Below, one piece after another: positions 1 through 64,000 of a DNA stretch of 64,000 nt. Position 1 is the first letter of the stretch, and each line of letters starts with the position of its first letter. The notes beneath the pieces are model-generated. The model saw only the letters and a list, made by a program, of their open reading frames with translations. It did no database searches and was not told where the DNA came from. A program made the position numbers and the translations under genes. The stretch lies in contig NZ_CP009282.1 of assembly GCF_000758605.1 (NCBI RefSeq), positions 2,480,001-2,544,000 on the forward strand. The letters are read 5' to 3'. Source of the stretch: Paenibacillus sp. FSL R5-0912. Lineage in GTDB: Bacteria; Bacillota; Bacilli; Paenibacillales; Paenibacillaceae.

Positions 1-761
1 CTGCGGTGCGCATGGCCTTGTCGGCCCGCTCTTCGCTGCCGAGCCACTGCTTCAGCAGGGCCTCGGCCCGCATCGCATGCCCGCCGCCATGGAGGTTCGA
101 GGTGACGCTGCGGGCCGCGCCTACCCGGCCGGCCATGCCGGTGAATTCCCAGACGCCTTGGCCGTTCTTCTGCACGAGCATCCGGTAGTCATGGAACCGG
201 CCGCTTGGCAAGCGGAGCGGAATGCCCTGCTGGATGAGGAACCGTCCGCCGAGACACCACTGGCGGACAATCGAATCCAGGCGGCTCAGCGACACCTTGC
301 GGGGCGCGATGATCTGCCGGCTCTGGCGGCGTCCCTGGATATCGTAGAGGGACTTGCCTTCCCGCTGCCGCTCAATCCGCAGGATGCCGCGTCCGCCCGT
401 GCCGTTAATCGGCTTGACGTAGACGACCGGACTGAACTTCAGCATGCGGTGGAGATCGGCGGAAGACTGATATAGAAGAGTCTCCGGCATATGCTGCCGG
501 AAACGGCTTTTCTGTGAAAAGGTCTGGTGGACCGTCCATTTATTACGCAGCGGACGGTTCAGGAAGGTCAGATGATCATACCGCGCGCGGAAGCGCAGCA
601 ACTGCTGGAACCGCTGGCTGCGCTGAATCCGGCAGCGGTCATAGATCATATTCGGGAAGGAGCGCCATTTGCGCGACCATGTTCCGCTTTTGACATCATA
701 GACAAGGGCATGGATCTGTTCTTTGCTTACATGCACATCTGCGGGGGTAAACACAAAGACA
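1..761 (-). pseudogene. 5'-truncated duplicate of the yheC-like ATP-grasp gene (runs off left edge)
   Basis: This segment repeats 6911-7671 with only five single-base differences (positions 17, 218, 530, 545 and 590). Read on the minus strand it encodes the same protein as the intact gene at 6654-7784, from about residue 39 to residue 291, and then leaves the window. The first 38 codons and the ribosome binding site are missing; homology stops abruptly at 761, where the AT-rich island begins. All five differences fall on third codon positions and are synonymous (Phe, Arg, Val, Pro, Lys), and no internal stop is seen. So the copy looks like a recently beheaded but otherwise well-kept coding sequence. 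It has no start of its own and is probably not translated. Confidence 0.85.
1..761. repeat. Long direct repeat, left copy (partner 6911-7671)
   Basis: A 761-bp direct repeat with a constant offset of 6910 bp and about 99.3% identity by eye. The left end lies outside the window. The two copies bracket the lipase/RCC1 island, so homologous recombination between them would excise about 6.9 kb and leave one intact yheC-like gene. Confidence 0.95.
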
Positions 762-1079
762 CGTGCATTATAGACGTATATATGACAAGCGAGAAATTGC
801 TTTGAGTTTATCTGCATATTCAGAACTCAAAGTCTTCTTGTGTCATATACCTTCAGTCAGTTTAAATAAAGTTTTATCTAACTCAGTGGTTAGGTTTTAC
901 TATTCATTTTATCCTTCAATTTTCCGATGATTACATTAAAAGGGTATTTAGTATTTAAGTTCAAATAAGTCATGGGAATTCAATTATGGTATCAGAGCTA
1001 GTGAAGTAGGGGGAATACTCAACGAAGGGCGATGATATCATACGAGCTTTAGTAAATGAGTAGAAAAGGGGGACGAAAG
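762..1079. other. AT-rich intergenic stretch at the island's left junction
   Basis: About 320 bp without a supported gene. Base composition changes sharply at 762 from the GC-rich yheC fragment to AT-rich DNA. A 9-bp inverted repeat with a 15-nt loop lies at 800-832. The rest presumably holds the promoter for the following two genes, but no convincing -35/-10 pair was identified. No integrase, transposase or terminal inverted repeat is visible at the junction. Confidence 0.5.
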
Positions 1080-1535
1080 ATGAAATCAATAAAGACAGTA
1101 CTTCAAGCTATTTTGTATGTATTACTGGTTGTTGGGCTCCATCTAATCTTAATCTATTTTTTAAAGATAAAAATTGAGGGATGGGGAACAGAATTATTAA
1201 AAATCTCATTTAAGGTGTATTTTATACCGCTTTTGTTATGTTTTACTAATTCTTTTTTGCTTATAAGAACTCAGCGGATAAAGTACAATGTCAACTGGTT
1301 TTTAGTAACTATGCTCTCAAGCCTTTTACTTCTTTTATTTTTCAAAGCAATACAAGATAACGGCGATAGTGAGTATGGAGTTTTTGTTTCTACTAAATTT
1401 TTTCCGGAATATCAAGTGGAGATGCTCTTTCTGCTTCCTTGGAGTATTTCTATTATTCAATTTATTTTGGCTCTATATTATCTATTCAAAATAAGAAAAA
1501 ATCTACTCTTTCTAAATAATAAAGGGGGAATGTAA
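1080..1535 (+). CDS. Small integral membrane protein of unknown function
   Basis: A 151-residue protein with four predicted hydrophobic segments (roughly residues 7-30, 40-62, 74-92 and 115-137), short charged loops and a basic C-terminus. The start at 1080 is preferred over the in-frame ATG at 1056 because a GGGGGA ribosome binding site sits six bases upstream. The stop is one base before the ATG of the lipase gene, so the two are almost certainly co-transcribed and translationally coupled. I do not recognise the family. Its context suggests a partner of the secreted lipase, for example in export, immunity or anchoring, but that is inference. Codon use is strongly AT-biased, unlike the flanking yheC genes. 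Confidence 0.7.
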   Translation: MKSIKTVLQAILYVLLVVGLHLILIYFLKIKIEGWGTELLKISFKVYFIPLLLCFTNSFLLIRTQRIKYNVNWFLVTMLSSLLLLLFFKAIQDNGDSEYGVFVSTKFFPEYQVEMLFLLPWSISIIQFILALYYLFKIRKNLLFLNNKGGM

Positions 1536-1536
1536 T

Positions 1537-2439
1537 ATGAAAAGAATATTTTCATTAAGTATAATTATTACAATTTTTGTTTCTTTATTTAATCTAACTG
1601 GAAATCTTCAAAACTATACATATGCTAATTCAGTTCATGAATCTGTATACAGCAATAATCCAACCGAACAGTCTTCGATCGGAATATTGAGTACATCAGT
1701 ATACCCAGATAATGCAGTCGTGAAATATGGAGAAAAGATATACATTAATTATAGTTTTAATGCTGAGGCTCACCCAGTACTCATTAATATTTATAAAGAT
1801 GGTGTCTTACAAGCGGATTATTATTATAAACCATCAAGCTGGGGCGACCATTTTTCTTATGAACCCAAAGATGAAGGAAGTTATAGATTTGTTGTAAAGC
1901 CGACCGATCAACCTTACTATACTAATGAGTGTACGGTTACTGTTTATAAAGATAGAATAATATTTTTACCTGGAATCATGGGAAGTGAGTTGTTTCTGGG
2001 AGATGAGCAGGTATGGGAGCCTGAGGATAGCAAGAATGTCCCTCGCATTCGCGAACAAATTAATAGCCTGCAGATGAGCGCTTTAGGAGAAAGTAAAAAT
2101 AGCATAAGTGTTCGCAATAGTATCAGTGATTATGATGGTATCCTTGCTTTCTTTAAAAATGAAGGATATCACGTCGTTGATTTTCCTTACGATTGGAGAT
2201 TAGGCTCCAGTATAAATGCACAGAAGTTGAAAGAAAGAATAAATATTGAGCGGGCTGCGTCTCCATATAGTAACTACTATATTGTTGCTCATAGTATGGG
2301 AGGACTTGTCGCCACTGAATTTATCAGACAAGGGAATAGTAATCTAATAAAAAAATTGATCACAATTGGCACACCATTTCTTGGCGCTCCACAAGCGTTC
2401 AATATGCTTGAAACAGGAAATCTTACAATGAATACTTAG
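1537..2439 (+). CDS. LCAT-type secreted lipase/acyltransferase, N-terminal part (frameshifted)
   Basis: A 300-residue fragment. It begins with a signal peptide (basic MKR, hydrophobic core to about residue 20, likely cleavage near residue 31), then a beta-sandwich-like domain (about 50-137), then an alpha/beta hydrolase of the lecithin:cholesterol acyltransferase type. Visible motifs are the oxyanion PGIMGS (145-150), the PYDWRL signature (217-222) and the nucleophile elbow AHSMGG with Ser253. The frame ends at a TAG at 2437 in the middle of the hydrolase domain. The continuation of the fold is found at once in another frame (open from 2412). So this is the 5' part of one gene extending to 6563, broken by a single-base loss (or two-base gain) within 2412-2436. 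Alone it lacks the catalytic Asp and His. Confidence 0.85.
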   Translation: MKRIFSLSIIITIFVSLFNLTGNLQNYTYANSVHESVYSNNPTEQSSIGILSTSVYPDNAVVKYGEKIYINYSFNAEAHPVLINIYKDGVLQADYYYKPSSWGDHFSYEPKDEGSYRFVVKPTDQPYYTNECTVTVYKDRIIFLPGIMGSELFLGDEQVWEPEDSKNVPRIREQINSLQMSALGESKNSISVRNSISDYDGILAFFKNEGYHVVDFPYDWRLGSSINAQKLKERINIERAASPYSNYYIVAHSMGGLVATEFIRQGNSNLIKKLITIGTPFLGAPQAFNMLETGNLTMNT

Positions 2440-5400
2440 CTTATTTAACAGTTGGCTCTGCAGTAAGAAATTTGGAGAAAAATACGCCATCTATTTATGA
2501 GTTACTACCCAATAAATCCTATTTTTCATACCAAACCAACGGATATATTGAAACTAAATCATATCCAAAGCCTGACTCTCCTAAAGTGAAAGTTACTAAA
2601 TATAATACCTTCAGTGAAACGGAGAATTTTATTAAGGATACTAATGATTGGTCAAATGATGTCTTGCTTGAAAATGCCAAGAATTTTCATTCTTCTTTGG
2701 ATGTACTTAATACACTAAAAAAGGTAGATTCATACTTTATAGTTGGCGATCAGAGAGAAACTCCTGGTAAATTGGTTTACTACGTGCCTTCGTTAAACGA
2801 TAAATATCTGAGTGACGTGAAAGTTATACAGGGAGATGGCGTTGTTCCTACATCAAGTGCTACAGTAGGTTTTAAGCTTGATGAAACACGAACTTTTTAT
2901 ATTGGCAGGTCTCATGTAGGTCTTGTGAAGAGTCCTGAAGTGCAGCAAAAAATCTTGAAAATTTTAAAGGATAAACCTAATGAATTTGTCTCCGATAAAA
3001 TTCGTGATGAGACTAAAGAAATAAAAACTTTAAAATTCAAGGCGGAATGTCCGGTAGAACTACATATATATGATTCCTCAGGCAATCATACAGGCCCAAC
3101 AGGCGCTGAAACTTTTGAGTCTAAAATCCCAGACATCAACTACTTTACAGACGGTGAAACAAAGATTGCTCTAGTTAATGATACTGAAGACTATAAAGTT
3201 CGTATCATTGGTACAGGATATGGTGAATTAACTTTCTCGATAGTATGGGCAAATGAAAAAGATATTGAAGATAGAACATTGCGTTTTGATAATGTTGCCG
3301 TTACTCCCACTTCAGTATTTATAGCCGATGTTAATCAGAATGGGCAAGTCGTACTTCAGATAGATCAGAATGGCGATGATAACTTCGAAGGTAGCATTAG
3401 CCCTACTGTTGATCTAGATCTTGGAGGAACCCAAGACGAAACAATTCCAACACTAAGCTCACACATTGATGGGGTAAAAGGCGTCAATGAATGGTATGGG
3501 AAAAACGTTTATTATAACTTATCTGGAGAAGATAATGCATCTGGTGTTTATAAGTACTTTTATGATCTTAATGATTCTGAATACAAAGAGTACACAGAAC
3601 CATTAGCATTGCCTAACACAGGAATATATAATTTCAAGTCGTATGTTCGAGACAAGAATAGAAATGATTCGGAAGTCTTAACGGAAACGGTGAAGGTAGA
3701 CACTACCAATCCGACTGTACCCGTAATGACGATCGATCCAACAGCTTGGACGAATAAGTATGTAACGATTACATTAGGCGGCGGGACAGACGCTGATAGC
3801 GGTTTTCAAAAATATCAGTACAAAATCAACCAAGACGGGGAGTGGAAGGACTATACTGTTCCTTTTGTGATCGATTCAGAAGGTTTATACAATGTGTATG
3901 CCAGATCAGTAGACAATGTATTTAACCTTAGTGCAGAAGTAACTGGGGTGGCTAAAGTTGATAAGACCAATCCTCCTAAACCGATAATGACAATTGAACC
4001 ATCCAAATGGACTAATCAGTCGGTCTCCATAACATTGTCGGGTGGAACTGATACAGATAAAGGCTTTCCTAATAGTGGGTTTCAAAAGTATCAATATAAG
4101 ATTGATGGGGGTGAATGGAAGGATTACACCACACCTATTATTATTGATACGGAGGGTTTATTTAAGGTTATAGGTCGCTCAGTAGACACTGCTACTAACC
4201 TCAGTGAAGAAGTCTCTGGGGAAGCAAAAATTGATAGGACAAAGCCTATCGTACCAATAATGACAATTGAGCCTTTAAAATGGACAAATCAGTTCGTCAC
4301 AGTGACCTTATCTGGAGGTTTCGATACGGATAAAGGTTTCCCAAATAGTGGATTTCAAAAATATCATTATAAGATTGACAGGGGAGAATGGAAGGATTAT
4401 ACAACACCTATAATTATTGATACTGAAGGATTATATACCATTTATGCGAGAGCGGCAGATATTGCAACTAATCTTAGTGAGGAAGTTACGGGGGAAGCTA
4501 AAGTTGATAGAATAAATCCTTCATCACCAAGGAATTTCATTACGAAACTGTTGAGAGGAAACAAAGTGACGCTCTCATGGTCGCCATCTACTGATAACGT
4601 AGCGGTTACTAGTTACGATTTATATCAAGATTCTAAGTTAGTTGGAAATGTAGTGAATCCTGAATTCACATTTGAAAATCTTGTAGCAAATAGAGATTAT
4701 ATATTCAAAGCTGTTGCACGGGATGAAGCAGGTAACTCCTCTATTGCAGCCAGTTTCACAGTACGAACTCCAGTAAATCTCGCAGTGGGATCAGATCATA
4801 CTTTGCAGATAAAGGAAGACGGAACGGTAAGAGGCTGGGGAATGAATAGTTCTGGAGAACTGGGAGATGGGACGAACTCGACTAAAACTACAGCAGTCTC
4901 CGTTCAGGGACTAACCAGTGTAAAATCCGTGGCAGTAGGAAAACAGCATAGTATTGCGTTAAAAGAGGACGGAACTGTATGGACCTGGGGAGGAAATGCA
5001 TATGGTCAGTTGGGAAATGGACCAGGAAATAACAGTAATACACCGACCCAAGTCCGGGGCTTGGAAGGTATTGTAGCCGTTGCAGCAAGTCAGTATAGCA
5101 GTTATGCCTTGAAAAACGACGGGACCGTGTGGTCCTGGGGCGAAAATTATAATGGACAATTGGGGAATAATTCCACAATAGACCAGAGTACCCCTGTGCG
5201 GGTATTAGGCATCAGTGGGATAAGTCAAATCACGGCAGGCAAGGGTTACGCTTACGCCATGACGAGTGCAGGGACGGCATGGGGATGGGGAGATGGAAGA
5301 AGTTATCAAATCCCGGGATCGTTAGGATCAAACATGTTAATGGCTGTTCCAATGACGGGATTAGAAGATTTAGCAAGTATTGTGGCAGGAGAAATAGGTA

Positions 5401-6563
5401 ATCGTGGACTTGCACTGAAAAAAGATGGAAGTGTAGTACTGTGGGGAGGCAACTATCAGAGGGTCTTCACATTGAACCCGTTAAGTGGAATTCAAACTAT
5501 CGTAGGCGGTGGTGGTAACTTTGCGATCCGGGAAGATGGGAGTTTGTGGAGATGGGATGGATATACACCTGTAAAAGTTGAAGGAATAAGCGAAGTGAGC
5601 GCTGTAGGAGTGGCGTACAACGACGACCAACGGAAGATTTATACGGCGGCCGTTAAAACCGATGGAAGCGCGTGGGCTTGGGGAGACGTTAACCAACATG
5701 GGCAGCTCGGAGACGGGACGACGGATGTGCACACAACACCTGCATTAGTGAAAGAGAATACGGCTCCAGAGGCAGTACTGACCTATCCTTTGGGAAGTAA
5801 AGAAGCACCGGAGAAAAGTAATGTAAATCAGCCGACCATCCGGTGGATTCAAAAAGATGCAGCATTAACACGTTTTGCGGCGTACCAGGTGCAGATATTG
5901 GATGCAAGTGGAAATGAAATAGTGGATTCGGGCATCGTGAGTCAGCCGATGACTGCTACTGAGAACACTTGGATGGTGAGTGAAGCGTTACCGTCAGGTC
6001 AAGCCTTCCAAGTGAAAGTGAAAGTGTTTGACGAACACTTGTGGTCGGAATGGTCTGAGTTAGGTTGGATAGAGATAAATAACATGATCTTAAAAACAAA
6101 AAAACAACTTGATAGCTCTGTTGAAATGGCTCAATCAACAATCTATGTTGGTGAACCAACAATTGTTAAGTTAAGTGTTGTTGATAGTGTCTATAGTGAT
6201 GACGGTATTAATACAGGTATATTAAATGGAATTGCTAAAGTAAAGGTGTCAGGTTATACAATTTCAAACACTGAATTCTTTGGGAAATTCGGAGATGTAG
6301 AGCTATCAGCTACTGGTACTACGACAATTGATGTTCAATTTCATGATGGTATCGCAGAAATTCCATTAATTCTAACGATGTCTGGTAAACAGTCCATAGC
6401 ATTCGAAATTGTTGATCTTGAGAACAGTTTAAGATTAGTTGAAATTGAAGTGCTTCCTAACGATTTGAGTAATGTCTTATTATTTCCATCGCCTACATTC
6501 AATGAGGCGCCAATAAAAGATATTGCATATTCTCATAAAAGTTTATTAAGAAGATTAATTTGA
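2412..6563 (+). CDS. Continuation of the LCAT lipase with Ig-like, FN3 and RCC1 domains
   Basis: The frame is open from 2412; the first plausible start is TTG at 2472 (1363 residues), but there is no good ribosome binding site and the protein begins mid-domain, so it is better read as the C-terminal part of the gene starting at 1537. Numbered from 2472: the rest of the LCAT domain with GDGVVP (Asp122) and RSHVGLV (His148), completing the Ser-Asp-His triad; a beta-rich region; three tandem repeats of about 90 residues (roughly 410-680) resembling OmpL47/Ig-like cell-surface repeats; a fibronectin type III domain (about 680-768); seven RCC1 blades (about 770-1092), each with a DGT/DGS-x-x-x-WG core, fitting a seven-bladed propeller; and two further beta domains. 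No sortase motif or S-layer domain is visible. Function is presumably an extracellular lipid- or surface-acting enzyme. Confidence 0.8.
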   Translation, partial: NRKSYNEYLAYLTVGSAVRNLEKNTPSIYELLPNKSYFSYQTNGYIETKSYPKPDSPKVKVTKYNTFSETENFIKDTNDWSNDVLLENAKNFHSSLDVLNTLKKVDSYFIVGDQRETPGKLVYYVPSLNDKYLSDVKVIQGDGVVPTSSATVGFKLDETRTFYIGRSHVGLVKSPEVQQKILKILKDKPNEFVSDKIRDETKEIKTLKFKAECPVELHIYDSSGNHTGPTGAETFESKIPDINYFTDGETKIALVNDTEDYKVRIIGTGYGELTFSIVWANEKDIEDRTLRFDNVAVTPTSVFIADVNQNGQVVLQIDQNGDDNFEGSISPTVDLDLGGTQDETIPTLSSHIDGVKGVNEWYGKNVYYNLSGEDNASGVYKYFYDLNDSEYKEYTEPLALPNTGIYNFKSYVRDKNRNDSEVLTETVKVDTTNPTVPVMTIDPTAWTNKYVTITLGGGTDADSGFQKYQYKINQDGEWKDYTVPFVIDSEGLYNVYARSVDNVFNLSAEVTGVAKVDKTNPPKPIMTIEPSKWTNQSVSITLSGGTDTDKGFPNSGFQKYQYKIDGGEWKDYTTPIIIDTEGLFKVIGRSVDTATNLSEEVSGEAKIDRTKPIVPIMTIEPLKWTNQFVTVTLSGGFDTDKGFPNSGFQKYHYKIDRGEWKDYTTPIIIDTEGLYTIYARAADIATNLSEEVTGEAKVDRINPSSPRNFITKLLRGNKVTLSWSPSTDNVAVTSYDLYQDSKLVGNVVNPEFTFENLVANRDYIFKAVARDEAGNSSIAASFTVRTPVNLAVGSDHTLQIKEDGTVRGWGMNSSGELGDGTNSTKTTAVSVQGLTSVKSVAVGKQHSIALKEDGTVWTWGGNAYGQLGNGPGNNSNTPTQVRGLEGIVAVAASQYSSYALKNDGTVWSWGENYNGQLGNNSTIDQSTPVRVLGISGISQITAGKGYAYAMTSAGTAWGWGDGRSYQIPGSLGSNMLMAVPMTGLEDLASIVAGEIGNRGLALKKDGSVVLWGGNYQRVFTLNPLSGIQTIVGGGGNFAIREDGSLWRWDGYTPVKVEGISEVSAVGVAYNDDQRKIYTAAVKTDGSAWAWGDVNQHGQLGDGTTDVHTTPALVKENTAPEAVLTYPLGSKEAPEKSNVNQPTIRWIQKDAALTRFAAYQVQILDASGNEIVDSGIVSQPMTATENTWMVSEALPSGQAFQVKVKVFDEHLWSEWSELGWIEINNMILKTKKQLDSSVEMAQSTIYVGEPTIVKLSVVDSVYSDDGINTGILNGIAKVKVSGYTISNTEFFGKFGDVELSATGTTTIDVQFHDGIAEIPLILTMSGKQSIAFEIVDLENSLRLVEIEVLPNDLSNVLLFPSPTFNEAPIKDIAYSHKSLLRRLI

Positions 6564-6598
6564 ACGGTGATAGTTCTAAATGTTTAATATCTTAAATA

Positions 6599-6638
6599 AG
6601 CAAATAACCGCCCCTTTACGGAGAGGCGGTTATTTGCT
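6599..6638. terminator. Bidirectional terminator between RCC1 gene and yheC operon
   Basis: A 14-bp inverted repeat (AGCAAATAACCGCC and its complement) around a 12-nt loop, lying between two convergent stops at 6563 and 6654. The A/T-rich outer stem supplies a U-rich 3' side in both directions. Confidence 0.8.
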
Positions 6639-6653
6639 GTTATCTAACATTCT

Positions 6654-7784
6654 TCATTCCTCAACCGTCTTCGCCGAGCTCGGCGTATTCTTGTTCTTAT
6701 ACACCCACATCGCATATTCCAGCGGGCGTACCAGCGCTTTGCGGTAAGTGCTATTGTCGCCGGAGCGGGCGAAGACCTCGCGGGCCGGCTTGGGGTTGAC
6801 CTCCAGCACGTAGATCTTGCCCTCGCGGTCGATCGCGAGGTCCAGGGCCAGCTCGCAGAGCGCGCCGAAGCTATCTTCGAGGTACGCGGCAGCTTCGATT
6901 CCCAGCTTCTCTGCGGTGCGCATGGCTTTGTCGGCCCGCTCTTCGCTGCCGAGCCACTGCTTCAGCAGGGCCTCGGCCCGCATCGCATGCCCGCCGCCAT
7001 GGAGGTTCGAGGTGACGCTGCGGGCCGCGCCTACCCGGCCGGCCATGCCGGTGAATTCCCAGACGCCTTGGCCGTTCTTCTGCACGAGCATCCGGTAGTC
7101 ATGGAACCGGCCGCTTGGCAAGCGGAGTGGAATGCCCTGCTGGATGAGGAACCGTCCGCCGAGACACCACTGGCGGACAATCGAATCCAGGCGGCTCAGC
7201 GACACCTTGCGGGGCGCGATGATCTGCCGGCTCTGGCGGCGTCCCTGGATATCGTAGAGGGACTTGCCTTCCCGCTGCCGCTCAATCCGCAGGATGCCGC
7301 GTCCGCCCGTGCCGTTAATCGGCTTGACGTAGACGACCGGACTGAACTTCAGCATGCGGTGGAGATCGGCGGAAGACTGATATAGAAGAGTCTCCGGCAT
7401 ATGCTGCCGGAAACGGCTTTTCTGTGAAAAGGTCTGGTGAACCGTCCATTTATTCCGCAGCGGACGGTTCAGGAAGGTCAGATGATCATACCGCGCGCGA
7501 AAGCGCAGCAACTGCTGGAACCGCTGGCTGCGCTGAATCCGGCAGCGGTCATAGATCATATTCGGGAAGGAGCGCCATTTGCGCGACCATGTTCCGCTTT
7601 TGACATCATAGACAAGGGCATGGATCTGTTCTTTGCTTACATGCACATCTGCGGGGGTAAACACAAAGACATCCAGGCCAATCCGGCTGCCTTCAATAAT
7701 CATCCTCCGGTACACGCTCTTCTCCTCAAGCTGTTTGGCGTCATTCAGATATAGCGTGAGGATGCCTAAGACGGGCTCTGGCAC
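6654..7784 (-). CDS. YheC-like ATP-grasp protein, short form (paralogue 5 of 5)
   Basis: A 376-residue member of the YheC/YheD family, annotated in Bacillus as endospore coat-associated proteins with an ATP-grasp fold. ATP-grasp features are visible: a YVKP lysine and glycine-rich loop (about 150-163), the DYRMLVQKNG strand (about 228-237), a SNLHGGG turn and the metal-site segment LEVNPKP near residue 325. This suggests an ATP-dependent carboxylate-amine ligase, substrate unknown. It is the last gene of the minus-strand operon; its start overlaps the GNAT gene by 19 bp. A 761-bp internal part is duplicated at 1-761. The product resembles B. subtilis YheC (short) rather than YheD (long). Confidence is high for family and low for the reaction. 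Confidence 0.85.
   Translation of the reverse strand: MPEPVLGILTLYLNDAKQLEEKSVYRRMIIEGSRIGLDVFVFTPADVHVSKEQIHALVYDVKSGTWSRKWRSFPNMIYDRCRIQRSQRFQQLLRFRARYDHLTFLNRPLRNKWTVHQTFSQKSRFRQHMPETLLYQSSADLHRMLKFSPVVYVKPINGTGGRGILRIERQREGKSLYDIQGRRQSRQIIAPRKVSLSRLDSIVRQWCLGGRFLIQQGIPLRLPSGRFHDYRMLVQKNGQGVWEFTGMAGRVGAARSVTSNLHGGGHAMRAEALLKQWLGSEERADKAMRTAEKLGIEAAAYLEDSFGALCELALDLAIDREGKIYVLEVNPKPAREVFARSGDNSTYRKALVRPLEYAMWVYKNKNTPSSAKTVEE
6911..7671. repeat. Long direct repeat, right copy (partner 1-761)
   Basis: This is the right copy of the 761-bp repeat, inside the intact yheC-like gene at 6654-7784. It corresponds to codons 38-292 of that gene. Confidence 0.95.
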
Positions 7785-8284
7785 AGGAGTTCACCTTCTT
7801 GTGGGAGAATAGTAGGTCCGGCTGCAGTCCGGGAGGACCGCAGCAGCAGCGTGGGTTTACCCGTAGGGCCGTTAACCAGGTCTACGGCGGCTAGCCCGCT
7901 GTTGAAGCACATTTTCAGGCTGGCCGGGTTATCGCAGGCTACATGGCATTCCAGCTGCCCAAGACGTTCCAGCTGCGCGGTAAGCAGGGCTGTGCCGGTA
8001 TGCCTCTTGCGGTACAGGGGATGAACGGCTACTACACAGGCCTCCTTGCCGTAGCCGGAGACGAAGCTGACACCTGCGAGCTGACGGCCGTTCTGACCCC
8101 GTACAGTGGCAACGAGTAGCGAAACTCCCGGCAAGGCGAGCTGCTCCGGTGTCAGCCGGGCCAGCTGCCTGCATCCGCGAAGCGTAATCCGCTGCTCCCC
8201 ATACTCCCTCAGGAATTCAAGCAATCCGGCTAGTCTGGAATTCCACTGCACCGGATTGCTGTCGTAGAGTGAGGATATCTGCAT
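7766..8284 (-). CDS. GNAT-family N-acetyltransferase in the yheC/yheD operon
   Basis: A 172-residue protein with a GNAT fold. The acetyl-CoA-binding motif A is visible as VAVHPLYRKRHTGTALL (about residues 89-105, an RxxGxA-type pyrophosphate loop). Downstream is the ACDNPASLKMCFNSG segment typical of motif B. The last 20 residues look like an unstructured tail. The start is supported by an AAAGGAAGTG ribosome binding site. It lies 21 bp after one ATP-grasp gene and overlaps the next by 19 bp, so it is embedded in the operon. The acceptor is unknown; the context suggests a small amine or a peptide modified together with the ATP-grasp enzymes. Confidence 0.8.
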   Translation of the reverse strand: MQISSLYDSNPVQWNSRLAGLLEFLREYGEQRITLRGCRQLARLTPEQLALPGVSLLVATVRGQNGRQLAGVSFVSGYGKEACVVAVHPLYRKRHTGTALLTAQLERLGQLECHVACDNPASLKMCFNSGLAAVDLVNGPTGKPTLLLRSSRTAAGPTILPQEGELLCQSPS

Positions 8285-8305
8285 GGTGTCACTTCCTTTA
8301 CGGGT

Positions 8306-9424
8306 TTAATTAGGCTTAGTCTGGCGGGATAGATGCTGGCCATAATGAAAAATGCGTTCCAGCGACAGCTTGCGGATCGCCGGCTCATCGAATTTCATCG
8401 GCCTGGAATTGGCCTCGAAGAACCACAGCCCGCCTTCTTCATCGACGCCGAGGTCCATTGACATCTCGCCCAGCATGGTGGCCGAAGCGCGTTCAATCTG
8501 CCGGGCAATCAGCAGCGCCGTGGTGGGGACATTCTTCAGGATGGCCGCAGCCTGCTCTGCTCCGAAGGTTCCCTCCAGCATGCTGGAGGGCTCTTCAATG
8601 CTGCCGCCGCGCGGCACATGGGTAGTGATGCTGCGGGCTCCGGCCAGCCGTGCGCCAATGCCGGTGACCGCCCAGGCGCCACGGCCGTTCTTCTGCAGCA
8701 GCACGCGAAGATCGAAGGGGCGCCCGTGGTGCGCAGCAAGCACAATGGCCTGCTGCACGATGTAGCGGGATACCCCTTTTTCCCTGACGATTCTGGCCCA
8801 CAGACGTTCGATGGACGCGGCTTTGTAGGTCGTGTTCTTCTTGCCGCTCTGGATCTGCAGCCGGTAAGGCAGCATAGCATCCATCCGGTATCTCAGCCGC
8901 ATAATCCCTTTGCCGGCTTTGCCGTTCTCCGGTTTGAGGTAGAGACTGTCGTGATTCTTCAGCATGGCCGTCAGGGTTGCTGCACTGCGCAGACGGCGGG
9001 TCTTGGGCACATGCTTTGAGGTTGCTTTGGATTCCTTGAGCCACTCGAAGAGATTCCATTTATTGAAAAATCTCGGGTTGTACAGCTGGATCTCAGGATG
9101 CTCCAGACATTCCGCTATTTTGCGGGCGACCGGTGCCTTCTCCTCTTCATCGCGGTTCGGAATCCGGTTATAAATCACCTGCGGCAGCGGGACAGGAATG
9201 GAGTACCAGAGCTTGCCGCTGGCAGAGGGGACGAAGCCGTTCACCATCCGCTCCTCCAGCTTCAGGTCGCGGACGGTGACGACATATACCAGATAACCCA
9301 TTTCTTTGCCGGTGCGGATAATATCGCGGAAGTTATTGCGGTTGCCGCGAAACTGCTTCAGCCGGTCACTGGTCGTCAGGATGGCGATAACGGGCTTGCC
9401 GGGGTCAGGGATACGGCTGTTCAC
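8306..9424 (-). CDS. YheC-like ATP-grasp protein, short form (paralogue 4 of 5)
   Basis: A 372-residue YheC/YheD-family protein. It shows the family landmarks in order: an N-terminal strand (ILTTSDR), the LYLKPENGKAGKGIMRL nucleotide-binding loop (about 153-169), FDLRVLLQKNG (about 235-245), a THVPRGGS turn, and the MDLGVDEEGG...FEANSRP metal-binding region (about 325-347). It lacks the extra N-terminal beta domain of the longer paralogues. The start overlaps the stop of the upstream gene by 4 bp (ATGA), indicating translational coupling. Function by family: spore coat-associated ATP-grasp ligase, substrate unknown. Confidence 0.85.
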   Translation of the reverse strand: MNSRIPDPGKPVIAILTTSDRLKQFRGNRNNFRDIIRTGKEMGYLVYVVTVRDLKLEERMVNGFVPSASGKLWYSIPVPLPQVIYNRIPNRDEEEKAPVARKIAECLEHPEIQLYNPRFFNKWNLFEWLKESKATSKHVPKTRRLRSAATLTAMLKNHDSLYLKPENGKAGKGIMRLRYRMDAMLPYRLQIQSGKKNTTYKAASIERLWARIVREKGVSRYIVQQAIVLAAHHGRPFDLRVLLQKNGRGAWAVTGIGARLAGARSITTHVPRGGSIEEPSSMLEGTFGAEQAAAILKNVPTTALLIARQIERASATMLGEMSMDLGVDEEGGLWFFEANSRPMKFDEPAIRKLSLERIFHYGQHLSRQTKPN

Positions 9425-10794
9425 AAGTCATCCCTCCTGCGGAATTTGCTGAGATACAGACAATGCTCCAGGATGTGCTCAATGGAAGCTTTGCCCTCAG
9501 CGCGCAGGGAGGGGTGGCGGAAGATAGAGCGTCCCGGTTTGGCATTGGCCTCGAACATCCAGATATCCTCATCCTGGTCAATCCCGAGATCAAATCCAAT
9601 CTCACCGAGCAGATGCCGGTGCTGGATTTCCAGGGATTCTGCCAGCTTGACGGCTGTTGTTTTGGCGCGCTGCAGCACTTCATCCGATCTTGCGCCGAAG
9701 ACACGGCCCAGTGCCTGCTGCGGTGTAAGCAGGGCGCCGCCGTTCTTCAGGTGGGTGGTGACACTGCCCCGGCCGGCTTTCTTGGCCCCGATGCCGACAA
9801 CTACCCATTGGTTGCTGCCGTTCTTGTGCATATGGAAGCGGAAATCAATCGGGCAGCCGTCAATCTCAATCAGCCGGATCCCCTGCTGAACCACATAATT
9901 CTGCAGGCTCTGTCCGTGACGGCCGCGCAGCATGCGCATCAGGCTGTCGAAGCTGGTGAAGCGCAGCAGCACATTCTTCCCGCTCTTACGGTAACGGGCG
10001 AAGTACCCCTTCTTCGGCAGGTAGGTCAGGCGGTAGATGCCGTGTCCAAGACTGCCTGCGGAAGGTTTGTAATAGACAAAGTGGTGGCGGTCCAGCATAT
10101 CGCGCATCTGTTCTGTGCTGGGATTGCTGTGTGTTTCAGGCACGAAGCGGTTGGCGGCACCGTCATTCTCCAGCAGGCGGTAAACATCCGATTTATTGAA
10201 GAAGCTCCAGTTGAAGTAGGGAATCTTCTTGCGTCCGAACCGCTCCCGCAGCTGGTTGATGTATGGGGAAGTCTCCGCTCTGCGGCTGGGCAGACGGTTG
10301 TAGACGACATCCGGCAGCGGCACCATCTTACGCTCGAATTTGCCGCCGGCCGTGAGGAAATAGCCGTTGACCTGCTCCTGCTGCCAGTCGATGTCACGCG
10401 GCATGAAGGCGAAGATATAGCATTTGTTGCTGCCTTCGCGCAGCAGCTGCTTGATGAAGCCGGTACGGGAGCCAAAAGGCTGTGCCGCGGAGGCGGGCCC
10501 GTCGGAAAGTACGCCGACCAGCGGTCCGAGCTGGACCTCATCATTCTGCAGGTTGCGCAAATAAATGCCGCCTGATTTCGGAACCTTGATTGCGCTCTTC
10601 ACTCCCGAGGCCAGGAAGAGATGCTTGCCGGCGCGTTTGATCGGCTTGATCATCGCCGGGATGGCATCCTTCCCAAGCCGCAGGCGGATGTTTTTCTTGC
10701 CGGATAATTTCAGGCTTTTCATCAGTTCACCCGAGACATAGACAACTCTTTGGGGCTGCTTGGTGAAATGCACATTGCAAAAAGTGAGACCCAT
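9421..10794 (-). CDS. YheD-like ATP-grasp protein, long form (paralogue 3 of 5)
   Basis: A 457-residue YheC/YheD-family protein with an N-terminal beta-rich extension of about 90 residues (includes SGELMKSLKL and a KVPKSGGIYLRNL strand), followed by GPLVGVLSDG and the ATP-grasp core: YYKPSAGSLGHGIYRL (about 242-257), DFRFHMHKNG (about 318-327), a THLKNGG turn, and EIGFDLGIDQDEDIWMFEAN plus KPGR (about 400-424). Its length matches B. subtilis YheD (about 450) rather than YheC. The start abuts the preceding stop with no spacing. Likely function: ATP-dependent ligase acting on a spore surface component; the substrate cannot be read from sequence. Confidence 0.85.
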   Translation of the reverse strand: MGLTFCNVHFTKQPQRVVYVSGELMKSLKLSGKKNIRLRLGKDAIPAMIKPIKRAGKHLFLASGVKSAIKVPKSGGIYLRNLQNDEVQLGPLVGVLSDGPASAAQPFGSRTGFIKQLLREGSNKCYIFAFMPRDIDWQQEQVNGYFLTAGGKFERKMVPLPDVVYNRLPSRRAETSPYINQLRERFGRKKIPYFNWSFFNKSDVYRLLENDGAANRFVPETHSNPSTEQMRDMLDRHHFVYYKPSAGSLGHGIYRLTYLPKKGYFARYRKSGKNVLLRFTSFDSLMRMLRGRHGQSLQNYVVQQGIRLIEIDGCPIDFRFHMHKNGSNQWVVVGIGAKKAGRGSVTTHLKNGGALLTPQQALGRVFGARSDEVLQRAKTTAVKLAESLEIQHRHLLGEIGFDLGIDQDEDIWMFEANAKPGRSIFRHPSLRAEGKASIEHILEHCLYLSKFRRRDDL

Positions 10795-11973
10795 TTATGA
10801 ATCCTCCTTAGGAACGATTGATATCATTCTCCCGTTGAACGGAGCTGCCGGTGAGACAGCTTGTGGTTTGCCGCTTGATGTAAGCAGCAGATGACGCGCA
10901 TAGCGCAGCGGATTCTCGGCGGCGAGCCTAGCAGCCCGGCGGTCGCCCGTCAGCCGGAACACTGTGCGCCCTGGCTTGGAATTAGCTTCAAGCAGATAGA
11001 TTCTTCCTCCGGCATCAATGCCGAAATCGAGACCGAGCTCTCCGAGTCTCCCGCAGGAATCTTCCAGCAGTGGAGGCAGGAGAGCGGCTGCTGAGATCAG
11101 CTCCTCATACAGGCTTCGGCCTGTGTTGCCGTATTCGGCAAGCAGGAAGGGCAGAGCGGGAACCGCGGTTCCCCCGCCGTGGAGATTCGAGGTAAGCGAT
11201 CCCCGGCCTCCCAGACGTACGGCCATACCGGTCATAGACCAGGCGCCGGTACCGTTCTTCTGCATCAGCACCCGCACATCGAACGGCTGTCCTCCGCTGC
11301 CGGTGAGATGCAGATATGGCTGTATGATATAGCGGTGCTGGCCGATGAAGCCGTGGATCCAGTCCAGGCCTTCGTCCAGCGTACCGAAAACATATTGAAA
11401 AGGTTCGTTCAACCGGTCTCTTCCCCGCAGACTCACTCCGCCGCCTTCGCCTTTGCCCAGAAGTACAGCGTGCATGGTGCGTTTGCCGTGGGAGCCTGTT
11501 TTGGGTTTCAGAAAAACACCGTACTCCCTTTCGGCAAGCATGTTGCCGAGTGCTTCACGGCCGCTATAAACCAGAGTTTCGGGCAGTAGGGCAGCGGCTG
11601 TACGGCTGCGCCGCAGGATCTCGTACACGCCCCATTTATCCGGGAGTCCGCGTGACCAGGGGAGACAGCGGGAGAGTACAGCCAGGGCAGCGGCTGCAGT
11701 TCTTTTCTCCTCCGGAGTCCGGTAGAAACAGCGGTTGTAGAGAATATCGGGCGGAGGTGACTGCGCAGGCACCCACTGACCTTCCTGCCAGAGATACCCG
11801 CTGACAGAGGCGCCGTCCTTGGCGACACCTTCCGGATGGAAAACAAGGACCTTCAGATCATACAACGGGGCCGCCCGGCATAGATGACTGCAGAATTCCG
11901 GTTCTGCGATGGGAGGATTCCCGTGGCGACGGCCTGTCATAATGCCAAGGAACCCCATTGCTGTTTCGGTCAT
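10795..11973 (-). CDS. YheC-like ATP-grasp protein, short form (paralogue 2 of 5)
   Basis: A 392-residue YheC/YheD-family protein. Family landmarks: FLGIMTGRR at the N-terminus, VFLKPKTGSHGKRTMHAV loop (about 152-169), FDVRVLMQKNG (about 228-238), SLTSNLHGGGTAVP turn (shared with paralogue 5), and ELGLDFGIDAGGRIYLLEANSKPGR (about 323-347). The C-terminal 25 residues are extra. It lies 10 bp after the first gene of the operon and directly abuts the third. The Gly-rich loop is somewhat altered (HGKR) relative to paralogues, possibly changing nucleotide contacts. Same predicted role as its neighbours. Confidence 0.85.
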   Translation of the reverse strand: MTETAMGFLGIMTGRRHGNPPIAEPEFCSHLCRAAPLYDLKVLVFHPEGVAKDGASVSGYLWQEGQWVPAQSPPPDILYNRCFYRTPEEKRTAAAALAVLSRCLPWSRGLPDKWGVYEILRRSRTAAALLPETLVYSGREALGNMLAEREYGVFLKPKTGSHGKRTMHAVLLGKGEGGGVSLRGRDRLNEPFQYVFGTLDEGLDWIHGFIGQHRYIIQPYLHLTGSGGQPFDVRVLMQKNGTGAWSMTGMAVRLGGRGSLTSNLHGGGTAVPALPFLLAEYGNTGRSLYEELISAAALLPPLLEDSCGRLGELGLDFGIDAGGRIYLLEANSKPGRTVFRLTGDRRAARLAAENPLRYARHLLLTSSGKPQAVSPAAPFNGRMISIVPKEDS

Positions 11974-11983
11974 GATGTCCTCC

Positions 11984-13351
11984 TTATAACCCGGCCAGAT
12001 AGCGGCAGTATAGAATCATTTGTTTGACGGAGGGGCGGATCTTCTGGTCGTTCAGCGGTGTATTGTCGTTCTTGGACGGTTTGGAGTTGACTTCTAGCAG
12101 CCAGATTCTGCCCGACTGGTCCAGCGCAAGGTCGATGCCCAGCTCCCCGAAATGCGCCGGGATATAAGTCTCTACGCCTCTGGCGATCGCCAGTGCTGCC
12201 CGGGGAAGCTGAACCTGGGAGCTTTCCTTCGCTCCGGGCGGTAGATTGCTTTTGCCGATGGCTTCCCGGACCGTACTGAGCGTCCCGCCCCGGGCGAGAT
12301 TAGAGACAAAATGATTACTTCCGGCGGTCCGGGCCACAATGGAGGTGACGCCCCATTTGCCGGTGCCGTTCTTCTGTACGAGTGCCCGGAAGTCCACCGG
12401 CCGCCGTCCAAGCTCCAGCAGGGGCAAGCCCTGCTGAATCTGGTAGCGGGTCGTTTTCATCTTCGGGGCAATGGACCCAAAAAGCTTCGCCAGACTGGGA
12501 TAGCTTTGCTTGCGTGTCCCCAGCGGTGTTGTCGACTGCAGCCGATAGCCGCCGCCGTCTTCTTTGGAGATGCGCAGAATGCCTTTGCCCAGGCTGCCGC
12601 GTACAGGTTTCAGGAACACACTGGGATAATTGCTGCACATTCTTTTCAATACGGCGAAGCCATTCAGGGCATGCGACTCCGGCAAATACCGCTGCAGGGC
12701 GGGATCTTGTGCCAGCGCTTCGAATACCTCTGTCTTGTCAAGGAACTTTTCATTGAAAAAATGAGTTCCGTAGCGGGATTTTACATCCGCCAAAAAATGC
12801 TGTACGCTAGGTTTGTTCTCTACCTTTCGCGTCGTCAGCCGATTGTTGATCACATCGGCCACAGGAAGACTCAGCTTGCGCCAGCCCTCATCGTATACCC
12901 AGCCCTGGATGGTAGTGCTGCGCGTTTCCAGCGCTTCCGGGGTAAAGAAATATACATAGGCGCCCTGTGCATGGCAGGCATTGGTCAGTTCCCGGCAGAA
13001 CATCGTGATCTGGCCGAACACTCTGTCGGGATGCTCGGGATGGTCCCGGCTCACCAGAACTCCAATCATCGGCCCCAGCCGCAGATTGCGGCTGCCTGAA
13101 CTATAGGAAGCGTTAAGCGTGAGGCGCTGCCTTAAGCCCAGCCTGCGCGCCAGCCCTTCGCTTACGCGCAGGCTGTCGGATTTGGGAACCGGAATAACGG
13201 TAACCTCCTGCCGGAAAGAGCCGAAGGTTAGCTGGATTGTTCCGTGCGCCGGTATTTTGAGCCTCTTCATGGATTTGTCGCCTAGCATTACAGCGTTTTC
13301 CTGCAGGATGCCCGAGTGGACCGTTTGGACCGGGATCTTGAGTTGGGACAT
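11984..13351 (-). CDS. YheD-like ATP-grasp protein, long form (paralogue 1 of 5, first in operon)
   Basis: A 455-residue YheC/YheD-family protein counted from the ATG at 13351, which has a GGAAGGAGA ribosome binding site; an in-frame ATG at 13378 lacks one. It has an N-terminal beta domain of about 95 residues (strands around LKIPAHGTIQLTFG and VTVIPVPKSD), then GPMIGVLVSRD and the ATP-grasp core: VFLKPVRGSLGKGILRI (about 238-254), DFRALVQKNG (about 318-327), SNLARGG, and ELGIDLALDQSGRIWLLEVN with SKP (about 405-428). It is the promoter-proximal gene of the minus-strand operon. Regulation is probably by a mother-cell sporulation sigma factor as reported for B. subtilis yhe genes, but no convincing promoter was found here. 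Confidence 0.85.
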   Translation of the reverse strand: MSQLKIPVQTVHSGILQENAVMLGDKSMKRLKIPAHGTIQLTFGSFRQEVTVIPVPKSDSLRVSEGLARRLGLRQRLTLNASYSSGSRNLRLGPMIGVLVSRDHPEHPDRVFGQITMFCRELTNACHAQGAYVYFFTPEALETRSTTIQGWVYDEGWRKLSLPVADVINNRLTTRKVENKPSVQHFLADVKSRYGTHFFNEKFLDKTEVFEALAQDPALQRYLPESHALNGFAVLKRMCSNYPSVFLKPVRGSLGKGILRISKEDGGGYRLQSTTPLGTRKQSYPSLAKLFGSIAPKMKTTRYQIQQGLPLLELGRRPVDFRALVQKNGTGKWGVTSIVARTAGSNHFVSNLARGGTLSTVREAIGKSNLPPGAKESSQVQLPRAALAIARGVETYIPAHFGELGIDLALDQSGRIWLLEVNSKPSKNDNTPLNDQKIRPSVKQMILYCRYLAGL

Positions 13352-13683
13352 CGTGGATCTCCTTCCGGTAGGCAGCATGATGCCGGCAATATGAATCTTT
13401 AGGGTTACATATCATTCATCATATGGAGACATCTGACCCTTGGTGATTGACCTATTCTTTAAAAAGCCGTGCCGGGCGGATTAAATGTCCGGCGGCGGTG
13501 ACCCGTTCAGCAGATGGAGTACAGGTGCAGGCCGCACAGACAGAAGTCTGGCCGCTGGAGGGGGAATAACGTGACCGCGAAATTTGGGCGGATACACAAA
13601 ACTTAAGCGTATGCTTACGAAGCGAGTTTTGCGAAGAAGACTCAGGGAAGCAGATGCTAACAAAACTTTTAGGAGGATTTATA
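13352..13683. other. Divergent intergenic region between yheD-like operon and yheA
   Basis: About 330 bp separating divergent genes, so it should hold both promoters. The last third carries a leader found elsewhere in the window: an inverted-repeat-like run around 13600-13640 ending in ACAAAACTTTTAGGAGG directly before yheA. A CATATGAT box near 13417-13424 on the minus strand resembles a sigma-E/K -10, but there is no convincing -35, so no promoter is claimed. Confidence 0.4.
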
Positions 13684-14028
13684 ATGAACGTAATTGACAA
13701 GGCACATGAACTGGCGAGAGCCATTAAAGACAGCACCGAGGTATCAGATATCACCAGCGCGATGAAAGTGATCGAAGCAGATCCGGAGAGCAAGCTGATG
13801 CTCGACAATTTCCGTCAGAGCCAAATCGAGCTGCAGCAGCAGATGATGAGCGGAGAGATGCCTCCGCAGGAGGAAATGGAGAAGATGGAGAAGCTGTTCG
13901 AGGTGCTTAACCTGAATCTCGGCATCCGCCGCCTGTTCGACGCAGAGCGCCGCCTTAGTGTAGTCATCGAAGATGTGAACAAAATCATCACCGACAGCCT
14001 GTCCCAAATGTACGGCGGACAACAATAA
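13684..14028 (+). CDS. yheA: YheA-like protein, YlbF/YmcA superfamily (UPF0342)
   Basis: A 114-residue, largely alpha-helical protein. It matches the remembered pattern of B. subtilis YheA: a first helix ending in DPESKLMLDNFR, a QxxLQQQMMSGE helix and a C-terminal DVNKIITDSLSQMYG helix. YlbF-family proteins form helical bundles; YlbF and YmcA act with YaaT in RNA processing and competence/sporulation control, whereas YheA itself has no known role. The start is ATG 13684 behind an excellent AGGAGG; an upstream ATG at 13654 would only add leader residues. Its position beside the yheC/yheD-like operon is the same neighbourhood as in B. subtilis. Confidence 0.8.
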   Translation: MNVIDKAHELARAIKDSTEVSDITSAMKVIEADPESKLMLDNFRQSQIELQQQMMSGEMPPQEEMEKMEKLFEVLNLNLGIRRLFDAERRLSVVIEDVNKIITDSLSQMYGGQQ

Positions 14029-14131
14029 GCGCTATAGAAGGGGATTCTCCTGATAATAGCAAGAGGGTGATTTCAGTGCCATTTGGCTCCGGAATCACCC
14101 TCTTTTTGATGCTAAGGCCGACATTTCTAAT

Positions 14132-14707
14132 CTAATCCTGTTTGCCTTCAATGGCACAGAGCAGAATCGCGGCAGCTACGCCAATACGTCTATCGAGTAC
14201 ACCTTTGCGGTCCTCGGAGAAGTCGGCGATAATTTTGGTGACAAAAGGGTTGAAGTTCTGCCGGAAGGCCGGGATGACCATGCCGCCGATCTCCACATTA
14301 TATTTTTGCGGAATCAGAGTAATGACACGCCGCAGAAGCGCCATGAACATACTGTCCTCTTTAATGAATCCGATCTCGGTATCGCCGGTGTCCAGAATCA
14401 CCCATTCATCTTTGATGATAGACTTCAGGCCTTTGCGGCGGAGTGCGCCCAGAGATTTCCCGGTCTCCGAATCATAGACATCATAGGTGGCGCTGAGATC
14501 TATCACTTTGCGGGCTTTAATGCGCAGTAGCTCTCTCTCCATGCTCTCGTCCGTGTACAGGGCGATATCCTCTTTCAGTTTGAACGCCTTCATTTGCGAA
14601 AAGAGCAAAAGTTCCTCCGAACTGTTGTAAATATGCAGCTTTGCCCCCATGACGGAGAATACTTTTTTGCGGATTATGTACTCGGACTGGCCCCAAATGT
14701 TATTCAA
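14132..14707 (-). CDS. LURP-one-related / tubby-like fold protein
   Basis: A 191-residue protein with the alternating strands and final helix of the LURP-one-related (LOR) family, related in fold to tubby and phospholipid scramblase: YIIRKKVFSVMGAKLHIYN, then short strands (VYDSETGKSLGALRRKG, DEWVILD), and a hydrophobic C-terminal helix RRIGVAAAILLCAIEG. It starts with TTG at 14707, eight bases after AGGAGG. No catalytic residues are evident. Bacterial members are of unknown function, possibly membrane-associated. It converges with yheA. Confidence 0.65.
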   Translation of the reverse strand: MNNIWGQSEYIIRKKVFSVMGAKLHIYNSSEELLLFSQMKAFKLKEDIALYTDESMERELLRIKARKVIDLSATYDVYDSETGKSLGALRRKGLKSIIKDEWVILDTGDTEIGFIKEDSMFMALLRRVITLIPQKYNVEIGGMVIPAFRQNFNPFVTKIIADFSEDRKGVLDRRIGVAAAILLCAIEGKQD

Positions 14708-14901
14708 TGTAAATTCCTCCTCTTCATGGCTCCATCATCTCACACTCCCGGCATTCAGGCTAGACTTAACCAGGAGGCAGCGGAATCAGCAAGATGAAAA
14801 ATTAGCAACTTGTCTCATAATCCGAACCTGAAGTTCATAGAGTAGAGATATAGATTCAAGTTCAGCCTGACAACCCTTTAGAACGAAGGAGCGGTTCGAC
14901 A

Positions 14902-15186
14902 ATGAAAAAAAGAAACAAATTCAAGCATTCCGTGTATCTGCTGGCGGCTCTGGCGATGCTGCTGTACGCGCTGCCGAAGCTGTCTTTTCAGAATGGTCCC
15001 GGCTGGGTGCTGGGCTTTGGTATTGTCTGGTGTGCATTTGCCTTCATGGTGATTGCCTCGCACCTGCACTTTATCATCGGAGTGGATGAAGAGAAGCAGA
15101 AACGCCTGGAGGCGGTCCGCAAGGCTAAGCTGGAGCAGTGGCAGGGCCAGTGGAACGAAGAAACCCGGGTGTCCCAGAGATTATAG
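14902..15186 (+). CDS. Small two-helix membrane protein, unknown function
   Basis: A 94-residue protein with two hydrophobic helices (about residues 10-27 and 34-55) and a charged, probably coiled C-terminal tail (EEKQKRLEAVRKAKLEQW). The AAGGAG ribosome binding site lies ten bases before the ATG. The family was not recognised. It is a stand-alone gene followed by a GC-rich inverted repeat at 15220-15260. Confidence 0.65.
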   Translation: MKKRNKFKHSVYLLAALAMLLYALPKLSFQNGPGWVLGFGIVWCAFAFMVIASHLHFIIGVDEEKQKRLEAVRKAKLEQWQGQWNEETRVSQRL

Positions 15187-15398
15187 GATTTGGCCGGCGC
15201 CTATAGGCAAGCTGAAGTGGCTCACCCCCTGTCTCGCGAAAGCTGCGGACCGGGGGTGAACTGTGTTATAGCTATATTCAAGGCTGTACTTATGCATGCA
15301 TTATGTGTGTGTTGTTCTAAGTGCGGCTGCCCTTAATCGCCTCTGGTATCGCTTGTCATACAGTTGACATATCTCTTGAAAGAAGCATACCCGTTCTG

Positions 15399-15427
15399 TT
15401 GTACTCCGCTGTAACCAGCGTTATAAT
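15399..15427 (+). promoter_or_regulatory. Sigma-A promoter of ytoI
   Basis: TTGTAC (15399-15404), a 17-bp spacer and a perfect TATAAT (15422-15427), about 40 bp before the TTG start of ytoI. Confidence 0.7.
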
Positions 15428-15468
15428 GGGTACAGAATAGTACAGATCGGGGTATGGGGGTGTAACAG

Positions 15469-16803
15469 TTGGAAGGTCAAGGCGATAATATTACAAAGCA
15501 TGAACAACTGCTGCAGCATATTGAAAGTCTGAAGGTGGGAACGAAGATCTCCGTCCGCAAGCTGGCCAAGGAAATGGGCGTCAGTGAAGGTACAGCATAC
15601 CGTGCCGTGAAGGAAGCGGAGAACCTGGGAATCGTTATTACCAAGGAGCGGATCGGTACGGTCCGGGTAGAAAAAAAGCCGCGCAATATTTCTGATCAGC
15701 TTACGTTTGGAGATGTAGTGGACATTGTCGAGGGACATGTCCTCGGCGGAGCGGAAGGTCTGAACAAACATCTTCATAAATATGTGATTGGCGCGATGAA
15801 AGTGGATGCCATGATCCGTTATATCGATGCCGACAGCCTGCTGATCGTGGGTAACCGTGATGATGTGCATTCGCTTGCACTGGAGCAGGGGGCAGGGGTG
15901 CTAGTAACTGGTGGCTTCGGTACCAGCCGAGAGGTGAAGGCGCTGGCGGATGAACTGGACCTGCCGGTGATTTCTTCCCGGCATGATACGTTTACAGTAG
16001 CTTCAATGATTAACCGGGCGATTTTTGACCGGCTGATCAAGAAGAAGATTATGCTCGTGGAAGATATTGTGGAGGGCAAGCCGCGCCTGAATACGCTCAA
16101 AATCTCCAGTACAGTCGGCGAATTACGCGAATTGTCCCTCTCGAGCGGTGAGCAGCGCTTCCCGGTGACCGACGAGTGGAATCGGGTCATCGGTATCGTG
16201 GGCCGCCGCGATGTGGAGGAGCTCGCAGAAGGGCAGAGCATCGAGAAGGCCATGGTCCGCAGCCCGGTGACCGCTGCACTGCAGACCTCCCTGGCTTCGG
16301 CAGCGCAGATTATGATGTGGGAAGGGATCGACTTCCTGCCGATCGTGGACCGTAACCGCAAGCTGGTCGGCTCGCTGACCCGCAGGGAAGTGCTGCAGAG
16401 TCTGCGTGATGCCAGCAACCAGCCGCAGCTCGGGGAGACCTTCGATCATCTGATCTGGAACGGTTTTGCCGATGAGCGCGATGAGGAAGGCAAGCTGTTC
16501 TTCCACGGCTTCATCACACCGCAGATGGCAACAGATCTTGGGACGATTTCGGAAGGGATATTGTCCACACTGATGACCCTTTCCGCATTTAAGGCGGCCA
16601 AGGACATCACCGGCAATGACTATGTGCTGGATAACATGTCCACCTATTTCATCCGCCCGGTGCAAATCGAGCATTCCATTATCGTCATGCCGAAGCTGCT
16701 GGAGATCAGCCGCCGTACCTGCAAGCTGGAGATTGAAATCAGTCACATGGAGACCATTGTGGCCAAGGCCGTCCTGATGCTGCAGTCGATTGACCACGGT
16801 TAA
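15469..16803 (+). CDS. ytoI: YtoI: HTH, DRTGG, CBS-pair and hot-dog domain protein
   Basis: A 444-residue multidomain protein. An N-terminal winged-helix segment (about 5-70, VRKLAKEMGVSEGTAYRAVK) is followed by a DRTGG domain (about 75-185, GVLVTGGFGTSREV), two CBS motifs (about 190-310, a nucleotide-binding pair) and a C-terminal hot-dog thioesterase-like domain (about 320-444). The layout and position upstream of the ytpI-ytrI-ytrH-dnaE block match B. subtilis YtoI. It is probably a ligand-sensing transcription regulator; the ligand is unknown. Translation begins with TTG behind a GGGGGTG sequence. Confidence 0.85.
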   Translation: MEGQGDNITKHEQLLQHIESLKVGTKISVRKLAKEMGVSEGTAYRAVKEAENLGIVITKERIGTVRVEKKPRNISDQLTFGDVVDIVEGHVLGGAEGLNKHLHKYVIGAMKVDAMIRYIDADSLLIVGNRDDVHSLALEQGAGVLVTGGFGTSREVKALADELDLPVISSRHDTFTVASMINRAIFDRLIKKKIMLVEDIVEGKPRLNTLKISSTVGELRELSLSSGEQRFPVTDEWNRVIGIVGRRDVEELAEGQSIEKAMVRSPVTAALQTSLASAAQIMMWEGIDFLPIVDRNRKLVGSLTRREVLQSLRDASNQPQLGETFDHLIWNGFADERDEEGKLFFHGFITPQMATDLGTISEGILSTLMTLSAFKAAKDITGNDYVLDNMSTYFIRPVQIEHSIIVMPKLLEISRRTCKLEIEISHMETIVAKAVLMLQSIDHG

Positions 16804-16910
16804 AACGCTCAAATATATACATTTAGCAATAGTGTAGGCATACATGCAGTCTTCGCACAGAAAATGAATACAGAACGAATAATATCGACAAGTGCAGACG
16901 AATCAGAATC

Positions 16911-16940
16911 GAATACAGACGAATACAGACGAATACAGAC
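16911..16940. repeat. 10-bp tandem repeat, three perfect copies
   Basis: GAATACAGAC occurs three times in a row directly before the ytoI terminator, with degenerate copies upstream. Confidence 0.9.
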
Positions 16941-16941
16941 T

Positions 16942-16991
16942 AAATAGACCAGGCTATCCTGTAGTAACCGGGAGAGTAACCTGGTCTATTT
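16942..16991 (+). terminator. Terminator after ytoI
   Basis: A 12-bp stem (AAATAGACCAGG and its complement) around a 26-nt loop; the 3' arm ends in TCTATTT. It may act in both directions. Confidence 0.6.
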
Positions 16992-17168
16992 GCATTAGGG
17001 ACTAACTAGGGGAATTGCGGCAAGCCATAGAATAGCTGGTTGGATTAATGGCTGCGAAGCTAAGAAGCTGAACGGCTGAAAAAGCTGAATACTATATGGG
17101 CGACGGGCTGGGAATCTGGTTACATGGACACTGAGTGGATAGGTCTCTATTATGAGCAGCGGGCAGCA

Positions 17169-17350
17169 AGTGGAAAAAGGGTATCTAATTGTCCCGAACT
17201 CCCCAATTTTGGAACAATAAGTGGAAAAAGGACATCGAATCCGCCGGAATCTACACCAGGGGAGGAAAGCGGACGAAATAAGTGCCTTTTTTCCAACTGC
17301 TCCCCTGAAAGGTAGGGCTTGGCCAGTAATAAGTGTACAATTTCCACTTC
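17169..17350. repeat. Dispersed AGTGGAAAAAGG element, direct and inverted copies
   Basis: AGTGGAAAAAGG begins at 17169 and again at 17220, 51 bp apart, each followed by a related ATCTAAT/ATCGAAT stretch. Inverted versions follow (TTTTTTCCAACT near 17286 and TTTCCACTT near 17341). The pattern suggests an intergenic repeat family rather than coding sequence. Confidence 0.6.
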
Positions 17351-17394
17351 GCATAGTTCTACCGGAGAGCCGAGTGAGGGAGATGCTGCGATTT

Positions 17395-17530
17395 AGCTAG
17401 CGATTCAAAGATAACTAGCGATTCAAATACCGATGCAAAGATTCACATAGAGATGCAAAGACTCAAATAGCGATTGAAATACCGATTAATAGCCGGATTC
17501 AAATACCCATTCTGATACCGGTTTCGGATA
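17395..17530. repeat. Imperfect short tandem repeat (AGCGATTCAAATACC-like)
   Basis: About eight degenerate copies of a 13-17 bp unit of the form TAGCGATTCAAA/GATGCAAAGATTC. No coding signal was seen. Confidence 0.6.
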
Positions 17531-17540
17531 CCGTAAACAC

Positions 17541-17849
17541 TCAGCTCCCGCTCCCGCTGCGGAGCCGGCTGTAGTACCCGTGGCTGCGCAGCCCCGAGAA
17601 GATGTTGAAGATACCCAGCAGCAGAAAAGCTGCTTCAATGACAACATTAAGCGTCGAGCCGCGGAAGATGAACATCGACATCAGTGAGAGCGTTACCAGC
17701 ATTGCGCCGAGCAGCATGTTCATAATTGATCGCTTAAGCCCTTTGATTAGCGGGTCTACGGCCCTCCGGGAGGAGAAACTGTACATGGCGGCGCTGATCA
17801 TAAAGACGACCAGCAGAACAAACAGCAGATACTTGATGAGCATAATCAT
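17541..17849 (-). CDS. ytpI: YtpI-like membrane protein
   Basis: A 102-residue protein with three hydrophobic segments (about 4-22, 40-60 and 66-83) and a basic/serine-rich tail. The start at 17849 is chosen because AAGGAG lies ten bases upstream; the longer frame to 17906 adds non-membrane residues. Size, topology and position between ytoI and ytrI match B. subtilis YtpI, whose function is unknown. Sequence recognition is moderate, so the assignment rests mainly on context. Confidence 0.65.
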   Translation of the reverse strand: MIMLIKYLLFVLLVVFMISAAMYSFSSRRAVDPLIKGLKRSIMNMLLGAMLVTLSLMSMFIFRGSTLNVVIEAAFLLLGIFNIFSGLRSHGYYSRLRSGSGS

Positions 17850-17942
17850 GGACAGACAACTCCTTAGTGGAAGGTGGGAAACGGTACTTCGGCTATACTC
17901 TACCATTCTATGATTTGCCCACTATTGTACCATGATTATGAC

Positions 17943-18446
17943 TCAGGTGCGCTTATAAGGAGCGATCTCCACCCAGATTTGCAGCACACCCTCCATAACG
18001 AGCATAGTGCGGATTCTGACAGTATATTCTTTCTCGCGTACAATATAGATTTTGCCGTCCAGCAGCAGGCGGGCCAGCTTCCCGTCAGAATCGATTTCAA
18101 ACATGCTGCGCCCGCGCATCGGCTCCAGATCGCTGACCAGCTTCCTGAGGATTTCCTTGACAGTCACCGTGTCCAGCACAGCGGTGCCTTCCTTAACTTT
18201 GCTGTCCTCGGTGCGGACCTTAATTTCCCGGATTACGGTGGAGGTATTGTTGTATTTTTTGAGCGTGTCAATGTCATTGCGGTACTCCTCGATCTGTATC
18301 CGGAGCTCCTGATTGCTTAGCCAGAGCACGTTGTATCCCATATGATAAATGGCGTTATATACCACGGCGCCCACAATCATTCCCAGCACAAAAACGGCAG
18401 CAATCTGCGAGAAACGCCGGTAGCGGTGAAACGGCGGCAGGCGCAT
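17943..18446 (-). CDS. ytrI: Sporulation membrane protein YtrI
   Basis: A 167-residue protein: a short basic N-terminus, one membrane helix (about 13-35), a coiled segment (LSNQELRIQIEEYRNDIDTL) and a beta-rich extracytoplasmic domain. Its order directly after ytrH is as in B. subtilis, where YtrH and YtrI are mother-cell sporulation proteins needed for efficient spore formation. AAGGGGTGAT is the ribosome binding site. Confidence 0.75.
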   Translation of the reverse strand: MRLPPFHRYRRFSQIAAVFVLGMIVGAVVYNAIYHMGYNVLWLSNQELRIQIEEYRNDIDTLKKYNNTSTVIREIKVRTEDSKVKEGTAVLDTVTVKEILRKLVSDLEPMRGRSMFEIDSDGKLARLLLDGKIYIVREKEYTVRIRTMLVMEGVLQIWVEIAPYKRT

Positions 18447-18510
18447 GGATTCATCACCCCTTTAAATATAAGAATGTATCTGCTCAGCGCTATCCATTAT
18501 CCTTCTGTTT

Positions 18511-18831
18511 CTACTTGCCGCACACCCATTTGACTAACTCACTGCCCATATGAGCGCCCAGAAAAGCGAAGACCAGATAGAGAATCTGCTTGATGGCGGG
18601 GGAGAGGTTACCTCCCAGCATATTGCTCTCAATGACCCGCATCGGGTCGATCGTTCCGCCGACGGCGGCAGCCAGTGCCCAGATTTTGATCCGGTCGGCG
18701 ATATCCAGCATGGTGTGCGTAGGCGGCTGCAGAGAGACCACGGCTCCGATCCCGCCCAGCAGGGAACCGCCCAATACAATGCCGAAGGCGATGAAGAAGT
18801 CGAGGACGGCTTTGCTCAGGAAAATATTCAT
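18511..18831 (-). CDS. ytrH: Sporulation membrane protein YtrH
   Basis: A 106-residue hydrophobic protein with three helices (about 8-32, 45-63 and 82-100); the conserved GGTIDPMRVIESN segment lies between helices 2 and 3. Two adjacent ATGs (18834, 18831) follow AAGGAG; the second has better spacing (7 nt). It is the first gene of ytrH-ytrI, divergent from dnaE, as in B. subtilis. Presumed sporulation sigma-E control was not verified in sequence. Confidence 0.85.
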   Translation of the reverse strand: MNIFLSKAVLDFFIAFGIVLGGSLLGGIGAVVSLQPPTHTMLDIADRIKIWALAAAVGGTIDPMRVIESNMLGGNLSPAIKQILYLVFAFLGAHMGSELVKWVCGK

Positions 18832-18977
18832 CATAAGGCTCCTTCCCGGTCCAGGCAATTGCTTATCCGCTGCCTGTCCTTATGCTCTTAATCCATTCTA
18901 TGGGCGGTTCCCCCTCTAATATGATAAAATAGTTTCATCTTATGTTTTGATTTTGGAACTGAAGGGAAGTGGGGATA

Positions 18978-21900
18978 ATGAGCCCTTTCGTGCATTTGCA
19001 TGTGCACAGCGAATACAGTTTACTGGACGGGGCGGCGCGTATTACGGACCTGGTGCGCCGGGCCGGCGAATACGGCATGAAATCGCTGGCGCTGACGGAT
19101 CATGGAGTGATGTACGGGGCTATCCCTTTCTATAAAGCTTGCCAGGAGAACGGCATCAAGCCGATTATCGGCTGTGAGGCTTATTTAACCGCAGGTTCGC
19201 GCCGTGAGCGGGGCAGCCGCAAGGATCAGCCGATCTATCACCTGATTCTGCTGGTGAAGAACGAGATCGGCTACCGGAACCTGATGAAGCTGATCTCCAT
19301 CGGCCATCTGGAGGGCCAGCATTACAAGCCGCGGATTGATATGGAAGCACTGGCGGCGCATGCCGAGGGAATCATCTGCCTCAGCGCCTGTCTTGGCGGA
19401 GAGGTACCGCAGCATCTGCTGCACGGGCGTGAGGAGGATGCGCGCAAGGCGGCGCTGCGTTACAAGGAGATTTTTGGCGCGGACTTCTACCTGGAGCTGC
19501 AGGATCATGGGATGCCTGAACAGAAGCGGGTGAATCCGAAGCTGATTCAGCTTGCTGCCGAGCTGGATATTCCCCTGGTGGCTACGAATGACGTGCATTA
19601 TATGGACAAGGAAGATGCCGAGGTTCAGGATGTGCTGATCTGTATTGGCACAGGCAAATCTGTGGATGATGAGGACCGCCTGAAGATCGGCACGGATCAG
19701 CTGTTCTTCAAGAGCGGCGAGCAGATGGCCTCGCTGTTCCCGCATGTGCCGCAGGCGCTGGAGAACACGCTGCGGATTGCAGAAGCCTGCAATCTGGAGC
19801 TGACGTTCGGCAATCATATTCTGCCGGAGTATTCCCCTCTGCCGGAAGGGCTGGATGCCGCCGCTTATTTGCGTGAGCTGTGCCGCAGCGGGCTGGAGGA
19901 GCGCTACGCGGATACGCCGCTGTGGGCATCTCCGGAGCAGAAGGAAACGGCCGAGAAAAGGCTGGCCTATGAGCTGGGCGTCATTGAGAGCATGGGGTTC
20001 AGCGATTATTTCCTGATTGTCTGGGATTTCATCGCTTTTTGCCACCGGAGCGGCATTGTTACCGGCCCGGGCCGTGGTTCCTCGGCAGGCAGTCTTACAG
20101 CATATACGCTGAAGATTACGGATGTAGATCCGCTGAAATACAATCTGCTCTTCGAGCGTTTCCTGAATCCGGAGCGGATTACGATGCCCGATATTGATAT
20201 TGACTTCAGTGACGAACGCCGCGATGAGGTTATTGCCTATGTCGTGGACAAATATGGCAAGGAGAATGTGGCGCAGATCATTACCTTCGGAACGATGGCA
20301 GCAAGAGCAGCTGTACGGGATGTAGGCCGTGCACTGAATCTGCCGTATAACGAGGTGGACAAGGCGGCGAAGCTGATTCCGGGCCAGCTCGGCATCAGCA
20401 TCACCCGGGCGCTGGAGAGCACGCCAGAGCTGAAGGCGCTGTATGATACCAGTCCGAAGACCAGAGCGCTGCTTGATATGGCGATGAAGGTTGAAGGCAT
20501 GCCGCGTCATGCCTCAACGCATGCTGCCGGAGTGATCATCTCCAAGGGGCCGCTGACCGATGCCGTTCCGCTCCAGGCCGGCAGTGAGAGTACAGCGCTG
20601 ACCCAGTATTCCATGGAGCATCTGGAGAGTGTAGGCCTGCTGAAGATGGACTTCCTGGGGCTGCGGACCCTGTCGATTATTGAACGCTGCATGAACTGGG
20701 TGAAGGAAATGACCGGCAGCGTCCCTGATTTCCGCTTCATCCCGGATCATGATCCGCTGACTTATGAGATGCTGGGGGCAGGCGAGACCACAGGCGTATT
20801 CCAGCTGGAGTCTGCAGGCGTACGGCGGGTACTGAAGGATCTGAAGCCCAGCGGTTTTGAGGATATTGTCTCCGTGGTGGCTCTGTACCGTCCGGGTCCG
20901 ATGGAATTTATTCCGAAATTCATCGGGGGCAAGCACGGGGAGTTCGAGGTCGTGTATCCTCATGCTGATCTGAAGCCGATTCTGGCCGATACCTATGGGA
21001 TCATCGTCTATCAGGAGCAGATCATGCAGATCGCCTCCTTGATGGCGGGGTTCTCGCTTGGCGAAGCGGATCTGCTGCGCCGTGCGGTGTCCAAGAAGAA
21101 GCGGGAGACGCTGGACAAGGAACGCAGCCACTTTGTGGAGGGCAGTCTGAAGCAGGGCTATCAGGAGGCGGATGCCAATGAGGTGTATGACATGATCGTG
21201 CGGTTTGCCAACTACGGCTTCCCGCGTGCCCATGCTGCCGCCTATGGCGTGCTGGCGTTCCAGACTGCTTATCTCAAGGCGCATTATCCTGTGCAGTTCA
21301 TGGCAGCAATGCTGACCGCGGTCATGGGAACCCACCGCAAGGTGGCAGAGTATGTGCTGGAATGCCGCCGCAGCGGGGTCGGCGTGCTGCCGCCCGATGT
21401 TAACGAGAGCGGCGTGCTGTTCACCCCTGTACCCGGCGAAGGCAGCGGGCATATCCGCTTCGGACTGGCTGCGGTTAAGAATGTCGGGACGCTGGCGGTG
21501 GAGAATATTATGGCGGTCCGCAAGGAGCGTCCGTTCGACAGCCTGCTTGATTTCTGCCGCCGTGTCGATCTGCGTGTCTGCAACAAGCGCGTGATTGAAT
21601 CACTGCTGCAGACAGGCGCCTTCGACCGGCTTCCCGGCCACCGGGCCCAGCTGCTGGCAATGCTGGATGAGACAGTCGATGCAGCGGCGAAGTGGCGCAA
21701 GGAGCGCGATGAGCTGCAGATCCAGCTGTTCGATGATCTGATTGAGACGCCGAACTGGGAAATCCGTTATCCGGATATCCCGAAATTCTCCGTGACCCAG
21801 CAGTTGGAGCTGGAGCGTGAGCTGCTGGGTCTGTACCTGTCCGGCCATCCGCTGGATGACAGCTCGGCCCTGCTGGAGGAGCCGGGGATGCAGAAGCTGA

Positions 21901-22736
21901 TGGATCTTGGCGAAATGGCAGACGAGAGCATGACGGTGACGGCCGGCATGGTCGTGTCGCTTAAGGAAATTACGACAAAGGCCGGCAAGGCGATGGCCTT
22001 TGTCGAATGGGAAGACCAGATCGAGCGCTGCGAGGTCGTACTCTTCCCTGAGGTGTGGAAACGCAGCCGCGGCCTGATCGAGAAGGGCGCGTTGCTGGCC
22101 CTGCGCGCCAAGGTGCAGCAGGAGGACGAGGGCTTCAAGCTGCTGGCCGAGGAGGTGGCCCCGCTCACCTCGGACAGCGTGCGCGGCCTGCTGCAGCGCC
22201 GCAGCGCCGCAGGCGCCCGGCCCGCCTACGCGGGCCGGAACGCCCCCGCAGGAGCGCCTGCGGCAGCTCCTGCAGCCCGTACGGGCGCCGCTGGCCCCGG
22301 CGCCCGCAGCGGCAGTGCAGCTGGCGCAGCCGCTGCACCGGGCACGCGCACACCGGCGGCACAGCCGCCCGGTGCGCGCGCTAACGCGGCCGCTGCGCAG
22401 GCCGCGCCTAAGGCCCCGGCCGCGTCAGATACGCGGCCGGGAAGCCCTGCCCCGCTGCGCACGGGGCAGCCCGCTTCTGCTGAGCGCTCCGCAAGCTCAG
22501 CGCAGAGCACCCAGCGTGTCTTCATCAAGATCACGCCGGGTGCTGAGCTCAAAGGTCTGCTGCCGCGCCTCCAGGCGCTGCTGCAGACCCATCCGGGACC
22601 AGCCGCGACGCTGCTGTTCTATGAGCGCAACCAGAAGGTGCTGGCACTCAGCGACAGCTACCGGATCGAGCCCTCGGAGGAGCTGTTTGCGGCAATAGAG
22701 AGCATGCTGGGAGCCGGAACCGTCAGAATCAGGTAG
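18978..22736 (+). CDS. dnaE: DNA polymerase III alpha subunit DnaE
   Basis: A 1252-residue replicative DNA polymerase of the DnaE class; in low-GC Gram-positives it works with PolC, extending primers chiefly on the lagging strand. The PHP domain begins with HLHVHSEYSLLDG. The polymerase core shows GPGRGSSAGSL and PDIDIDFSDERRDEV with catalytic aspartates, and a tandem helix-hairpin-helix and OB region follow. ATG 18978 is chosen over the upstream GTG 18969 because the protein then begins directly with the PHP domain and a GGGAAGTGGGG site lies upstream. Between about residues 1070 and 1180 there is an Ala/Pro/Gly-rich low-complexity stretch with very high GC that is absent from B. subtilis DnaE (about 1115 residues); a conserved C-terminal domain resumes after it. 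Confidence 0.95.
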   Translation: MSPFVHLHVHSEYSLLDGAARITDLVRRAGEYGMKSLALTDHGVMYGAIPFYKACQENGIKPIIGCEAYLTAGSRRERGSRKDQPIYHLILLVKNEIGYRNLMKLISIGHLEGQHYKPRIDMEALAAHAEGIICLSACLGGEVPQHLLHGREEDARKAALRYKEIFGADFYLELQDHGMPEQKRVNPKLIQLAAELDIPLVATNDVHYMDKEDAEVQDVLICIGTGKSVDDEDRLKIGTDQLFFKSGEQMASLFPHVPQALENTLRIAEACNLELTFGNHILPEYSPLPEGLDAAAYLRELCRSGLEERYADTPLWASPEQKETAEKRLAYELGVIESMGFSDYFLIVWDFIAFCHRSGIVTGPGRGSSAGSLTAYTLKITDVDPLKYNLLFERFLNPERITMPDIDIDFSDERRDEVIAYVVDKYGKENVAQIITFGTMAARAAVRDVGRALNLPYNEVDKAAKLIPGQLGISITRALESTPELKALYDTSPKTRALLDMAMKVEGMPRHASTHAAGVIISKGPLTDAVPLQAGSESTALTQYSMEHLESVGLLKMDFLGLRTLSIIERCMNWVKEMTGSVPDFRFIPDHDPLTYEMLGAGETTGVFQLESAGVRRVLKDLKPSGFEDIVSVVALYRPGPMEFIPKFIGGKHGEFEVVYPHADLKPILADTYGIIVYQEQIMQIASLMAGFSLGEADLLRRAVSKKKRETLDKERSHFVEGSLKQGYQEADANEVYDMIVRFANYGFPRAHAAAYGVLAFQTAYLKAHYPVQFMAAMLTAVMGTHRKVAEYVLECRRSGVGVLPPDVNESGVLFTPVPGEGSGHIRFGLAAVKNVGTLAVENIMAVRKERPFDSLLDFCRRVDLRVCNKRVIESLLQTGAFDRLPGHRAQLLAMLDETVDAAAKWRKERDELQIQLFDDLIETPNWEIRYPDIPKFSVTQQLELERELLGLYLSGHPLDDSSALLEEPGMQKLMDLGEMADESMTVTAGMVVSLKEITTKAGKAMAFVEWEDQIERCEVVLFPEVWKRSRGLIEKGALLALRAKVQQEDEGFKLLAEEVAPLTSDSVRGLLQRRSAAGARPAYAGRNAPAGAPAAAPAARTGAAGPGARSGSAAGAAAAPGTRTPAAQPPGARANAAAAQAAPKAPAASDTRPGSPAPLRTGQPASAERSASSAQSTQRVFIKITPGAELKGLLPRLQALLQTHPGPAATLLFYERNQKVLALSDSYRIEPSEELFAAIESMLGAGTVRIR

Positions 22737-22819
22737 AAAAATAAGCACATTTCCGCCCTTTTCCGCATACATTAGGGAACGAGCGGGGCATTGTCCCGTG
22801 CGGAAAGGGGAATCACATC

Positions 22820-23320
22820 ATGTCCTATCAATTGGCAGCAGACCTGCTGGAGCGCCGGGGAGTTTCGCTTGATTCTATCGCTGAGATCGTATATATTCTG
22901 CAATCCGCCTATTATCCCGATTTGACTGAGGAAGAGTGCCTCGTAAGCGTCAAGGCGGTGCTGGGCAAAAGAGAAGTACAGTACACGCTGATGACAGGTG
23001 TCGCGCTGGATGAGCTGGCGGAGAAGAAGCTGCTGCCGCAGCCGCTTCAGGCGGTACTGGAGGCGGATGAATCGCTCTACGGGGCGGACGAGACTCTGGC
23101 GCTCGGCATCACGGGGGTATACGGGATGATCGGGCTGACAGGTTTCGGTTATCTGGACAAAATAAAGCTTGGAATTATCGGCAAATTGAATGATGATAAG
23201 GGAAGCATTCATGTATTTCTTGATGATCTGGTAGCCGGGATTGCAGCCGCGGCATCGGCCAGAATTGCCCACCGCCATGAAGGGGCGAAGGTCTATTCTC
23301 CTGCCTCCGGAGAGGCATAA
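22820..23320 (+). CDS. PgpA-family protein (YpjQ/YutG type)
   Basis: A 166-residue protein of the phosphatidylglycerophosphatase A family. The C-terminal half shows GMIGLTGFGYLDKIKLGIIGKLN and DDLVAGIAAA, the family's acidic active-site segment, near residue 141. The N-terminal half is the helical region seen in the soluble Gram-positive YpjQ/YutG branch. The predicted reaction is dephosphorylation of a lipid-linked or small phosphate ester. The ribosome binding site GAAAGGGGAAT precedes the ATG. Confidence 0.75.
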   Translation: MSYQLAADLLERRGVSLDSIAEIVYILQSAYYPDLTEEECLVSVKAVLGKREVQYTLMTGVALDELAEKKLLPQPLQAVLEADESLYGADETLALGITGVYGMIGLTGFGYLDKIKLGIIGKLNDDKGSIHVFLDDLVAGIAAAASARIAHRHEGAKVYSPASGEA

Positions 23321-23468
23321 TTGCAGCTCTTGCATTTGTTAGAAGCGGCCTCCCGGTCCAGCAGCCATCCTGCCGAGCCTGTTGCGGGAAAAAAGAAAAC
23401 TGTGTTATCATGATTCCATTATATACAGGATACGGCTGGGATTTGAGATTAGGGAGGCCTTGCAGGGC

Positions 23469-23657
23469 ATGTGGACGGTAATCTATATAGCGCCGACCGC
23501 CAAAGTGGCGGAGATGATTCAGAGGAAGCTTACGGAAGAAGGATTTCTGATAAAATGCCGTCCGATTAATATGTCCAAGCAGCAGTTTGAGATTCTGGTT
23601 CCTTCGGGAGAGCTTGAAGAAGTGCAGGAGGTCCTGAATCTGATTCTGCATCCTTGA
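23469..23657 (+). CDS. DUF2007-like small protein
   Basis: A 62-residue protein with a ferredoxin-like alternation of strands and helices: WTVIYIAPTAKVAEMIQRKL, then EGFLIKCRPI, then FEILVPSGELEEVQEVL. It resembles the small DUF2007 'signal transducing' fold that aids substrate handling in some enzymes. ATG 23469 follows GGGAGG; the upstream in-frame ATG at 23382 lacks a site. It sits immediately upstream of accD, so it may be part of that transcript. Function unknown. Confidence 0.6.
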   Translation: MWTVIYIAPTAKVAEMIQRKLTEEGFLIKCRPINMSKQQFEILVPSGELEEVQEVLNLILHP

Positions 23658-23741
23658 GATTTACAACTTAGAGATACATGAGCGGTCATGACAGCGGCAA
23701 GCTGCTATCTACGCAAATAAACGGCTGAAGAGGTGCGACCC

Positions 23742-24635
23742 TTGTTCAAAGATTTATTTCAGAAAAAACGGAAGTACGCGATCATTCCTTCAGAGCGTCT
23801 GGAGCGAAGCGGCGGACCGGCGGAAGGCGAGCGCCCCAAACGTGAGATTCCAGAAGGACTCATGAACAAATGCAACAAATGTGGAACCATCCAGTACAGC
23901 AAGGAACTGGAGAAGAATTTGAAAATATGCCCATCCTGCGGCTATCATATGCGCCTGAACGCTTCGGAGCGGATTGCGATGACGCTGGACCCCGAAGGGT
24001 TCATTGAGTTTGACAGCGAAATGGCATCCGTTGATCCGCTGCAGTTCCCCGGCTATGCCTCTAAGCTGGAACAACAGCAGTCCAAAACTGGACAGGTTGA
24101 AGCTGTAATCACCGGCCAGGGCACTATTGGCGGCCATCCGGTTATTGTTGCGGTGATGAACTTTGAGTTCTTCTCCGGGAGCATGGGGTCCGTAGTCGGC
24201 GAGAAGATTACCAGAGCGGTTGAAGAAGCAACAGAGCGGAGACTTCCGATGCTGATCTTCTCCACTTCGGGCGGAGCGAGAATGCAGGAGAGCATCCTCA
24301 GTCTCATGCAGATGGCGAAGACAAGTAGCGCACTGGCCCGGTTCAGTGAAGCCGGAGGCCTGTATATTTCCGTAATTACTGATCCGACCACAGGCGGGGT
24401 GTCGGCGAGTTTCGCCAGCCTGGGTGATATTATTATTGCCGAGCCCGGTGCGGTATTCGGTTTTGCCGGACGGATTGTGATTGAACAGACGATCCGCCAG
24501 AAGCTGCCGGAAGATTTCCAGACAGCGGAATTCAATTTGCAGCACGGCCAGCTGGATATGGTTGTGCACCGCAAGGAAATGCGCTCCACGTTAACTAAGC
24601 TGCTGGAGCTGCATGATGTGAAAGGGGGATTTTAG
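23742..24635 (+). CDS. accD: Acetyl-CoA carboxylase carboxyltransferase subunit beta AccD
   Basis: A 297-residue beta subunit of acetyl-CoA carboxyltransferase, transferring carboxyl from carboxybiotin to acetyl-CoA to form malonyl-CoA, the first step in fatty acid synthesis. A zinc ribbon is visible (CNKC ... CPSC, about residues 43-65), followed by the carboxyltransferase core with [11 protein letters not shown] and [15 protein letters not shown]. The start is TTG 23742 ([11 protein letters not shown] follows, matching Bacillus AccD), with GAGGTG seven bases upstream. The accA start lies one base after the stop. Confidence 0.95.
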
Positions 24636-24636
24636 G

Positions 24637-25638
24637 TTGGCAGGAGAGTTGCCTTTTGAAATGCCTCTGGTAGAAATGCGCAAGAAAATTGCTGAACTGA
24701 AGCAGTTTGGCGAAGAGAAGGGTATTGATTTCAAAGATGAGGTAGCCCGTCTTGAGGAGCGTTACCACATCCTTGAGAATGAAGTATATTCGGATATCTC
24801 CCCGGCCCAGAAGATGCATTTGGCCCGGCATCACGGCCGTCCGACCTCACTGGATCTGATCGGACTGATCTTCACCGATTTCATGGAGCTGCATGGCGAC
24901 CGCCTGTATGGTGATGATCTTGCCGTAGTCGGCGGAATCGCCAAGCTGAACGGCCGTCCGGTCACCGTAATCGGACAGCAGCGCGGCAAGGATACGAAGG
25001 AGAACATTCTGCGTTTCTTCGGCAGCGCGCATCCGGAAGGCTTCCGCAAGTCGCTGCGTCTGATGAAGCAGGCAGAGAAATTCGGCCGTCCTATCGTAAC
25101 GTTTGTGGATACCAAAGGGGCTTATCCCGGCAATACGGCAGAGGAACGCGGACAGTCCGAAGCGATCGCCCGCAATTTGTACGAGATGTCCCAGCTGGCC
25201 GTACCGGTCATCTGCGTCGTTATCGGCGAAGGCGGCAGCGGCGGTGCCTTGGCTTTGGCCGTGGGCAACCGGGTCCTGATGCTGGAGCATGCCATCTATT
25301 CAGCGATCTCCCCCAACGGGGCGGCGTCCATTCTGTGGAAGGATGCCACCAAAGCGGAGCAGGCAGCTGAAGCGATGAAGATTACGGCGTCTGACCTGCT
25401 GGAGATGGAAGTGATCGAGGAGATCATTCCAGAACCCAAAGGCGGGGCACACCGTGACTACGAGGCAACGGCAGCAGCAATCAAGGATGCGGTATGGCGT
25501 CATTTACAGGAGATATCCGTGATGGATTCGGCAGAACTCAAGGAAGACCGTTACCTTAAATTCCGCAAAATCGGCGAGTTCTCGGAGTCCCTCCAGGAAC
25601 AGGATACGCTTGAAGAAGAAGTGCAGATTGTAGAGTAA
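24637..25638 (+). CDS. accA: Acetyl-CoA carboxylase carboxyltransferase subunit alpha AccA
   Basis: A 333-residue alpha subunit of the same carboxyltransferase as AccD. Typical segments are visible: MPLVEMRKKIAEL helix, ARHHGRPTSLD, GGIAKLNGRPVTVIGQQRGKDTKEN, TKGAYPG and GEGGSGGALA. It starts with TTG one base after the accD stop, with AAAGGGGGA just upstream, so accDA are translationally coupled. Length is usual for the family. A hairpin terminator follows. Confidence 0.95.
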   Translation: MAGELPFEMPLVEMRKKIAELKQFGEEKGIDFKDEVARLEERYHILENEVYSDISPAQKMHLARHHGRPTSLDLIGLIFTDFMELHGDRLYGDDLAVVGGIAKLNGRPVTVIGQQRGKDTKENILRFFGSAHPEGFRKSLRLMKQAEKFGRPIVTFVDTKGAYPGNTAEERGQSEAIARNLYEMSQLAVPVICVVIGEGGSGGALALAVGNRVLMLEHAIYSAISPNGAASILWKDATKAEQAAEAMKITASDLLEMEVIEEIIPEPKGGAHRDYEATAAAIKDAVWRHLQEISVMDSAELKEDRYLKFRKIGEFSESLQEQDTLEEEVQIVE

Positions 25639-25978
25639 TTCACACTTATCATTTGCACTTTCTGACATATTCCAGTCTGTTCCTGTTCGTAAGCCGCTCG
25701 GAATACTTTAACCATTTATTCCCACCCTATTCATCCCGCAGACTTTGCGGGGTGATTTTTATTTTGACGGCATTCTTATAAAATTCGACTTTAATTTACA
25801 GCAAAAACAGGCACTAACATTGATTTTGTCTTCAACTTGCAGTAATATTCATAAGGGCGCAATAAAAGGTACATGTGACTACATGTGATAAAGTTCCTAT
25901 ACAGAGAGCAAGCCTTATAGTAGATTTTGTAGTTGGAAAAAGTGAGACAGAGAGAACGAAAAAACGGAGGAAAACCTA
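25639..25978. other. Intergenic region accA-pyk
   Basis: About 340 bp without a gene. It holds the accDA terminator (25735-25762) and, presumably, the pyk promoter. B. subtilis has pfkA in this place; no trace of it was seen. No confident -35/-10 pair was identified. Confidence 0.6.
25735..25762 (+). terminator. Terminator after accDA
   Basis: A CCCGCA/TGCGGG stem with a 5-nt loop, followed by GTGATTTTTATTTT. Confidence 0.65.
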
Positions 25979-27403
25979 ATGCGGAAAAGTAAAATTGTAT
26001 GTACGATCGGACCTGCAAGTGAATCGTTGGAGAATATCAAAAAATTGATTTTGGCTGGTATGAATGTGGCCCGTCTGAACTTCTCCCACGGCGATTTTGA
26101 AGAGCACGGTGCCCGGATCAACACGATCCGTCAAGCTTCCAAAGAACTTGGCAAGACTGTTGCCATTCTGCTCGACACCAAAGGACCTGAGATTCGTACT
26201 GGCAAGCTGGAAGTAGAACCGATTGAACTGGTTCAGGACGAATACCTGACATTGACTACGGAAGAAATCCTGGGCGACCAGAACCGTATCTCCATCACGT
26301 ATAACAACCTTCCTAACGATGTTCAAGTAGGATCGACTATCCTGATCGACGACGGCCTTATCGGTCTTACTGTTGTCGACATTCAAGGCACCGAAATCAA
26401 GACCCGTATTGTTAACGGCGGTACAATCAAGAGCAAGAAGGGCGTTAACGTACCAGGAGTATCTATCTCCCTGCCGGGTATTACGGAAAAAGACACCAAT
26501 GATATCGTTTTTGGGATCGGACAGGACATCGATTTTATCGCCGCTTCCTTCGTTCGCAAAGCCAGCGACGTTCAGGAAATCCGTGCATTGCTTGAGAAGC
26601 ACGACGCTTCCCACATCCAAATCATCTCCAAAATCGAGAACCAAGAAGGTGTCGATAACCTTGATGAAATTTTGGCAGCTTCCGACGGCCTCATGGTTGC
26701 CCGCGGCGACCTTGGCGTAGAAATTCCTGCTGAAGATGTGCCTCTGGCTCAGAAGCTGATGATTCAGAAATGTAACATCGCTGGCAAACCAGTTATCACT
26801 GCTACCCAGATGCTGGATTCCATGCAGCGCAACCCGCGTCCTACCCGCGCTGAAGCGAGTGACGTAGCGAACGCTATCTTCGACGGAACCGATGCAATCA
26901 TGCTGTCTGGTGAAACTGCTGCCGGAAAATATCCGGTAGAATCCGTACTCACAATGTCCCGCATTGCTGAGAAGGCGGAATCTGCCCTGAACCACCGTGA
27001 AATCTTCATGAAGCAGCAAATTGCTCAGGAAACTACGGTAACTGAAGCGATCAGCCAATCTGTAGCGATTTCCGCTCTGGATCTGAATGCTAAAGCTATC
27101 ATTTCTTCGACTGTAACTGGCCACACTGCACGCGTGGTTTCCAAATACCGTCCTAAATCACCAATCATTGCTGTAACTACCCAGGAAAGAACTATGCGTC
27201 AGCTGGCGCTGGTTTGGGGTATAACTCCTGTATTCGGTCCTGAAGCTACTTCAACTGATGAATTGCTGGAAACTGCAATTAACGGTGGTAAAGCTTCCGG
27301 TCTGGTTAAAGCCGGCGATCTGGTTGTAATCACTGCAGGTATCCCGCTGGGACGTTCCGGTTCCACTAACCTGGTGAAGGTAGATACGATTCCAGCCGAC
27401 TAG
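25979..27403 (+). CDS. pyk: Pyruvate kinase
   Basis: A 474-residue pyruvate kinase converting phosphoenolpyruvate and ADP to pyruvate and ATP. The N-terminus [15 protein letters not shown], the [11 protein letters not shown] loop, the [15 protein letters not shown] catalytic segment and [12 protein letters not shown] are all present. The C-terminal allosteric domain ends at about residue 470. The extra PEP-utiliser-like domain of B. subtilis Pyk (about 585 residues) is absent. A CGGAGG ribosome binding site precedes the ATG. Codon use is distinctly that of a highly expressed gene. Confidence 0.95.
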
Positions 27404-27445
27404 GATTTGGAAGAGGTTCTGCAGCATTAACAGAATACACCTATT

Positions 27446-27479
27446 AGAGCAGTGGCCTTCTTAGCCGCTGCTCTTTTTA
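27446..27479 (+). terminator. Terminator after pyk
   Basis: An 11-bp stem AGAGCAGTGGC / GCCGCTGCTCT with a 7-nt loop and a following TTTTTATTT. Confidence 0.85.
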
Positions 27480-27569
27480 TTTCAGGAAGGCAAAGCCGTT
27501 TTCACTTGCGGGTTGATATAAACGATACAAATGTATATATTGAATTGAGAGTTTTGAGAAACCGGGCAA

Positions 27570-28313
27570 TCAGGTTCTTGTAAATATAGGGTTTCTGGAG
27601 TAGACAGCAGGATGGCTTTTGCGGTAGATCCGCCGGACCGAGAAGGAATCGCCGCGGGGACCCGGCAGAGACGGCACGGCCAGTAGCGTTTTGTTCTGGA
27701 CCATAATGCCGCCGTCTTGAGCCTTGAGCCTGGGACTGGATCCGTTAACCCGGCAGCAGGTGAATCTTACCAGCGATACCTTGGACAACGGTGCGATATT
27801 CTGTCCCAGCTGGGGAGCTTCCATGATCCATTCGGCAGAGGTTTGTGGCCCTTGATAGCGCTGGATCGTACGGAAAACCCAGTTTTTGCTGAGGTTGCGC
27901 AGAGTGATGCACCATTTTCCCGGACTGAGCTTGACGATGGAAGCGCGCATATGGTCTCCGGGAGATACAGGCAAGGGGATAACGGTCTCGGCAGCAGGAA
28001 GAATTTCCCACCAGGCATAGTACCGGACGGTTCCGTTTACCGATTCATGGCCGGTTCCGGTCTGGATCAGGCTGCTGTTTCGGAAGCCGTCGATGCCGAT
28101 CCAGGCCGAAGAATACGTGGCTTTGACGGTAGGTTTTACATAAGGGACGATCCAGTCGGCCGATATCCGCCGGTAAGTGCCTTTTTTGCCCGAGATGGCA
28201 TAACCGCTCCAGTTGCTGGATGTCCAGCCGAAGCCTGAGCTGACGGCTCTGCCTGTGTTGAGTTTATCTTTCAGACAGGGTTTACTGCTTATCAATCTAT
28301 TGACTTGGCCCAC
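27570..28313 (-). CDS. G1-family (eqolisin-like) glutamic endopeptidase
   Basis: A 247-residue protein with the G1 peptidase pattern: SSNWSGYA near the N-terminus (32-39), SAWIGIDG (69-76), the catalytic glutamine in SLIQTGTG (Gln84) and the catalytic glutamate in AEWIMEAP (Glu161), the dyad known from scytalidoglutamic peptidase. Trp-rich beta strands between them fit the beta-sandwich fold. It starts with GTG. No signal peptide is obvious in this frame, unlike the usual secreted enzymes, so either secretion is non-classical or the protein acts inside the cell or spore. G1 peptidases are mainly fungal, with scattered bacterial members. It is a stand-alone gene, divergent from the MFS gene. 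Confidence 0.75.
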   Translation of the reverse strand: MGQVNRLISSKPCLKDKLNTGRAVSSGFGWTSSNWSGYAISGKKGTYRRISADWIVPYVKPTVKATYSSAWIGIDGFRNSSLIQTGTGHESVNGTVRYYAWWEILPAAETVIPLPVSPGDHMRASIVKLSPGKWCITLRNLSKNWVFRTIQRYQGPQTSAEWIMEAPQLGQNIAPLSKVSLVRFTCCRVNGSSPRLKAQDGGIMVQNKTLLAVPSLPGPRGDSFSVRRIYRKSHPAVYSRNPIFTRT

Positions 28314-28415
28314 TTGTCCACCGCCTCACAATATGTTCTGCTCTATTTAATGCAGTAAGAGGCTCTTAAGGTTGGGTATTCTGTTAAAAAGGAAGAGAGA
28401 GGACTTATAACTCCA

Positions 28416-29597
28416 ATGGAAAAAATATCGAAGCTGCGCGGGTTTTATCTGTTTCTGGGACTCGCCGGGGGCTCCTTCGGCTCTTATCTGTCACTGCTGC
28501 TCAAATCGAACGGACTTAACGTCAGCCAGATCGGCATGCTGATGGCTACGGGCACACTGATCGCGATCTGTGTCCAGCCCCTATGGGGAGTGATCTCTGA
28601 CAGATATAACCAGGCGCGGTTAGTGCTCCTTCTGAGTGTGGCGGTTCCGGCGCTGCTTGCGGTGCTGTACCGGTCGGAGTATTTCATTGTGCTGATGCTG
28701 GTGTACACGGTATCCACGATCTTCTCCTCCACACAGGCTCCTATTGCCGACTCTTACGCTATAGCAGCGGCGAACAGAGCCGGATCGACTTACGGCAGCA
28801 TCCGGATGATGATGAGCATAGGAGCCGCTGTAGGAGCCATAGCCGGGGGGCAATATGTTTCTAAATTCTCGGTATCCACGATCTGGCTGCCGTTTCTGCT
28901 GCTGAACGCCGTTGCAGTGGCGATTGCCTTCACCCTGCCGAAGCAGGCGGAAGAGAATCACATGATGAGCCAGTCCTTTTCCCAGGGTGTCAAAAAGCTG
29001 CTGGGCAACCGAATATTCCTGGCCTTTCTCGGGGGAAGCTTCCTGGTGAACCAGACGATGACGGCGTTCGGTACTTATTTCGTCCTTGCCTTCCAATCGG
29101 TTGGCGGATCGACCAGCTATGCCGGGATCGCCCTGTTTCTGGCGTCGATCACTAACGTACCTTCCATGTTCTTTGCCTCCAAGGTTATACGCAGGCTGGG
29201 TATGGAGCGGACGCTGCTGCTGGGTGCGCTGATCTATGTGCTGCGCTGGGGGATTCAGGTGGCCTTCCCGTATCCATCGGTCATGATTGGGGTACAGGTG
29301 CTGCACGGCCTATCCTTCGGCTTCTTTTATATTGCTGCAGTTGAATATGTATCGAAGATTACCTCTGCGGAGATGCAGGCGACGGGACAAAGCGTATTTA
29401 ACATCGTATTCTCCGGCTTTGCCGGTATTCTGGGCAATCTGCTGAACGGAATGCTGCTGAATCAGGGCGGGGTCGGCCTTATGAATCTGTCCTGTATGCT
29501 GAGTGCGGCGGCCGGCGCGGCTCTGCTGTTCTATGTCGCCCGGAGCTCACGCAGCAAGCTGCCGCTGAAGGCCTCTTCCGGCGGAGTCAGCGCTTAG
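28416..29597 (+). CDS. MFS transporter (MFS_1-like)
   Basis: A 393-residue membrane protein with about 12 hydrophobic segments in two six-helix halves. The loop between helices 2 and 3 carries the MFS signature (WGVISDRYNQARLV). The pattern is closest to the PPP / MFS_1-like subfamily. The substrate is unknown. It lies upstream of the thioesterase and fxsA genes on the same strand, with short spacing, so may be co-transcribed. Confidence 0.8.
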   Translation: MEKISKLRGFYLFLGLAGGSFGSYLSLLLKSNGLNVSQIGMLMATGTLIAICVQPLWGVISDRYNQARLVLLLSVAVPALLAVLYRSEYFIVLMLVYTVSTIFSSTQAPIADSYAIAAANRAGSTYGSIRMMMSIGAAVGAIAGGQYVSKFSVSTIWLPFLLLNAVAVAIAFTLPKQAEENHMMSQSFSQGVKKLLGNRIFLAFLGGSFLVNQTMTAFGTYFVLAFQSVGGSTSYAGIALFLASITNVPSMFFASKVIRRLGMERTLLLGALIYVLRWGIQVAFPYPSVMIGVQVLHGLSFGFFYIAAVEYVSKITSAEMQATGQSVFNIVFSGFAGILGNLLNGMLLNQGGVGLMNLSCMLSAAAGAALLFYVARSSRSKLPLKASSGGVSA

Positions 29598-29631
29598 CTG
29601 CCCGCGTGCCATTACAGAAAGGAGCATGAAT

Positions 29632-30171
29632 ATGAATTCACACAAACCGGGGTGGTCCAGTCGCTGGCATGAGACTTCATTTCGTGTGCGTTATCAGGAA
29701 ACCGATCAGATGGGTGTGGTTTATCATGCCAATTATTTGACCTGGTTTGAGAGCGGGCGTACGGAGATGTTCCGCGGACTGGGCTTTGCCTACCGGACAC
29801 TTGAGAGCCTGGGGTTGTTATTGCCTGTGACCTCTGCAGATTTGCAATTTAAAAGCCCGGCGCGATATGATGATCTTATTGCCGTATATGCACGGTTAAC
29901 AACCTTCTCGGCCTTAAGGGTTGTCTATGAATATGAAATTCGCCGTGTGGCGGAAGCGCACGGAGAAGGCGGAGTGATCGGAGCGTCCGGAATCAATAAG
30001 GCGCGTCCGGGGGCCAGTGAACCTCTTCCCGGCGAACTGCTGGTCAGCGGCACGACGAGCCATGTCTGGCTGAACAAGGAATGGAAGCCTGTACGTATCG
30101 ACAGGGCGCAGCCTGAGCTGTTCCGCGCTATCACTACGGCGCTTAAGGAAGAAGAAGGAGGAGCAGTATGA
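29632..30171 (+). CDS. YbgC/4HBT-family acyl-CoA thioesterase
   Basis: A 179-residue single hot-dog domain protein. The signature RYQETDQMGVVYHANYLTWF (about residues 18-37) carries the catalytic aspartate of the 4-hydroxybenzoyl-CoA thioesterase family. The predicted reaction is hydrolysis of an acyl-CoA thioester, substrate unknown. ATG 29632 is chosen over 29626 because GGAG ends only one base before the latter but seven before the former. The stop overlaps the next ATG by four bases (ATGA). Confidence 0.8.
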   Translation: MNSHKPGWSSRWHETSFRVRYQETDQMGVVYHANYLTWFESGRTEMFRGLGFAYRTLESLGLLLPVTSADLQFKSPARYDDLIAVYARLTTFSALRVVYEYEIRRVAEAHGEGGVIGASGINKARPGASEPLPGELLVSGTTSHVWLNKEWKPVRIDRAQPELFRAITTALKEEEGGAV

Positions 30172-30566
30172 TCAGGAACAAATGGCTGTGGGCTGCATTA
30201 TTCGCCGTCCCGGCCGTGGAATTATTCGGTTTCATCTATGTCTCAAGTTTTCTTGGAGCGCCCAAGACCCTGCTGATCATGCTGGCCACTTCGGTCATCG
30301 GTCTGCTCATGATGCGGTTTGAAGGCAAAAAAGTGCTGCAGGACAGCAGAACCCATATGCAGGAAGGACGGGTGCCCGGACGGACCATGCTGGACGGCTT
30401 GTGTATCTTTTTTGGCGGTCTGCTGCTCATCCTGCCGGGATTCGTTATGGATCTGATCGGCTTTACACTGGTATTCCCGCTAACCCGGCCGCTATATCGG
30501 GTTTTTCTGCTGAAATGGATCGAGAAGAAGATGAAAAACGGCAACTTCACCTTCTACCGCAGGTAG
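30168..30566 (+). CDS. fxsA: FxsA-family membrane protein
   Basis: A 132-residue membrane protein with three to four helices: WLWAALFAVPAVELFGFIYV, TLLIMLATSVIGLLMMRF and GLCIFFGGLLLILPGFVMDL. The last segment, LLLILPGFVTD-like, is the hallmark of the FxsA family (in E. coli it relieves F exclusion of phage T7). Start and upstream stop overlap as ATGA. The gene's place near pyk-ytvI-citZ matches the Bacillus order. Confidence 0.85.
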   Translation: MIRNKWLWAALFAVPAVELFGFIYVSSFLGAPKTLLIMLATSVIGLLMMRFEGKKVLQDSRTHMQEGRVPGRTMLDGLCIFFGGLLLILPGFVMDLIGFTLVFPLTRPLYRVFLLKWIEKKMKNGNFTFYRR

Positions 30567-30600
30567 AGCCGGCGGTGCCGCAAGGACATTGAGGTTTGTA

Positions 30601-30640
30601 AAAAGCGTTCGGCTGCGGGTTGATGCGGCTGAGCGCTTTT
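30601..30640 (+). terminator. Hairpin terminator after fxsA
   Basis: A 16-bp stem containing several G-U pairs (AAAAGCGTTC... / ...GAGCGCTTTT) with an 8-nt loop. The 3' arm ends in TTTT. Confidence 0.55.
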
Positions 30641-30837
30641 CTACTTGTAGCCGAAACAGATTTAGCGAAATGTTGCAGATTATGCAGGAGTATGCGGTGG
30701 GAAATGCGATGGACGAGGAACGGGCCCAATGTATGCGAAAACAATCATGTCTTCCAAGGCACAACTCCAGCATGAAAATGAGCAGCGTGGCTAAAAAACA
30801 GAACATCGTCTTTTCATTTATTAACATATTTTAACGG

Positions 30838-31080
30838 AAAACCGAACACAATTGGACTGGGTGCACTGCGTAGGCCAAATGTAATCGAAAAACCGAACAC
30901 AATTGGACTGGGTGCACCGCGTAGGCCAAATGTAATCGAAAAACCGAACACAATTGGACTGGGTGCACCGCGTAGGCCAAATGTAATCGAAAAACCGAAC
31001 ACAATTGGACTGGGTGCGCCGCGTAGGCCAAATGTAATCGAAAAACCGAACACAATTGGACTGGGTGCGCCGCGTAGGCC
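30838..31080. repeat. 51-bp tandem minisatellite, nearly five copies
   Basis: The unit begins AAAACCGAACACAATTGGAC. Copies start (by the ACCGAACAC motif) at 30841, 30892, 30943, 30994 and 31045, exactly 51 bp apart. Differences are single bases (GCACTGCG / GCACCGCG / GCGCCGCG). The last copy is cut short after GTAGGCC. There is no spacer variation, so it is not a CRISPR. Confidence 0.97.
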
Positions 31081-31241
31081 GTGCGTTTATCGCAGTGCCA
31101 GACGTATTTTCACAGAAAACCGAATAAAATGTGCGGCGGATAGCGCAAACGGGCTCGGTGTATGGGGACGGAGGTCCAGACCGTAGCCGGATATTTGCTC
31201 TACTGGCATTTAAGGAGCTTGTGAGGTGTTGGCGTATAAAG

Positions 31242-32345
31242 TTAATGCAGCCGGCCGCTGAGGATGTAGCTGCGCAGCGCGCGGAACACGCCGGCCCGGC
31301 TGAACGCGTCCAGAATGACGAGCAGCACCGGGCCGAGGATCAGGCCCAGCATACCGAACAGCTGAAGTCCGGCGAACATGCCGATCAGCATGGCGAGCGG
31401 GTCCAGTCCTATGCTGCTGGCCAGCACCTTCGGCTCAAGCACCTGCCGGGTGATCAGAATGATGCCATACAGCACCAGAAGGCCGACCGCCAGAGCCAGG
31501 TTCCCGGTCATGTAAGAATACAGCGCCCAGGGGAGGATCACGATGCCAACCCCGAGATAAGGCACCAGATCAACGATGCCGATGGTCAGGCCAATGGCGA
31601 AGGCAGAGTCTACGCCCAGCAGCAGCAGGCCGATGATTACGATCACCGCAGTTACGGAGATCAGCACGAGCTGGGCACGGAGGTAGCCGAACAACGCCTT
31701 GCGCAGGTCCTTCCAGATCTCCGAGACCGGCCGCAGCAGCGGAGCAGGGAGGAGAGAGAGCAGCTTGGCGTTATGCCGTTCCCAGCCGGTGCTGAGGAAG
31801 AAGGCGGCCAGTACGATCACGATCAGAATCGTGCCGAGGCTCGGGAGGGAGGAAATCAGCCCAAGAATCATGTTGAAGAATCCGGTGATCAGCTGTGTCA
31901 TGGCGTGGCCTACAGTTTCCGTAGTTCTGCTGATGTTGCTGTCAATCGTGGCATGGTAACCCGGATTGTCGTGGTAAAACTGGTTGATCTGGTTAATAAT
32001 ATTCTGAATGCTGGCATTGCGGCTAACCTTCAGCAGCAGCTCGCGCCATTGGTCTGTATGGAGGTCAAACGTCTGGAGCAGCACAATGAGTTCCTTCACC
32101 AGCCGGGTGATCAGCGCGGTCAGTACAAGAGCCGTACCTCCAATATAAAAAAGCAGTGAGAGGGCCACTGCCAGCCAGCCCGGGAGCTTCAGGCCCCGCA
32201 GGATCAGCACCAGCGGATGTATAAGGTAAGCCAGCAGCCAAGCCAGCAGCAGGGGATAGAGGAGCGGAAGCAGTACATAAACAGCCAGCAGGATCACGGC
32301 GGCAGCAAGCACGACCCACAGGCCGCGCAGCACTCTTTTGAGCAC
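31242..32345 (-). CDS. ytvI: YtvI-type membrane protein, AI-2E transporter family
   Basis: A 367-residue protein with about eight hydrophobic helices and an extended amphipathic region in the middle (about 85-150), the topology of the AI-2E/YtvI/PerM family. The signature GIVDLVPYLGVGIVILPWALY and VLEPKVLASSIGLDPLAMLIGMF are visible. YtvI is listed among sporulation membrane proteins in Bacillus, and its position between pyk and citZ is conserved. The transported substrate is unknown. It is divergent from citZ. Confidence 0.8.
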   Translation of the reverse strand: MLKRVLRGLWVVLAAAVILLAVYVLLPLLYPLLLAWLLAYLIHPLVLILRGLKLPGWLAVALSLLFYIGGTALVLTALITRLVKELIVLLQTFDLHTDQWRELLLKVSRNASIQNIINQINQFYHDNPGYHATIDSNISRTTETVGHAMTQLITGFFNMILGLISSLPSLGTILIVIVLAAFFLSTGWERHNAKLLSLLPAPLLRPVSEIWKDLRKALFGYLRAQLVLISVTAVIVIIGLLLLGVDSAFAIGLTIGIVDLVPYLGVGIVILPWALYSYMTGNLALAVGLLVLYGIILITRQVLEPKVLASSIGLDPLAMLIGMFAGLQLFGMLGLILGPVLLVILDAFSRAGVFRALRSYILSGRLH

Positions 32346-32567
32346 AAGTGTATCGATATCCGGTCCCTCCTACTCTAACGGGTGTACAAGGAATAACTGC
32401 TCGTCTTATGTATATTCATAGAGCATGCGAAAAGACTAGCAGGGCCGGAAAAGAGTTGAATGGAGTAGCCTATTAACCTGAAAGCGCAATCATGAAACAG
32501 TTTTTTCGTTAGTTTTTTTCTATCTCTCCGATAAAATCATTTGATCCACTACAAAGCTCCCACGTTG

Positions 32568-32596
32568 TTCACATAACCGTCAAAATCCGGTATGAT
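32568..32596 (+). promoter_or_regulatory. Likely sigma-A promoter of citZ
   Basis: TTCACA (32568-32573), 17-bp spacer, TATGAT (32591-32596). The transcript would have a leader of about 145 nt. Confidence 0.6.
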
Positions 32597-32681
32597 TATT
32601 ACAGGTTAAACAGCAGAAATATAGTTGCAATCTTCAGCTCTTGTCCTGACGCCTTTTGCGGAGTATTAAAATACTTAGAAA

Positions 32682-32695
32682 TGTAAATGTTTTCA
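32682..32695 (+). promoter_or_regulatory. cre-like CcpA site in the citZ leader
   Basis: TGTAAATGTTTTCA matches the catabolite-responsive element consensus TGWAANCGNTNWCA with one mismatch (T for C at position 7). It is about 80 bp downstream of the predicted start site, fitting a roadblock position. citZ of B. subtilis is known to be repressed by CcpA. Confidence 0.6.
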
Positions 32696-32746
32696 TGAGG
32701 TTTGAACCAGCATTATATACCCTTGTTGGAAAAGGAGAGAGATACT

Positions 32747-33859
32747 ATGACAGCTACTAAAGGACTTGAAGGCATCGTTGCAACGACCTCATCGATTAGC
32801 TCCATTGTGGATGGAGTGCTCACTTACCGCGGTTATGATATTGATGATCTGGCGGATAATGCGACCTTTGAGGAGACTGCTTATTTGCTGTGGTTCGGCA
32901 ATCTGCCGACAGTACCGGAGCTTGAATCGCTGCGCCGCGACCTGAGTGCTTCAGCCCAGATTCCGGATCAGGTGCTTGCCCAGATGAAGCTGTATCCGAA
33001 GGAAGCGAACACAATGGCGGCATTGCGCTCTGCCGTATCCGCCCTGGCACTGTACGACGAGGCTGCGGATGATATGAGCCGTGAAGCGAATCAGATCAAA
33101 GCTGTGAAGCTTCAGGCACAGATTCCGACTGTGGTTGCCGCATTGGCGCGCATCCGTAAGGGACTTGAGCCGGTAGCGCCCAAAGAAGGCCTGACCATCG
33201 CCGAGAACTTCCTCTACATGCTGTGGGGAGAACAGCCGGATATCATATCCGTCAAAGCGCTGGATACTGCCCTCGTGCTGCATGCAGACCATGAGCTGAA
33301 TGCTTCTACTTTTGCCGGGCGGGTAACTGTCGCTACACTTTCAGATATCTATTCCGGAGTTACTTCGGCTATAGGTGCGCTTAAGGGACCGCTGCATGGC
33401 GGTGCGAATGAAGCCGTGATGAAGATGCTGGAGGAAATCGGCACGCTTGATGCCGTTGAGCCGTATATCCAAGGCAAGCTGGAACGCCGAGAGAAGATTA
33501 TGGGCTTCGGACACCGGGTATACAAGAACGGCGATCCGCGGGCCAAACATCTGATGAAGATGTCCTATGAGCTGGGCACGATGAAGAATGACACTACACT
33601 CTATGACATGTCGGTCAAGGTTGAAGAGCTGATTACCGGACAAAAAGGGCTCAAACCGAATGTCGACTTCTATTCGGCATCCGTCTATACACAGCTGGGG
33701 ATTGAGCGGGAGCTATTCACTCCGATCTTCGCGATCAGCCGGACCTCGGGCTGGACTGCGCATATTCTGGAGCAGTATGAAGACAACCGGATTATCCGGC
33801 CGCGCGCCGAATATACCGGCATGTCCGACATGAAATACGTCCCTGTAGACGAACGATAA
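32747..33859 (+). CDS. citZ: Citrate synthase CitZ
   Basis: A 370-residue citrate synthase condensing oxaloacetate and acetyl-CoA. ATG 32747 follows AAAGGAGAGAG; the frame could extend to 32702 but without a site. Active-site segments are visible: LHADHELNAS (first His, about residue 184), GPLHGGANE (second His) and the GFGHRVYKNGDPRA loop with His/Arg. The catalytic aspartate region DFYSASVY follows at about 307-314. Length fits the Gram-positive type I dimer. It is the first of a citZ-icd-mdh run, though hairpins separate the genes. Confidence 0.95.
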   Translation: MTATKGLEGIVATTSSISSIVDGVLTYRGYDIDDLADNATFEETAYLLWFGNLPTVPELESLRRDLSASAQIPDQVLAQMKLYPKEANTMAALRSAVSALALYDEAADDMSREANQIKAVKLQAQIPTVVAALARIRKGLEPVAPKEGLTIAENFLYMLWGEQPDIISVKALDTALVLHADHELNASTFAGRVTVATLSDIYSGVTSAIGALKGPLHGGANEAVMKMLEEIGTLDAVEPYIQGKLERREKIMGFGHRVYKNGDPRAKHLMKMSYELGTMKNDTTLYDMSVKVEELITGQKGLKPNVDFYSASVYTQLGIERELFTPIFAISRTSGWTAHILEQYEDNRIIRPRAEYTGMSDMKYVPVDER

Positions 33860-33862
33860 CAA

Positions 33863-33883
33863 AGCGGCCCCTTGCGGGCCGCT
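33863..33883 (+). terminator. Hairpin between citZ and icd
   Basis: An 8-bp perfect GC-rich stem (AGCGGCCC / GGGCCGCT) with a 5-nt loop directly after the citZ stop. It lacks a T-tract, so it may only attenuate or protect the transcript end. Confidence 0.45.
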
Positions 33884-33974
33884 CCACCCCTTTAGTACAA
33901 TGAACTATAATATATGCAGCAAATGCTTATTGATTATTGCTTGTACATCATACTTTTAGGAGGAATTCCCACTA

Positions 33975-35270
33975 ATGTTGAAACTGGAAAAGTACGATCT
34001 GCCCACAGAAGGCGAACAAATTACAATCGAAGACGGCAAGCTGCTGGTTCCGGATCAGCCGATCATCCCTTTTATCGAGGGTGACGGTACAGGCCGTGAC
34101 ATTTGGAAAGCCTCCAAGCGTGTGCTGGATGCGGCCGTAGAGAAAGCTTACGGCGGCGCGAAGCAGATTGCCTGGTACGAAGTTTTTGCCGGCGAGAAAG
34201 CCTTCAATACATATGGTGAATGGCTGCCGAATGACACTCTGGAAGCAATCCGCGAGTATATTGTAGCCATCAAAGGCCCGCTGACAACTCCGATCGGAGG
34301 CGGTATCCGCTCTCTGAATGTGGCGCTGCGCCAGGAGCTGGACCTGTATGTATGTCTGCGTCCAGTACGTTATTTTGACGGTGTTCCTTCACCGGTGAAG
34401 CATCCGGAGCTGGTGGATATGGTTATTTTCCGTGAGAATACTGAAGATATCTATGCCGGAATTGAATACCAGGAAGGTTCCGCTGAAGTGAAGAAGGTTA
34501 TCGAGTTCCTGCAGAAGGAAATGGGCGTGAACAAGATCCGCTTCCCGGAAACCTCCGGTATCGGCATTAAACCTGTCTCCGAGGAAGGCTCGAAACGCCT
34601 GGTACGTTCTGCGGTTGAGTATGCCATCAAGCACGGACGCAAGAGTGTGACGCTGGTTCACAAAGGCAATATCATGAAATTCACCGAAGGCGCATTTAAG
34701 AACTGGGGCTACGAAGTGGCTGAACAGGAGTTCGGCGACAAGGTCTTCACCTGGAACCAATATGATGTCATCAAGGAACGTGAGGGTGAAGCTGCGGCGA
34801 ATGCTGCCCAGAAGGAAGCTGAAGCAGCCGGCAAAGTTATTGTCAAGGACGCTATCGCCGACATTGCTCTGCAGCAGGTATTGACCCGCCCGACCGATTT
34901 CGATGTCATTGCGACGCTGAACCTGAACGGGGATTACCTCTCCGACGCACTGGCTGCGCAAATCGGCGGCATCGGTATCGCTCCGGGAGCGAACATTAAC
35001 TATCTTACGGGACATGCTATTTTTGAAGCTACTCATGGTACCGCACCTAAGTATGCGGATAAGGATGTTGTGAATCCGGGTTCGGTTATTCTCTCCGGCG
35101 TTATGCTGCTTGAGCATCTGGGCTGGCAGGAAGCAGCTGACCTGATCTACAAGGGAATGAGCACCGCCATTAACAACAAGACGGTTACTTATGACTTTGC
35201 CCGCCAAATGGAAGGCGCTACAGAGCTGAAATGTTCCGCCTTTGCTGACGAGATTATCAGCAATCTGTAA
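33975..35270 (+). CDS. icd: NADP-dependent isocitrate dehydrogenase
   Basis: A 431-residue isocitrate dehydrogenase, oxidising isocitrate to 2-oxoglutarate. Visible features are [12 protein letters not shown] near the N-terminus, [24 protein letters not shown] (substrate loop with the Ser and Arg residues, about 106-130), [12 protein letters not shown], and [23 protein letters not shown], followed by [20 protein letters not shown] (NADP pocket). The ribosome binding site is in CTTTTAGGAGG, a leader motif shared with yheA and mdh. It lies between citZ and mdh as in B. subtilis. Confidence 0.95.
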
Positions 35271-35293
35271 GCAGACTAACCGGTATTTAACAA

Positions 35294-35323
35294 GTATAAG
35301 CTGCACACACGTGCAGCTTATAC
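35294..35323 (+). terminator. Hairpin after icd
   Basis: A perfect 13-bp stem (GTATAAGCTGCAC and its complement) with the loop ACAC. The T-tract is weak. Confidence 0.55.
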
Positions 35324-35435
35324 TTATGCTTGTGCATCCGCCTGCCCATTCAACATCATTGGTTCATGCTCCGGGGCAGTCTTGCGAAGTGAAATGAACG
35401 AAGTGTATGCTATCCAACCTTTAGGAGGTCTTCCT

Positions 35436-36377
35436 GTGGCCATCAAACGTTATAAAATCACTGTCGTAGGTGCCGGCTTCACCGGCGCGACTACGGCGCT
35501 TATGCTTGCCCAGAAGGAGCTTGGCAATGTAGTGCTGCTCGATATTCCTCAGCTCGAGAATCCGACCAGGGGTAAAGCGCTCGATATGCTGGAAGCCGGG
35601 CCTGTGCAGAAATTCGATGCCCAGATCACCGGAACTTCAAGCTATGAAGATGCAGCCGATTCCGATATCGTCATTATTACGGCAGGGATTGCACGTAAGC
35701 CCGGCATGAGCCGTGATGACCTGGTCAACACCAATGCGGGTATCGTGAAGTCGGTCTGCGAGAACGTGAAACGGGTGGCCCCCGAGTCTATCGTGATCAT
35801 TCTGAGCAATCCGGTCGATGCGATGACTTATGTAGCTTACAATGCGCTCGGCTTTCCGAAGAATCGCGTAATCGGACAATCCGGCGTACTCGATACCGCG
35901 CGTTACTGTACATTCATCGCCCAGGAGCTTAATGTTTCGGTTGAAGATGTACGCGGTTTCGTGCTGGGCGGCCATGGGGATGATATGGTTCCGCTTGTGC
36001 GTTATTCCAGTGTTGGCGGTATTCCGATCGACACGCTGATCCCAGCGGAACGCATCGCTGAGATTGTGCAGCGTACCCGTGTCGGCGGCGGTGAAATTGT
36101 CAGCCTGCTGGGTAACGGCAGCGCTTATTATGCGCCTGCAGCGTCACTGGTTCAGATGACGGAAGCAATCCTCAAGGACAAGAAACGGATTATTCCGGTA
36201 ATCGCCCTGCTGGAAGGTGAATACGGATACGATAATTTGTTCATGGGTATCCCGGCACTCCTGGGTGCAGATGGCATCGAGAAGATCTTCGAGCTGGAGC
36301 TTACGGCAGAAGAGAAGGCGGCTCTGGATAAATCAGCCGATTCTGTACGTGCGGTCACATCAGCAGTAACTGTGTAA
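35436..36377 (+). CDS. mdh: Malate dehydrogenase
   Basis: A 313-residue NAD-dependent malate dehydrogenase of the LDH-like type. It shows the Rossmann loop [17 protein letters not shown], the adenine-ribose aspartate segment [26 protein letters not shown] and the catalytic histidine in [18 protein letters not shown]. The start is GTG 35436, seven bases after AGGAGG in a CTTTAGGAGG leader; a longer frame to 35382 adds residues without homology. It completes the citZ-icd-mdh set. Confidence 0.95.
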
Positions 36378-36472
36378 CTAACGTTAGCCGGCAGCTGCTG
36401 AAGCCCCCTTTTGCAAGCTGAATCGGGACTTTGCTTCTGCTTAATCCTATAATGTAAACGGAGGAGATTGGT

Positions 36473-36898
36473 ATGGACCGTATTTTCTATTTCCTGCATA
36501 TGATCGGCACACTGGCGCTTGGCTTCTATCTGGTATTGCCGTTTATTCTGAGCGGGACGGCGAAGCTGTCTTCCCCTGCAAAGGAAGGCACCTTGAGTGC
36601 CATCGGCGGATTCAACCGCTTTGCCCAGTATGGACTAGTTATCCAGCTGTTGACCGGAGGCTATATGATGTCCAAGGGTGACTATTCTGTCGCCTGGATG
36701 ATCGTTGTAGTTGTGCTGCTCCTAGCGATGTTTGCGCTTGGCGGCATCATGAGTAGACCTCTGCGCCTGGCTGCGGCCGGAATGCGGGAGAACCGTGATG
36801 TCTCTGCCGAAACCGCCAAGATCCGGACCATGAGCCTGCTGCTGATGGTCGTTCTGGTTATCATGATCTTTTTCATGGTGTACCGGCGCCTTATTTAA
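36473..36898 (+). CDS. Four-helix membrane protein of unknown function
   Basis: A 141-residue protein with four predicted helices (about 5-25, 48-66, 70-92, 117-138). It contains GGIMSRPLRLAAAGMRENRDV in a cytoplasmic loop. GGAGGAGAT precedes the ATG. Family not recognised; the size and topology recall small heme-copper or quinone-linked accessory membrane proteins, but no ligand residues argue for this. A terminator follows, so it is a single-gene unit or the end of the mdh transcript. Confidence 0.65.
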   Translation: MDRIFYFLHMIGTLALGFYLVLPFILSGTAKLSSPAKEGTLSAIGGFNRFAQYGLVIQLLTGGYMMSKGDYSVAWMIVVVVLLLAMFALGGIMSRPLRLAAAGMRENRDVSAETAKIRTMSLLLMVVLVIMIFFMVYRRLI

Positions 36899-36938
36899 AC
36901 CTGGCTCTGATTTATTAGGAAGGACCGGGAGTATCAGA

Positions 36939-36970
36939 GGCTCTGGCAGCTTAGGCTGTCAGGGCTTTTT
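36939..36970 (+). terminator. Terminator after the 36473 membrane gene
   Basis: A 12-bp stem with G-U pairs (GGCTCTGGCAGC / GCTGTCAGGGCT), followed by TTTTT. Confidence 0.65.
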
Positions 36971-37240
36971 GTTGTGTATGACACTGAATCAGATCCGTCT
37001 GAAGGACGATATGTTCTTGTCTCAGGACCCCCGCTGAATTCCCCGGAAGATGGGCCAAAGGAGGGACAATGTATGTGAAAAATCGAACACAAGGTGCCTC
37101 CGTGGAGGTAACCGGGCCAAGTGTAGCTGACGGATGCGTAGAAGGCCCTGCTGGAGGTAACGGCGGCGAACAAGATTATTGCATTGAAGGCAGCGGCGGA
37201 TCAGCTATAGACAGGACTGCAGAGAACCATACTGGGCATA

Positions 37241-37278
37241 TAAAATAAAAAAGGCCATTTTCCTCGTGGAAAGCGGCC
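37241..37278 (-). terminator. Terminator of the amidohydrolase gene
   Basis: On the minus strand, an 11-bp stem (GGCCGCTTTCC / GGAAAATGGCC, two imperfect pairs) is followed by a T-rich tail (TTTTTTATTTTA). Confidence 0.65.
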
Positions 37279-37298
37279 TGTAATCAAACGAGATACCT

Positions 37299-38453
37299 CT
37301 ATTTCGATACGATCCTGCCGTCCATCATCACAAATCTGACTTTCCGGAGACTGGCTATATCCTTAAGCGGGTCGCCCTCAATCACAAACAGATCCGCCTT
37401 CTTGCCAGGTTCAATTGTTCCAATCTCATGTGCCAGATTGCAGATCTTCGCACCGGTTGAAGTGGCGGCTGTGATAATCTGCATCGGGGTGAGACCGGCT
37501 TCGCCTAACAAACGGATTTCCTCCCAGGGCATTCCAAGCCTGTACCACGGGCTTATTTCTTCAATAAAATCATCCCCGAGGCCAATCTCTCCGCCAGCCT
37601 GGATGAATCTACGGACATTATCTTGTCCTTGTTCTAACAGCGGAGCGCCGAATTTGTCCTGAAACATCTTCGCTACAGTGAGCGTGGGAACGATCCGGAT
37701 ATTGGAGGCTACCATTTGCCGGATCAGGTCATCGTCCAGCCGGTCGTAAATCATATGCGCAGCATCGTTAATTCCCGCATTTACCAGTATCTGAAGGTTA
37801 TGCGAGCTGGTTACATGAGCAGACACATAAGCACCCATGCTCCGGGCTTCCCGGCAGATACTCTCCAGAAGCTCCTGATTCAGCTGCGGCAGTCCGATTG
37901 TCCCGGGATCATAACCGTCTTCCAGCGCTGTTTTGATACAATGTATCCCTTGTTCTAATACCTCGCGGACCTTCAATCTGGCTTCATCCGCACTTCCAAC
38001 TCCGATAGGGGCCTGCCCGCCATACCCGCCGGGAGCCGTGAAGACTTTGCCGGTTGTGATTATTCGGGGAAAAGATCTGCGGTCCAGCGCTTTTGTATGT
38101 ACCATCACGTCATCAAGCGTTGCTGCAGTTGTCATCCCCTCGTCACGGATCGTGGTTATTCCTTCTGAGAGGCAGGCAGCTAAATATTCCTTGTGGTACC
38201 CGTGAAGCGGCTCGTTATTAATGAATTTGAAGCCGGTGTGTGCATGGGTATGAATAAATCCCGGCAGGACGACAAGCCCCTCAAGATCTATCACCGTGAC
38301 TGGGTTATGCTCCAGCCTGCTGCTCCCTTGCCCGGCAACCGTACCGAACCGGCCATTAACAATTTCAATGCTCGCGTTGTACAGCGGCGGACGCCCGGTT
38401 CCGTCGATTAACGTCGCGTTAGTCAATCGTATAATTTCATTTTCATTTCCCAT
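37299..38453 (-). CDS. Amidohydrolase-family metal-dependent hydrolase
   Basis: A 384-residue amidohydrolase of the imidazolonepropionase/prolidase-like group. It has the metal-binding HxH in FIHTHAHTG, the SEGITTIRDEG strand, a SAHVTSSHN histidine and GLTPMQIITAATSTGAKI with a following EPGKKADLFVIEGDPL typical of the C-terminal beta domain. The start is ATG 38453 (MGNENEIIRLTNATLIDG), 11 bases after GGGAGGG; the longer frame to 38540 has no site. The substrate is unknown: a cyclic amide or dipeptide is plausible. Confidence 0.8.
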   Translation of the reverse strand: MGNENEIIRLTNATLIDGTGRPPLYNASIEIVNGRFGTVAGQGSSRLEHNPVTVIDLEGLVVLPGFIHTHAHTGFKFINNEPLHGYHKEYLAACLSEGITTIRDEGMTTAATLDDVMVHTKALDRRSFPRIITTGKVFTAPGGYGGQAPIGVGSADEARLKVREVLEQGIHCIKTALEDGYDPGTIGLPQLNQELLESICREARSMGAYVSAHVTSSHNLQILVNAGINDAAHMIYDRLDDDLIRQMVASNIRIVPTLTVAKMFQDKFGAPLLEQGQDNVRRFIQAGGEIGLGDDFIEEISPWYRLGMPWEEIRLLGEAGLTPMQIITAATSTGAKICNLAHEIGTIEPGKKADLFVIEGDPLKDIASLRKVRFVMMDGRIVSK

Positions 38454-38556
38454 GGCAGAACTGACCCTCCCGTGAAGACTGAAGACTTCCAAGAGAAAGT
38501 ATAGGATATAAAAATGTCCGGATATATATAATATTCTCATAGAAACCGTTCATTAC

Positions 38557-38985
38557 TTACCGTATCAACCCTTCCAGCTCAAAAATGCCGTGTTCCTGAA
38601 AGTCAGTGATAATCTGGGGCGTCAGCAGGGTGAGTAATTCACTTAAAGTGCACCAGCGGTAATCGGTATGCTCTTCCGAGAGCTGGATTTCGTCACGGGC
38701 TGCACGGCATAAATAGGTGATAATCACTACCTGTCTTGCAGGGTCCGTGAGCAGGGTTACCGCGTAAAGGATACGTTCTGTCGTAAACGAAAGTCCGGTT
38801 TCCTCAAGAATTTCTCTTTCCAGTGCAGCCTCCAGGCTTTCACCGAATTCGATTTTGCCTCCGGCACATTCCCAGCTTCCGGCACCTGCAGAATCGGCGG
38901 CAGCCCGCTTGACGAGGAGGATTCTGCCCTGGTACAGGATGACACCTTTGTCGGCAACGATGATGGTTTTTGATTTTTTGGACAT
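38557..38985 (-). CDS. Nudix hydrolase
   Basis: A 142-residue Nudix protein. The box GGKIEFGESLEAALEREI plus LEETGL (about residues 42-64) fits GX5EX7REUXEEXGU. ATG 38985 follows AGGAGAG; the frame upstream to 39222 lies in non-coding sequence. It probably cleaves a nucleoside diphosphate derivative (housekeeping or NTP sanitising), but the sequence does not tell which. It is divergent from the SDR gene. Confidence 0.85.
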   Translation of the reverse strand: MSKKSKTIIVADKGVILYQGRILLVKRAAADSAGAGSWECAGGKIEFGESLEAALEREILEETGLSFTTERILYAVTLLTDPARQVVIITYLCRAARDEIQLSEEHTDYRWCTLSELLTLLTPQIITDFQEHGIFELEGLIR

Positions 38986-39193
38986 GAGGATAACTCTCCT
39001 TCTGCAGGCTCTATAATGCACCGGGGAACGCGTTGGACTGAAGATTTTCTGTTTGGCCGGCTGCCCTATGTGGTAAGTAAAATAACGTAAAGCGTTTTTT
39101 GCTAGGTAAGTATGATGCATAAACACCAGACTTTTAGCCATCCTAACATGATTAGTAAAACAGTATAACGGTACAGCGAAAGGAGAATGGATT

Positions 39194-40066
39194 ATGCCAG
39201 ACACCAGCAAACAACCCGTCAAAACCCTGCCTCCACAGGTACAGGACCAGCAGCCCGGAATTGAAAGCGAGATGAACCCGCTTCCGGAGTTTGAAACCTC
39301 GGCTTACAAGGCAGCAGGCAAGCTGCTGGGCAAGGCCGCGCTCATTACCGGAGGGGACAGCGGAATCGGTCGTGCCGTCGCCGTTCATTTTGCCAAAGAA
39401 GGGGCGGATGTAGTGATATCCTATCTGAATGAGCATGAAGATGCGGAAGAAACCAAACGCCAGGTGGAGCAGGAGGGGCGGAAGTGTATTCTGATCTCCG
39501 GTGATATCGGAGTTGAGGCCTTCTGTCAGGATCTGATTAATAAAACCATTGAGGGACTCGGCAAGCTGGACATCCTGATTAACAATGCGGCAGAGCAGCA
39601 TCCGCAGGATAAGATTGAGGACATTACCGCCGAGCAGCTGGAGCGGACGTTCCGGACGAATATATTCTCCATGTTCTATCTGACCAAGGCAGCGATGCCC
39701 CATCTGAAAAAAGGCTCCACGATCATCAACACCACATCGATTACGGCGTACCGTGGCAGCCCGCAGCTGCTGGACTATTCGTCCACCAAAGGAGCGATTC
39801 TCAGCTTCACCCGCTCCCTGTCGATGAATCTGGCGGACAAAGGTATCCGCGTGAACGCGGTAGCACCGGGACCGATCTGGACGCCGCTGATTCCGTCTAC
39901 GTTTGACGCGAAGAAGGTTAGTGAATTCGGCGGCACCCAGCCGATGAAGCGTCCGGGACAGCCGGAAGAGCTGGCGCCGGCCTATGTATATCTGGCTTCT
40001 GACGATTCCTCTTATGTGAGCGGTCAGGTCATGCATGTGAACGGTGGCGAGATCGTTAACGGCTGA
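39194..40066 (+). CDS. Short-chain dehydrogenase/reductase, YhdF/YdaD type
   Basis: A 290-residue SDR. It has an N-terminal extension of about 45 residues rich in Pro/Gln, as in Bacillus general-stress SDRs (YdaD/YhdF/YhxC), then TGGDSGIGRA (NAD(P) loop, about 53-62), ILINNAAEQ, a catalytic serine in NTTSITAY and YSSTKGA (Tyr/Lys). The substrate is unknown. AAAGGAG precedes the ATG. A terminator follows. Confidence 0.85.
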   Translation: MPDTSKQPVKTLPPQVQDQQPGIESEMNPLPEFETSAYKAAGKLLGKAALITGGDSGIGRAVAVHFAKEGADVVISYLNEHEDAEETKRQVEQEGRKCILISGDIGVEAFCQDLINKTIEGLGKLDILINNAAEQHPQDKIEDITAEQLERTFRTNIFSMFYLTKAAMPHLKKGSTIINTTSITAYRGSPQLLDYSSTKGAILSFTRSLSMNLADKGIRVNAVAPGPIWTPLIPSTFDAKKVSEFGGTQPMKRPGQPEELAPAYVYLASDDSSYVSGQVMHVNGGEIVNG

Positions 40067-40134
40067 CCATGGGCACTGCTTTGTAAGCCGGATAAGTTTA
40101 TACAGGTTTAAGGCATCAAAGGTTCAAACAGATG

Positions 40135-40162
40135 AAAAGTCAGCCGGAAGGCTGGCTTTTTT
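40135..40162 (+). terminator. Terminator after the SDR gene
   Basis: An 8-bp stem AGTCAGCC / GGCTGGCT with a 4-nt loop and a run of TTTTT. Confidence 0.75.
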
Positions 40163-40265
40163 GCCGCTTAAACCTGCTGGATTTAATAACTGAATCTATT
40201 AAAGAATAGCTCTTACAGGAATAATATGCTAATATACAAACTGCAAGAACAATAGAATATGAACG

Positions 40266-40356
40266 ATCACTAGGGGTGCCGCAAGGCTGAGACGAACATA
40301 TCTGTTCGGACCCTTTGAACCTGATCTGGTTTATACCAGCGTAGGGAAGTGGAGAA
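40266..40356 (+). promoter_or_regulatory. TPP riboswitch (THI element)
   Basis: The conserved blocks are all present: TAGGGGTGCC at the 5' side, GGCTGAGA, GGACCCTTTGAACCTGAT and CTGGTTTATACCAGCGTAGGGAAGTGG at the 3' side (the last two with more than one segment). It binds thiamine pyrophosphate and shuts off the following tenI-thiS-thiG-thiH genes when thiamine is plentiful. The expression platform is the hairpin at 40409-40440. Confidence 0.97.
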
Positions 40357-40408
40357 TGAATAATGCAGCGGGGGTAACGGCTTACCCGGTATTCCTGCTT
40401 ATATTCCG

Positions 40409-40440
40409 GACTGCTTCCTGATACAGGGGGCGGTCTTTTT
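40409..40440 (+). terminator. Attenuator terminator of the TPP riboswitch
   Basis: GACTGCTTCCTG pairs with AGGGGGCGGTC (several G-U pairs), followed by TTTTTG. It lies 50 bp after the aptamer and 40 bp before tenI, the position expected of a riboswitch-controlled terminator. Confidence 0.7.
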
Positions 40441-40480
40441 GTATTTTCCGGAATGCCGTATAGAGGGGGAGGTGAAGGTG

Positions 40481-41140
40481 TTGAAAGAAATCCATTTGAT
40501 CTCGGACGGGAGGCTGAATCCGGAGCAGTATGCCAAACTGGCTGCTGCTGTACATCCCATGGTGGATTATATCCATCTCCGGGAAAAAGCTCTGTCCGCA
40601 CAGGAGCTTCTGGCTGCCGCAGAGCGGTTGCTGCAAGCGGGGGTTCCGCCCTCTAAGCTGGTCATTAATGACCGGATAGATGTGGCTTTGGCAGCAGGGG
40701 CAGCCGGCGTCCAATTGGCCTGGCACAGTCTGCCGCCTGTCGGGGCGCGCGGCATTGCCCCGGGCCTGCGGCTGGGCAGGTCGGTGCATTCCCAGGAGGA
40801 AGCGGCACGCGCTGGACGGCAGGGAGCGGACTTCTGTCTGTATGGACATGTATTCCCCACGGCCTGCAAGCCCGGACAGCGGGAACGGGGCCTGGCGCAG
40901 TTGGAAGTGGCCGTCCGCTGCAGCAGTATACCGTTGATTGCCATCGGAGGCATCACACCGGGCAATACCAGGTCAGTTCTGTCAAAGGGTGCTGCCGGAA
41001 TAGCCGTAATGTCCGGGATATGCGGAGCGACGGACCCTGCTGGCGCCGCTGAGGCCTACAGATCATCCGTTCAGGCCGCAGCGTGTGCTGAAGTCCTGAA
41101 TGAAGCCCCCGCACCGGGCAAAGGAGGTGAACAGGAATGA
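40481..41140 (+). CDS. tenI: Thiazole tautomerase TenI
   Basis: A 219-residue TIM-barrel protein related to ThiE. It matches TenI rather than ThiE in LGRSVHSQEEA, YGHVFPTACKPG (catalytic His) and AIGGITPGNTRSV. TenI converts the ThiG product to the aromatic thiazole carboxylate tautomer. TTG 40481 follows GGAGGTG; the frame upstream runs into the attenuator. The stop overlaps the thiS start (ATGA), so translation is coupled. It lies first in the riboswitch-controlled operon. An alternative call is thiamine phosphate synthase; the His motif argues against it. Confidence 0.85.
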   Translation: MKEIHLISDGRLNPEQYAKLAAAVHPMVDYIHLREKALSAQELLAAAERLLQAGVPPSKLVINDRIDVALAAGAAGVQLAWHSLPPVGARGIAPGLRLGRSVHSQEEAARAGRQGADFCLYGHVFPTACKPGQRERGLAQLEVAVRCSSIPLIAIGGITPGNTRSVLSKGAAGIAVMSGICGATDPAGAAEAYRSSVQAAACAEVLNEAPAPGKGGEQE

Positions 41141-41340
41141 ATTTGACTGTTAACGGACGCAGCGGAAGGTATGAAGAGAGCTGCCGGACTCTGGCTGATC
41201 TTCTGGCCCGCCCGGAGTGGACCGGGAAGCTGGTTATTGTGGAGCTGAATGGTGAGATTGTCGGCAGGGATGCTTATGGAGATACCTTTCTGGATGAGGG
41301 GGACCATGTTGAACTGGTTCATTTTGTCGGCGGAGGCTAG
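41137..41340 (+). CDS. thiS: Sulfur carrier protein ThiS
   Basis: A 67-residue ubiquitin-like protein ending in GGG, the C-terminal di-glycine that is adenylated and thiocarboxylated to deliver sulfur to ThiG. LNGEIVGRDAYGDTFLDEGD matches the family core. Its start overlaps the tenI stop, and the operon continues with thiG. No thiF adenylyltransferase gene is next to it. Confidence 0.9.
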   Translation: MNLTVNGRSGRYEESCRTLADLLARPEWTGKLVIVELNGEIVGRDAYGDTFLDEGDHVELVHFVGGG

Positions 41341-41420
41341 GCGGGCCTTGCACGCGCAGCAGACGGAACAATGCAGATACGTAATTTAGCTTAAGGCAGT
41401 GACTTATCACAGGAGGCGAT

Positions 41421-42188
41421 ATGATGCAAGATCCATTGGTAATTGGAGGAGTTACTATAACGAGCAGACTGTTCATCGGGACCGGAAAATACAGCCGCAA
41501 CACCCTTATTCCCGAAGTGATTGCCCGCTCGGGATCACAGGTTATTACGGTTGCCCTGCGCCGGGTAGATCCGGAGAGCAAGGAGAATATCATCAGCCAT
41601 ATTCCTTCCCACATGACCCTGCTGCCCAATACCTCTGGTGCACGCACCGCAGAGGAAGCGGTACGCATTGCCAGGCTGGCAAGGTCAGCGGGGCTGGGAG
41701 ACTGGGTGAAGATTGAGGTTATCAATGATCAGAAATATCTGCTGCCTGATAATACCGAGACGATCAGAGCCACGGAAATCTTAGCTGCTGAGGGTTTCGT
41801 TGTTCTGCCCTACATGAGTCCTGATCTGTCAGCCGCACTCCGGCTGAAGGCGGCCGGAGCTGCAGCCGTCATGCCGCTGGGAGCGCCAATCGGCTCTAAC
41901 CGCGGGCTGCAGACCAAGGAGCTGATCCGGATTCTGATATCAGAAACGGGTCTGCCCATCATCGTGGATGCTGGTATTGGCAGACCCTCCGAAGCTGCTG
42001 AGGCGATGGAAATGGGCGCAGCCGCTGTGCTGCTGAACACGGCAATTGCCACCGCCCGGGACCCGCAGCTGATGGCGGAGGCATTCCGCGAAGCGGTGTC
42101 GGCGGGGCGGAAGGCCTATCTGGCCGGGCTGGGTCCGGTGGAAGAGACAGCCGCAGCTTCTTCGCCGCTGACCGGATTTCTGGCCTGA
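41421..42188 (+). CDS. thiG: Thiazole synthase ThiG
   Basis: A 255-residue TIM-barrel enzyme that assembles the thiazole phosphate from 1-deoxyxylulose 5-phosphate, dehydroglycine and ThiS thiocarboxylate. The lysine of RLFIGTGKY and DWVKIEVI is conserved, together with [32 protein letters not shown] and [12 protein letters not shown]. Two ATGs adjoin at 41421/41424 behind GGAGG. Length is standard. It is the third gene of the operon. Confidence 0.95.
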
Positions 42189-42219
42189 CTGATGCTGTTT
42201 AAGAAGAGGGAGGAAGGAC

Positions 42220-43341
42220 ATGAGCTTTTATGATAGGCTGAACCGGATGGACAAGCATTCCTATGAGGGGGTATGGAAGCAGTATACTGCGCTCGATGTG
42301 AAGCGGGCACTTCGTCTGGAGCAGTTGGACGAGGACGGGCTGATGGCATTGCTGTCACCGGCAGCAGAGCCTTACCTGGAAGAGATGGCGCAGAAGGCGC
42401 ATAGACTGACACGTGCTCAATTCGGTCATGTGATGCAGCTGTTTACACCGATGTATGTGGCTGATTTCTGCGTCAACCATTGTACCTACTGCAGCTTTAG
42501 CTCTATCTATGATTTTCCGCGCAAAAAACTGACACTGGAGGAGGTCCGGCGGGAAGCGGAAACGATCGCAGCCACAGGGCTGCGCCACATTCTGATTCTG
42601 ACCGGAGAATCCCGGAATCAAAGTCCGGCCAATTACGTGAAAGACTGCGTGGAGGTGCTCCGCGGCTATTTCTCTTCAGTCAGCATTGAAGTGAATCCGC
42701 TCACTACCAAAGAATACGCTGACCTCAGACAGGCAGGAGTAGACGGTCTGACGCTGTATCAGGAGGTCTATCATCAGGAAACCTACCGCAAGCTGCATGT
42801 GAAGGGCCCCAAGCGGGTGTACCGCAACCGTCTGGATGCGCCCGAGCGCGGCTGCCTGGCCGGATTCCGCTCGGTAAATATCGGAGCCCTGCTGGGAATG
42901 TACGAATGGCGTCAGGAGGCTCTCGCGACTGCACTGCACGCCAGGTATTTGCAGGACAAGTATCCGGAGTGCGAAATCGGTTTGTCCATTCCCCGTTTTC
43001 GGCCGTACCTGGGGGAATTTAATCCAGAGAGTGATGTAACCGACCGTGCACTGGTGCAGATTATACTGGCCTACCGCCTGTTTCTGCCGCGTTCCGGTAT
43101 TTCACTGTCCACGCGGGAGCCGGCAGCCCTGCGCGATCATCTGGTCCATCTCGGCATCACCAAGATGTCTGCAGGGGTATCCACCGAAGTAGGCGGACAT
43201 TCCCTGGAAGGCGGGACTCCGCAGTTTGAAATCTCGGACAACCGCAGCGTGCATGAGATTAAGGAGATGCTAGAGACAAAAGGGCTGCAGCCGGTGTTCA
43301 AGGACTGGGACATCCTGGATGAGCCTTTAGCCATGCCTTAA
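42220..43341 (+). CDS. thiH: 2-iminoacetate synthase ThiH (radical SAM)
   Basis: A 373-residue radical SAM tyrosine lyase that makes dehydroglycine for ThiG. The cluster motif is CVNHCTYC (about residues 84-91), followed by HILILTGES and a biotin/thiamin-synthase-type C-terminal domain with SAGVSTEVGGHS. Its presence, rather than a ThiO glycine oxidase, shows that the glycine imine comes from tyrosine. This is a more anaerobe-tolerant route than the ThiO route of B. subtilis. AGGAAGG lies upstream of the ATG. Confidence 0.92.
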   Translation: MSFYDRLNRMDKHSYEGVWKQYTALDVKRALRLEQLDEDGLMALLSPAAEPYLEEMAQKAHRLTRAQFGHVMQLFTPMYVADFCVNHCTYCSFSSIYDFPRKKLTLEEVRREAETIAATGLRHILILTGESRNQSPANYVKDCVEVLRGYFSSVSIEVNPLTTKEYADLRQAGVDGLTLYQEVYHQETYRKLHVKGPKRVYRNRLDAPERGCLAGFRSVNIGALLGMYEWRQEALATALHARYLQDKYPECEIGLSIPRFRPYLGEFNPESDVTDRALVQIILAYRLFLPRSGISLSTREPAALRDHLVHLGITKMSAGVSTEVGGHSLEGGTPQFEISDNRSVHEIKEMLETKGLQPVFKDWDILDEPLAMP

Positions 43342-43345
43342 CTGG

Positions 43346-43381
43346 ATGCAAATAACCCGCCTCACGGCGGGTTATTTGCAT
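43346..43381. terminator. Bidirectional terminator thiH / yfbR-like gene
   Basis: A perfect 16-bp stem (ATGCAAATAACCCGCC and its complement) with loop TCAC. It lies between convergent genes and resembles the one at 6599-6638 in its outer AAATAAC / GTTATTT part. Confidence 0.9.
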
Positions 43382-43439
43382 TGTTGGGCGAAGCGGTCCG
43401 TACGATGCTGCATTCTTCAAGCGGCCGCACGGTCTCCGG

Positions 43440-44066
43440 CTAGTCGGCTGGCTTCTCCGGGCGCATTCTTGAAGACAGCTCGTCCAGCGACAGCTCAAAC
43501 CCCGGAGCCATATGAGTTAGGAAATACTCCAACTCCGGCAGGGCAAGCCCGTGCAGCTTCGCGCCTGTCTGCTCCCGGGCGGCCGCGAATTCGCGGTTGC
43601 CTGCGGCGGTTTCCCAGACGCATTTCAGATATGCGTCGAGCACATCCGCCGCCTTGACGTAGCGCAGCAGTCCGGCATCCTCAGAGCCGGGCGGGCTGTC
43701 CTGCGGCTGCAGGAGCGGCGCATAGACTGCGCTCAGCTCCGGCGGGATCATCGCCGCGAGGCGTTCAGCGGCGACCCGCTCCATCTCGCGGAAGCTGGAC
43801 AGCAGCCGCGGGTTGTTATGCTTCACCGGCGTGGCGATGTCGCCGGTGAATACCTCGGTGGCGTCGTGGAACAACGCCATTGTGGATGCGCGGTCGGCGT
43901 TCAGCGACCGGCCGAAGTGGACATTGCCGATGGTGCACAGCATGTGCGCCAGCAGGGCCACCTGGAACGAATGCTGCGCCACGTTCTCCGGGGCGGTGCT
44001 GCGCATGAGGCTCCAGCGCTGGATATATTGCAGCCGGTAGAGATAGGCAGAGAAATGGTAGTTCAA
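43440..44066 (-). CDS. YfbR-like HD-domain 5'-deoxynucleotidase
   Basis: A 208-residue HD hydrolase resembling E. coli YfbR, which dephosphorylates deoxynucleoside 5'-monophosphates. The metal ligands are visible in ENVAQHSFQVALLAHML and ALFHDATEVFTGDI (His-Asp), with a distal Asp in VKAADVLDAY. The start matches YfbR (HFSAYLYRLQYIQRWSLM). It stands alone, between thiH and fumarase, with a terminator shared with thiH. The specificity cannot be fixed from sequence. Confidence 0.85.
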   Translation of the reverse strand: MNYHFSAYLYRLQYIQRWSLMRSTAPENVAQHSFQVALLAHMLCTIGNVHFGRSLNADRASTMALFHDATEVFTGDIATPVKHNNPRLLSSFREMERVAAERLAAMIPPELSAVYAPLLQPQDSPPGSEDAGLLRYVKAADVLDAYLKCVWETAAGNREFAAAREQTGAKLHGLALPELEYFLTHMAPGFELSLDELSSRMRPEKPAD

Positions 44067-44164
44067 TTTTTAAGTAACCCCTTTCATGAGCGGCTTAATA
44101 TGATATGATAATAACTAATTGTAACAGAGTTAGGGCAGCTTGAAACAGATGGAGAGGAGACTGA

Positions 44165-45874
44165 ATGAAGATGCAGCATTTTGAAGACAGCATTTATAAT
44201 CTGATCGTAGAGACCTCCACGAATTTGCCGGGTGATGTACGCCGGGCGGTTGCTAAAGGGCGTGCGCTGGAAGACCGGGCGACCCGCTCCGGACTGGCAC
44301 TGACCACGATTGCCCAGAATATCGGCATGGCCGAGCTCCAGGTATCGCCGATTTGCCAGGATACAGGGATGCCGACTTTTATAATTCATACGCCGGTTGG
44401 CGTGAATCAGATAGAGATGAAGAAGGATATTCATAGCGCGATAATCCGGGCGACGAAGAACGGCAAGCTGCGGCCCAATTCCGTAGATTCCCTTACAGGC
44501 GAGAACAGCGGGGACAATCTGGGTCCAGGCACGCCGGTGATTCATTTCGAGCAGTGGGAAGAGGAAGGCATTGATGTAAGGCTCATTCTGAAGGGCGGCG
44601 GCTGCGAGAATAAGAATATTCAGTACAGTCTCCCGGCAGAGCTGGAAGGTCTGGGCAAAGCCGGACGAGATCTAGACGGCATTCGCAAATGTATTCTTCA
44701 TTCGGTCTATCAGGCGCAGGGCCAGGGCTGCAGTGCAGGCTTCATTGGCGTAGGCATCGGCGGTGACCGTACAACGGGTTATGAGCTGGCGAAGAAGCAG
44801 CTGTTCCGCAAGGTCGAGGATGTGAATCCCACCCAAGATCTGGGCAAGCTGGAAGATTACATCATGGAGAATGCCAACAAGCTCGGGATCGGCACGATGG
44901 GCTTCGGCGGTGAAGTTACGCTGTTAGGCTGCAAAATCGGAGTTATGAACCGTCTGCCGGCGAGCTTCTTTGTCTCGGTAGCTTATAATTGCTGGGCCTT
45001 CCGCCGTCAGGGGATACTGGTGAATCCGGCAACCGGGGACATTAAGGAATGGCTCTATGAGAGCGGCACAGGTATTTCTGTTGATGGGGAAGAGGCTTTA
45101 GTGCAAGTAGCTGAACCGGTAGCGGTCTCTGCTGCTGATGGTGTTTCGCAGGGCATGATTCCAGAGGATGCAACGATTCCTGCGGCTCCGGCTATCTTGT
45201 CAGGAACTGGGGAAGCTGCTTCTGATGCTGTTGTCCCCGGTAACGGCAAGGAAATCGAACCTGCTGCCGCAGGCTCTGCCGCATCGGGTGGTTCGCGCGA
45301 AATCCGCCTGACCACACCGATCAGCGAGGAGGATATCCGCAGCCTGCGCGTTGGTGATGTAGTTATTCTCTCCGGCGAGATGCACACCGGCCGCGATGCC
45401 CTGCACAAATATCTGATGGATCACGACGCCCCCGTGGACTTGAACGGTGCGGTCATCTATCACTGTGGCCCGGTCATGCTGAAGGATGAGGAGGGCTGGC
45501 ATGTGAAGGCTGCAGGTCCGACCACCAGCATCCGCGAGGAGCCTTATCAAGGCGATATCATTAAGAAATTCGGCATCCGTGCCGTAATCGGCAAAGGCGG
45601 GATGGGCCCGAAAACGTTGAAGGCATTAGGCGAACACGGCGGCGTCTATCTCAACGCCATTGGCGGTGCAGCCCAGTACTATGCAGAATGCATTAAGAAG
45701 GTTAACGCGGTTGATTTCATGGAGTTCGGAATTCCGGAGGCCATGTGGCATCTGCAGGTGGACGGATTCGCTGCAATCGTCACCATGGATGCGCATGGCA
45801 ACAGCCTGCATGCCGATGTGGAGAAGGATTCCGCGGCCAAGCTGGCCCAGTTCCGGGAGCCGGTATTTAAATAA
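44165..45874 (+). CDS. Class I fumarate hydratase, fused alpha/beta
   Basis: A 569-residue iron-sulfur fumarase interconverting fumarate and malate in the TCA cycle. The N-terminal domain (about 1-300) has PICQDTG (Cys64), GCSAGFIGVGIGG (Cys189) and AYNCWAFRRQGI (Cys276), the likely [4Fe-4S] ligands. The C-terminal domain (about 385-569) has GDVVILSGEMHTGRD, YHCGPVM, GPTTSIREEPYQ and GKGGMGPKTL. They are joined by an Ala/Gly/Pro-rich linker of about 75 residues (about 308-382) unusual for this family. GAGGAG precedes the ATG. A good terminator follows. Confidence 0.9.
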   Translation: MKMQHFEDSIYNLIVETSTNLPGDVRRAVAKGRALEDRATRSGLALTTIAQNIGMAELQVSPICQDTGMPTFIIHTPVGVNQIEMKKDIHSAIIRATKNGKLRPNSVDSLTGENSGDNLGPGTPVIHFEQWEEEGIDVRLILKGGGCENKNIQYSLPAELEGLGKAGRDLDGIRKCILHSVYQAQGQGCSAGFIGVGIGGDRTTGYELAKKQLFRKVEDVNPTQDLGKLEDYIMENANKLGIGTMGFGGEVTLLGCKIGVMNRLPASFFVSVAYNCWAFRRQGILVNPATGDIKEWLYESGTGISVDGEEALVQVAEPVAVSAADGVSQGMIPEDATIPAAPAILSGTGEAASDAVVPGNGKEIEPAAAGSAASGGSREIRLTTPISEEDIRSLRVGDVVILSGEMHTGRDALHKYLMDHDAPVDLNGAVIYHCGPVMLKDEEGWHVKAAGPTTSIREEPYQGDIIKKFGIRAVIGKGGMGPKTLKALGEHGGVYLNAIGGAAQYYAECIKKVNAVDFMEFGIPEAMWHLQVDGFAAIVTMDAHGNSLHADVEKDSAAKLAQFREPVFK

Positions 45875-45950
45875 ACAGCTTAGCAACCTCCCTGTGACAG
45901 TGATTTGTTGGATGATATGAATCAAATAGTATATTTATTCAGTGATAGTG

Positions 45951-45985
45951 AGACCTCTTTCGTTTGGTTGAAAGAGGTCTTTTTG
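45951..45985 (+). terminator. Terminator after fumarase
   Basis: A perfect 11-bp stem AGACCTCTTTC / GAAAGAGGTCT, 8-nt loop, then TTTT. Confidence 0.9.
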
Positions 45986-46132
45986 CGGTGCTGTCTATGA
46001 AAAAAAATCGAAACCGGTATCTGTTCCGGAGGATCATGCTGCTCCCTGATGCTAAACGGGGAATTTTTTGCGTATTGCAGAGTCGTTATCCTATATGGGA
46101 TACGGGTTCTGAGAAAGAACAATTTATATGTC

Positions 46133-46161
46133 TTGACAGCGCATACAAGTCCATGTTAATT
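46133..46161 (+). promoter_or_regulatory. Sigma-A promoter of the GH13/GH119 operon
   Basis: A perfect TTGACA (46133-46138), 17-bp spacer and TTAATT (46156-46161). The transcription start is predicted near 46168. Confidence 0.75.
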
Positions 46162-46167
46162 TTTAGT

Positions 46168-46183
46168 GGGGAAACCGGTTTCC
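46168..46183. promoter_or_regulatory. LacI/CcpA-family palindromic operator
   Basis: GGGAAACCGGTTTCCC is a perfect 16-bp palindrome with the central CG typical of LacI-family sites. It differs from the symmetrical cre TGAAANCGNTTTCA only at its outer bases. It begins seven bases after the -10 box, where bound repressor would block the start site. A maltose/starch-responsive MalR-type regulator or CcpA is the natural reader. Confidence 0.75.
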
Positions 46184-46273
46184 CTGAAGTGAGTAAGATG
46201 AGGCTCTAGACGGTAGCTTGTTCTTTTTGTTAGAAAGTGTTGTGCATACGCATTTATGAGAGGGAGATGAAGA

Positions 46274-49255
46274 ATGAAACGTAAACATTGGCTTATCCCC
46301 GTCCTTATCACATCTATGGTTCTTTCGATCACGATGAATTTATTTGTTCTGCCTCCAGTTAAGGTTGAAGCGGCCAGTATCGGCACGGTTACAGAGAATG
46401 ACACGATTTATCAGATTATGGTTGACCGTTTCAATGACGGAGACTCCTCCAATAATGCCACAGGAGCCGCCATCCGCTATGGGGAGACCTCTGAAGAGGA
46501 TTTCCGCTATATGAAGGGTGGAGACTGGCAGGGAGTTATCAATAAGCTCCCCTATATCCATAATATGGGCTATACGGCGATCTGGATCTCTCCGGTTGCC
46601 GAACCGCAGATGACTAACCGGGAGAATAACGGAACAGGGAAGAACACAGCTTACCACGGATACAATGTCAAAGACCCTAATGCGGCCAACCCTTATTTCG
46701 GTACAAAAGAGAAGCTTAAAGAGCTGGTTGATTCAGCGCATGCGCTCGGAATCAAGGTCATCATCGACGTGGTTCCGAACCATATCGGCGATTATATGCT
46801 GGGAACCCAGGCTTATTATGATATCCCGGCATTGCAGCCGGTAGCCCCTTTCAATAATCCGGCCTGGTATCACCATAACGGGGATATCAACTGGTCGCTG
46901 GCAGACGGACGATATGATCAGTGGGCCCAGGATTATTTGGAGAATCACGATCTGGGCGGACTGGATGATATCGACTTCGATGTTCCTGCCGCCAAGCAGG
47001 CCATCTTCAGCTCGATTAAAGGCTGGTTTGATTATACAGGTGCGGATGGTGCCCGCGTTGATGCCGCCAAGCTGATGAAGCCGACGGATATCGGGGAGCT
47101 GCAGACGCTGCTGGGCGTGAACACCTTCGGAGAGAATTTTGACGGCAATGCCGAATTTGTCTCCCGCTGGGTAGGCAGCAGCAAGGAGTGGGGCATGCTC
47201 GATTTCCCGCTATTCTTCTCTGTCTTGAACAGCTTTGCTTATGGACAATCCTTCGATTCTAATGTTAAGAGTACACTGGCTCTTGATTCCTATTACAACG
47301 GCAATGCGAATCATATGGTTACCTTCATTGATAATCATGACCGCAACCGTTTCCTGACAGAAGCCGGAGGCAGTGTAGAGAAGCTGCAGAATGCCTTGTC
47401 CTTCATCTTCACTGTGCGCGGAACCCCGGTGGTGTTCCAGGGGACAGAACAGAACAAAGGCAACGGGAACGGCCAGATCATGACTGGCGGCATTGCCGAT
47501 ACATGGAACCGCTGGTCCATGGTGAAGCGTGATGCAAGCGGCAACGTGGTGGAGAATTATTTCAATGAGAACGCCAGCACCTACAAGCATGTAGCCAAGC
47601 TTAACGAAATCCGCAAAAATAATCCTGCGCTGCGCACCGGCACCCAGCGTGAAATGTGGTCTGCCCAGAATCTGTACGCGTTCTCCCGCCGGATTGACAG
47701 CGGGACCCATGTGGGACAGGAAGTCATCTCCGCATTCAGTAATGCTTCGGGCGGGTCGCAGACGGTTACGATTCCGCTGCGCGCTGAGAGCACTCTTACT
47801 GTAGGGACGGTACTGATTAACCAGTTGAACACCTCTGACACGGTAACCGTGCAATCAGGCGGCGCGACCGGCAAACAGATTACGGTTACTCTTGGTGCGA
47901 ATTCCGCCAAAATCTATTCGAAGACACAGCCTATTGTGGATACTCAGGCTCCGACTGTACCAACGAATGTAACAGCCACTGTGCAGAATGCATCCAGTGC
48001 GATTGTAAGCTGGTCAGCTTCCACGGATAATGCCGGAGTTACAGGGTACGAGATTTACCGTAATGGAGTCAAGATTGGAACCTCGGCAACTACCTCTTAC
48101 ACAGACAACGGCTTGTCTGGCAGTACAAACTACTCGTATACAATAAAAGCGTATGACGCCGCCGCCAATCTGTCGGCTTTCAGTGCAGCTGCCCTGATCG
48201 TCACGCCTGCCGGAAATAGTGTGACGATCTATTACAAGCAGGGCTACACCACACCTTATATCCATTACCGCCCGGCTGCGGGCACCTGGACGACTGCGCC
48301 GGGTGTAGCGATTCCTGCGGCTGAAGTGGCAGGTTACAACAAAATCACCATCAATATCGGTGCAGCCACCCAGCTGGAAGCCTGCTTCAACAACGGCAGC
48401 GGCACCTGGGACAGCAACGGCGGCAGCAATTATCTGTTCGGAACGGGCACGTGGATGTATATTCCGACAGGAACGATCCAGGCAGGGGGGCCGGCCGGGC
48501 CGACTGCGACACCAACGGTGACGCCAACGCCGACCGCAACACCAACAGCTACATCGACCGCGACACCAACGCCAACCGCAACACCAACAGCCACACCGAC
48601 CGCGACACCAACGGTTACACCGACAGCAACCCCTGTGCCAACCGCCACTCCGGTAGGGAATACAGCGACGATCTACTACAAGAATACGGCCTATACCAAC
48701 TCTTATATCCATTACAAGCTGGATGGGGCAAGCACCTGGACGACCTCGCCGGGCGTGCAGATGCAGGCATCCACATTCAGCGGCTACAAAGCGATTACCA
48801 TCGAGCTCGGAACCGCGACCGGACTTACTGCAGCGTTCAATAACGGCAGCGGAACCTGGGACAGCAATGGCGGCAGCAATTATCACTTTGGCGCGGGCAG
48901 CTCAAGCCTTGTGGGGGGAAGTCTTACCACCGGAGAACCTCAGGCGGACAGCGTGACCTTCCGGGTCACTGTTCCGGCCACCACTCCAGCGAGCGGGCCT
49001 GTCTATCTGACCGGGTCGTTCAACAGCTGGAATGCGGCTGACCCCGCATATCTGCTGACCAAGGGCAGTGACGGAGTCTATTCCATCACCCTGAGCCTTC
49101 CGGCAGGGACAGCAGTGACGTATAAGCTGACGCGCGGCAGCTGGGCTACGGTAGAGACCTCATCCGGTGGAGCAGATATTGCGAACCGAGCGCTCACGCC
49201 GGCGGGCGGCGCACAGACCGTCAACCTGACCGTGCAGCGCTGGAAGGATCAATAG
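46274..49255 (+). CDS. igtY: Secreted GH13 starch-active enzyme (IgtY-like), FN3-CBM-CBM-CBM20
   Basis: A 993-residue secreted protein. Signal peptide to about residue 34 (VEAA). GH13 catalytic domain about 38-550, with region I DVVPNH (165-170), nucleophile Asp263 in GARVDAAK, acid/base Glu287 in GENFDG and Asp356 in NHDRNRF. Then an FN3 domain (about 556-646), a starch-binding module of the CBM25/26 type (about 648-742), a Pro-Thr linker (about 745-795), a second such module (about 797-893) and a CBM20 (about 897-993). Size and domain order recall IgtY, the isocyclomaltooligosaccharide glucanotransferase reported from Bacillus circulans AM7, particularly since the next gene looks like IgtZ. 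An ordinary alpha-amylase specificity is the alternative. GGGAGATG lies before the ATG. Confidence 0.75.
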   Translation: MKRKHWLIPVLITSMVLSITMNLFVLPPVKVEAASIGTVTENDTIYQIMVDRFNDGDSSNNATGAAIRYGETSEEDFRYMKGGDWQGVINKLPYIHNMGYTAIWISPVAEPQMTNRENNGTGKNTAYHGYNVKDPNAANPYFGTKEKLKELVDSAHALGIKVIIDVVPNHIGDYMLGTQAYYDIPALQPVAPFNNPAWYHHNGDINWSLADGRYDQWAQDYLENHDLGGLDDIDFDVPAAKQAIFSSIKGWFDYTGADGARVDAAKLMKPTDIGELQTLLGVNTFGENFDGNAEFVSRWVGSSKEWGMLDFPLFFSVLNSFAYGQSFDSNVKSTLALDSYYNGNANHMVTFIDNHDRNRFLTEAGGSVEKLQNALSFIFTVRGTPVVFQGTEQNKGNGNGQIMTGGIADTWNRWSMVKRDASGNVVENYFNENASTYKHVAKLNEIRKNNPALRTGTQREMWSAQNLYAFSRRIDSGTHVGQEVISAFSNASGGSQTVTIPLRAESTLTVGTVLINQLNTSDTVTVQSGGATGKQITVTLGANSAKIYSKTQPIVDTQAPTVPTNVTATVQNASSAIVSWSASTDNAGVTGYEIYRNGVKIGTSATTSYTDNGLSGSTNYSYTIKAYDAAANLSAFSAAALIVTPAGNSVTIYYKQGYTTPYIHYRPAAGTWTTAPGVAIPAAEVAGYNKITINIGAATQLEACFNNGSGTWDSNGGSNYLFGTGTWMYIPTGTIQAGGPAGPTATPTVTPTPTATPTATSTATPTPTATPTATPTATPTVTPTATPVPTATPVGNTATIYYKNTAYTNSYIHYKLDGASTWTTSPGVQMQASTFSGYKAITIELGTATGLTAAFNNGSGTWDSNGGSNYHFGAGSSSLVGGSLTTGEPQADSVTFRVTVPATTPASGPVYLTGSFNSWNAADPAYLLTKGSDGVYSITLSLPAGTAVTYKLTRGSWATVETSSGGADIANRALTPAGGAQTVNLTVQRWKDQ
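48651..49255. repeat. 605-bp near-identical 3' end, copy 1 (partner 52555-53159)
   Basis: The second CBM25/26 module and the CBM20 of the two starch enzymes are about 98.5% identical at the DNA level (about nine differences), with a constant offset of 3904 bp. Confidence 0.95.
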
Positions 49256-49343
49256 GGAATGACAGGGGGGCGAAGGATGAATTCCGGCGCCCCCGTTCTT
49301 TTGAATAAGCTGATGTGGTTGAAGAGAGAGGAGTTGTAAGCTG

Positions 49344-52300
49344 ATGAGAGCATCCCGGTATTGGCGCAAAATCACAGCCCTGCTGCTTGGTGTGCTTCTG
49401 ATGATCCCGGCAGCAGCCACTAATGTCTCGGCAGATATTGCCGCTACGCATGTGTACCATAACCATATGCCGAATTTCTGGGCGTACTATGATTTGAACT
49501 CCTATAACGCTGCCCCGGCAGGAAGTCCGATCCGCTATACGTATGATGGTGAAGTCATCCAGTTGAAGCAGAACCCGCCTGCGGGATATACCTATTATTT
49601 GCCGAACGGCTCCCCGATGCCGCATGATGATCTGGTCTCCTATTATTCACATCACGCGAAGACAGGAGCGTACTTAACCTGGCCCTGGAGCGTGGCGAAT
49701 ACGCTGCACAGCAATTATCCCCAGGCACAGATGCATGTTACAATGTCCGGCTCGGTTGTAAATAACGTGAATAGTATTATTCAGCAGGGTAATGTAAGCG
49801 GATACAGTAATCCAGCTTGGGGTGCCCCCTGGAAGAGCGCCGTTGATCAGCTCAAAACAACAAATGGCAGCAACATGCTTGATCTGATCCATTTCTCCGG
49901 ACATCACTCCATGGGTCCGCTGGTCGGCAACGACTATTTGCTCAAGGATATGATCTATCATGGAGCCACATTGGCTCAGCCTTATTTTCTCGGAAGCAGC
50001 TATAAGTCCTCTAAAGGGTTTTTCCCGACAGAGCTGGGTTTCTCTGAACGGATAATCCCCGTCCTTCAAAAGCTGGGCATCCAGTGGTCCGTTATCGGCA
50101 ACAACCATTTTTCCCGCACGCTTAAGGACTATCCGCTGCTGAACAGTCCCGGCACGGATACGATGGTCTCACCGCCCAACCGCAGTGATCTGCAGAATGT
50201 CAGCACTGTAGGCTCCTGGGTAAATGAACCGATGTTCAACGAGCAGCAGGTTGTCTATAACAAGTATCCTTTTGCCTCCACAGCCCATTGGGTCCGCTAT
50301 GTGGACCCGGCAACCGGGGCAGAATCCAAAGTGGTCGGCGTTCCGGTTGCACAGGCGCAGTCATGGGAAGAAGGATATTTGGGACAGGTAAAAGCGGATG
50401 TGCTTAAGCCGTATGAGAATCTGGTCGCGCAGAAGCAGATTTTTGTGGTGGCTCATGACGGGGATAATTCTTCGGGTAGGGCCGGCTCCGAGGAGACCTG
50501 GCGCAATGCCGGGAATGTCACCTATGCCAGCAGCGGTGTAACCGGAATGGGGATTGACGAGTATCTGCGCAATAATACACCAGCAGCCTCCGATGTTGTC
50601 CATGTTCAGGACGGCTCATGGATTGATACCCGGGATTCCTCCTCTGATCCGACCTGGTACCACTGGCATCTGCCGTTCGGCATCTGGAAAAGCCAGTTTG
50701 CCAGCTTCAATCAGGTGAACGGCACCTCTTATGCGCCGAAGAAGAATCTGTCCGGTGTCGAAGAAGGCATGACCGTATCCTTCGAGAAGGGTTACCATTA
50801 TCTGGAGCGTAACTTCGCCTTGCTGCAGGCTTCCCTGAATTATGCCAAGACAGCCGAGCAGATCTGGCTGGATGAGCATCCGAATTACTGGAAGCCGGTT
50901 AATCCGATTGACCGTGAGGTGACTTACGAGGGCAATCAGCTCAACCCTTGGATGATCTCCTATCCGGTAAAAGGGAACACCGCAAGCGATTATGCCGGCG
51001 GCGCCAATCCGGCTGAATTGGCCTGGTATTTCCTGCTCCCGGCGATGGACTCCGGCTTCGGGTATTACGATGAGAATGTGGATGACAGCGTGAAGCCGGC
51101 ACTGTCCTTCAATCAATCGCTGTATTTCTCCAAGCCTTATGTTACACAAAAGCTGGCCAAAGACAAAACCGGCCCCTCCGTATGGTGGCCGCAGCGTTAC
51201 CCGTACAATCCGGGCAGCGCCAATGTCAGCAAGGCTGAAGGCTGGACGCTGCAGCATTTCAATAATGTGTTCTCCATCTATACCTACGCTTTCGACACCA
51301 GCGGAATCAGCGATATCAAGGTGAAGGTCCGGGCACACCGCGACAAGACGGCAGATGCTGCGGACAATACTTTCAAGGTCTATGACCCGGCGGGCCTGGC
51401 TGCAGCAGGAATATCCAATATTGACCCTGCCAAGGTCGGTGCCTGGACGGAATACCCGATGACAGTCCGCGATCTCAGCACGGATATCAACGGGGTCGAC
51501 TGGCAGCCAAGCAGCAAGGCGATCATGCAGAAGGTTCCGGCTAAGGACATCGGCAATCTGTATTTCAGTTATATCTCGGATTATCGTGACCAGCTGGTGG
51601 ACTACTATATTGAAGCCAAAGACGCTAAGGGTAATGTAACGAAAAGCGATATCCAGCAGGTCTACGTCGGAGCAGGAAAATATACATTGGCAAACGGAAA
51701 ATATACTGAGAGCATGCAGGGAACCGTTGAGGGCACGCATCCGTTTATTACCGATGTGCCTGCAGTTCCGGACACGGAAGCCCCGTCTGTGCCGGCTAAT
51801 CTTCAGGCAGCTGTGGTCAATGCCTCCTCGGCCTTGCTGACATGGAATGCAGCTACCGATAATATCCGTGTGACAGGTTATGAGATCTATCGCGATGGCA
51901 TCAAGATCGGTACATCACCGTCTGCTTCGTATACAGACAGCGGCTTGTCCTCCTCTACGACGTATGAATACAAGGTCAAAGCTTATGATGCTTCGGGCAA
52001 TCTGTCCGGACTGAGTGCGCTTGCATCCGCCACAACACCGGCGGGGAATAATGTGACGATCTATTACAAGAAGGGCTACACCACACCGTACATTCACTAC
52101 CGTCCGGTTGCGGGTACCTGGACGACTGCGCCGGGCGTAGCGATTCCTGCGGCTGAAATGGCGGGCTATAACAAAATCACGATCAATATCGGCTCCGCCA
52201 CCCAGCTGGAAGCCTGCTTCAATAACGGCAGCGGTACTTGGGACAGTAACGGCGGCAGCAATTATCTGTTCGGCACCGGCACCTGGACCTATACCCCTAC

Positions 52301-53159
52301 CGGGCAAATCCAGGCGGGCGCCCCGGATGTTCCGACGGCCACGCCGACCGCCACGCCAACGGTTACGCCGACAGCGGTGCCAACGGCTACGCCGACAGCG
52401 GTACCAACGCCAACCGCAACACCAACAGCCACACCGACCGCGGTGCCAACGGCTACGCCGACAGCGGCACCAACGCCAACCGCAACACCAACAGCCACAC
52501 CGACCGCGACACCAACGGTTACACCGACCGCAACCCCGGTGCCAACCGCCACTCCGGTAGGGAATACAGCGACAATCTACTACAAGAATACGGCCTATAC
52601 CAACTCTTATATCCATTACAAGCTGGATGGGGCAAGCACCTGGACGACCTCGCCGGGCGTGCAGATGCAGGCATCCACATTCAGCGGCTACAAAGCGATT
52701 ACCATCGAGCTCGGAACCGCGACCGGACTTACTGCAGCGTTCAATAACGGCAGCGGAACCTGGGACAGCAATGGCGGCAGCAATTATCACTTTGGCGCGG
52801 GCAGCTCAAGCCTTGTGGGGGGAAGTCTTACCACCGGAGAACCTCGAGCGGACAGCGTGACCTTCCGGGTCACTGTTCCGGCCACCACTCCAGCGAGCGG
52901 GCCTATCTATCTGACCGGGTCGTTCAACAGCTGGAATGCGGCTGACCCCGCATACCTGCTGACCAAGGGCAGTGACGGAGTCTATTCCATCACCCTGAGC
53001 CTTCCGGCAGGGACAGCAGTGACGTATAAGCTGACGCGCGGCAGCTGGGCTACGGTAGAGACCTCATCCGGTGGAGCAGATATTGCGAACCGTGCGCTCA
53101 CGCCGGCGGGCGGCGCACAGACCGCCAACCTGACCGTGCAGCGCTGGAAGGATCAGTAA
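49344..53159 (+). CDS. igtZ: Secreted GH119 alpha-amylase (IgtZ-like), FN3-CBM-CBM-CBM20
   Basis: A 1271-residue secreted protein. Signal peptide to about residue 30 (NVSA). The catalytic domain starts at [11 protein letters not shown]; this and [16 protein letters not shown] (Glu230) and VVAHDGDN (Asp372) are the hallmarks of GH119, the small family related to GH57 and founded on B. circulans IgtZ. From memory the predicted IgtZ catalytic residues are Glu231 and Asp373, one off from here. A beta-rich region, then FN3 (about 809-898), CBM25/26 (about 900-995), a Thr-Pro linker (about 997-1073), a second CBM25/26 (about 1075-1172) and CBM20 (about 1173-1271) follow. It lies 88 bp after the GH13 gene with its own GGAG site and no terminator between, so they form an operon. 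Confidence 0.85.
52325..52550. repeat. Low-complexity Thr-Pro linker repeat in igtZ
   Basis: A GC-rich run of ACNCC/ACNGC units encoding (PTATPT/PTAVPT)n, present in a shorter form at 48505-48645 in the GH13 gene. The two linkers differ in length, consistent with slippage. Confidence 0.9.
52555..53159. repeat. 605-bp near-identical 3' end, copy 2 (partner 48651-49255)
   Basis: This is the second copy of the shared CBM-CBM20 3' end. The identity continues to the last codon and then stops; downstream sequences differ. Confidence 0.95.
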
Positions 53160-53399
53160 CTGGCTGCATTCCGTGCTTACACCAAAAGTTGGTTAACTAT
53201 TAGAAGCGAAAATGCTCTCTCCTAACTACACTTTAGTTAACAACCCCACAAGTTGCCAGTAATCGCTGGTGGGATTAGCGCGCAATATTTCATTTCTTTC
53301 TTCACACCTGATTCGTTACCGGCAGAATTAGACTCTGAAGAAGCTCTGCAGGCATAATTGTTGTACGTTTTACAACTTTGATCCCTAGATATCTGGATG

Positions 53400-53440
53400 T
53401 GTGGAAGGATTGTTGTATGAAATACAACAATCCTTCCACA
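53400..53440. repeat. Perfect 18-bp inverted repeat with 5-nt loop
   Basis: The arm TGTGGAAGGATTGTTGTA (53400-53417) is exactly complementary to 53423-53440, loop TGAAA. No T-tract follows in either direction. Related GTTGTA/TACAAC pairs lie at about 53360-53376 and 53466-53480. Confidence 0.9.
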
Positions 53441-53651
53441 AAACTTCTTTGAGAAGGAGAAATGCTGTATTTGGTACAACAATTTGGTATTTGGACCAAT
53501 ATAATAGAGAAAATGTTGTATTTTATGCAGGATTTTATAAAAACCTATCTAGTCTGAGCTACAATAAGCGGTTGCATTGGTATTTGTGCTGGTTAATACC
53601 ATTTAAAGGAAGAATATTGATCTATAGACTATAATGTGTGTTAAAAGAATA

Positions 53652-53707
53652 GCTCCTTTTAAATGGTGTGTGGTCCAGCCATTTAAAAGGGGCGATTTCT
53701 TTTTTCT
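53652..53707 (+). terminator. Terminator-like hairpin, 12-bp core stem
   Basis: CCTTTTAAATGG (53655-53666) pairs with CCATTTAAAAGG (53679-53690), extended by GCTCC/GGGGC, and followed by GATTTCTTTTTT. It may end the igtYZ transcript, although it is 490 bp downstream of the igtZ stop. Confidence 0.6.
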
Positions 53708-53733
53708 ATTATTTTATGGAGGGGAGGATTAAG

Positions 53734-53880
53734 GGTTGGAGTGTTGAGGTGTTGGAGTGTTGAGGTGTTGGAGTGTTGAGAGTGTTGGGATTGCTGGAGG
53801 GTTGAGGATTGAAGGGTTGAGGATTGAAGGATTGAGGATTGAGGATTGAGGATTGAGGATTGAGGATTGAAGAATGGAGG
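53734..53880. repeat. Simple repeat of GAGGATT / GAGGTGTTGGAGTGTT units
   Basis: First about three copies of a 16-bp GAGGTGTTGGAGTGTT unit, then a run of 7-bp GAGGATT and 8-bp GAAGGATT units. It is strand-asymmetric (purine plus T only), so unlikely to be coding. Confidence 0.9.
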
Positions 53881-53985
53881 GCTGAAGCTTTCAATGATTT
53901 AAAGGGTCTACAGGTTTGCCGTAACTTCCCCCTCTTAAACAGCGGAGCGGACGGACTGATTGTGGAGAAGCGATAGCGTTCGCCT

Positions 53986-54035
53986 TTGTTCCCGGATTTT
54001 CACCGCTAAGGAGAATAAATAAAATCCGGGAACAA
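53986..54035. repeat. 15-bp perfect inverted repeat, 20-nt loop
   Basis: TTGTTCCCGGATTTT (53986-54000) is complementary to AAAATCCGGGAACAA (54021-54035). It adjoins the 61-bp tandem repeat. Confidence 0.85.
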
Positions 54036-54254
54036 CAGCGATCGGAACAACGGTCCGTTTGCGGAGCGTCCACAGCAAGTTTAAACGTCCCTCGTACAGC
54101 GATCGGAACAACGGTCCGTTTGCGGAGCGTTCACAGCAAGTTCAAACGTCCCTCGTACAGCGATCGGAACAACGGTCCGTTTGCGGAGCGTTCACAGCAA
54201 GTTCAAACGTCCCTCGTACAGCGATCGGAACAACGGTCCGTTTGCGGAGCGTCC
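54035..54254. repeat. 61-bp tandem repeat, about 3.6 copies
   Basis: Units begin ACAGCGATCGGAACAACGG at 54035, 54096, 54157 and 54218, exactly 61 bp apart; the last copy ends after TTTGCGGAGCGTCCA. Copies 2 and 3 are identical; copy 1 differs in two bases. It lies about 160 bp before phoR. Confidence 0.97.
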
Positions 54255-54412
54255 ATCCAAGTGCTAAAGCAGCTTTTACTCCAAGCGCCAAATAACATTC
54301 ATCCACTCCCATTTTACACTCCGTTGATAATCGCCGCCGGAACTGGTATTTTGACGAAAATGGAGGTAGGATGTTCACAAGGACACAATGATAAGGAAGA
54401 GGACTACTACTG

Positions 54413-56206
54413 ATGAAACCGTTCCGCGTTAGGCTTACATTCATACTCATGGCCCTGATCGGGATCTCCATGACCGGGGCTGGCCTTACAATGGCCCAAC
54501 TGTTTAAGGACTCACATATTTCCGTACTGGAAGAAAACATGTCCCGGGAAATAAATCTGCTCTCCGGCACATTTACGTTCAAGGATATGCACGGTCCGGA
54601 CGCCATGGATTATTATACAGACCAGGCCCGGACGATATCCACACTGACAGGTTCGCGCATCACCTTCATTACGAAGGAAGGCCGGGTAATTGGTGATTCG
54701 GAACGCAATCCGCTGGAAATGGACAACCACTCCACCCGGGAAGAGGAACTGCTCGCCGCGAAAGAGGGGATTGGCCGGGCAATCCGCTACAGTGATACGC
54801 TGGACCAGGAAATGCTCTATGTAGCAGGTGCGGTAGTTTCTGACCAGGGCTTTGACGGATATATCCGGCTCTCCATGGGGCTGGATGCGGTGACGGAAGG
54901 ACTGAACCGGGCGTGGATGATTATGGCCGGAGGACTCGTGCTGCTGTTTATGGCAGCCACTTTTGTGAGCTATAAAGTAGCCTCCAGCATGACCTCACCC
55001 CTAGAGCAGATTACCAGAGTAGCGCGGCGTATCACCGATCTGGATTACGATGCCCGTGTGCCGATGAAGCGCAAGGACGAGGTCGGTCAGCTGGCGACAG
55101 CGATCAACGCGATGGCGGACAGTCTCCAGGCCCAGCTGAAGACCATCCGCGACAACGAGGATCTGCTGCAAAGCGTACTCGATAACATGACCGGCGGGAT
55201 CGTGATGATTAACGCTGAGGGGGAGATAGCCCTGCTCAACCGTGCGGCAGAACGGCTCCTTGATGTGAAGAACAGCGAGATGACCGGGCATTCCTACAAA
55301 GAGATCAAACATCATTATGAGCTGACCCGGCTGATTGAAGAAGGCGTATCCCGTAATGAACCGGTCCATGAAGAGCGTATTATCTATAATCCGGTGGAGC
55401 GGATTGTACGCCTGGACGGAGTGCCGATGATTCAGGACGGTTCCACCCGGGGAATGCTGTTCCTGCTGCAGGAGGTTACGGAAATCCGCCGTCTGGAGAA
55501 AATGCGCAGCGAATTCGTCGCGAATGTCTCCCATGAGCTGAAGACCCCGGTAGCTGCGGTAAAAGGCTTCGCCGAAACCCTGCTCGGCGGGGGTGTTACG
55601 GATGAGAAGACGGCACGTTCGTTCCTGCAGATTATTTATGATGAGAATGAACGGCTGAACCGCCTGATTGGAGATATTCTGGAATTGTCCAAAATTGAAT
55701 CCAAACGCGTCCAGCTAGACTGCTCGCCGGTTCATTTGATCGAGTTCTTCGATTCTGTGCTGGAAACACTCAGCAAGGTGGCGGAGAAAAAGAAGATCAC
55801 CCTGAGCTCGGATGTACCTGCTGAGCTGTTTATCGAGGGAGATGAAGACAAGCTGCGTCAGATCTTCATGAATCTGCTCTCGAATGCGATCAACTACACG
55901 CAGGACGGGGGAAATGTAAGGGTCACCGTAGCCAATGTTCAAAAGGCAGACGGAACGGAGAGTGTGCGCTTTACCGTGAGCGATACGGGCATGGGGATTC
56001 CGCGCAAGGATCTGCCGCGGATCTTCGAGCGTTTCTACCGGGTGGACAAAGCCCGCTCCAGAAGCTCCGGCGGAACCGGCCTGGGCTTGTCCATCGTGAA
56101 GCATCTGGTAGAGCTGCACAGGGGATCAATTACGGTAGAGAGCGATCTGGGCATCGGCAGCTCTTTTATCCTGGAATTACCGCTGCTGCAGGAAGAGAAC
56201 GAGTAA
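54413..56206 (+). CDS. phoR: PhoR-type sensor histidine kinase
   Basis: A 597-residue membrane sensor kinase. N-terminal helix (about 7-28), an extracytoplasmic PDC/PAS-like domain (about 30-160), a second helix (about 163-187), HAMP (about 190-240), a PAS domain (about 245-350), HisKA with the phosphorylated His in FVANVSHELKTPVAAVKGFAE, and HATPase with NLLSNAINYT, DTGMGIP and GGTGLGLSIVK. PhoR senses phosphate limitation or wall-precursor state and phosphorylates PhoP. It lies upstream of phoP here, while B. subtilis has phoP first. The ribosome binding site is poor (a GGAAGAGG run 12-20 bases before the ATG). No Pho box was found upstream. Confidence 0.85.
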   Translation: MKPFRVRLTFILMALIGISMTGAGLTMAQLFKDSHISVLEENMSREINLLSGTFTFKDMHGPDAMDYYTDQARTISTLTGSRITFITKEGRVIGDSERNPLEMDNHSTREEELLAAKEGIGRAIRYSDTLDQEMLYVAGAVVSDQGFDGYIRLSMGLDAVTEGLNRAWMIMAGGLVLLFMAATFVSYKVASSMTSPLEQITRVARRITDLDYDARVPMKRKDEVGQLATAINAMADSLQAQLKTIRDNEDLLQSVLDNMTGGIVMINAEGEIALLNRAAERLLDVKNSEMTGHSYKEIKHHYELTRLIEEGVSRNEPVHEERIIYNPVERIVRLDGVPMIQDGSTRGMLFLLQEVTEIRRLEKMRSEFVANVSHELKTPVAAVKGFAETLLGGGVTDEKTARSFLQIIYDENERLNRLIGDILELSKIESKRVQLDCSPVHLIEFFDSVLETLSKVAEKKKITLSSDVPAELFIEGDEDKLRQIFMNLLSNAINYTQDGGNVRVTVANVQKADGTESVRFTVSDTGMGIPRKDLPRIFERFYRVDKARSRSSGGTGLGLSIVKHLVELHRGSITVESDLGIGSSFILELPLLQEENE

Positions 56207-56315
56207 CCTGCCAGCAAGGATTCAATTCTGTAAGGACATCCGTCTTAAGCCTGTGGAGAGGCGTATGTCCTGATTTGATTGTATGCCGGCAAAGGGGTAA
56301 TATTAAATTCGTAAT

Positions 56316-56347
56316 TTTACACCAAGTTAACATTGTGGTGCTATGAT
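56316..56347 (+). promoter_or_regulatory. Pho box and -10 of phoP
   Basis: TTTACA (56316-56321), five bases, TTAACA (56327-56332): an exact 11-bp-phased PhoP direct repeat. TATGAT (56342-56347) follows nine bases later as the -10. The same spacing is seen at pstB. This implies autoregulation of phoP. Confidence 0.8.
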
Positions 56348-56401
56348 GTGCATGTGTGCAGTTTTGTAAATTTAATAACCTATGAAAAGACGGGGGAACC
56401 T

Positions 56402-57130
56402 ATGGCACAACGATTGCTTGTCATTGAAGACGAACCGACACTAGCCCGGCTGCTGTCTTATAATTTGACACAGGAAGGCTATGAAGTGACGGTGGAGGAT
56501 CATGGAACGGCAGGATATGACCGTGCGACTAGAGAACCTTTTGATTTAATCGTACTGGATCTTATGCTGCCCGGCATGAACGGCATTGACATTCTGGATA
56601 AATTGCGTGGACAGGGCATACGTACACCGGTCATTGTGCTGACGGCCAAGAATGCCGAAGAGGATGTAGTCCGGGGCCTGAAATCCGGGGCCGATGATTA
56701 CATAACCAAGCCGTTTGGAGTCTCCGAATTACTGGCCCGTGTCAGCGCGGTTCTGCGCCGGATATCGGGGCTTGCCGAGGAAGCCCCCCCGGAAACGGCG
56801 GTATCCGCTTCGACCATTATCCTGGGACAGCTGGAAATCTACCCGGAACGTTATGAAGTTTCGCTGGGTGGACAGAGTATTAATCTGCGTCCCAAGGAGT
56901 TTGAAGTCCTGCTGTATCTGGCCCGGAAGCCGGGTGTGGTTCTGACGCGTGATGATCTGATGAATGCGGTCTGGGGTTTCGATTATATCGGCGGCCAGCG
57001 TACTGTAGATGTTCATGTCAGCTCGCTGCGCAAGAAGCTTGAGCTTGATCCAGAATCCGTGCATATTGATTCCATCCGCGGCGTAGGCTATAAGCTGGTC
57101 GTGAACAAGAAGAGAACACCAGTCATTTGA
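56402..57130 (+). CDS. phoP: PhoP-type response regulator
   Basis: A 242-residue OmpR-family regulator. Receiver domain with the acidic pair in VIEDEP, phosphorylated Asp in LIVLDLMLPGMNGID, VLTAKN and the lysine in ITKPFG; then a winged-helix DNA-binding domain (about 145-240) with RPKEFEVLLYLARKPGVVLTR and RTVDVHVSSLRKKL. ATG 56402 (AQRLLVIEDEP) follows GGGGGAA; a frame to 56333 is open but lies over the promoter. It acts with PhoR 126 bp upstream; the gap holds its own Pho-box promoter. Confidence 0.9.
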   Translation: MAQRLLVIEDEPTLARLLSYNLTQEGYEVTVEDHGTAGYDRATREPFDLIVLDLMLPGMNGIDILDKLRGQGIRTPVIVLTAKNAEEDVVRGLKSGADDYITKPFGVSELLARVSAVLRRISGLAEEAPPETAVSASTIILGQLEIYPERYEVSLGGQSINLRPKEFEVLLYLARKPGVVLTRDDLMNAVWGFDYIGGQRTVDVHVSSLRKKLELDPESVHIDSIRGVGYKLVVNKKRTPVI

Positions 57131-57149
57131 TATGGCGGTGTTCTTTTTC
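57112..57149 (+). terminator. Terminator overlapping the phoP 3' end
   Basis: AGAACACC (57113-57120) pairs with GGTGTTCT (57137-57144), followed by TTTTC. The stem includes the last codons of phoP. Confidence 0.7.
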
Positions 57150-57177
57150 TGATACACCTGTTCTGCTGAATTTTGAT

Positions 57178-57231
57178 TTTACACAGCGTTAACAATTCTC
57201 TAGAGCTCTATTTACACTGAAAGCTTATCAT
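57178..57231 (+). promoter_or_regulatory. Pho boxes and -10 of pstB-phoU
   Basis: TTTACA (57178-57183), five bases, TTAACA (57189-57194), and a further TTTACA at 57211-57216, exactly 22 bp on (two periods of 11; the intermediate copy is degenerate). TATCAT (57226-57231) lies nine bases after the last repeat. This is the arrangement of PhoP-activated promoters. Confidence 0.85.
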
Positions 57232-57269
57232 GGGGAACGAAGATGATGAGAAGGAGACTATAGAAACTA

Positions 57270-58025
57270 ATGAAATCCATCATTGACATAGAGAAACTTG
57301 ATCTCTACTATGAGTCATTTCACGCGCTGAAGAATGTGGATCTGCAAATTCCGGAGAAACAGGTTACCGCTTTTATCGGTCCTTCCGGCTGCGGAAAGTC
57401 CACGCTGCTGCGTACCCTAAACCGAATGAACGACATGATTCCCGGAACGCGTATTGAAGGAACAGTAAACATCGGCGGTAAAAATATTTACAGCGACGAG
57501 ATTGAAGTGGAAAGCCTGCGCAAGCAGGTAGGGATGGTGTTCCAGCAGCCCAATCCTTTTCCCAAGTCGATTTATGACAATGTAGCTTATGGTCCGCGCC
57601 TCCATGGGGTGAAGGGCAAAGCCGAGCTTGATGTCATTGTGGAGCAAAGCCTGCGCCAATCCGCACTCTGGGAGGAAGTGAAGGATTTCCTCAAGAAGTC
57701 TGCCCTCAGCTTGTCCGGTGGCCAGCAGCAGCGTCTCTGCATCGCCAGAGCCCTTGCCGTACAGCCGGATATTCTGCTGATGGACGAGGCCACCTCTGCA
57801 CTTGATCCGGTGTCCACGCTGAAGATTGAGGAGCTGGTACAGGAGCTGCGGGATAAGTATACGATTGTAATGGTCACGCATAATATGCATCAGGCCGCCC
57901 GGGTGTCGGGGCGCACTGTATTTTTCCTGAACGGAGTTATCGTGGAGGCTCAGGATACGGAATTACTGTTCTCGAATCCCAAAGACTCCCGCACAGAAGA
58001 TTATATATCCGGACGCTTCGGTTAA
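57270..58025 (+). CDS. pstB: Phosphate ABC transporter ATP-binding protein PstB
   Basis: A 251-residue ABC ATPase powering high-affinity phosphate uptake through PstCA with PstS. Walker [10 protein letters not shown] (about 32-40), the family-typical [17 protein letters not shown]-loop [16 protein letters not shown], signature [15 protein letters not shown] and Walker [14 protein letters not shown]. Its ATG follows GAAGGAGAC. It is followed by phoU; pstS, pstC and pstA are not in this window, so the permease must be encoded elsewhere or pstB is an additional copy. Confidence 0.95.
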
Positions 58026-58148
58026 GCGGCAGAGGAATTCGTTTTCCGGAAGGAAATCAGCTGTATAAGCTGAACTTAAGAAGAGGGACGGCGGTTTCTT
58101 AAGTTCACTCTATATGACCATATGTTTTTGAGGAGGATCGTTTTCAAT

Positions 58149-58808
58149 ATGATTCGCAGAAAAGAATTCGATAAAGATCTGGAAGAGCTGCGCAATCTGC
58201 TGGAGCAGATGGGCGAGCATGTTACGGATGCGCTGGAAGGTGCAGTACTCGCTTTGCAGAATCTGGACACCGTGCGGGCACAGGAAATTGTTAAGAACGA
58301 TTTACGGCTGAATGCGATGGAAGACCGGATTATGGAGATCGGCTCACGGCTGATCATCACCCAGCAGCCGGTAGCCAAGGACCTGCGCCGCATTATTGTA
58401 GCCTTCAAAATCTCCAGTGACCTCGAACGTATGGGGGATCTGGCACTGGATGTGGCTAAGGTAACGATGCGGATCCAGGGGCAGCAGCTGATTAAACCGC
58501 TTGTGGATATTCCGCGGATGGCCGAGATTGTTACGGTAATGATCTCAGAGGCAATTCAGTCCTATTTGGATGAGAATACGGATCTGGCCTACAAAATGGC
58601 CCAGGACGACGATCAGGTCGACGGGCTGTATAGTGCAATGATTAATGAACTGTACACTTACATGGTTCAGAAGCCTGAGTCGGTTAATCAGGCTATGCTG
58701 CTTACGCTGGTTGGCCGCTATATTGAGCGTATCGCGGATCATGCGACCAACATTGGCGAGAGCGTAGTTTATCTTGTAACGGGCAAACGTCCGGACCTGA
58801 ATCAATAA
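58149..58808 (+). CDS. phoU: Phosphate signalling protein PhoU
   Basis: A 219-residue all-helical protein with two PhoU three-helix repeats. Each shows the metal-binding pattern, first at DLERMGDLALDVAK and second at YIERIADHATNIGE. PhoU links the Pst transporter to PhoR signalling and limits phosphate uptake. ATG 58149 is preferred over the upstream TTG-like start because AGGAGG lies 12 bases before it. It is the second gene of the PhoP-controlled pair. Confidence 0.9.
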   Translation: MIRRKEFDKDLEELRNLLEQMGEHVTDALEGAVLALQNLDTVRAQEIVKNDLRLNAMEDRIMEIGSRLIITQQPVAKDLRRIIVAFKISSDLERMGDLALDVAKVTMRIQGQQLIKPLVDIPRMAEIVTVMISEAIQSYLDENTDLAYKMAQDDDQVDGLYSAMINELYTYMVQKPESVNQAMLLTLVGRYIERIADHATNIGESVVYLVTGKRPDLNQ

Positions 58809-58825
58809 AAGCATAAGGCACGACA

Positions 58826-58860
58826 GCAAGCCTTCATCCCCGGAGGCTTGCCTTTTTTGT
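58826..58860 (+). terminator. Terminator after phoU
   Basis: An 8-bp stem GCAAGCCT / AGGCTTGC with a 10-nt loop and TTTTTT after it. Confidence 0.85.
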
Positions 58861-59036
58861 TTTAAAGCGCCTTCTGATTGGAAATCCTGCTTAGAATGCC
58901 TGAAGCTGCAGACCTGGTGTGAATCCGTCCGGCTTCATTATAGGCTTCACTAGAATCAATCATCCTTATGTTTCAACTTGGTGCGGGGCATATGGTACTA
59001 TATAAGAAGTAAGCAAGATAAAGGCGAGGTGCTATA

Positions 59037-61709
59037 GTGGACAAGCTGATACTGATTGATGGAAATAATATCATTTACCGGGCGTTTTTCGCGATGCCGC
59101 CGCTGACGAATACAGCAGGACAGCAAACGAATGCGGTGTACGGTTTCACGACAATGCTTCTGCGTTTGATTGAAGAGCATAAGCCGAGTCATATGATTGT
59201 GGCCTTTGACGCCGGTAAGATTACCTTCCGGCATGAAGGGTATGAAGACTATAAAGGCGGACGCCAAAAGACTCCGCCGGAATTGTCTGAACAGTTCCCG
59301 CTTCTGAAGGAACTGCTGCAGGGATTAGGGGTGCCGCAGTTTGAGATCGGCGGCTATGAAGCCGACGATATTATCGGCACCATCTCCCGCGAGGCGGATG
59401 CCGCAGGGCGGCAGGTGATGATTGTGTCCGGGGATAAGGACATGCTACAGCTGGCGTCCGAGCATACAACCGTCGCGCTGGTCCGTAAGGGCGTTACGGA
59501 AGTAGAGTTGTACGGGCCGCAGCAGATCCGGGACAAATATGATCTTACCCCGGAGCAGATCATCGATCTGAAAGGGCTGATGGGCGATGCCAGTGACAAT
59601 ATTCCCGGTGTGCCGGGAGTAGGGGAGAAGACAGCGCTTAAGCTGCTTCAGCAGTTCGGATCGGTGGAAGGTGTACTGGCCGGAACCGGTGAGCTGAAGG
59701 GCAAGATGAAGGAAAAGCTGGAGGAGCATGCTGACAGCGCCATCATGAGCAAGAAACTGGCGACGATCTACCGCGAAGTTCCGCTGGCGCATGCCTGGGA
59801 GGATATGGTCTTCAGCGGTATTAATACGGATACGGCTGGCCCTGCACTCGCTAAGCTCGAATTCAAATCCCTGCTCGAACGCCTGTCGCTGAGCGCCTAT
59901 TCCCATACGGCCGATGGCAGCAGTTCCGATCCAGCAGCGGTGGAAGCGGCAACGCTTAATATCACTATTGTGGATGAAGCCGGACTGGCGGACCTGATTA
60001 CTGCGCTGCCGGGCATTTCGGCGCTGCATGTGGAGTCGAATGGTGAGAATCCGCACCGTGCGGAGGTCATTGGTCTCGGGCTGTCTTCGCCGGAGCAGCA
60101 CTACTTCGTGCCGTTTGCACTGCTGAAGAGTGCCGCAGCGGCGCCGCTGCGGCACTGGCTCGGCGATGACAAAGCGCCGAAGAGCGGGTATGACCTGCAC
60201 CGTGCCGATCTGGCGCTGCATTGGCAGGGGATTGCTTTTGCCGGAGCTGCTAATGATGTCCAGCTTGCCGCATATCTGCTCGATCCGACGGAAGCGAACC
60301 AGAATCTGAATGATCTCACGAGCAAATACGGTCTGCCCCGCTTATCACCGGATGAAGATGTATTCGGCAAAGGGGCCAAATATAGAATACCTGAGCTTGA
60401 GATTCTCGGAAACCACGTAGCCCGCAAGAGCGCAACTGTGCTTGGCATCGTGCAGAAGCAGCAGGAGGAGCTGGAAGAGACCGCGATGACCGGACTGTTT
60501 CAGGATCTGGAAATGCCGCTCTCGCGGATTCTTGCCGATATGGAGAAGCAGGGCATTGCGGTTAACAAAGATGACCTCATAGAGCTCGGCAAAGAATTCG
60601 AAGCACAGATCTCCAGGCTGGTTGGAGAAATCTATTCGATCTGCGGAACCGAATTCAATCTCAATTCACCGAAGCAGCTGGGGGAAATCCTGTTTGTGAA
60701 GCTCGGCCTGCCTGTCGTGAAGAAGACGAAGACCGGGTATTCCACCGATGCCGAAGTGCTGGAGAAGCTGGCTCCTTACCATGACGCTGTGCGCCTGATC
60801 CTGCAATACCGTTCCATTGCCAAGCTGCAATCCACCTATGTGGAAGGCCTGCTGAAGGAAATCTCGCCGGAGACCAGGAAGGTACACACCTTCTACCGGC
60901 AGACGATTGCCGCTACGGGACGGCTCAGCAGCCAGTTCCCGAACCTGCAGAATATTCCGATCCGGCTGGAAGAAGGCCGCAAGATCCGTAAGGTGTTCGT
61001 GCCTTCCGAACCCGGCTGGTCGATTCTGGCGGCGGATTACTCGCAGATTGAGCTGCGGGTGTTGGCACATATCTCCGGCGATGAGCGGATGAAGGAAGCT
61101 TTTGTAGAAGACATGGATATTCACACGAAGACCGCGATGGACGTATTTGGCGTTACTGCCGATATGGTGGACAGCAATATGCGCCGTTCAGCCAAAGCGG
61201 TTAACTTCGGAATTGTGTATGGCATCAGCGATTATGGCCTGTCACAGAACCTGAACATTCCGCGCAAGGAAGCGGCCCAGTTCATTGAGCAATATTTCGA
61301 AGTGTTCAAGGGTGTCCGCCGCTATATGGATGATATCGTCGTAGAGGCCCGTAAGCAGGGGTATGTGACCACCTTGCTGGAGCGCCGCCGCTACCTGCCG
61401 GAGATTAACGCGAAGAACTTCAACTTGCGTTCCTTCGCCGAACGTACCGCCATGAATACACCGATCCAGGGGACGGCTGCCGATATTATCAAGCTGGCGA
61501 TGGTTCACATGGACAAGGCGCTATACGAGCGCGGGCTGAAGAGCCGTATGCTGCTGCAGGTACACGATGAGCTTGTATTCGAGGTGCCGGAAGATGAACT
61601 GGAGCAGATGAAGCTGTTGCTGCCGGAGGTTATGGCCGGAGCGCTGAAGCTGTCCGTTCCATTGAAGGCAGAGGTAAGTTTTGGAAGTAACTGGTATGAA
61701 GCGAAATAG
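59037..61709 (+). CDS. polA: DNA polymerase I
   Basis: An 890-residue repair polymerase. The 5'-3' exonuclease domain (about 1-290) has IDGNNIIYRAFF, YEADDIIGT and GDKDMLQLASE; its H3TH loop is LKGLMGDASDNIPGVPGVGEKTA. The central 3'-5' exonuclease-like domain (about 300-465) has lost the DxE motif (reads ALHVESNG), so proofreading is probably absent, as in Bacillus relatives. The polymerase domain has AADYSQIELR, RRSAKAVNFGIVYG and LLQVHDELVFEVP. It starts with GTG 59037 behind AGGCGAGG. Between phoU and mutM, as in Bacillus. Confidence 0.95.
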   Translation: MDKLILIDGNNIIYRAFFAMPPLTNTAGQQTNAVYGFTTMLLRLIEEHKPSHMIVAFDAGKITFRHEGYEDYKGGRQKTPPELSEQFPLLKELLQGLGVPQFEIGGYEADDIIGTISREADAAGRQVMIVSGDKDMLQLASEHTTVALVRKGVTEVELYGPQQIRDKYDLTPEQIIDLKGLMGDASDNIPGVPGVGEKTALKLLQQFGSVEGVLAGTGELKGKMKEKLEEHADSAIMSKKLATIYREVPLAHAWEDMVFSGINTDTAGPALAKLEFKSLLERLSLSAYSHTADGSSSDPAAVEAATLNITIVDEAGLADLITALPGISALHVESNGENPHRAEVIGLGLSSPEQHYFVPFALLKSAAAAPLRHWLGDDKAPKSGYDLHRADLALHWQGIAFAGAANDVQLAAYLLDPTEANQNLNDLTSKYGLPRLSPDEDVFGKGAKYRIPELEILGNHVARKSATVLGIVQKQQEELEETAMTGLFQDLEMPLSRILADMEKQGIAVNKDDLIELGKEFEAQISRLVGEIYSICGTEFNLNSPKQLGEILFVKLGLPVVKKTKTGYSTDAEVLEKLAPYHDAVRLILQYRSIAKLQSTYVEGLLKEISPETRKVHTFYRQTIAATGRLSSQFPNLQNIPIRLEEGRKIRKVFVPSEPGWSILAADYSQIELRVLAHISGDERMKEAFVEDMDIHTKTAMDVFGVTADMVDSNMRRSAKAVNFGIVYGISDYGLSQNLNIPRKEAAQFIEQYFEVFKGVRRYMDDIVVEARKQGYVTTLLERRRYLPEINAKNFNLRSFAERTAMNTPIQGTAADIIKLAMVHMDKALYERGLKSRMLLQVHDELVFEVPEDELEQMKLLLPEVMAGALKLSVPLKAEVSFGSNWYEAK

Positions 61710-61760
61710 GCTCCCCGCATCTGCTGGATATCCGGTATAATGGAGTGGAGGTGAGCCATT

Positions 61761-62603
61761 ATGCCGGAACTGCCGGAAGTCGAAACAGTCAGAAGAACAC
61801 TTAATGATTTAATTACAGGCAAGCAGATAGAGCATGTCACCGTCCGGCTGCCGCGGATTATTCAGCGCCCGGATGATATTCAGGCTTTTGCCCATATGCT
61901 GGCAGGCCATAGCGTAGTAACGGTTGAGCGCAGAGGCAAGTTCCTGCGGTTCGTCTTCGATGGACTTGTGATGGTCTCCCATCTGCGGATGGAAGGCCGT
62001 TACGGGGTGTACCGGGAGGGCGAGCCGCTGGACAAGCATACTCATGTGATTTTCCATTTCTCCGACGGTACGGAGCTGCGTTATACCGATGTGCGCCAGT
62101 TCGGAACGATGCATCTGTTCCAGCCGGGTGAGGATCTGCTGCTGAAGCCGCTGAATAAGCTGGGACAGGAACCGCTGGATGCGGATTTCACCCTGGAGCG
62201 TTTCAAGCAGATTGTCTCGAAGAGAAGTACCAAAATTAAGCCGCTCTTGCTGAATCAGGAATATATCGTCGGTATCGGTAATATTTATGTGGATGAATCC
62301 CTGCACCGTGCCGGCATTCATCCGGAAGAAACCGCAAACTCCCTCTCGGAGGACCATCTGGCCAGGCTGCATCATGCGATCGTTGCAACCTTGACAGAGG
62401 CGGTGAATGCGGGAGGCTCCTCAGTGAAGTCGTATGTCAACGGCCAGGGGGAGAGCGGGAATTACCAGGATCAGCACCGCATATACGGACGCAAGGATCA
62501 GCCTTGCGCTACCTGCGGAACGTTGATTGAGAAAAGTGTTGTCGGCGGCCGGGGCACGCATTATTGTCCGAGCTGCCAGCCAGTACCGGTGCAGACAAGG
62601 TAA
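61761..62603 (+). CDS. mutM: Formamidopyrimidine-DNA glycosylase MutM
   Basis: A 280-residue bifunctional glycosylase/AP lyase that removes 8-oxoguanine. It begins with PELPEVETVRR, in which the proline after Met is the nucleophile and Glu3 the helper. The MEGRYGVY loop with the catalytic Lys-equivalent region, the helix-two-turn-helix NIYVDESLHRAGIHPE, and a zinc finger CATC ... CPSC with RGTHYCPSCQ are visible. GAGGTGAG precedes the ATG. Confidence 0.95.
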   Translation: MPELPEVETVRRTLNDLITGKQIEHVTVRLPRIIQRPDDIQAFAHMLAGHSVVTVERRGKFLRFVFDGLVMVSHLRMEGRYGVYREGEPLDKHTHVIFHFSDGTELRYTDVRQFGTMHLFQPGEDLLLKPLNKLGQEPLDADFTLERFKQIVSKRSTKIKPLLLNQEYIVGIGNIYVDESLHRAGIHPEETANSLSEDHLARLHHAIVATLTEAVNAGGSSVKSYVNGQGESGNYQDQHRIYGRKDQPCATCGTLIEKSVVGGRGTHYCPSCQPVPVQTR

Positions 62604-62798
62604 GCATTCAGCCGGGCGTATGAAGTGGATTTATAGGAAATTCTAAGGGAATTCTAAACGGTGTTGTCCATGCTTCATCAAAAGGCAGGCACTCACTGCC
62701 CGTCCCGCCCATATAATGTGTGAAGATTGCTGATTAAGGCGAACGGAGCCCGGCTGACAAGGCCGCCAGGTTCCGGTTCTTCACGGGAGGGATTGCGG

Positions 62799-63524
62799 GT
62801 GCTTAGCCCATTGTTGTCACTGCTGCTGCTTGCGTTTGCTCTTAGTTTGGACGGATTTGGTGTAGGCATTACATATGGACTGCGTAAAATGAAAATTCCT
62901 TTGCTCTCAATTATGATTATCTCGCTCTGTTCGGGGGTAGTCATTTGTGTGTCTATGCAGGTCGGCGTCCTGCTGGCCAAGGTGGTCTCACCGCATGCCG
63001 CTTCCAGTATCGGAGCGGTTATTCTCGTCTTGATGGGTTGCTGGTCACTATTTCAGATGCTGACACAGAAAGAGAAGGAGCAGGGGGAAGCAGAGCTGGG
63101 AGCCGGAGACGGGCTGCCAGACCGGCAGGCCTTGCTGGAGACGGCTGCCGCTGCGATTAGGGAAGATGCGGGACCGCTGAAGCCGGCTGTATTCTCGCTG
63201 GAGCTCCGGCATCTGGGGGTAGTCATTCAGATCCTCCGCACCCCGTCTTCCGCCGATATGGATGCTTCCGGGAGTATCTCCTCCATGGAAGCCATGGTCC
63301 TGGGCATTGCATTGTCGCTGGATGCCTTCGGTGCCGGTCTCGGCGCTGCGCTGCTCGGGTTCAGCCCGGTGTCGACCTCGCTGATGATCGCTGTGTTCAG
63401 CGGAACATTTCTGCTGCTGGGGATGAAGACAGGACTAAGATTGTCAGGCAGCTACTGGATGAAGCATGCGGCTGTTCTGCCGGCGTTATTATTGATTGCA
63501 ATGGGTATAATGAAGCTATTATGA
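62799..63524 (+). CDS. ytaF: Sporulation membrane protein YtaF
   Basis: A 241-residue protein of the MntP-like/YtaF family with six helices in two halves; each half carries an ALSLD(G/A)FG(V/A)G motif (about residues 11-20 and 193-202), likely metal-coordinating acidic residues. The central loop (about 80-165) is long and acidic. GTG 62799 is chosen because GGGAGGG lies seven bases upstream; the TTG-initiated frame from 62727 adds a polar leader. Position between mutM and coaE matches B. subtilis, where YtaF is a sporulation protein. Confidence 0.85.
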   Translation: MLSPLLSLLLLAFALSLDGFGVGITYGLRKMKIPLLSIMIISLCSGVVICVSMQVGVLLAKVVSPHAASSIGAVILVLMGCWSLFQMLTQKEKEQGEAELGAGDGLPDRQALLETAAAAIREDAGPLKPAVFSLELRHLGVVIQILRTPSSADMDASGSISSMEAMVLGIALSLDAFGAGLGAALLGFSPVSTSLMIAVFSGTFLLLGMKTGLRLSGSYWMKHAAVLPALLLIAMGIMKLL

Positions 63525-63533
63525 GGTGAGTAC

Positions 63534-64000
63534 ATGATTATGGGCTTAACCGGAGGGATTGCTTCCGGAAAAAGCACCGTGTCCGCACTGTTTGTCGCCA
63601 AGGGAGCTGCTCTGGTGGATGCCGATGTCATCGCCAGAGAGGTTATGCTCCCCGGACATCCGGTGCTGGCCGCTGCTGTACAGGCTTTTGGAGAGACGAT
63701 TCTGCAGCCGGACGGAACATTGGACCGGCCGAGGCTGGGGGAGATCGTTTTCCGGGATCCGGAAGCACTTCAGACCTTGAACCATCTGACGCATCCGGCG
63801 ATCCGTACAGAAATTAAGGACCGTATGTATGCGTTAGATCAGGAAGATCCGCAGCGGCTGGTTATTGTGGATATTCCGCTGCTCTATGAATCACAGCTGG
63901 ACAATTTATTCGATCATATTATTGTGGTATATGTGCCCCGCAGAGTCCAGTTGGCCAGGCTCATGGCGCGGAATGGAATGACGCTGGAACAAGCCGAGAA
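63534..64000 (+). CDS. coaE: Dephospho-CoA kinase CoaE (5' part, runs off right edge)
   Basis: Open for 155 codons to the end of the window. The P-loop GLTGGIASGKST (about 4-15), DADVIAREV and LVIVDIPLLYES (about 102-113) identify dephospho-CoA kinase, the last step of CoA biosynthesis. Two ATGs (63534 and 63540) lie in frame; GAGG seven bases before the first favours it. It lies nine bases after the ytaF stop, presumably co-transcribed. About 40-45 residues are missing compared with the usual 200. Confidence 0.93.
   Translation, partial: MIMGLTGGIASGKSTVSALFVAKGAALVDADVIAREVMLPGHPVLAAAVQAFGETILQPDGTLDRPRLGEIVFRDPEALQTLNHLTHPAIRTEIKDRMYALDQEDPQRLVIVDIPLLYESQLDNLFDHIIVVYVPRRVQLARLMARNGMTLEQAE

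Follow-up and report, generated by a model that had tools for sequence, protein, structure and literature searches.

The closest described systems are elements that split genes of sporulation or of the spore envelope. In Bacillus subtilis, SPbeta (SprA/YokA, SprB) lies in spsM, and precise excision restores the gene (PMC4191935). The skin element in sigK carries a large serine recombinase (LSR) that splits a mother-cell gene, and its rdf gene, skr, overlaps spoIVCA (PMC6957869). The gin element, a 28.6 kb non-prophage island with serine recombinases, interrupts the sporulation gene gerE of Bacillus cereus ATCC10987 (PMC5595907), and the prophage-like intervening elements vfbin and yin lie in the sporulation genes spoVFB and yabG (PMC10747680). 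Here we describe islands in Paenibacillus that split yheC, together with a remnant in the window, i.e. the whole 64,000-nucleotide stretch analysed (C1:2480001-2544000; the genome, 7.72 Mb in one contig, is labelled G000 in comparisons). The yheC islands resemble SPbeta in having an LSR alignable over its full length, a target probably of the spore-envelope type and a gene that precise excision would restore, and their inverted-repeat attP arms were considered a further likeness. They differ from SPbeta in their target and in looking ICE-like or catabolic rather than like an active phage; in addition, their excision was performed in silico and the window holds a remnant. Compared with skin, both the gene and the LSR are different, and a small gene stands separate from the LSR gene rather than overlapping it. 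Compared with gin, the target gene and genus are different, and the islands share one LSR family and leave remnants beside a full gene; the target also differs from those of vfbin and yin.

In B. subtilis, yheC belongs to the sigma-E regulon and is raised by SpoIIID (PMC517825). The Paenibacillus gene, assigned to the YheC/D ATP-grasp family, is probably a spore-coat gene. The literature consulted on yheC and Paenibacillus deals with lists of spore-coat genes, a proteome and a YheC/D-like gene close to the origin of replication, not with insertions. No report of yheC as an integrase landing site was recognised in the full-text literature searched, a body of largely non-subscription papers.

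Two copies of yheC flank the cargo of the window as a direct repeat. The right copy is, as the sequence-only reading had it, complete (6654..7784, minus strand, 376 codons, ATPgrasp_YheCD) and presumably functional. The left copy (1..761, minus strand) lacks codons 1-38 and starts at window position 761, exactly where AT-rich DNA begins, with GC content falling from ∼66% (positions 1-500) to ∼32% (positions 751-1250); this description also proved accurate. The repeat had been given as 761 bp because the window edge cuts it: it is real, but 1,018 bp long, the left copy spanning C1:2479744-2480761 and continuing 257 bp beyond position 1. Extension to the left showed that this copy runs on to the normal yheC stop codon, as had been anticipated, followed by its own terminator-like hairpin (identified by eye). 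Copy against copy, the repeats are 99.5% identical, with 5 mismatches that are all synonymous, and the proteins are 100% identical over codons 39-376. The 3' flanks of the two copies are unlike, and another terminator-like hairpin (6600..6637, no strand assigned, by eye) separates the full gene from the RCC1 gene. To the right, the locus is anchored in relatives by a GNAT-like gene (7766..8284, minus strand, Pfam match below cut-off), and beyond it lie four more yheC-like genes (8306..13378, minus strand, protein similarity 25-33%) in an order kept in relatives. Several members of the yheC family already stand as a tandem row at this locus. Further to the left there is a third yheC copy in an advanced state of decay (L008 15552-15955), and the genome contains no second 5' stub of yheC.

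Comparison with the genus revealed that yheC is split at the identical codon by islands in at least 7 of 100 genomes, among the matches listed. The intact islands of these seven relatives measure 18-76 kb; attL holds yheC codons 39-376, attR holds codons 1-43, and the junction comparison places attB at codons 39-43. In the window the corresponding attB core, GTCTTTGTGTTTAC, lies within the full-length gene (7657..7670, minus strand), as located by comparison with the split genomes. The seven genomes can be aligned with one another at attL as well as at attR, with a shared core, and their attL also aligns with the window (alignments built from match coordinates). The deduced attP arms are inverted repeats matching at 14-17 of 19 positions, a level reached by 0 or 1 of 2,000 shuffles. 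Rejoining the split gene in silico gave an intact 376-codon frame in all seven cases, and precise excision is therefore the likely working mode of the intact islands. The idea of an island that carries its own copy of the gene was rejected, as the interiors of all seven lack a yheC match. Of the two closest genomes, neither G041 (8.7 kb of the locus) nor G008 (38 kb) has an island or a remnant.

The truncation point of the left copy is an attL-type site, in which the attP left arm and core are joined to yheC codon 39 (747..777, minus strand, by alignment with the relatives' junctions). As judged from these alignments, yheC is broken here at an LSR attachment site and not truncated at random. 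A search with the 31-bp boundary site, allowing up to 3 mismatches, gave one match in the window and none in 100 shuffles; as the search pattern was written after the site had been seen, independent evidence comes from finding the site again in other genomes. A short stretch (778..834, no strand assigned) inside a predicted hairpin separates the attP arm from the cargo leader; a weak similarity of the 50 bp beside the arm to the LSR 3' end hints that it could hold the decayed end of a lost recombinase gene, which we do not claim. The window's genome has no LSR of the yheC-island family (best match 25%), and the candidate directionality factor described below was not found in it. Since these and a second 5' stub are missing, the attL call for the window rests on comparison, and with the LSR and attR gone and the attL-type site alone left, we term the feature a remnant rather than a member of the LSR islands.

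The LSR itself was picked out by reading the list of open reading frames, after a pattern for common serine and tyrosine recombinases had missed it. It occurs at 86-100% identity in precisely the seven genomes of 100 in which yheC is split (next best 54%), and among 394 genomes of the family only those seven carry it at 86% or above (next best 64%). A scan of the G030 protein identified Resolvase, Recombinase and Zn-ribbon domains, and the LSR aligns with SPbeta YokA over residues 5-513 as a full-length homologue of YokA/SprA. The earlier reading had held that no integrase was needed; however, the shared split codon, the att sites and the LSR in seven relatives indicate an integrase site at the junction. 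A distance of 15-18 kb separates the LSR from attL in the four smaller islands, which are therefore rearranged or composite.

Searches by tblastn from the G053 and G017 open reading frames showed that the seven islands have only two products in common, namely the LSR and a small protein (∼65-75 aa). The latter is present in nine of 100 genomes, i.e. the seven with islands and two in which a diverged LSR lies within 4 kb. Its frame is shifted near the start in G026 and G030. It has neither a Pfam nor a PHROG match, and its distribution makes it a candidate directionality factor. A 21-bp block upstream of the LSR, TATAATACATCCATAAATATT, is kept in all seven islands; we rejected it as a sporulation promoter, its resemblance to a housekeeping -10 being at least as good. 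No conserved sporulation promoter was found upstream of the small-protein gene. The G086 island encodes a TraG/HerA-type ATPase, FtsK/SpoIIIE, an M23 peptidase, T2SSE and RcpC/CpaB, and no relaxase was found among the 20 of its 54 listed ORFs that were scanned. The intact islands look either ICE-like (G086, G077 and G017 being the candidates) or catabolic.

The cargo of the window (GC 38%) consists of a leader (835..1055, plus strand), the small protein cargoA, which has no Pfam match (1056..1535, plus strand), an LCAT/alpha-beta hydrolase (lipase) domain (1537..2439, plus strand) and an fn3/RCC1-repeat part (2472..6563, plus strand). The last two are parts of one long protein, with the hydrolase domain in its N-terminal part; the protein is a single continuous frame in G056 and G086 but not in the window. 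DNA similar to the leader occurs in G048, G056, G066, G084 and G086, with ectopic copies in G026 and G078, and relatives of cargoA recur near yheC in other species. The cargo gave no DNA match in plasmid and phage collections. Earlier assignment of the AT-rich insert to a foreign source is probably right: between the window's genome and G078 the cargo is 86% identical in nucleotides and yheC 76%, so the cargo can be foreign. The order attL-cargoA-lipase-RCC1-yheC is also present in G056, at 71-86% protein identity. Divergence from G056 at fourfold sites is 0.32 for cargoA and lipase and 0.45 for RCC1, against 0.40-0.45 for neighbouring genes, which would agree with vertical descent from a common ancestor. 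Vertical descent is nevertheless disfavoured, as the cargoA-lipase block is 86-87% identical in nucleotides to that of G078 and G044, which are more distant genomes, but 79% to that of G056, and horizontal movement of this block is therefore needed.

Remnants adjoining another yheC copy are usually degraded, with 7 of the 8 checked being fragments or containing stops; that of the window is the exception. The three longest remnants are each nearest to the yheC of their own genome (G000, 99.5% versus 94.9%; G094, 98.3% versus 92.4%; G056, 84.5% versus 78.6% or less for other genomes), whereas for several shorter ones (G000 copy 0, G027 rem1, G066 rem_b and G086 rem) another genome matches equally well or better. 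The core of the window's attL, GTCTTTG, is of the attB type, unlike those of nine other genomes (GTTATTG in the seven split genomes and G056, GTTATTA in G027), and this suggests gene conversion between the copies. Their 99.5% identity would then give no date for the island, and a recent entry is not supported, given that G056 shares the fossil arrangement at the divergence above.

We consider it likely, from these comparisons, that the duplicated, front-truncated yheC is the scar of an LSR island inserted at an exact point in the gene, of the kind that relatives keep intact. The comparison of relatives shows that yheC carries the attB of the LSR at codons 39-43 and is split there into attL and attR parts. 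Such an insertion would have occurred in an ancestor of the window's genome, with later loss of the LSR and attR while attL and the cargo stayed. Homologous exchange with an unbroken allele then probably restored a full yheC on the right-hand side of the cargo. The donor could have been conspecific DNA, a sister chromosome or, as one possible route, a circle; alternatively, a pre-existing tandem copy may have survived. In either case the redundant left part would remain in place, and gene conversion would have brought the copies to their present identity.

The sequence-only reading had assigned the whole arrangement to a circle carrying a 5'-truncated yheC plus cargo, recombined once by homology. 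Campbell-type single-crossover integration leaves a direct repeat flanking the insert, and the repeat structure here matches it, but such integration does not fix the breakpoint at an att site. In G026 an ectopic yheC fragment is joined to both cargo ends, which would fit an excised circle but might also derive from a tandem array. As the sole route, this account is very improbable: it leaves unexplained both the coincidence of the breakpoint with the LSR site of seven genomes and the attP arm, and a foreign circle should carry a foreign yheC, whereas the left copy is native. What survives of it is a probable homologous exchange between yheC copies, with a circle crossover possible as the later step restoring the full copy; a truncated allele as cause of the breakpoint is not supported. 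An assembly artefact is scarcely credible: near-identical repeats of 1 kb are known to put assemblies at risk and nothing else was found in its favour, while the distinct 3' flanks, the single contig and the similar arrangement in G056 all speak against it.

Two further explanations deserve more weight, although we consider both unlikely. The island may have entered one of two tandem yheC copies, followed by deletion of the LSR, attR and 5' stub, such that the right copy was never split. This gives the same product with one transfer fewer, the row of yheC-like genes at the locus favours it, and G094 has a partial yheC sharing the terminator of its full copy; however, no two full-length yheC orthologues stand side by side among the matches listed or the loci compared. 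Somewhat less likely again is that the cargo is mobile in its own right, by a mechanism left unspecified, with attL an older, unrelated scar beside it. CargoA with lipase fragments does occur away from yheC in G078, G044 and G017, several genomes have relatives of cargoA close to a yheC that has no remnant beside it, and neither cargoA nor lipase is present in the seven intact islands (RCC1 giving weak matches there in G086 only), so that arrival of the cargo together with the LSR is an inference. Against this, G000, G056 and G086 each have a yheC remnant together with cargo genes, and G026 and G078 have both at ectopic sites.

By analogy with skin and SPbeta, excision of the intact islands in the mother cell during sporulation is plausible. 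More tentatively, and at somewhat less than even odds in our judgement, Paenibacillus may have a sporulation-linked rearrangement of its own, in which the LSR, helped by a small directionality factor of a new kind, inserts islands into yheC as a coat gene and removes them again in the mother cell; without the LSR the split gene would be stranded, recombination would regain an intact yheC, and repeated cycles would pile up yheC 3' ends with trapped cargo, the window being one layer. The islands concerned would be ICE-like and sugar-catabolic ones, some with germination-receptor operons.

The fossils hint at the fate of such islands once they have lost their recombinase, a stage not met in the literature consulted on these elements. 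Within the literature searched, yheC would add another sporulation gene to those in which integrases land, and would be the first found in Paenibacillus. The LSR, the tightly associated candidate directionality factor and the mapped attB together make up a testable set for Paenibacillus genetics.

The full yheC gene (a YheC/D ATP-grasp gene) of Paenibacillus sp. FSL R5-0912 (G000; a single contig of 7.72 Mb, window at C1:2480001-2544000) lies at window positions 6654-7784 on the minus strand and is complete, with 376 codons. As the sequence-only reading had claimed, codons 1-38 are missing from the left copy, which begins at window position 761, at the onset of AT-rich DNA. Its normal 3' end, predicted by that reading to lie beyond position 1, was also found: the copy runs 257 bp past the window's left edge to a normal stop codon, which is followed by a terminator-like hairpin of its own. 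The repeat said to bracket the island is therefore real, but its length is 1,018 bp rather than 761 bp once the DNA to the left is included; it has 5 mismatches, all five synonymous, and codons 39-376 are identical as protein. The order from left to right is yheC codons 376-39, attL (the left island end), cargoA, lipase, RCC1, a terminator, the full yheC with its attB core, and a GNAT-like gene. Between attL and cargoA, window 776-850 forms a strong hairpin (predicted -27.9 kcal/mol), and related sequences of the adjacent leader occur in several species. The lipase and RCC1 parts (window 1537-6563) do not share a reading frame in G000, whereas they form a single continuous reading frame in the genomes G056 (about 3,860 codons) and G086; the long lipase-RCC1 protein is thus probably broken in G000. 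A third, decayed yheC copy (copy 0) lies ~2 kb further left of the left copy, and between these two are a DUF421 gene and two kamA-like fragments, a label given from sequence to fragments without a Pfam match. The DUF421 gene adjoins the fragments, which have stops between them (locus L008 16211-17626), and the same trio lies left of yheC in G093.

Comparison with relatives identifies the breakpoint of the left copy as an attachment site. Among the named genomes scanned, in P. jilunlii and Paenibacillus sp. PastM-3 the long yheC match begins at the window's truncation codon (residues 39-376 in P. jilunlii), with residues 1-43 placed elsewhere and still adjoining the GNAT-like gene. A full-gene DNA search of 100 genus genomes found split yheC in at least seven, with 18.1-76.0 kb between the parts (G053, 18.1 kb; G048, 24.2; G030, 26.0; G026, 27.7; G017, 64.8; G077, 71.2; G086, 76.0). 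A left arm close to ACGTCTATAATGNACGT precedes the core in all seven 3' parts, and a right arm close to ACACGTTNATTATAGACGT is present on all seven 5' stubs. These arms are inverted repeats, agreeing at 14-17 of 19 positions (0 or 1 of 2,000 shuffles were as good), and inverted-repeat arms are expected of a serine-integrase attP. This left arm also stands at the breakpoint of the window's left copy, with no second perfect match anywhere in the G000 genome (two further sites have 2 mismatches); a pattern for the 31-bp boundary site, written after the site had been seen, matched once in the window and in 0/100 shuffles. The proposal that no integrase was needed was not borne out, as the breakpoint carries the arm found in seven split genomes, all of which have a large serine recombinase (LSR).

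Of the 100 genomes, the seven split ones and no others carry this LSR at 86-100% identity (next best 54%), an overlap with a chance probability of 6e-11 by a hypergeometric count that ignores relatedness. Among 394 family genomes, 32 had a relative at E<=1e-100, with at least 86% identity only in the same seven (next 64%). Among proteins of solved structure it is closest to YokA (SprA) of SPbeta (residues 5-513, E 2.9e-50), and its best phage match is 47% identical. The LSR gene lies directly at attL in G017, G077 and G086, with its stop codon within the attP arm, and 15-18 kb inside the other four, smaller islands, which indicates that these are rearranged or composite. Each of the four has a 520-aa ORF, and the G030 protein has Resolvase, Recombinase and Zn-ribbon domains. 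A 21-bp block, TATAATACATCCATAAATATT, stands ahead of the LSR in all seven islands (in L109, after position 3435); beyond it, the upstream DNA is mostly unrelated from island to island. In G026, a recombinase 3' end (last 66 codons; L103 13853-14050, C1:2534853-2535050) is joined to the right attP arm's outer half 0.5 kb from attR, and may be left over from an island that previously occupied this site.

The only other product common to all seven islands (tblastn from G053 and G017 ORFs) is a protein of about 65-75 aa, with no Pfam or PHROG match and with its frame shifted near the start in G026 and G030. It was found in nine of the 100 genomes: besides the seven split ones, these are G014 and G038, in which no more than 4 kb separates it from LSRs of 54% and 47% identity, respectively. 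Its presence in all seven islands and near these diverged LSRs is how a cognate directionality factor would behave, which makes it a candidate for this role. It had no match in G056 and G002, whose LSR relatives are at 47% and 46%. G000 lacks both the small protein and an LSR of the island family (best match 25%).

The islands of G026, G030, G048 and G053 have a common sugar-use block (by Pfam in G026: ABC transport, AraC, GH43, GH28, pectinesterase and GH88); a gerA-type operon is present in G030 (Pfam), with similar ORFs in G026 and a GerA protein in G077. G086, G077 and G017 have a common conjugation-like core, which in G086 includes TraG/HerA and FtsK/SpoIIIE ATPases, an M23 peptidase, T2SSE and RcpC/CpaB; a scan of 20 of the 54 ORFs listed for G086 revealed no relaxase. 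A yheC copy was absent from the interior of all seven islands. We consider it likely that the window holds the remnant of an LSR island at the yheC site, a reading slightly weakened by the absence of the window's cargoA and lipase from all seven intact islands; RCC1 had weak matches only, in G086.

Relatives, too, have cargo enclosed by a yheC 3' end on one side and an intact or split yheC on the other. G056 has the window's order (decayed left remnant with attL, cargoA, lipase, RCC1, yheC), with protein identities of 71% for cargoA, 86% for lipase and 82% for RCC1 (first 686 aa); in G086, remnant-lipase-RCC1 is followed by the split yheC; and in G027 an attL remnant adjoins an SLH gene whose homologue stands left of copy 0 in G000. 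A survey of 22 further genomes (20 plus G041 and G008), covering up to ~18 kb left of the full yheC and less in G041 and G043, found a remnant near the full copy in three (G094, G066, G055); G037 also has a remnant. The nearest sisters, G041 and G008, had none in 8.7 and 38 kb, respectively. The partial and full yheC of G094 (L132 13659-14479 and 17992-19118) are identical in their 3' flanks for about 60-70 bp, terminator included, and then diverge abruptly. Several diverged copies of cargoA-like genes occur near yheC or beside lipase fragments (L138 of G066, L141 of G080, L132 of G094, L182 of G017).

Site-specific insertion would predict a native yheC end joined to foreign cargo. The three longest remnants are nearest to their own genome's yheC (G000, 99.5% versus 94.9% for the next; G094, 98.3 versus 92.4; G056, 84.5 versus 78.6 or less), and rem2 of G027 also leans this way (89.7 versus 88.1). 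For copy 0 of G000, rem1 of G027, rem_b of G066 and the G086 remnant, the match in another genome equalled or exceeded that to the own yheC. An ectopic remnant in G078 matches the yheC of its own genome at 78.9% over 598 nt, slightly less well than it matches the metagenome-derived locus L050, and that of G000 at 69%, over only 362 nt; the adjacent cargoA-lipase DNA is 86% identical to the window over 961 nt, and the yheC genes of G000 and G078 are only 76% identical.

The intact right copy would require a further event beyond island insertion. The 99.5% identical coding repeat with differing 3' flanks, together with an attB-type core in the window's attL (GTCTTTG; GTTATTG in the seven split attLs and G056, GTTATTA in G027), points to gene conversion between the copies. 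With polarity set by G041 and G008, copy 2 probably acquired four of the 5 differences and copy 1 one, some of these sites varying among other genomes. Homologous exchange between copies, proposed by the sequence-only reading as the route of entry, gains weight as a later step instead: 3.5 Mb from its own yheC, G026 has a fragment of the gene (95.4% identity to its own copy over 655 nt) flanked by cargoA on the 5' side and by an RCC1 C-terminus on the 3' side, a pair of junctions that an excised circle would give, as would a tandem array. This block (L180, C1:6018001-6036000; 6671-12494) comprises cargoA, yheC codons 81-376 with a foreign ORF inside, a terminator, the RCC1 C-terminal end and then a different LSR, about 40% identical. 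The LSR-island remnant in the window is not recent, judging from fourfold-site divergence between G000 and G056 of 0.32-0.45 for cargo versus 0.40-0.45 for neighbours; horizontal movement of cargo is also evident.

In B. subtilis, yheC belongs to the sigma-E regulon and its expression is raised by SpoIIID (PMC517825). PMC4527741 lists yheC among inner-coat genes and PMC6957869 places almost all sporulation-gene intervening elements in mother-cell genes. Four neighbouring genes are also similar to yheC (25-33%), leaving orthology with B. subtilis yheC putative. Among the papers listed by full-text searches of a collection short of most subscription papers (20 of 61 for one query), none was recognised as describing an element in yheC or intervening elements in Paenibacillus. 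When the two yheC flanks were joined at the core in silico, an intact 376-codon frame resulted in all seven split genomes. Among eight remnants checked that lie beside another yheC copy, the window's left copy alone is intact: the best frame of the G056 remnant contains 8 stops, the G094 remnant has 4 stops and is frameshifted, and copy 0 of G000, two in G027 and those of G066 and G086 are fragments. The intact rejoined frames, set against these decayed remnants, suggest that selection keeps the split genes rejoinable.
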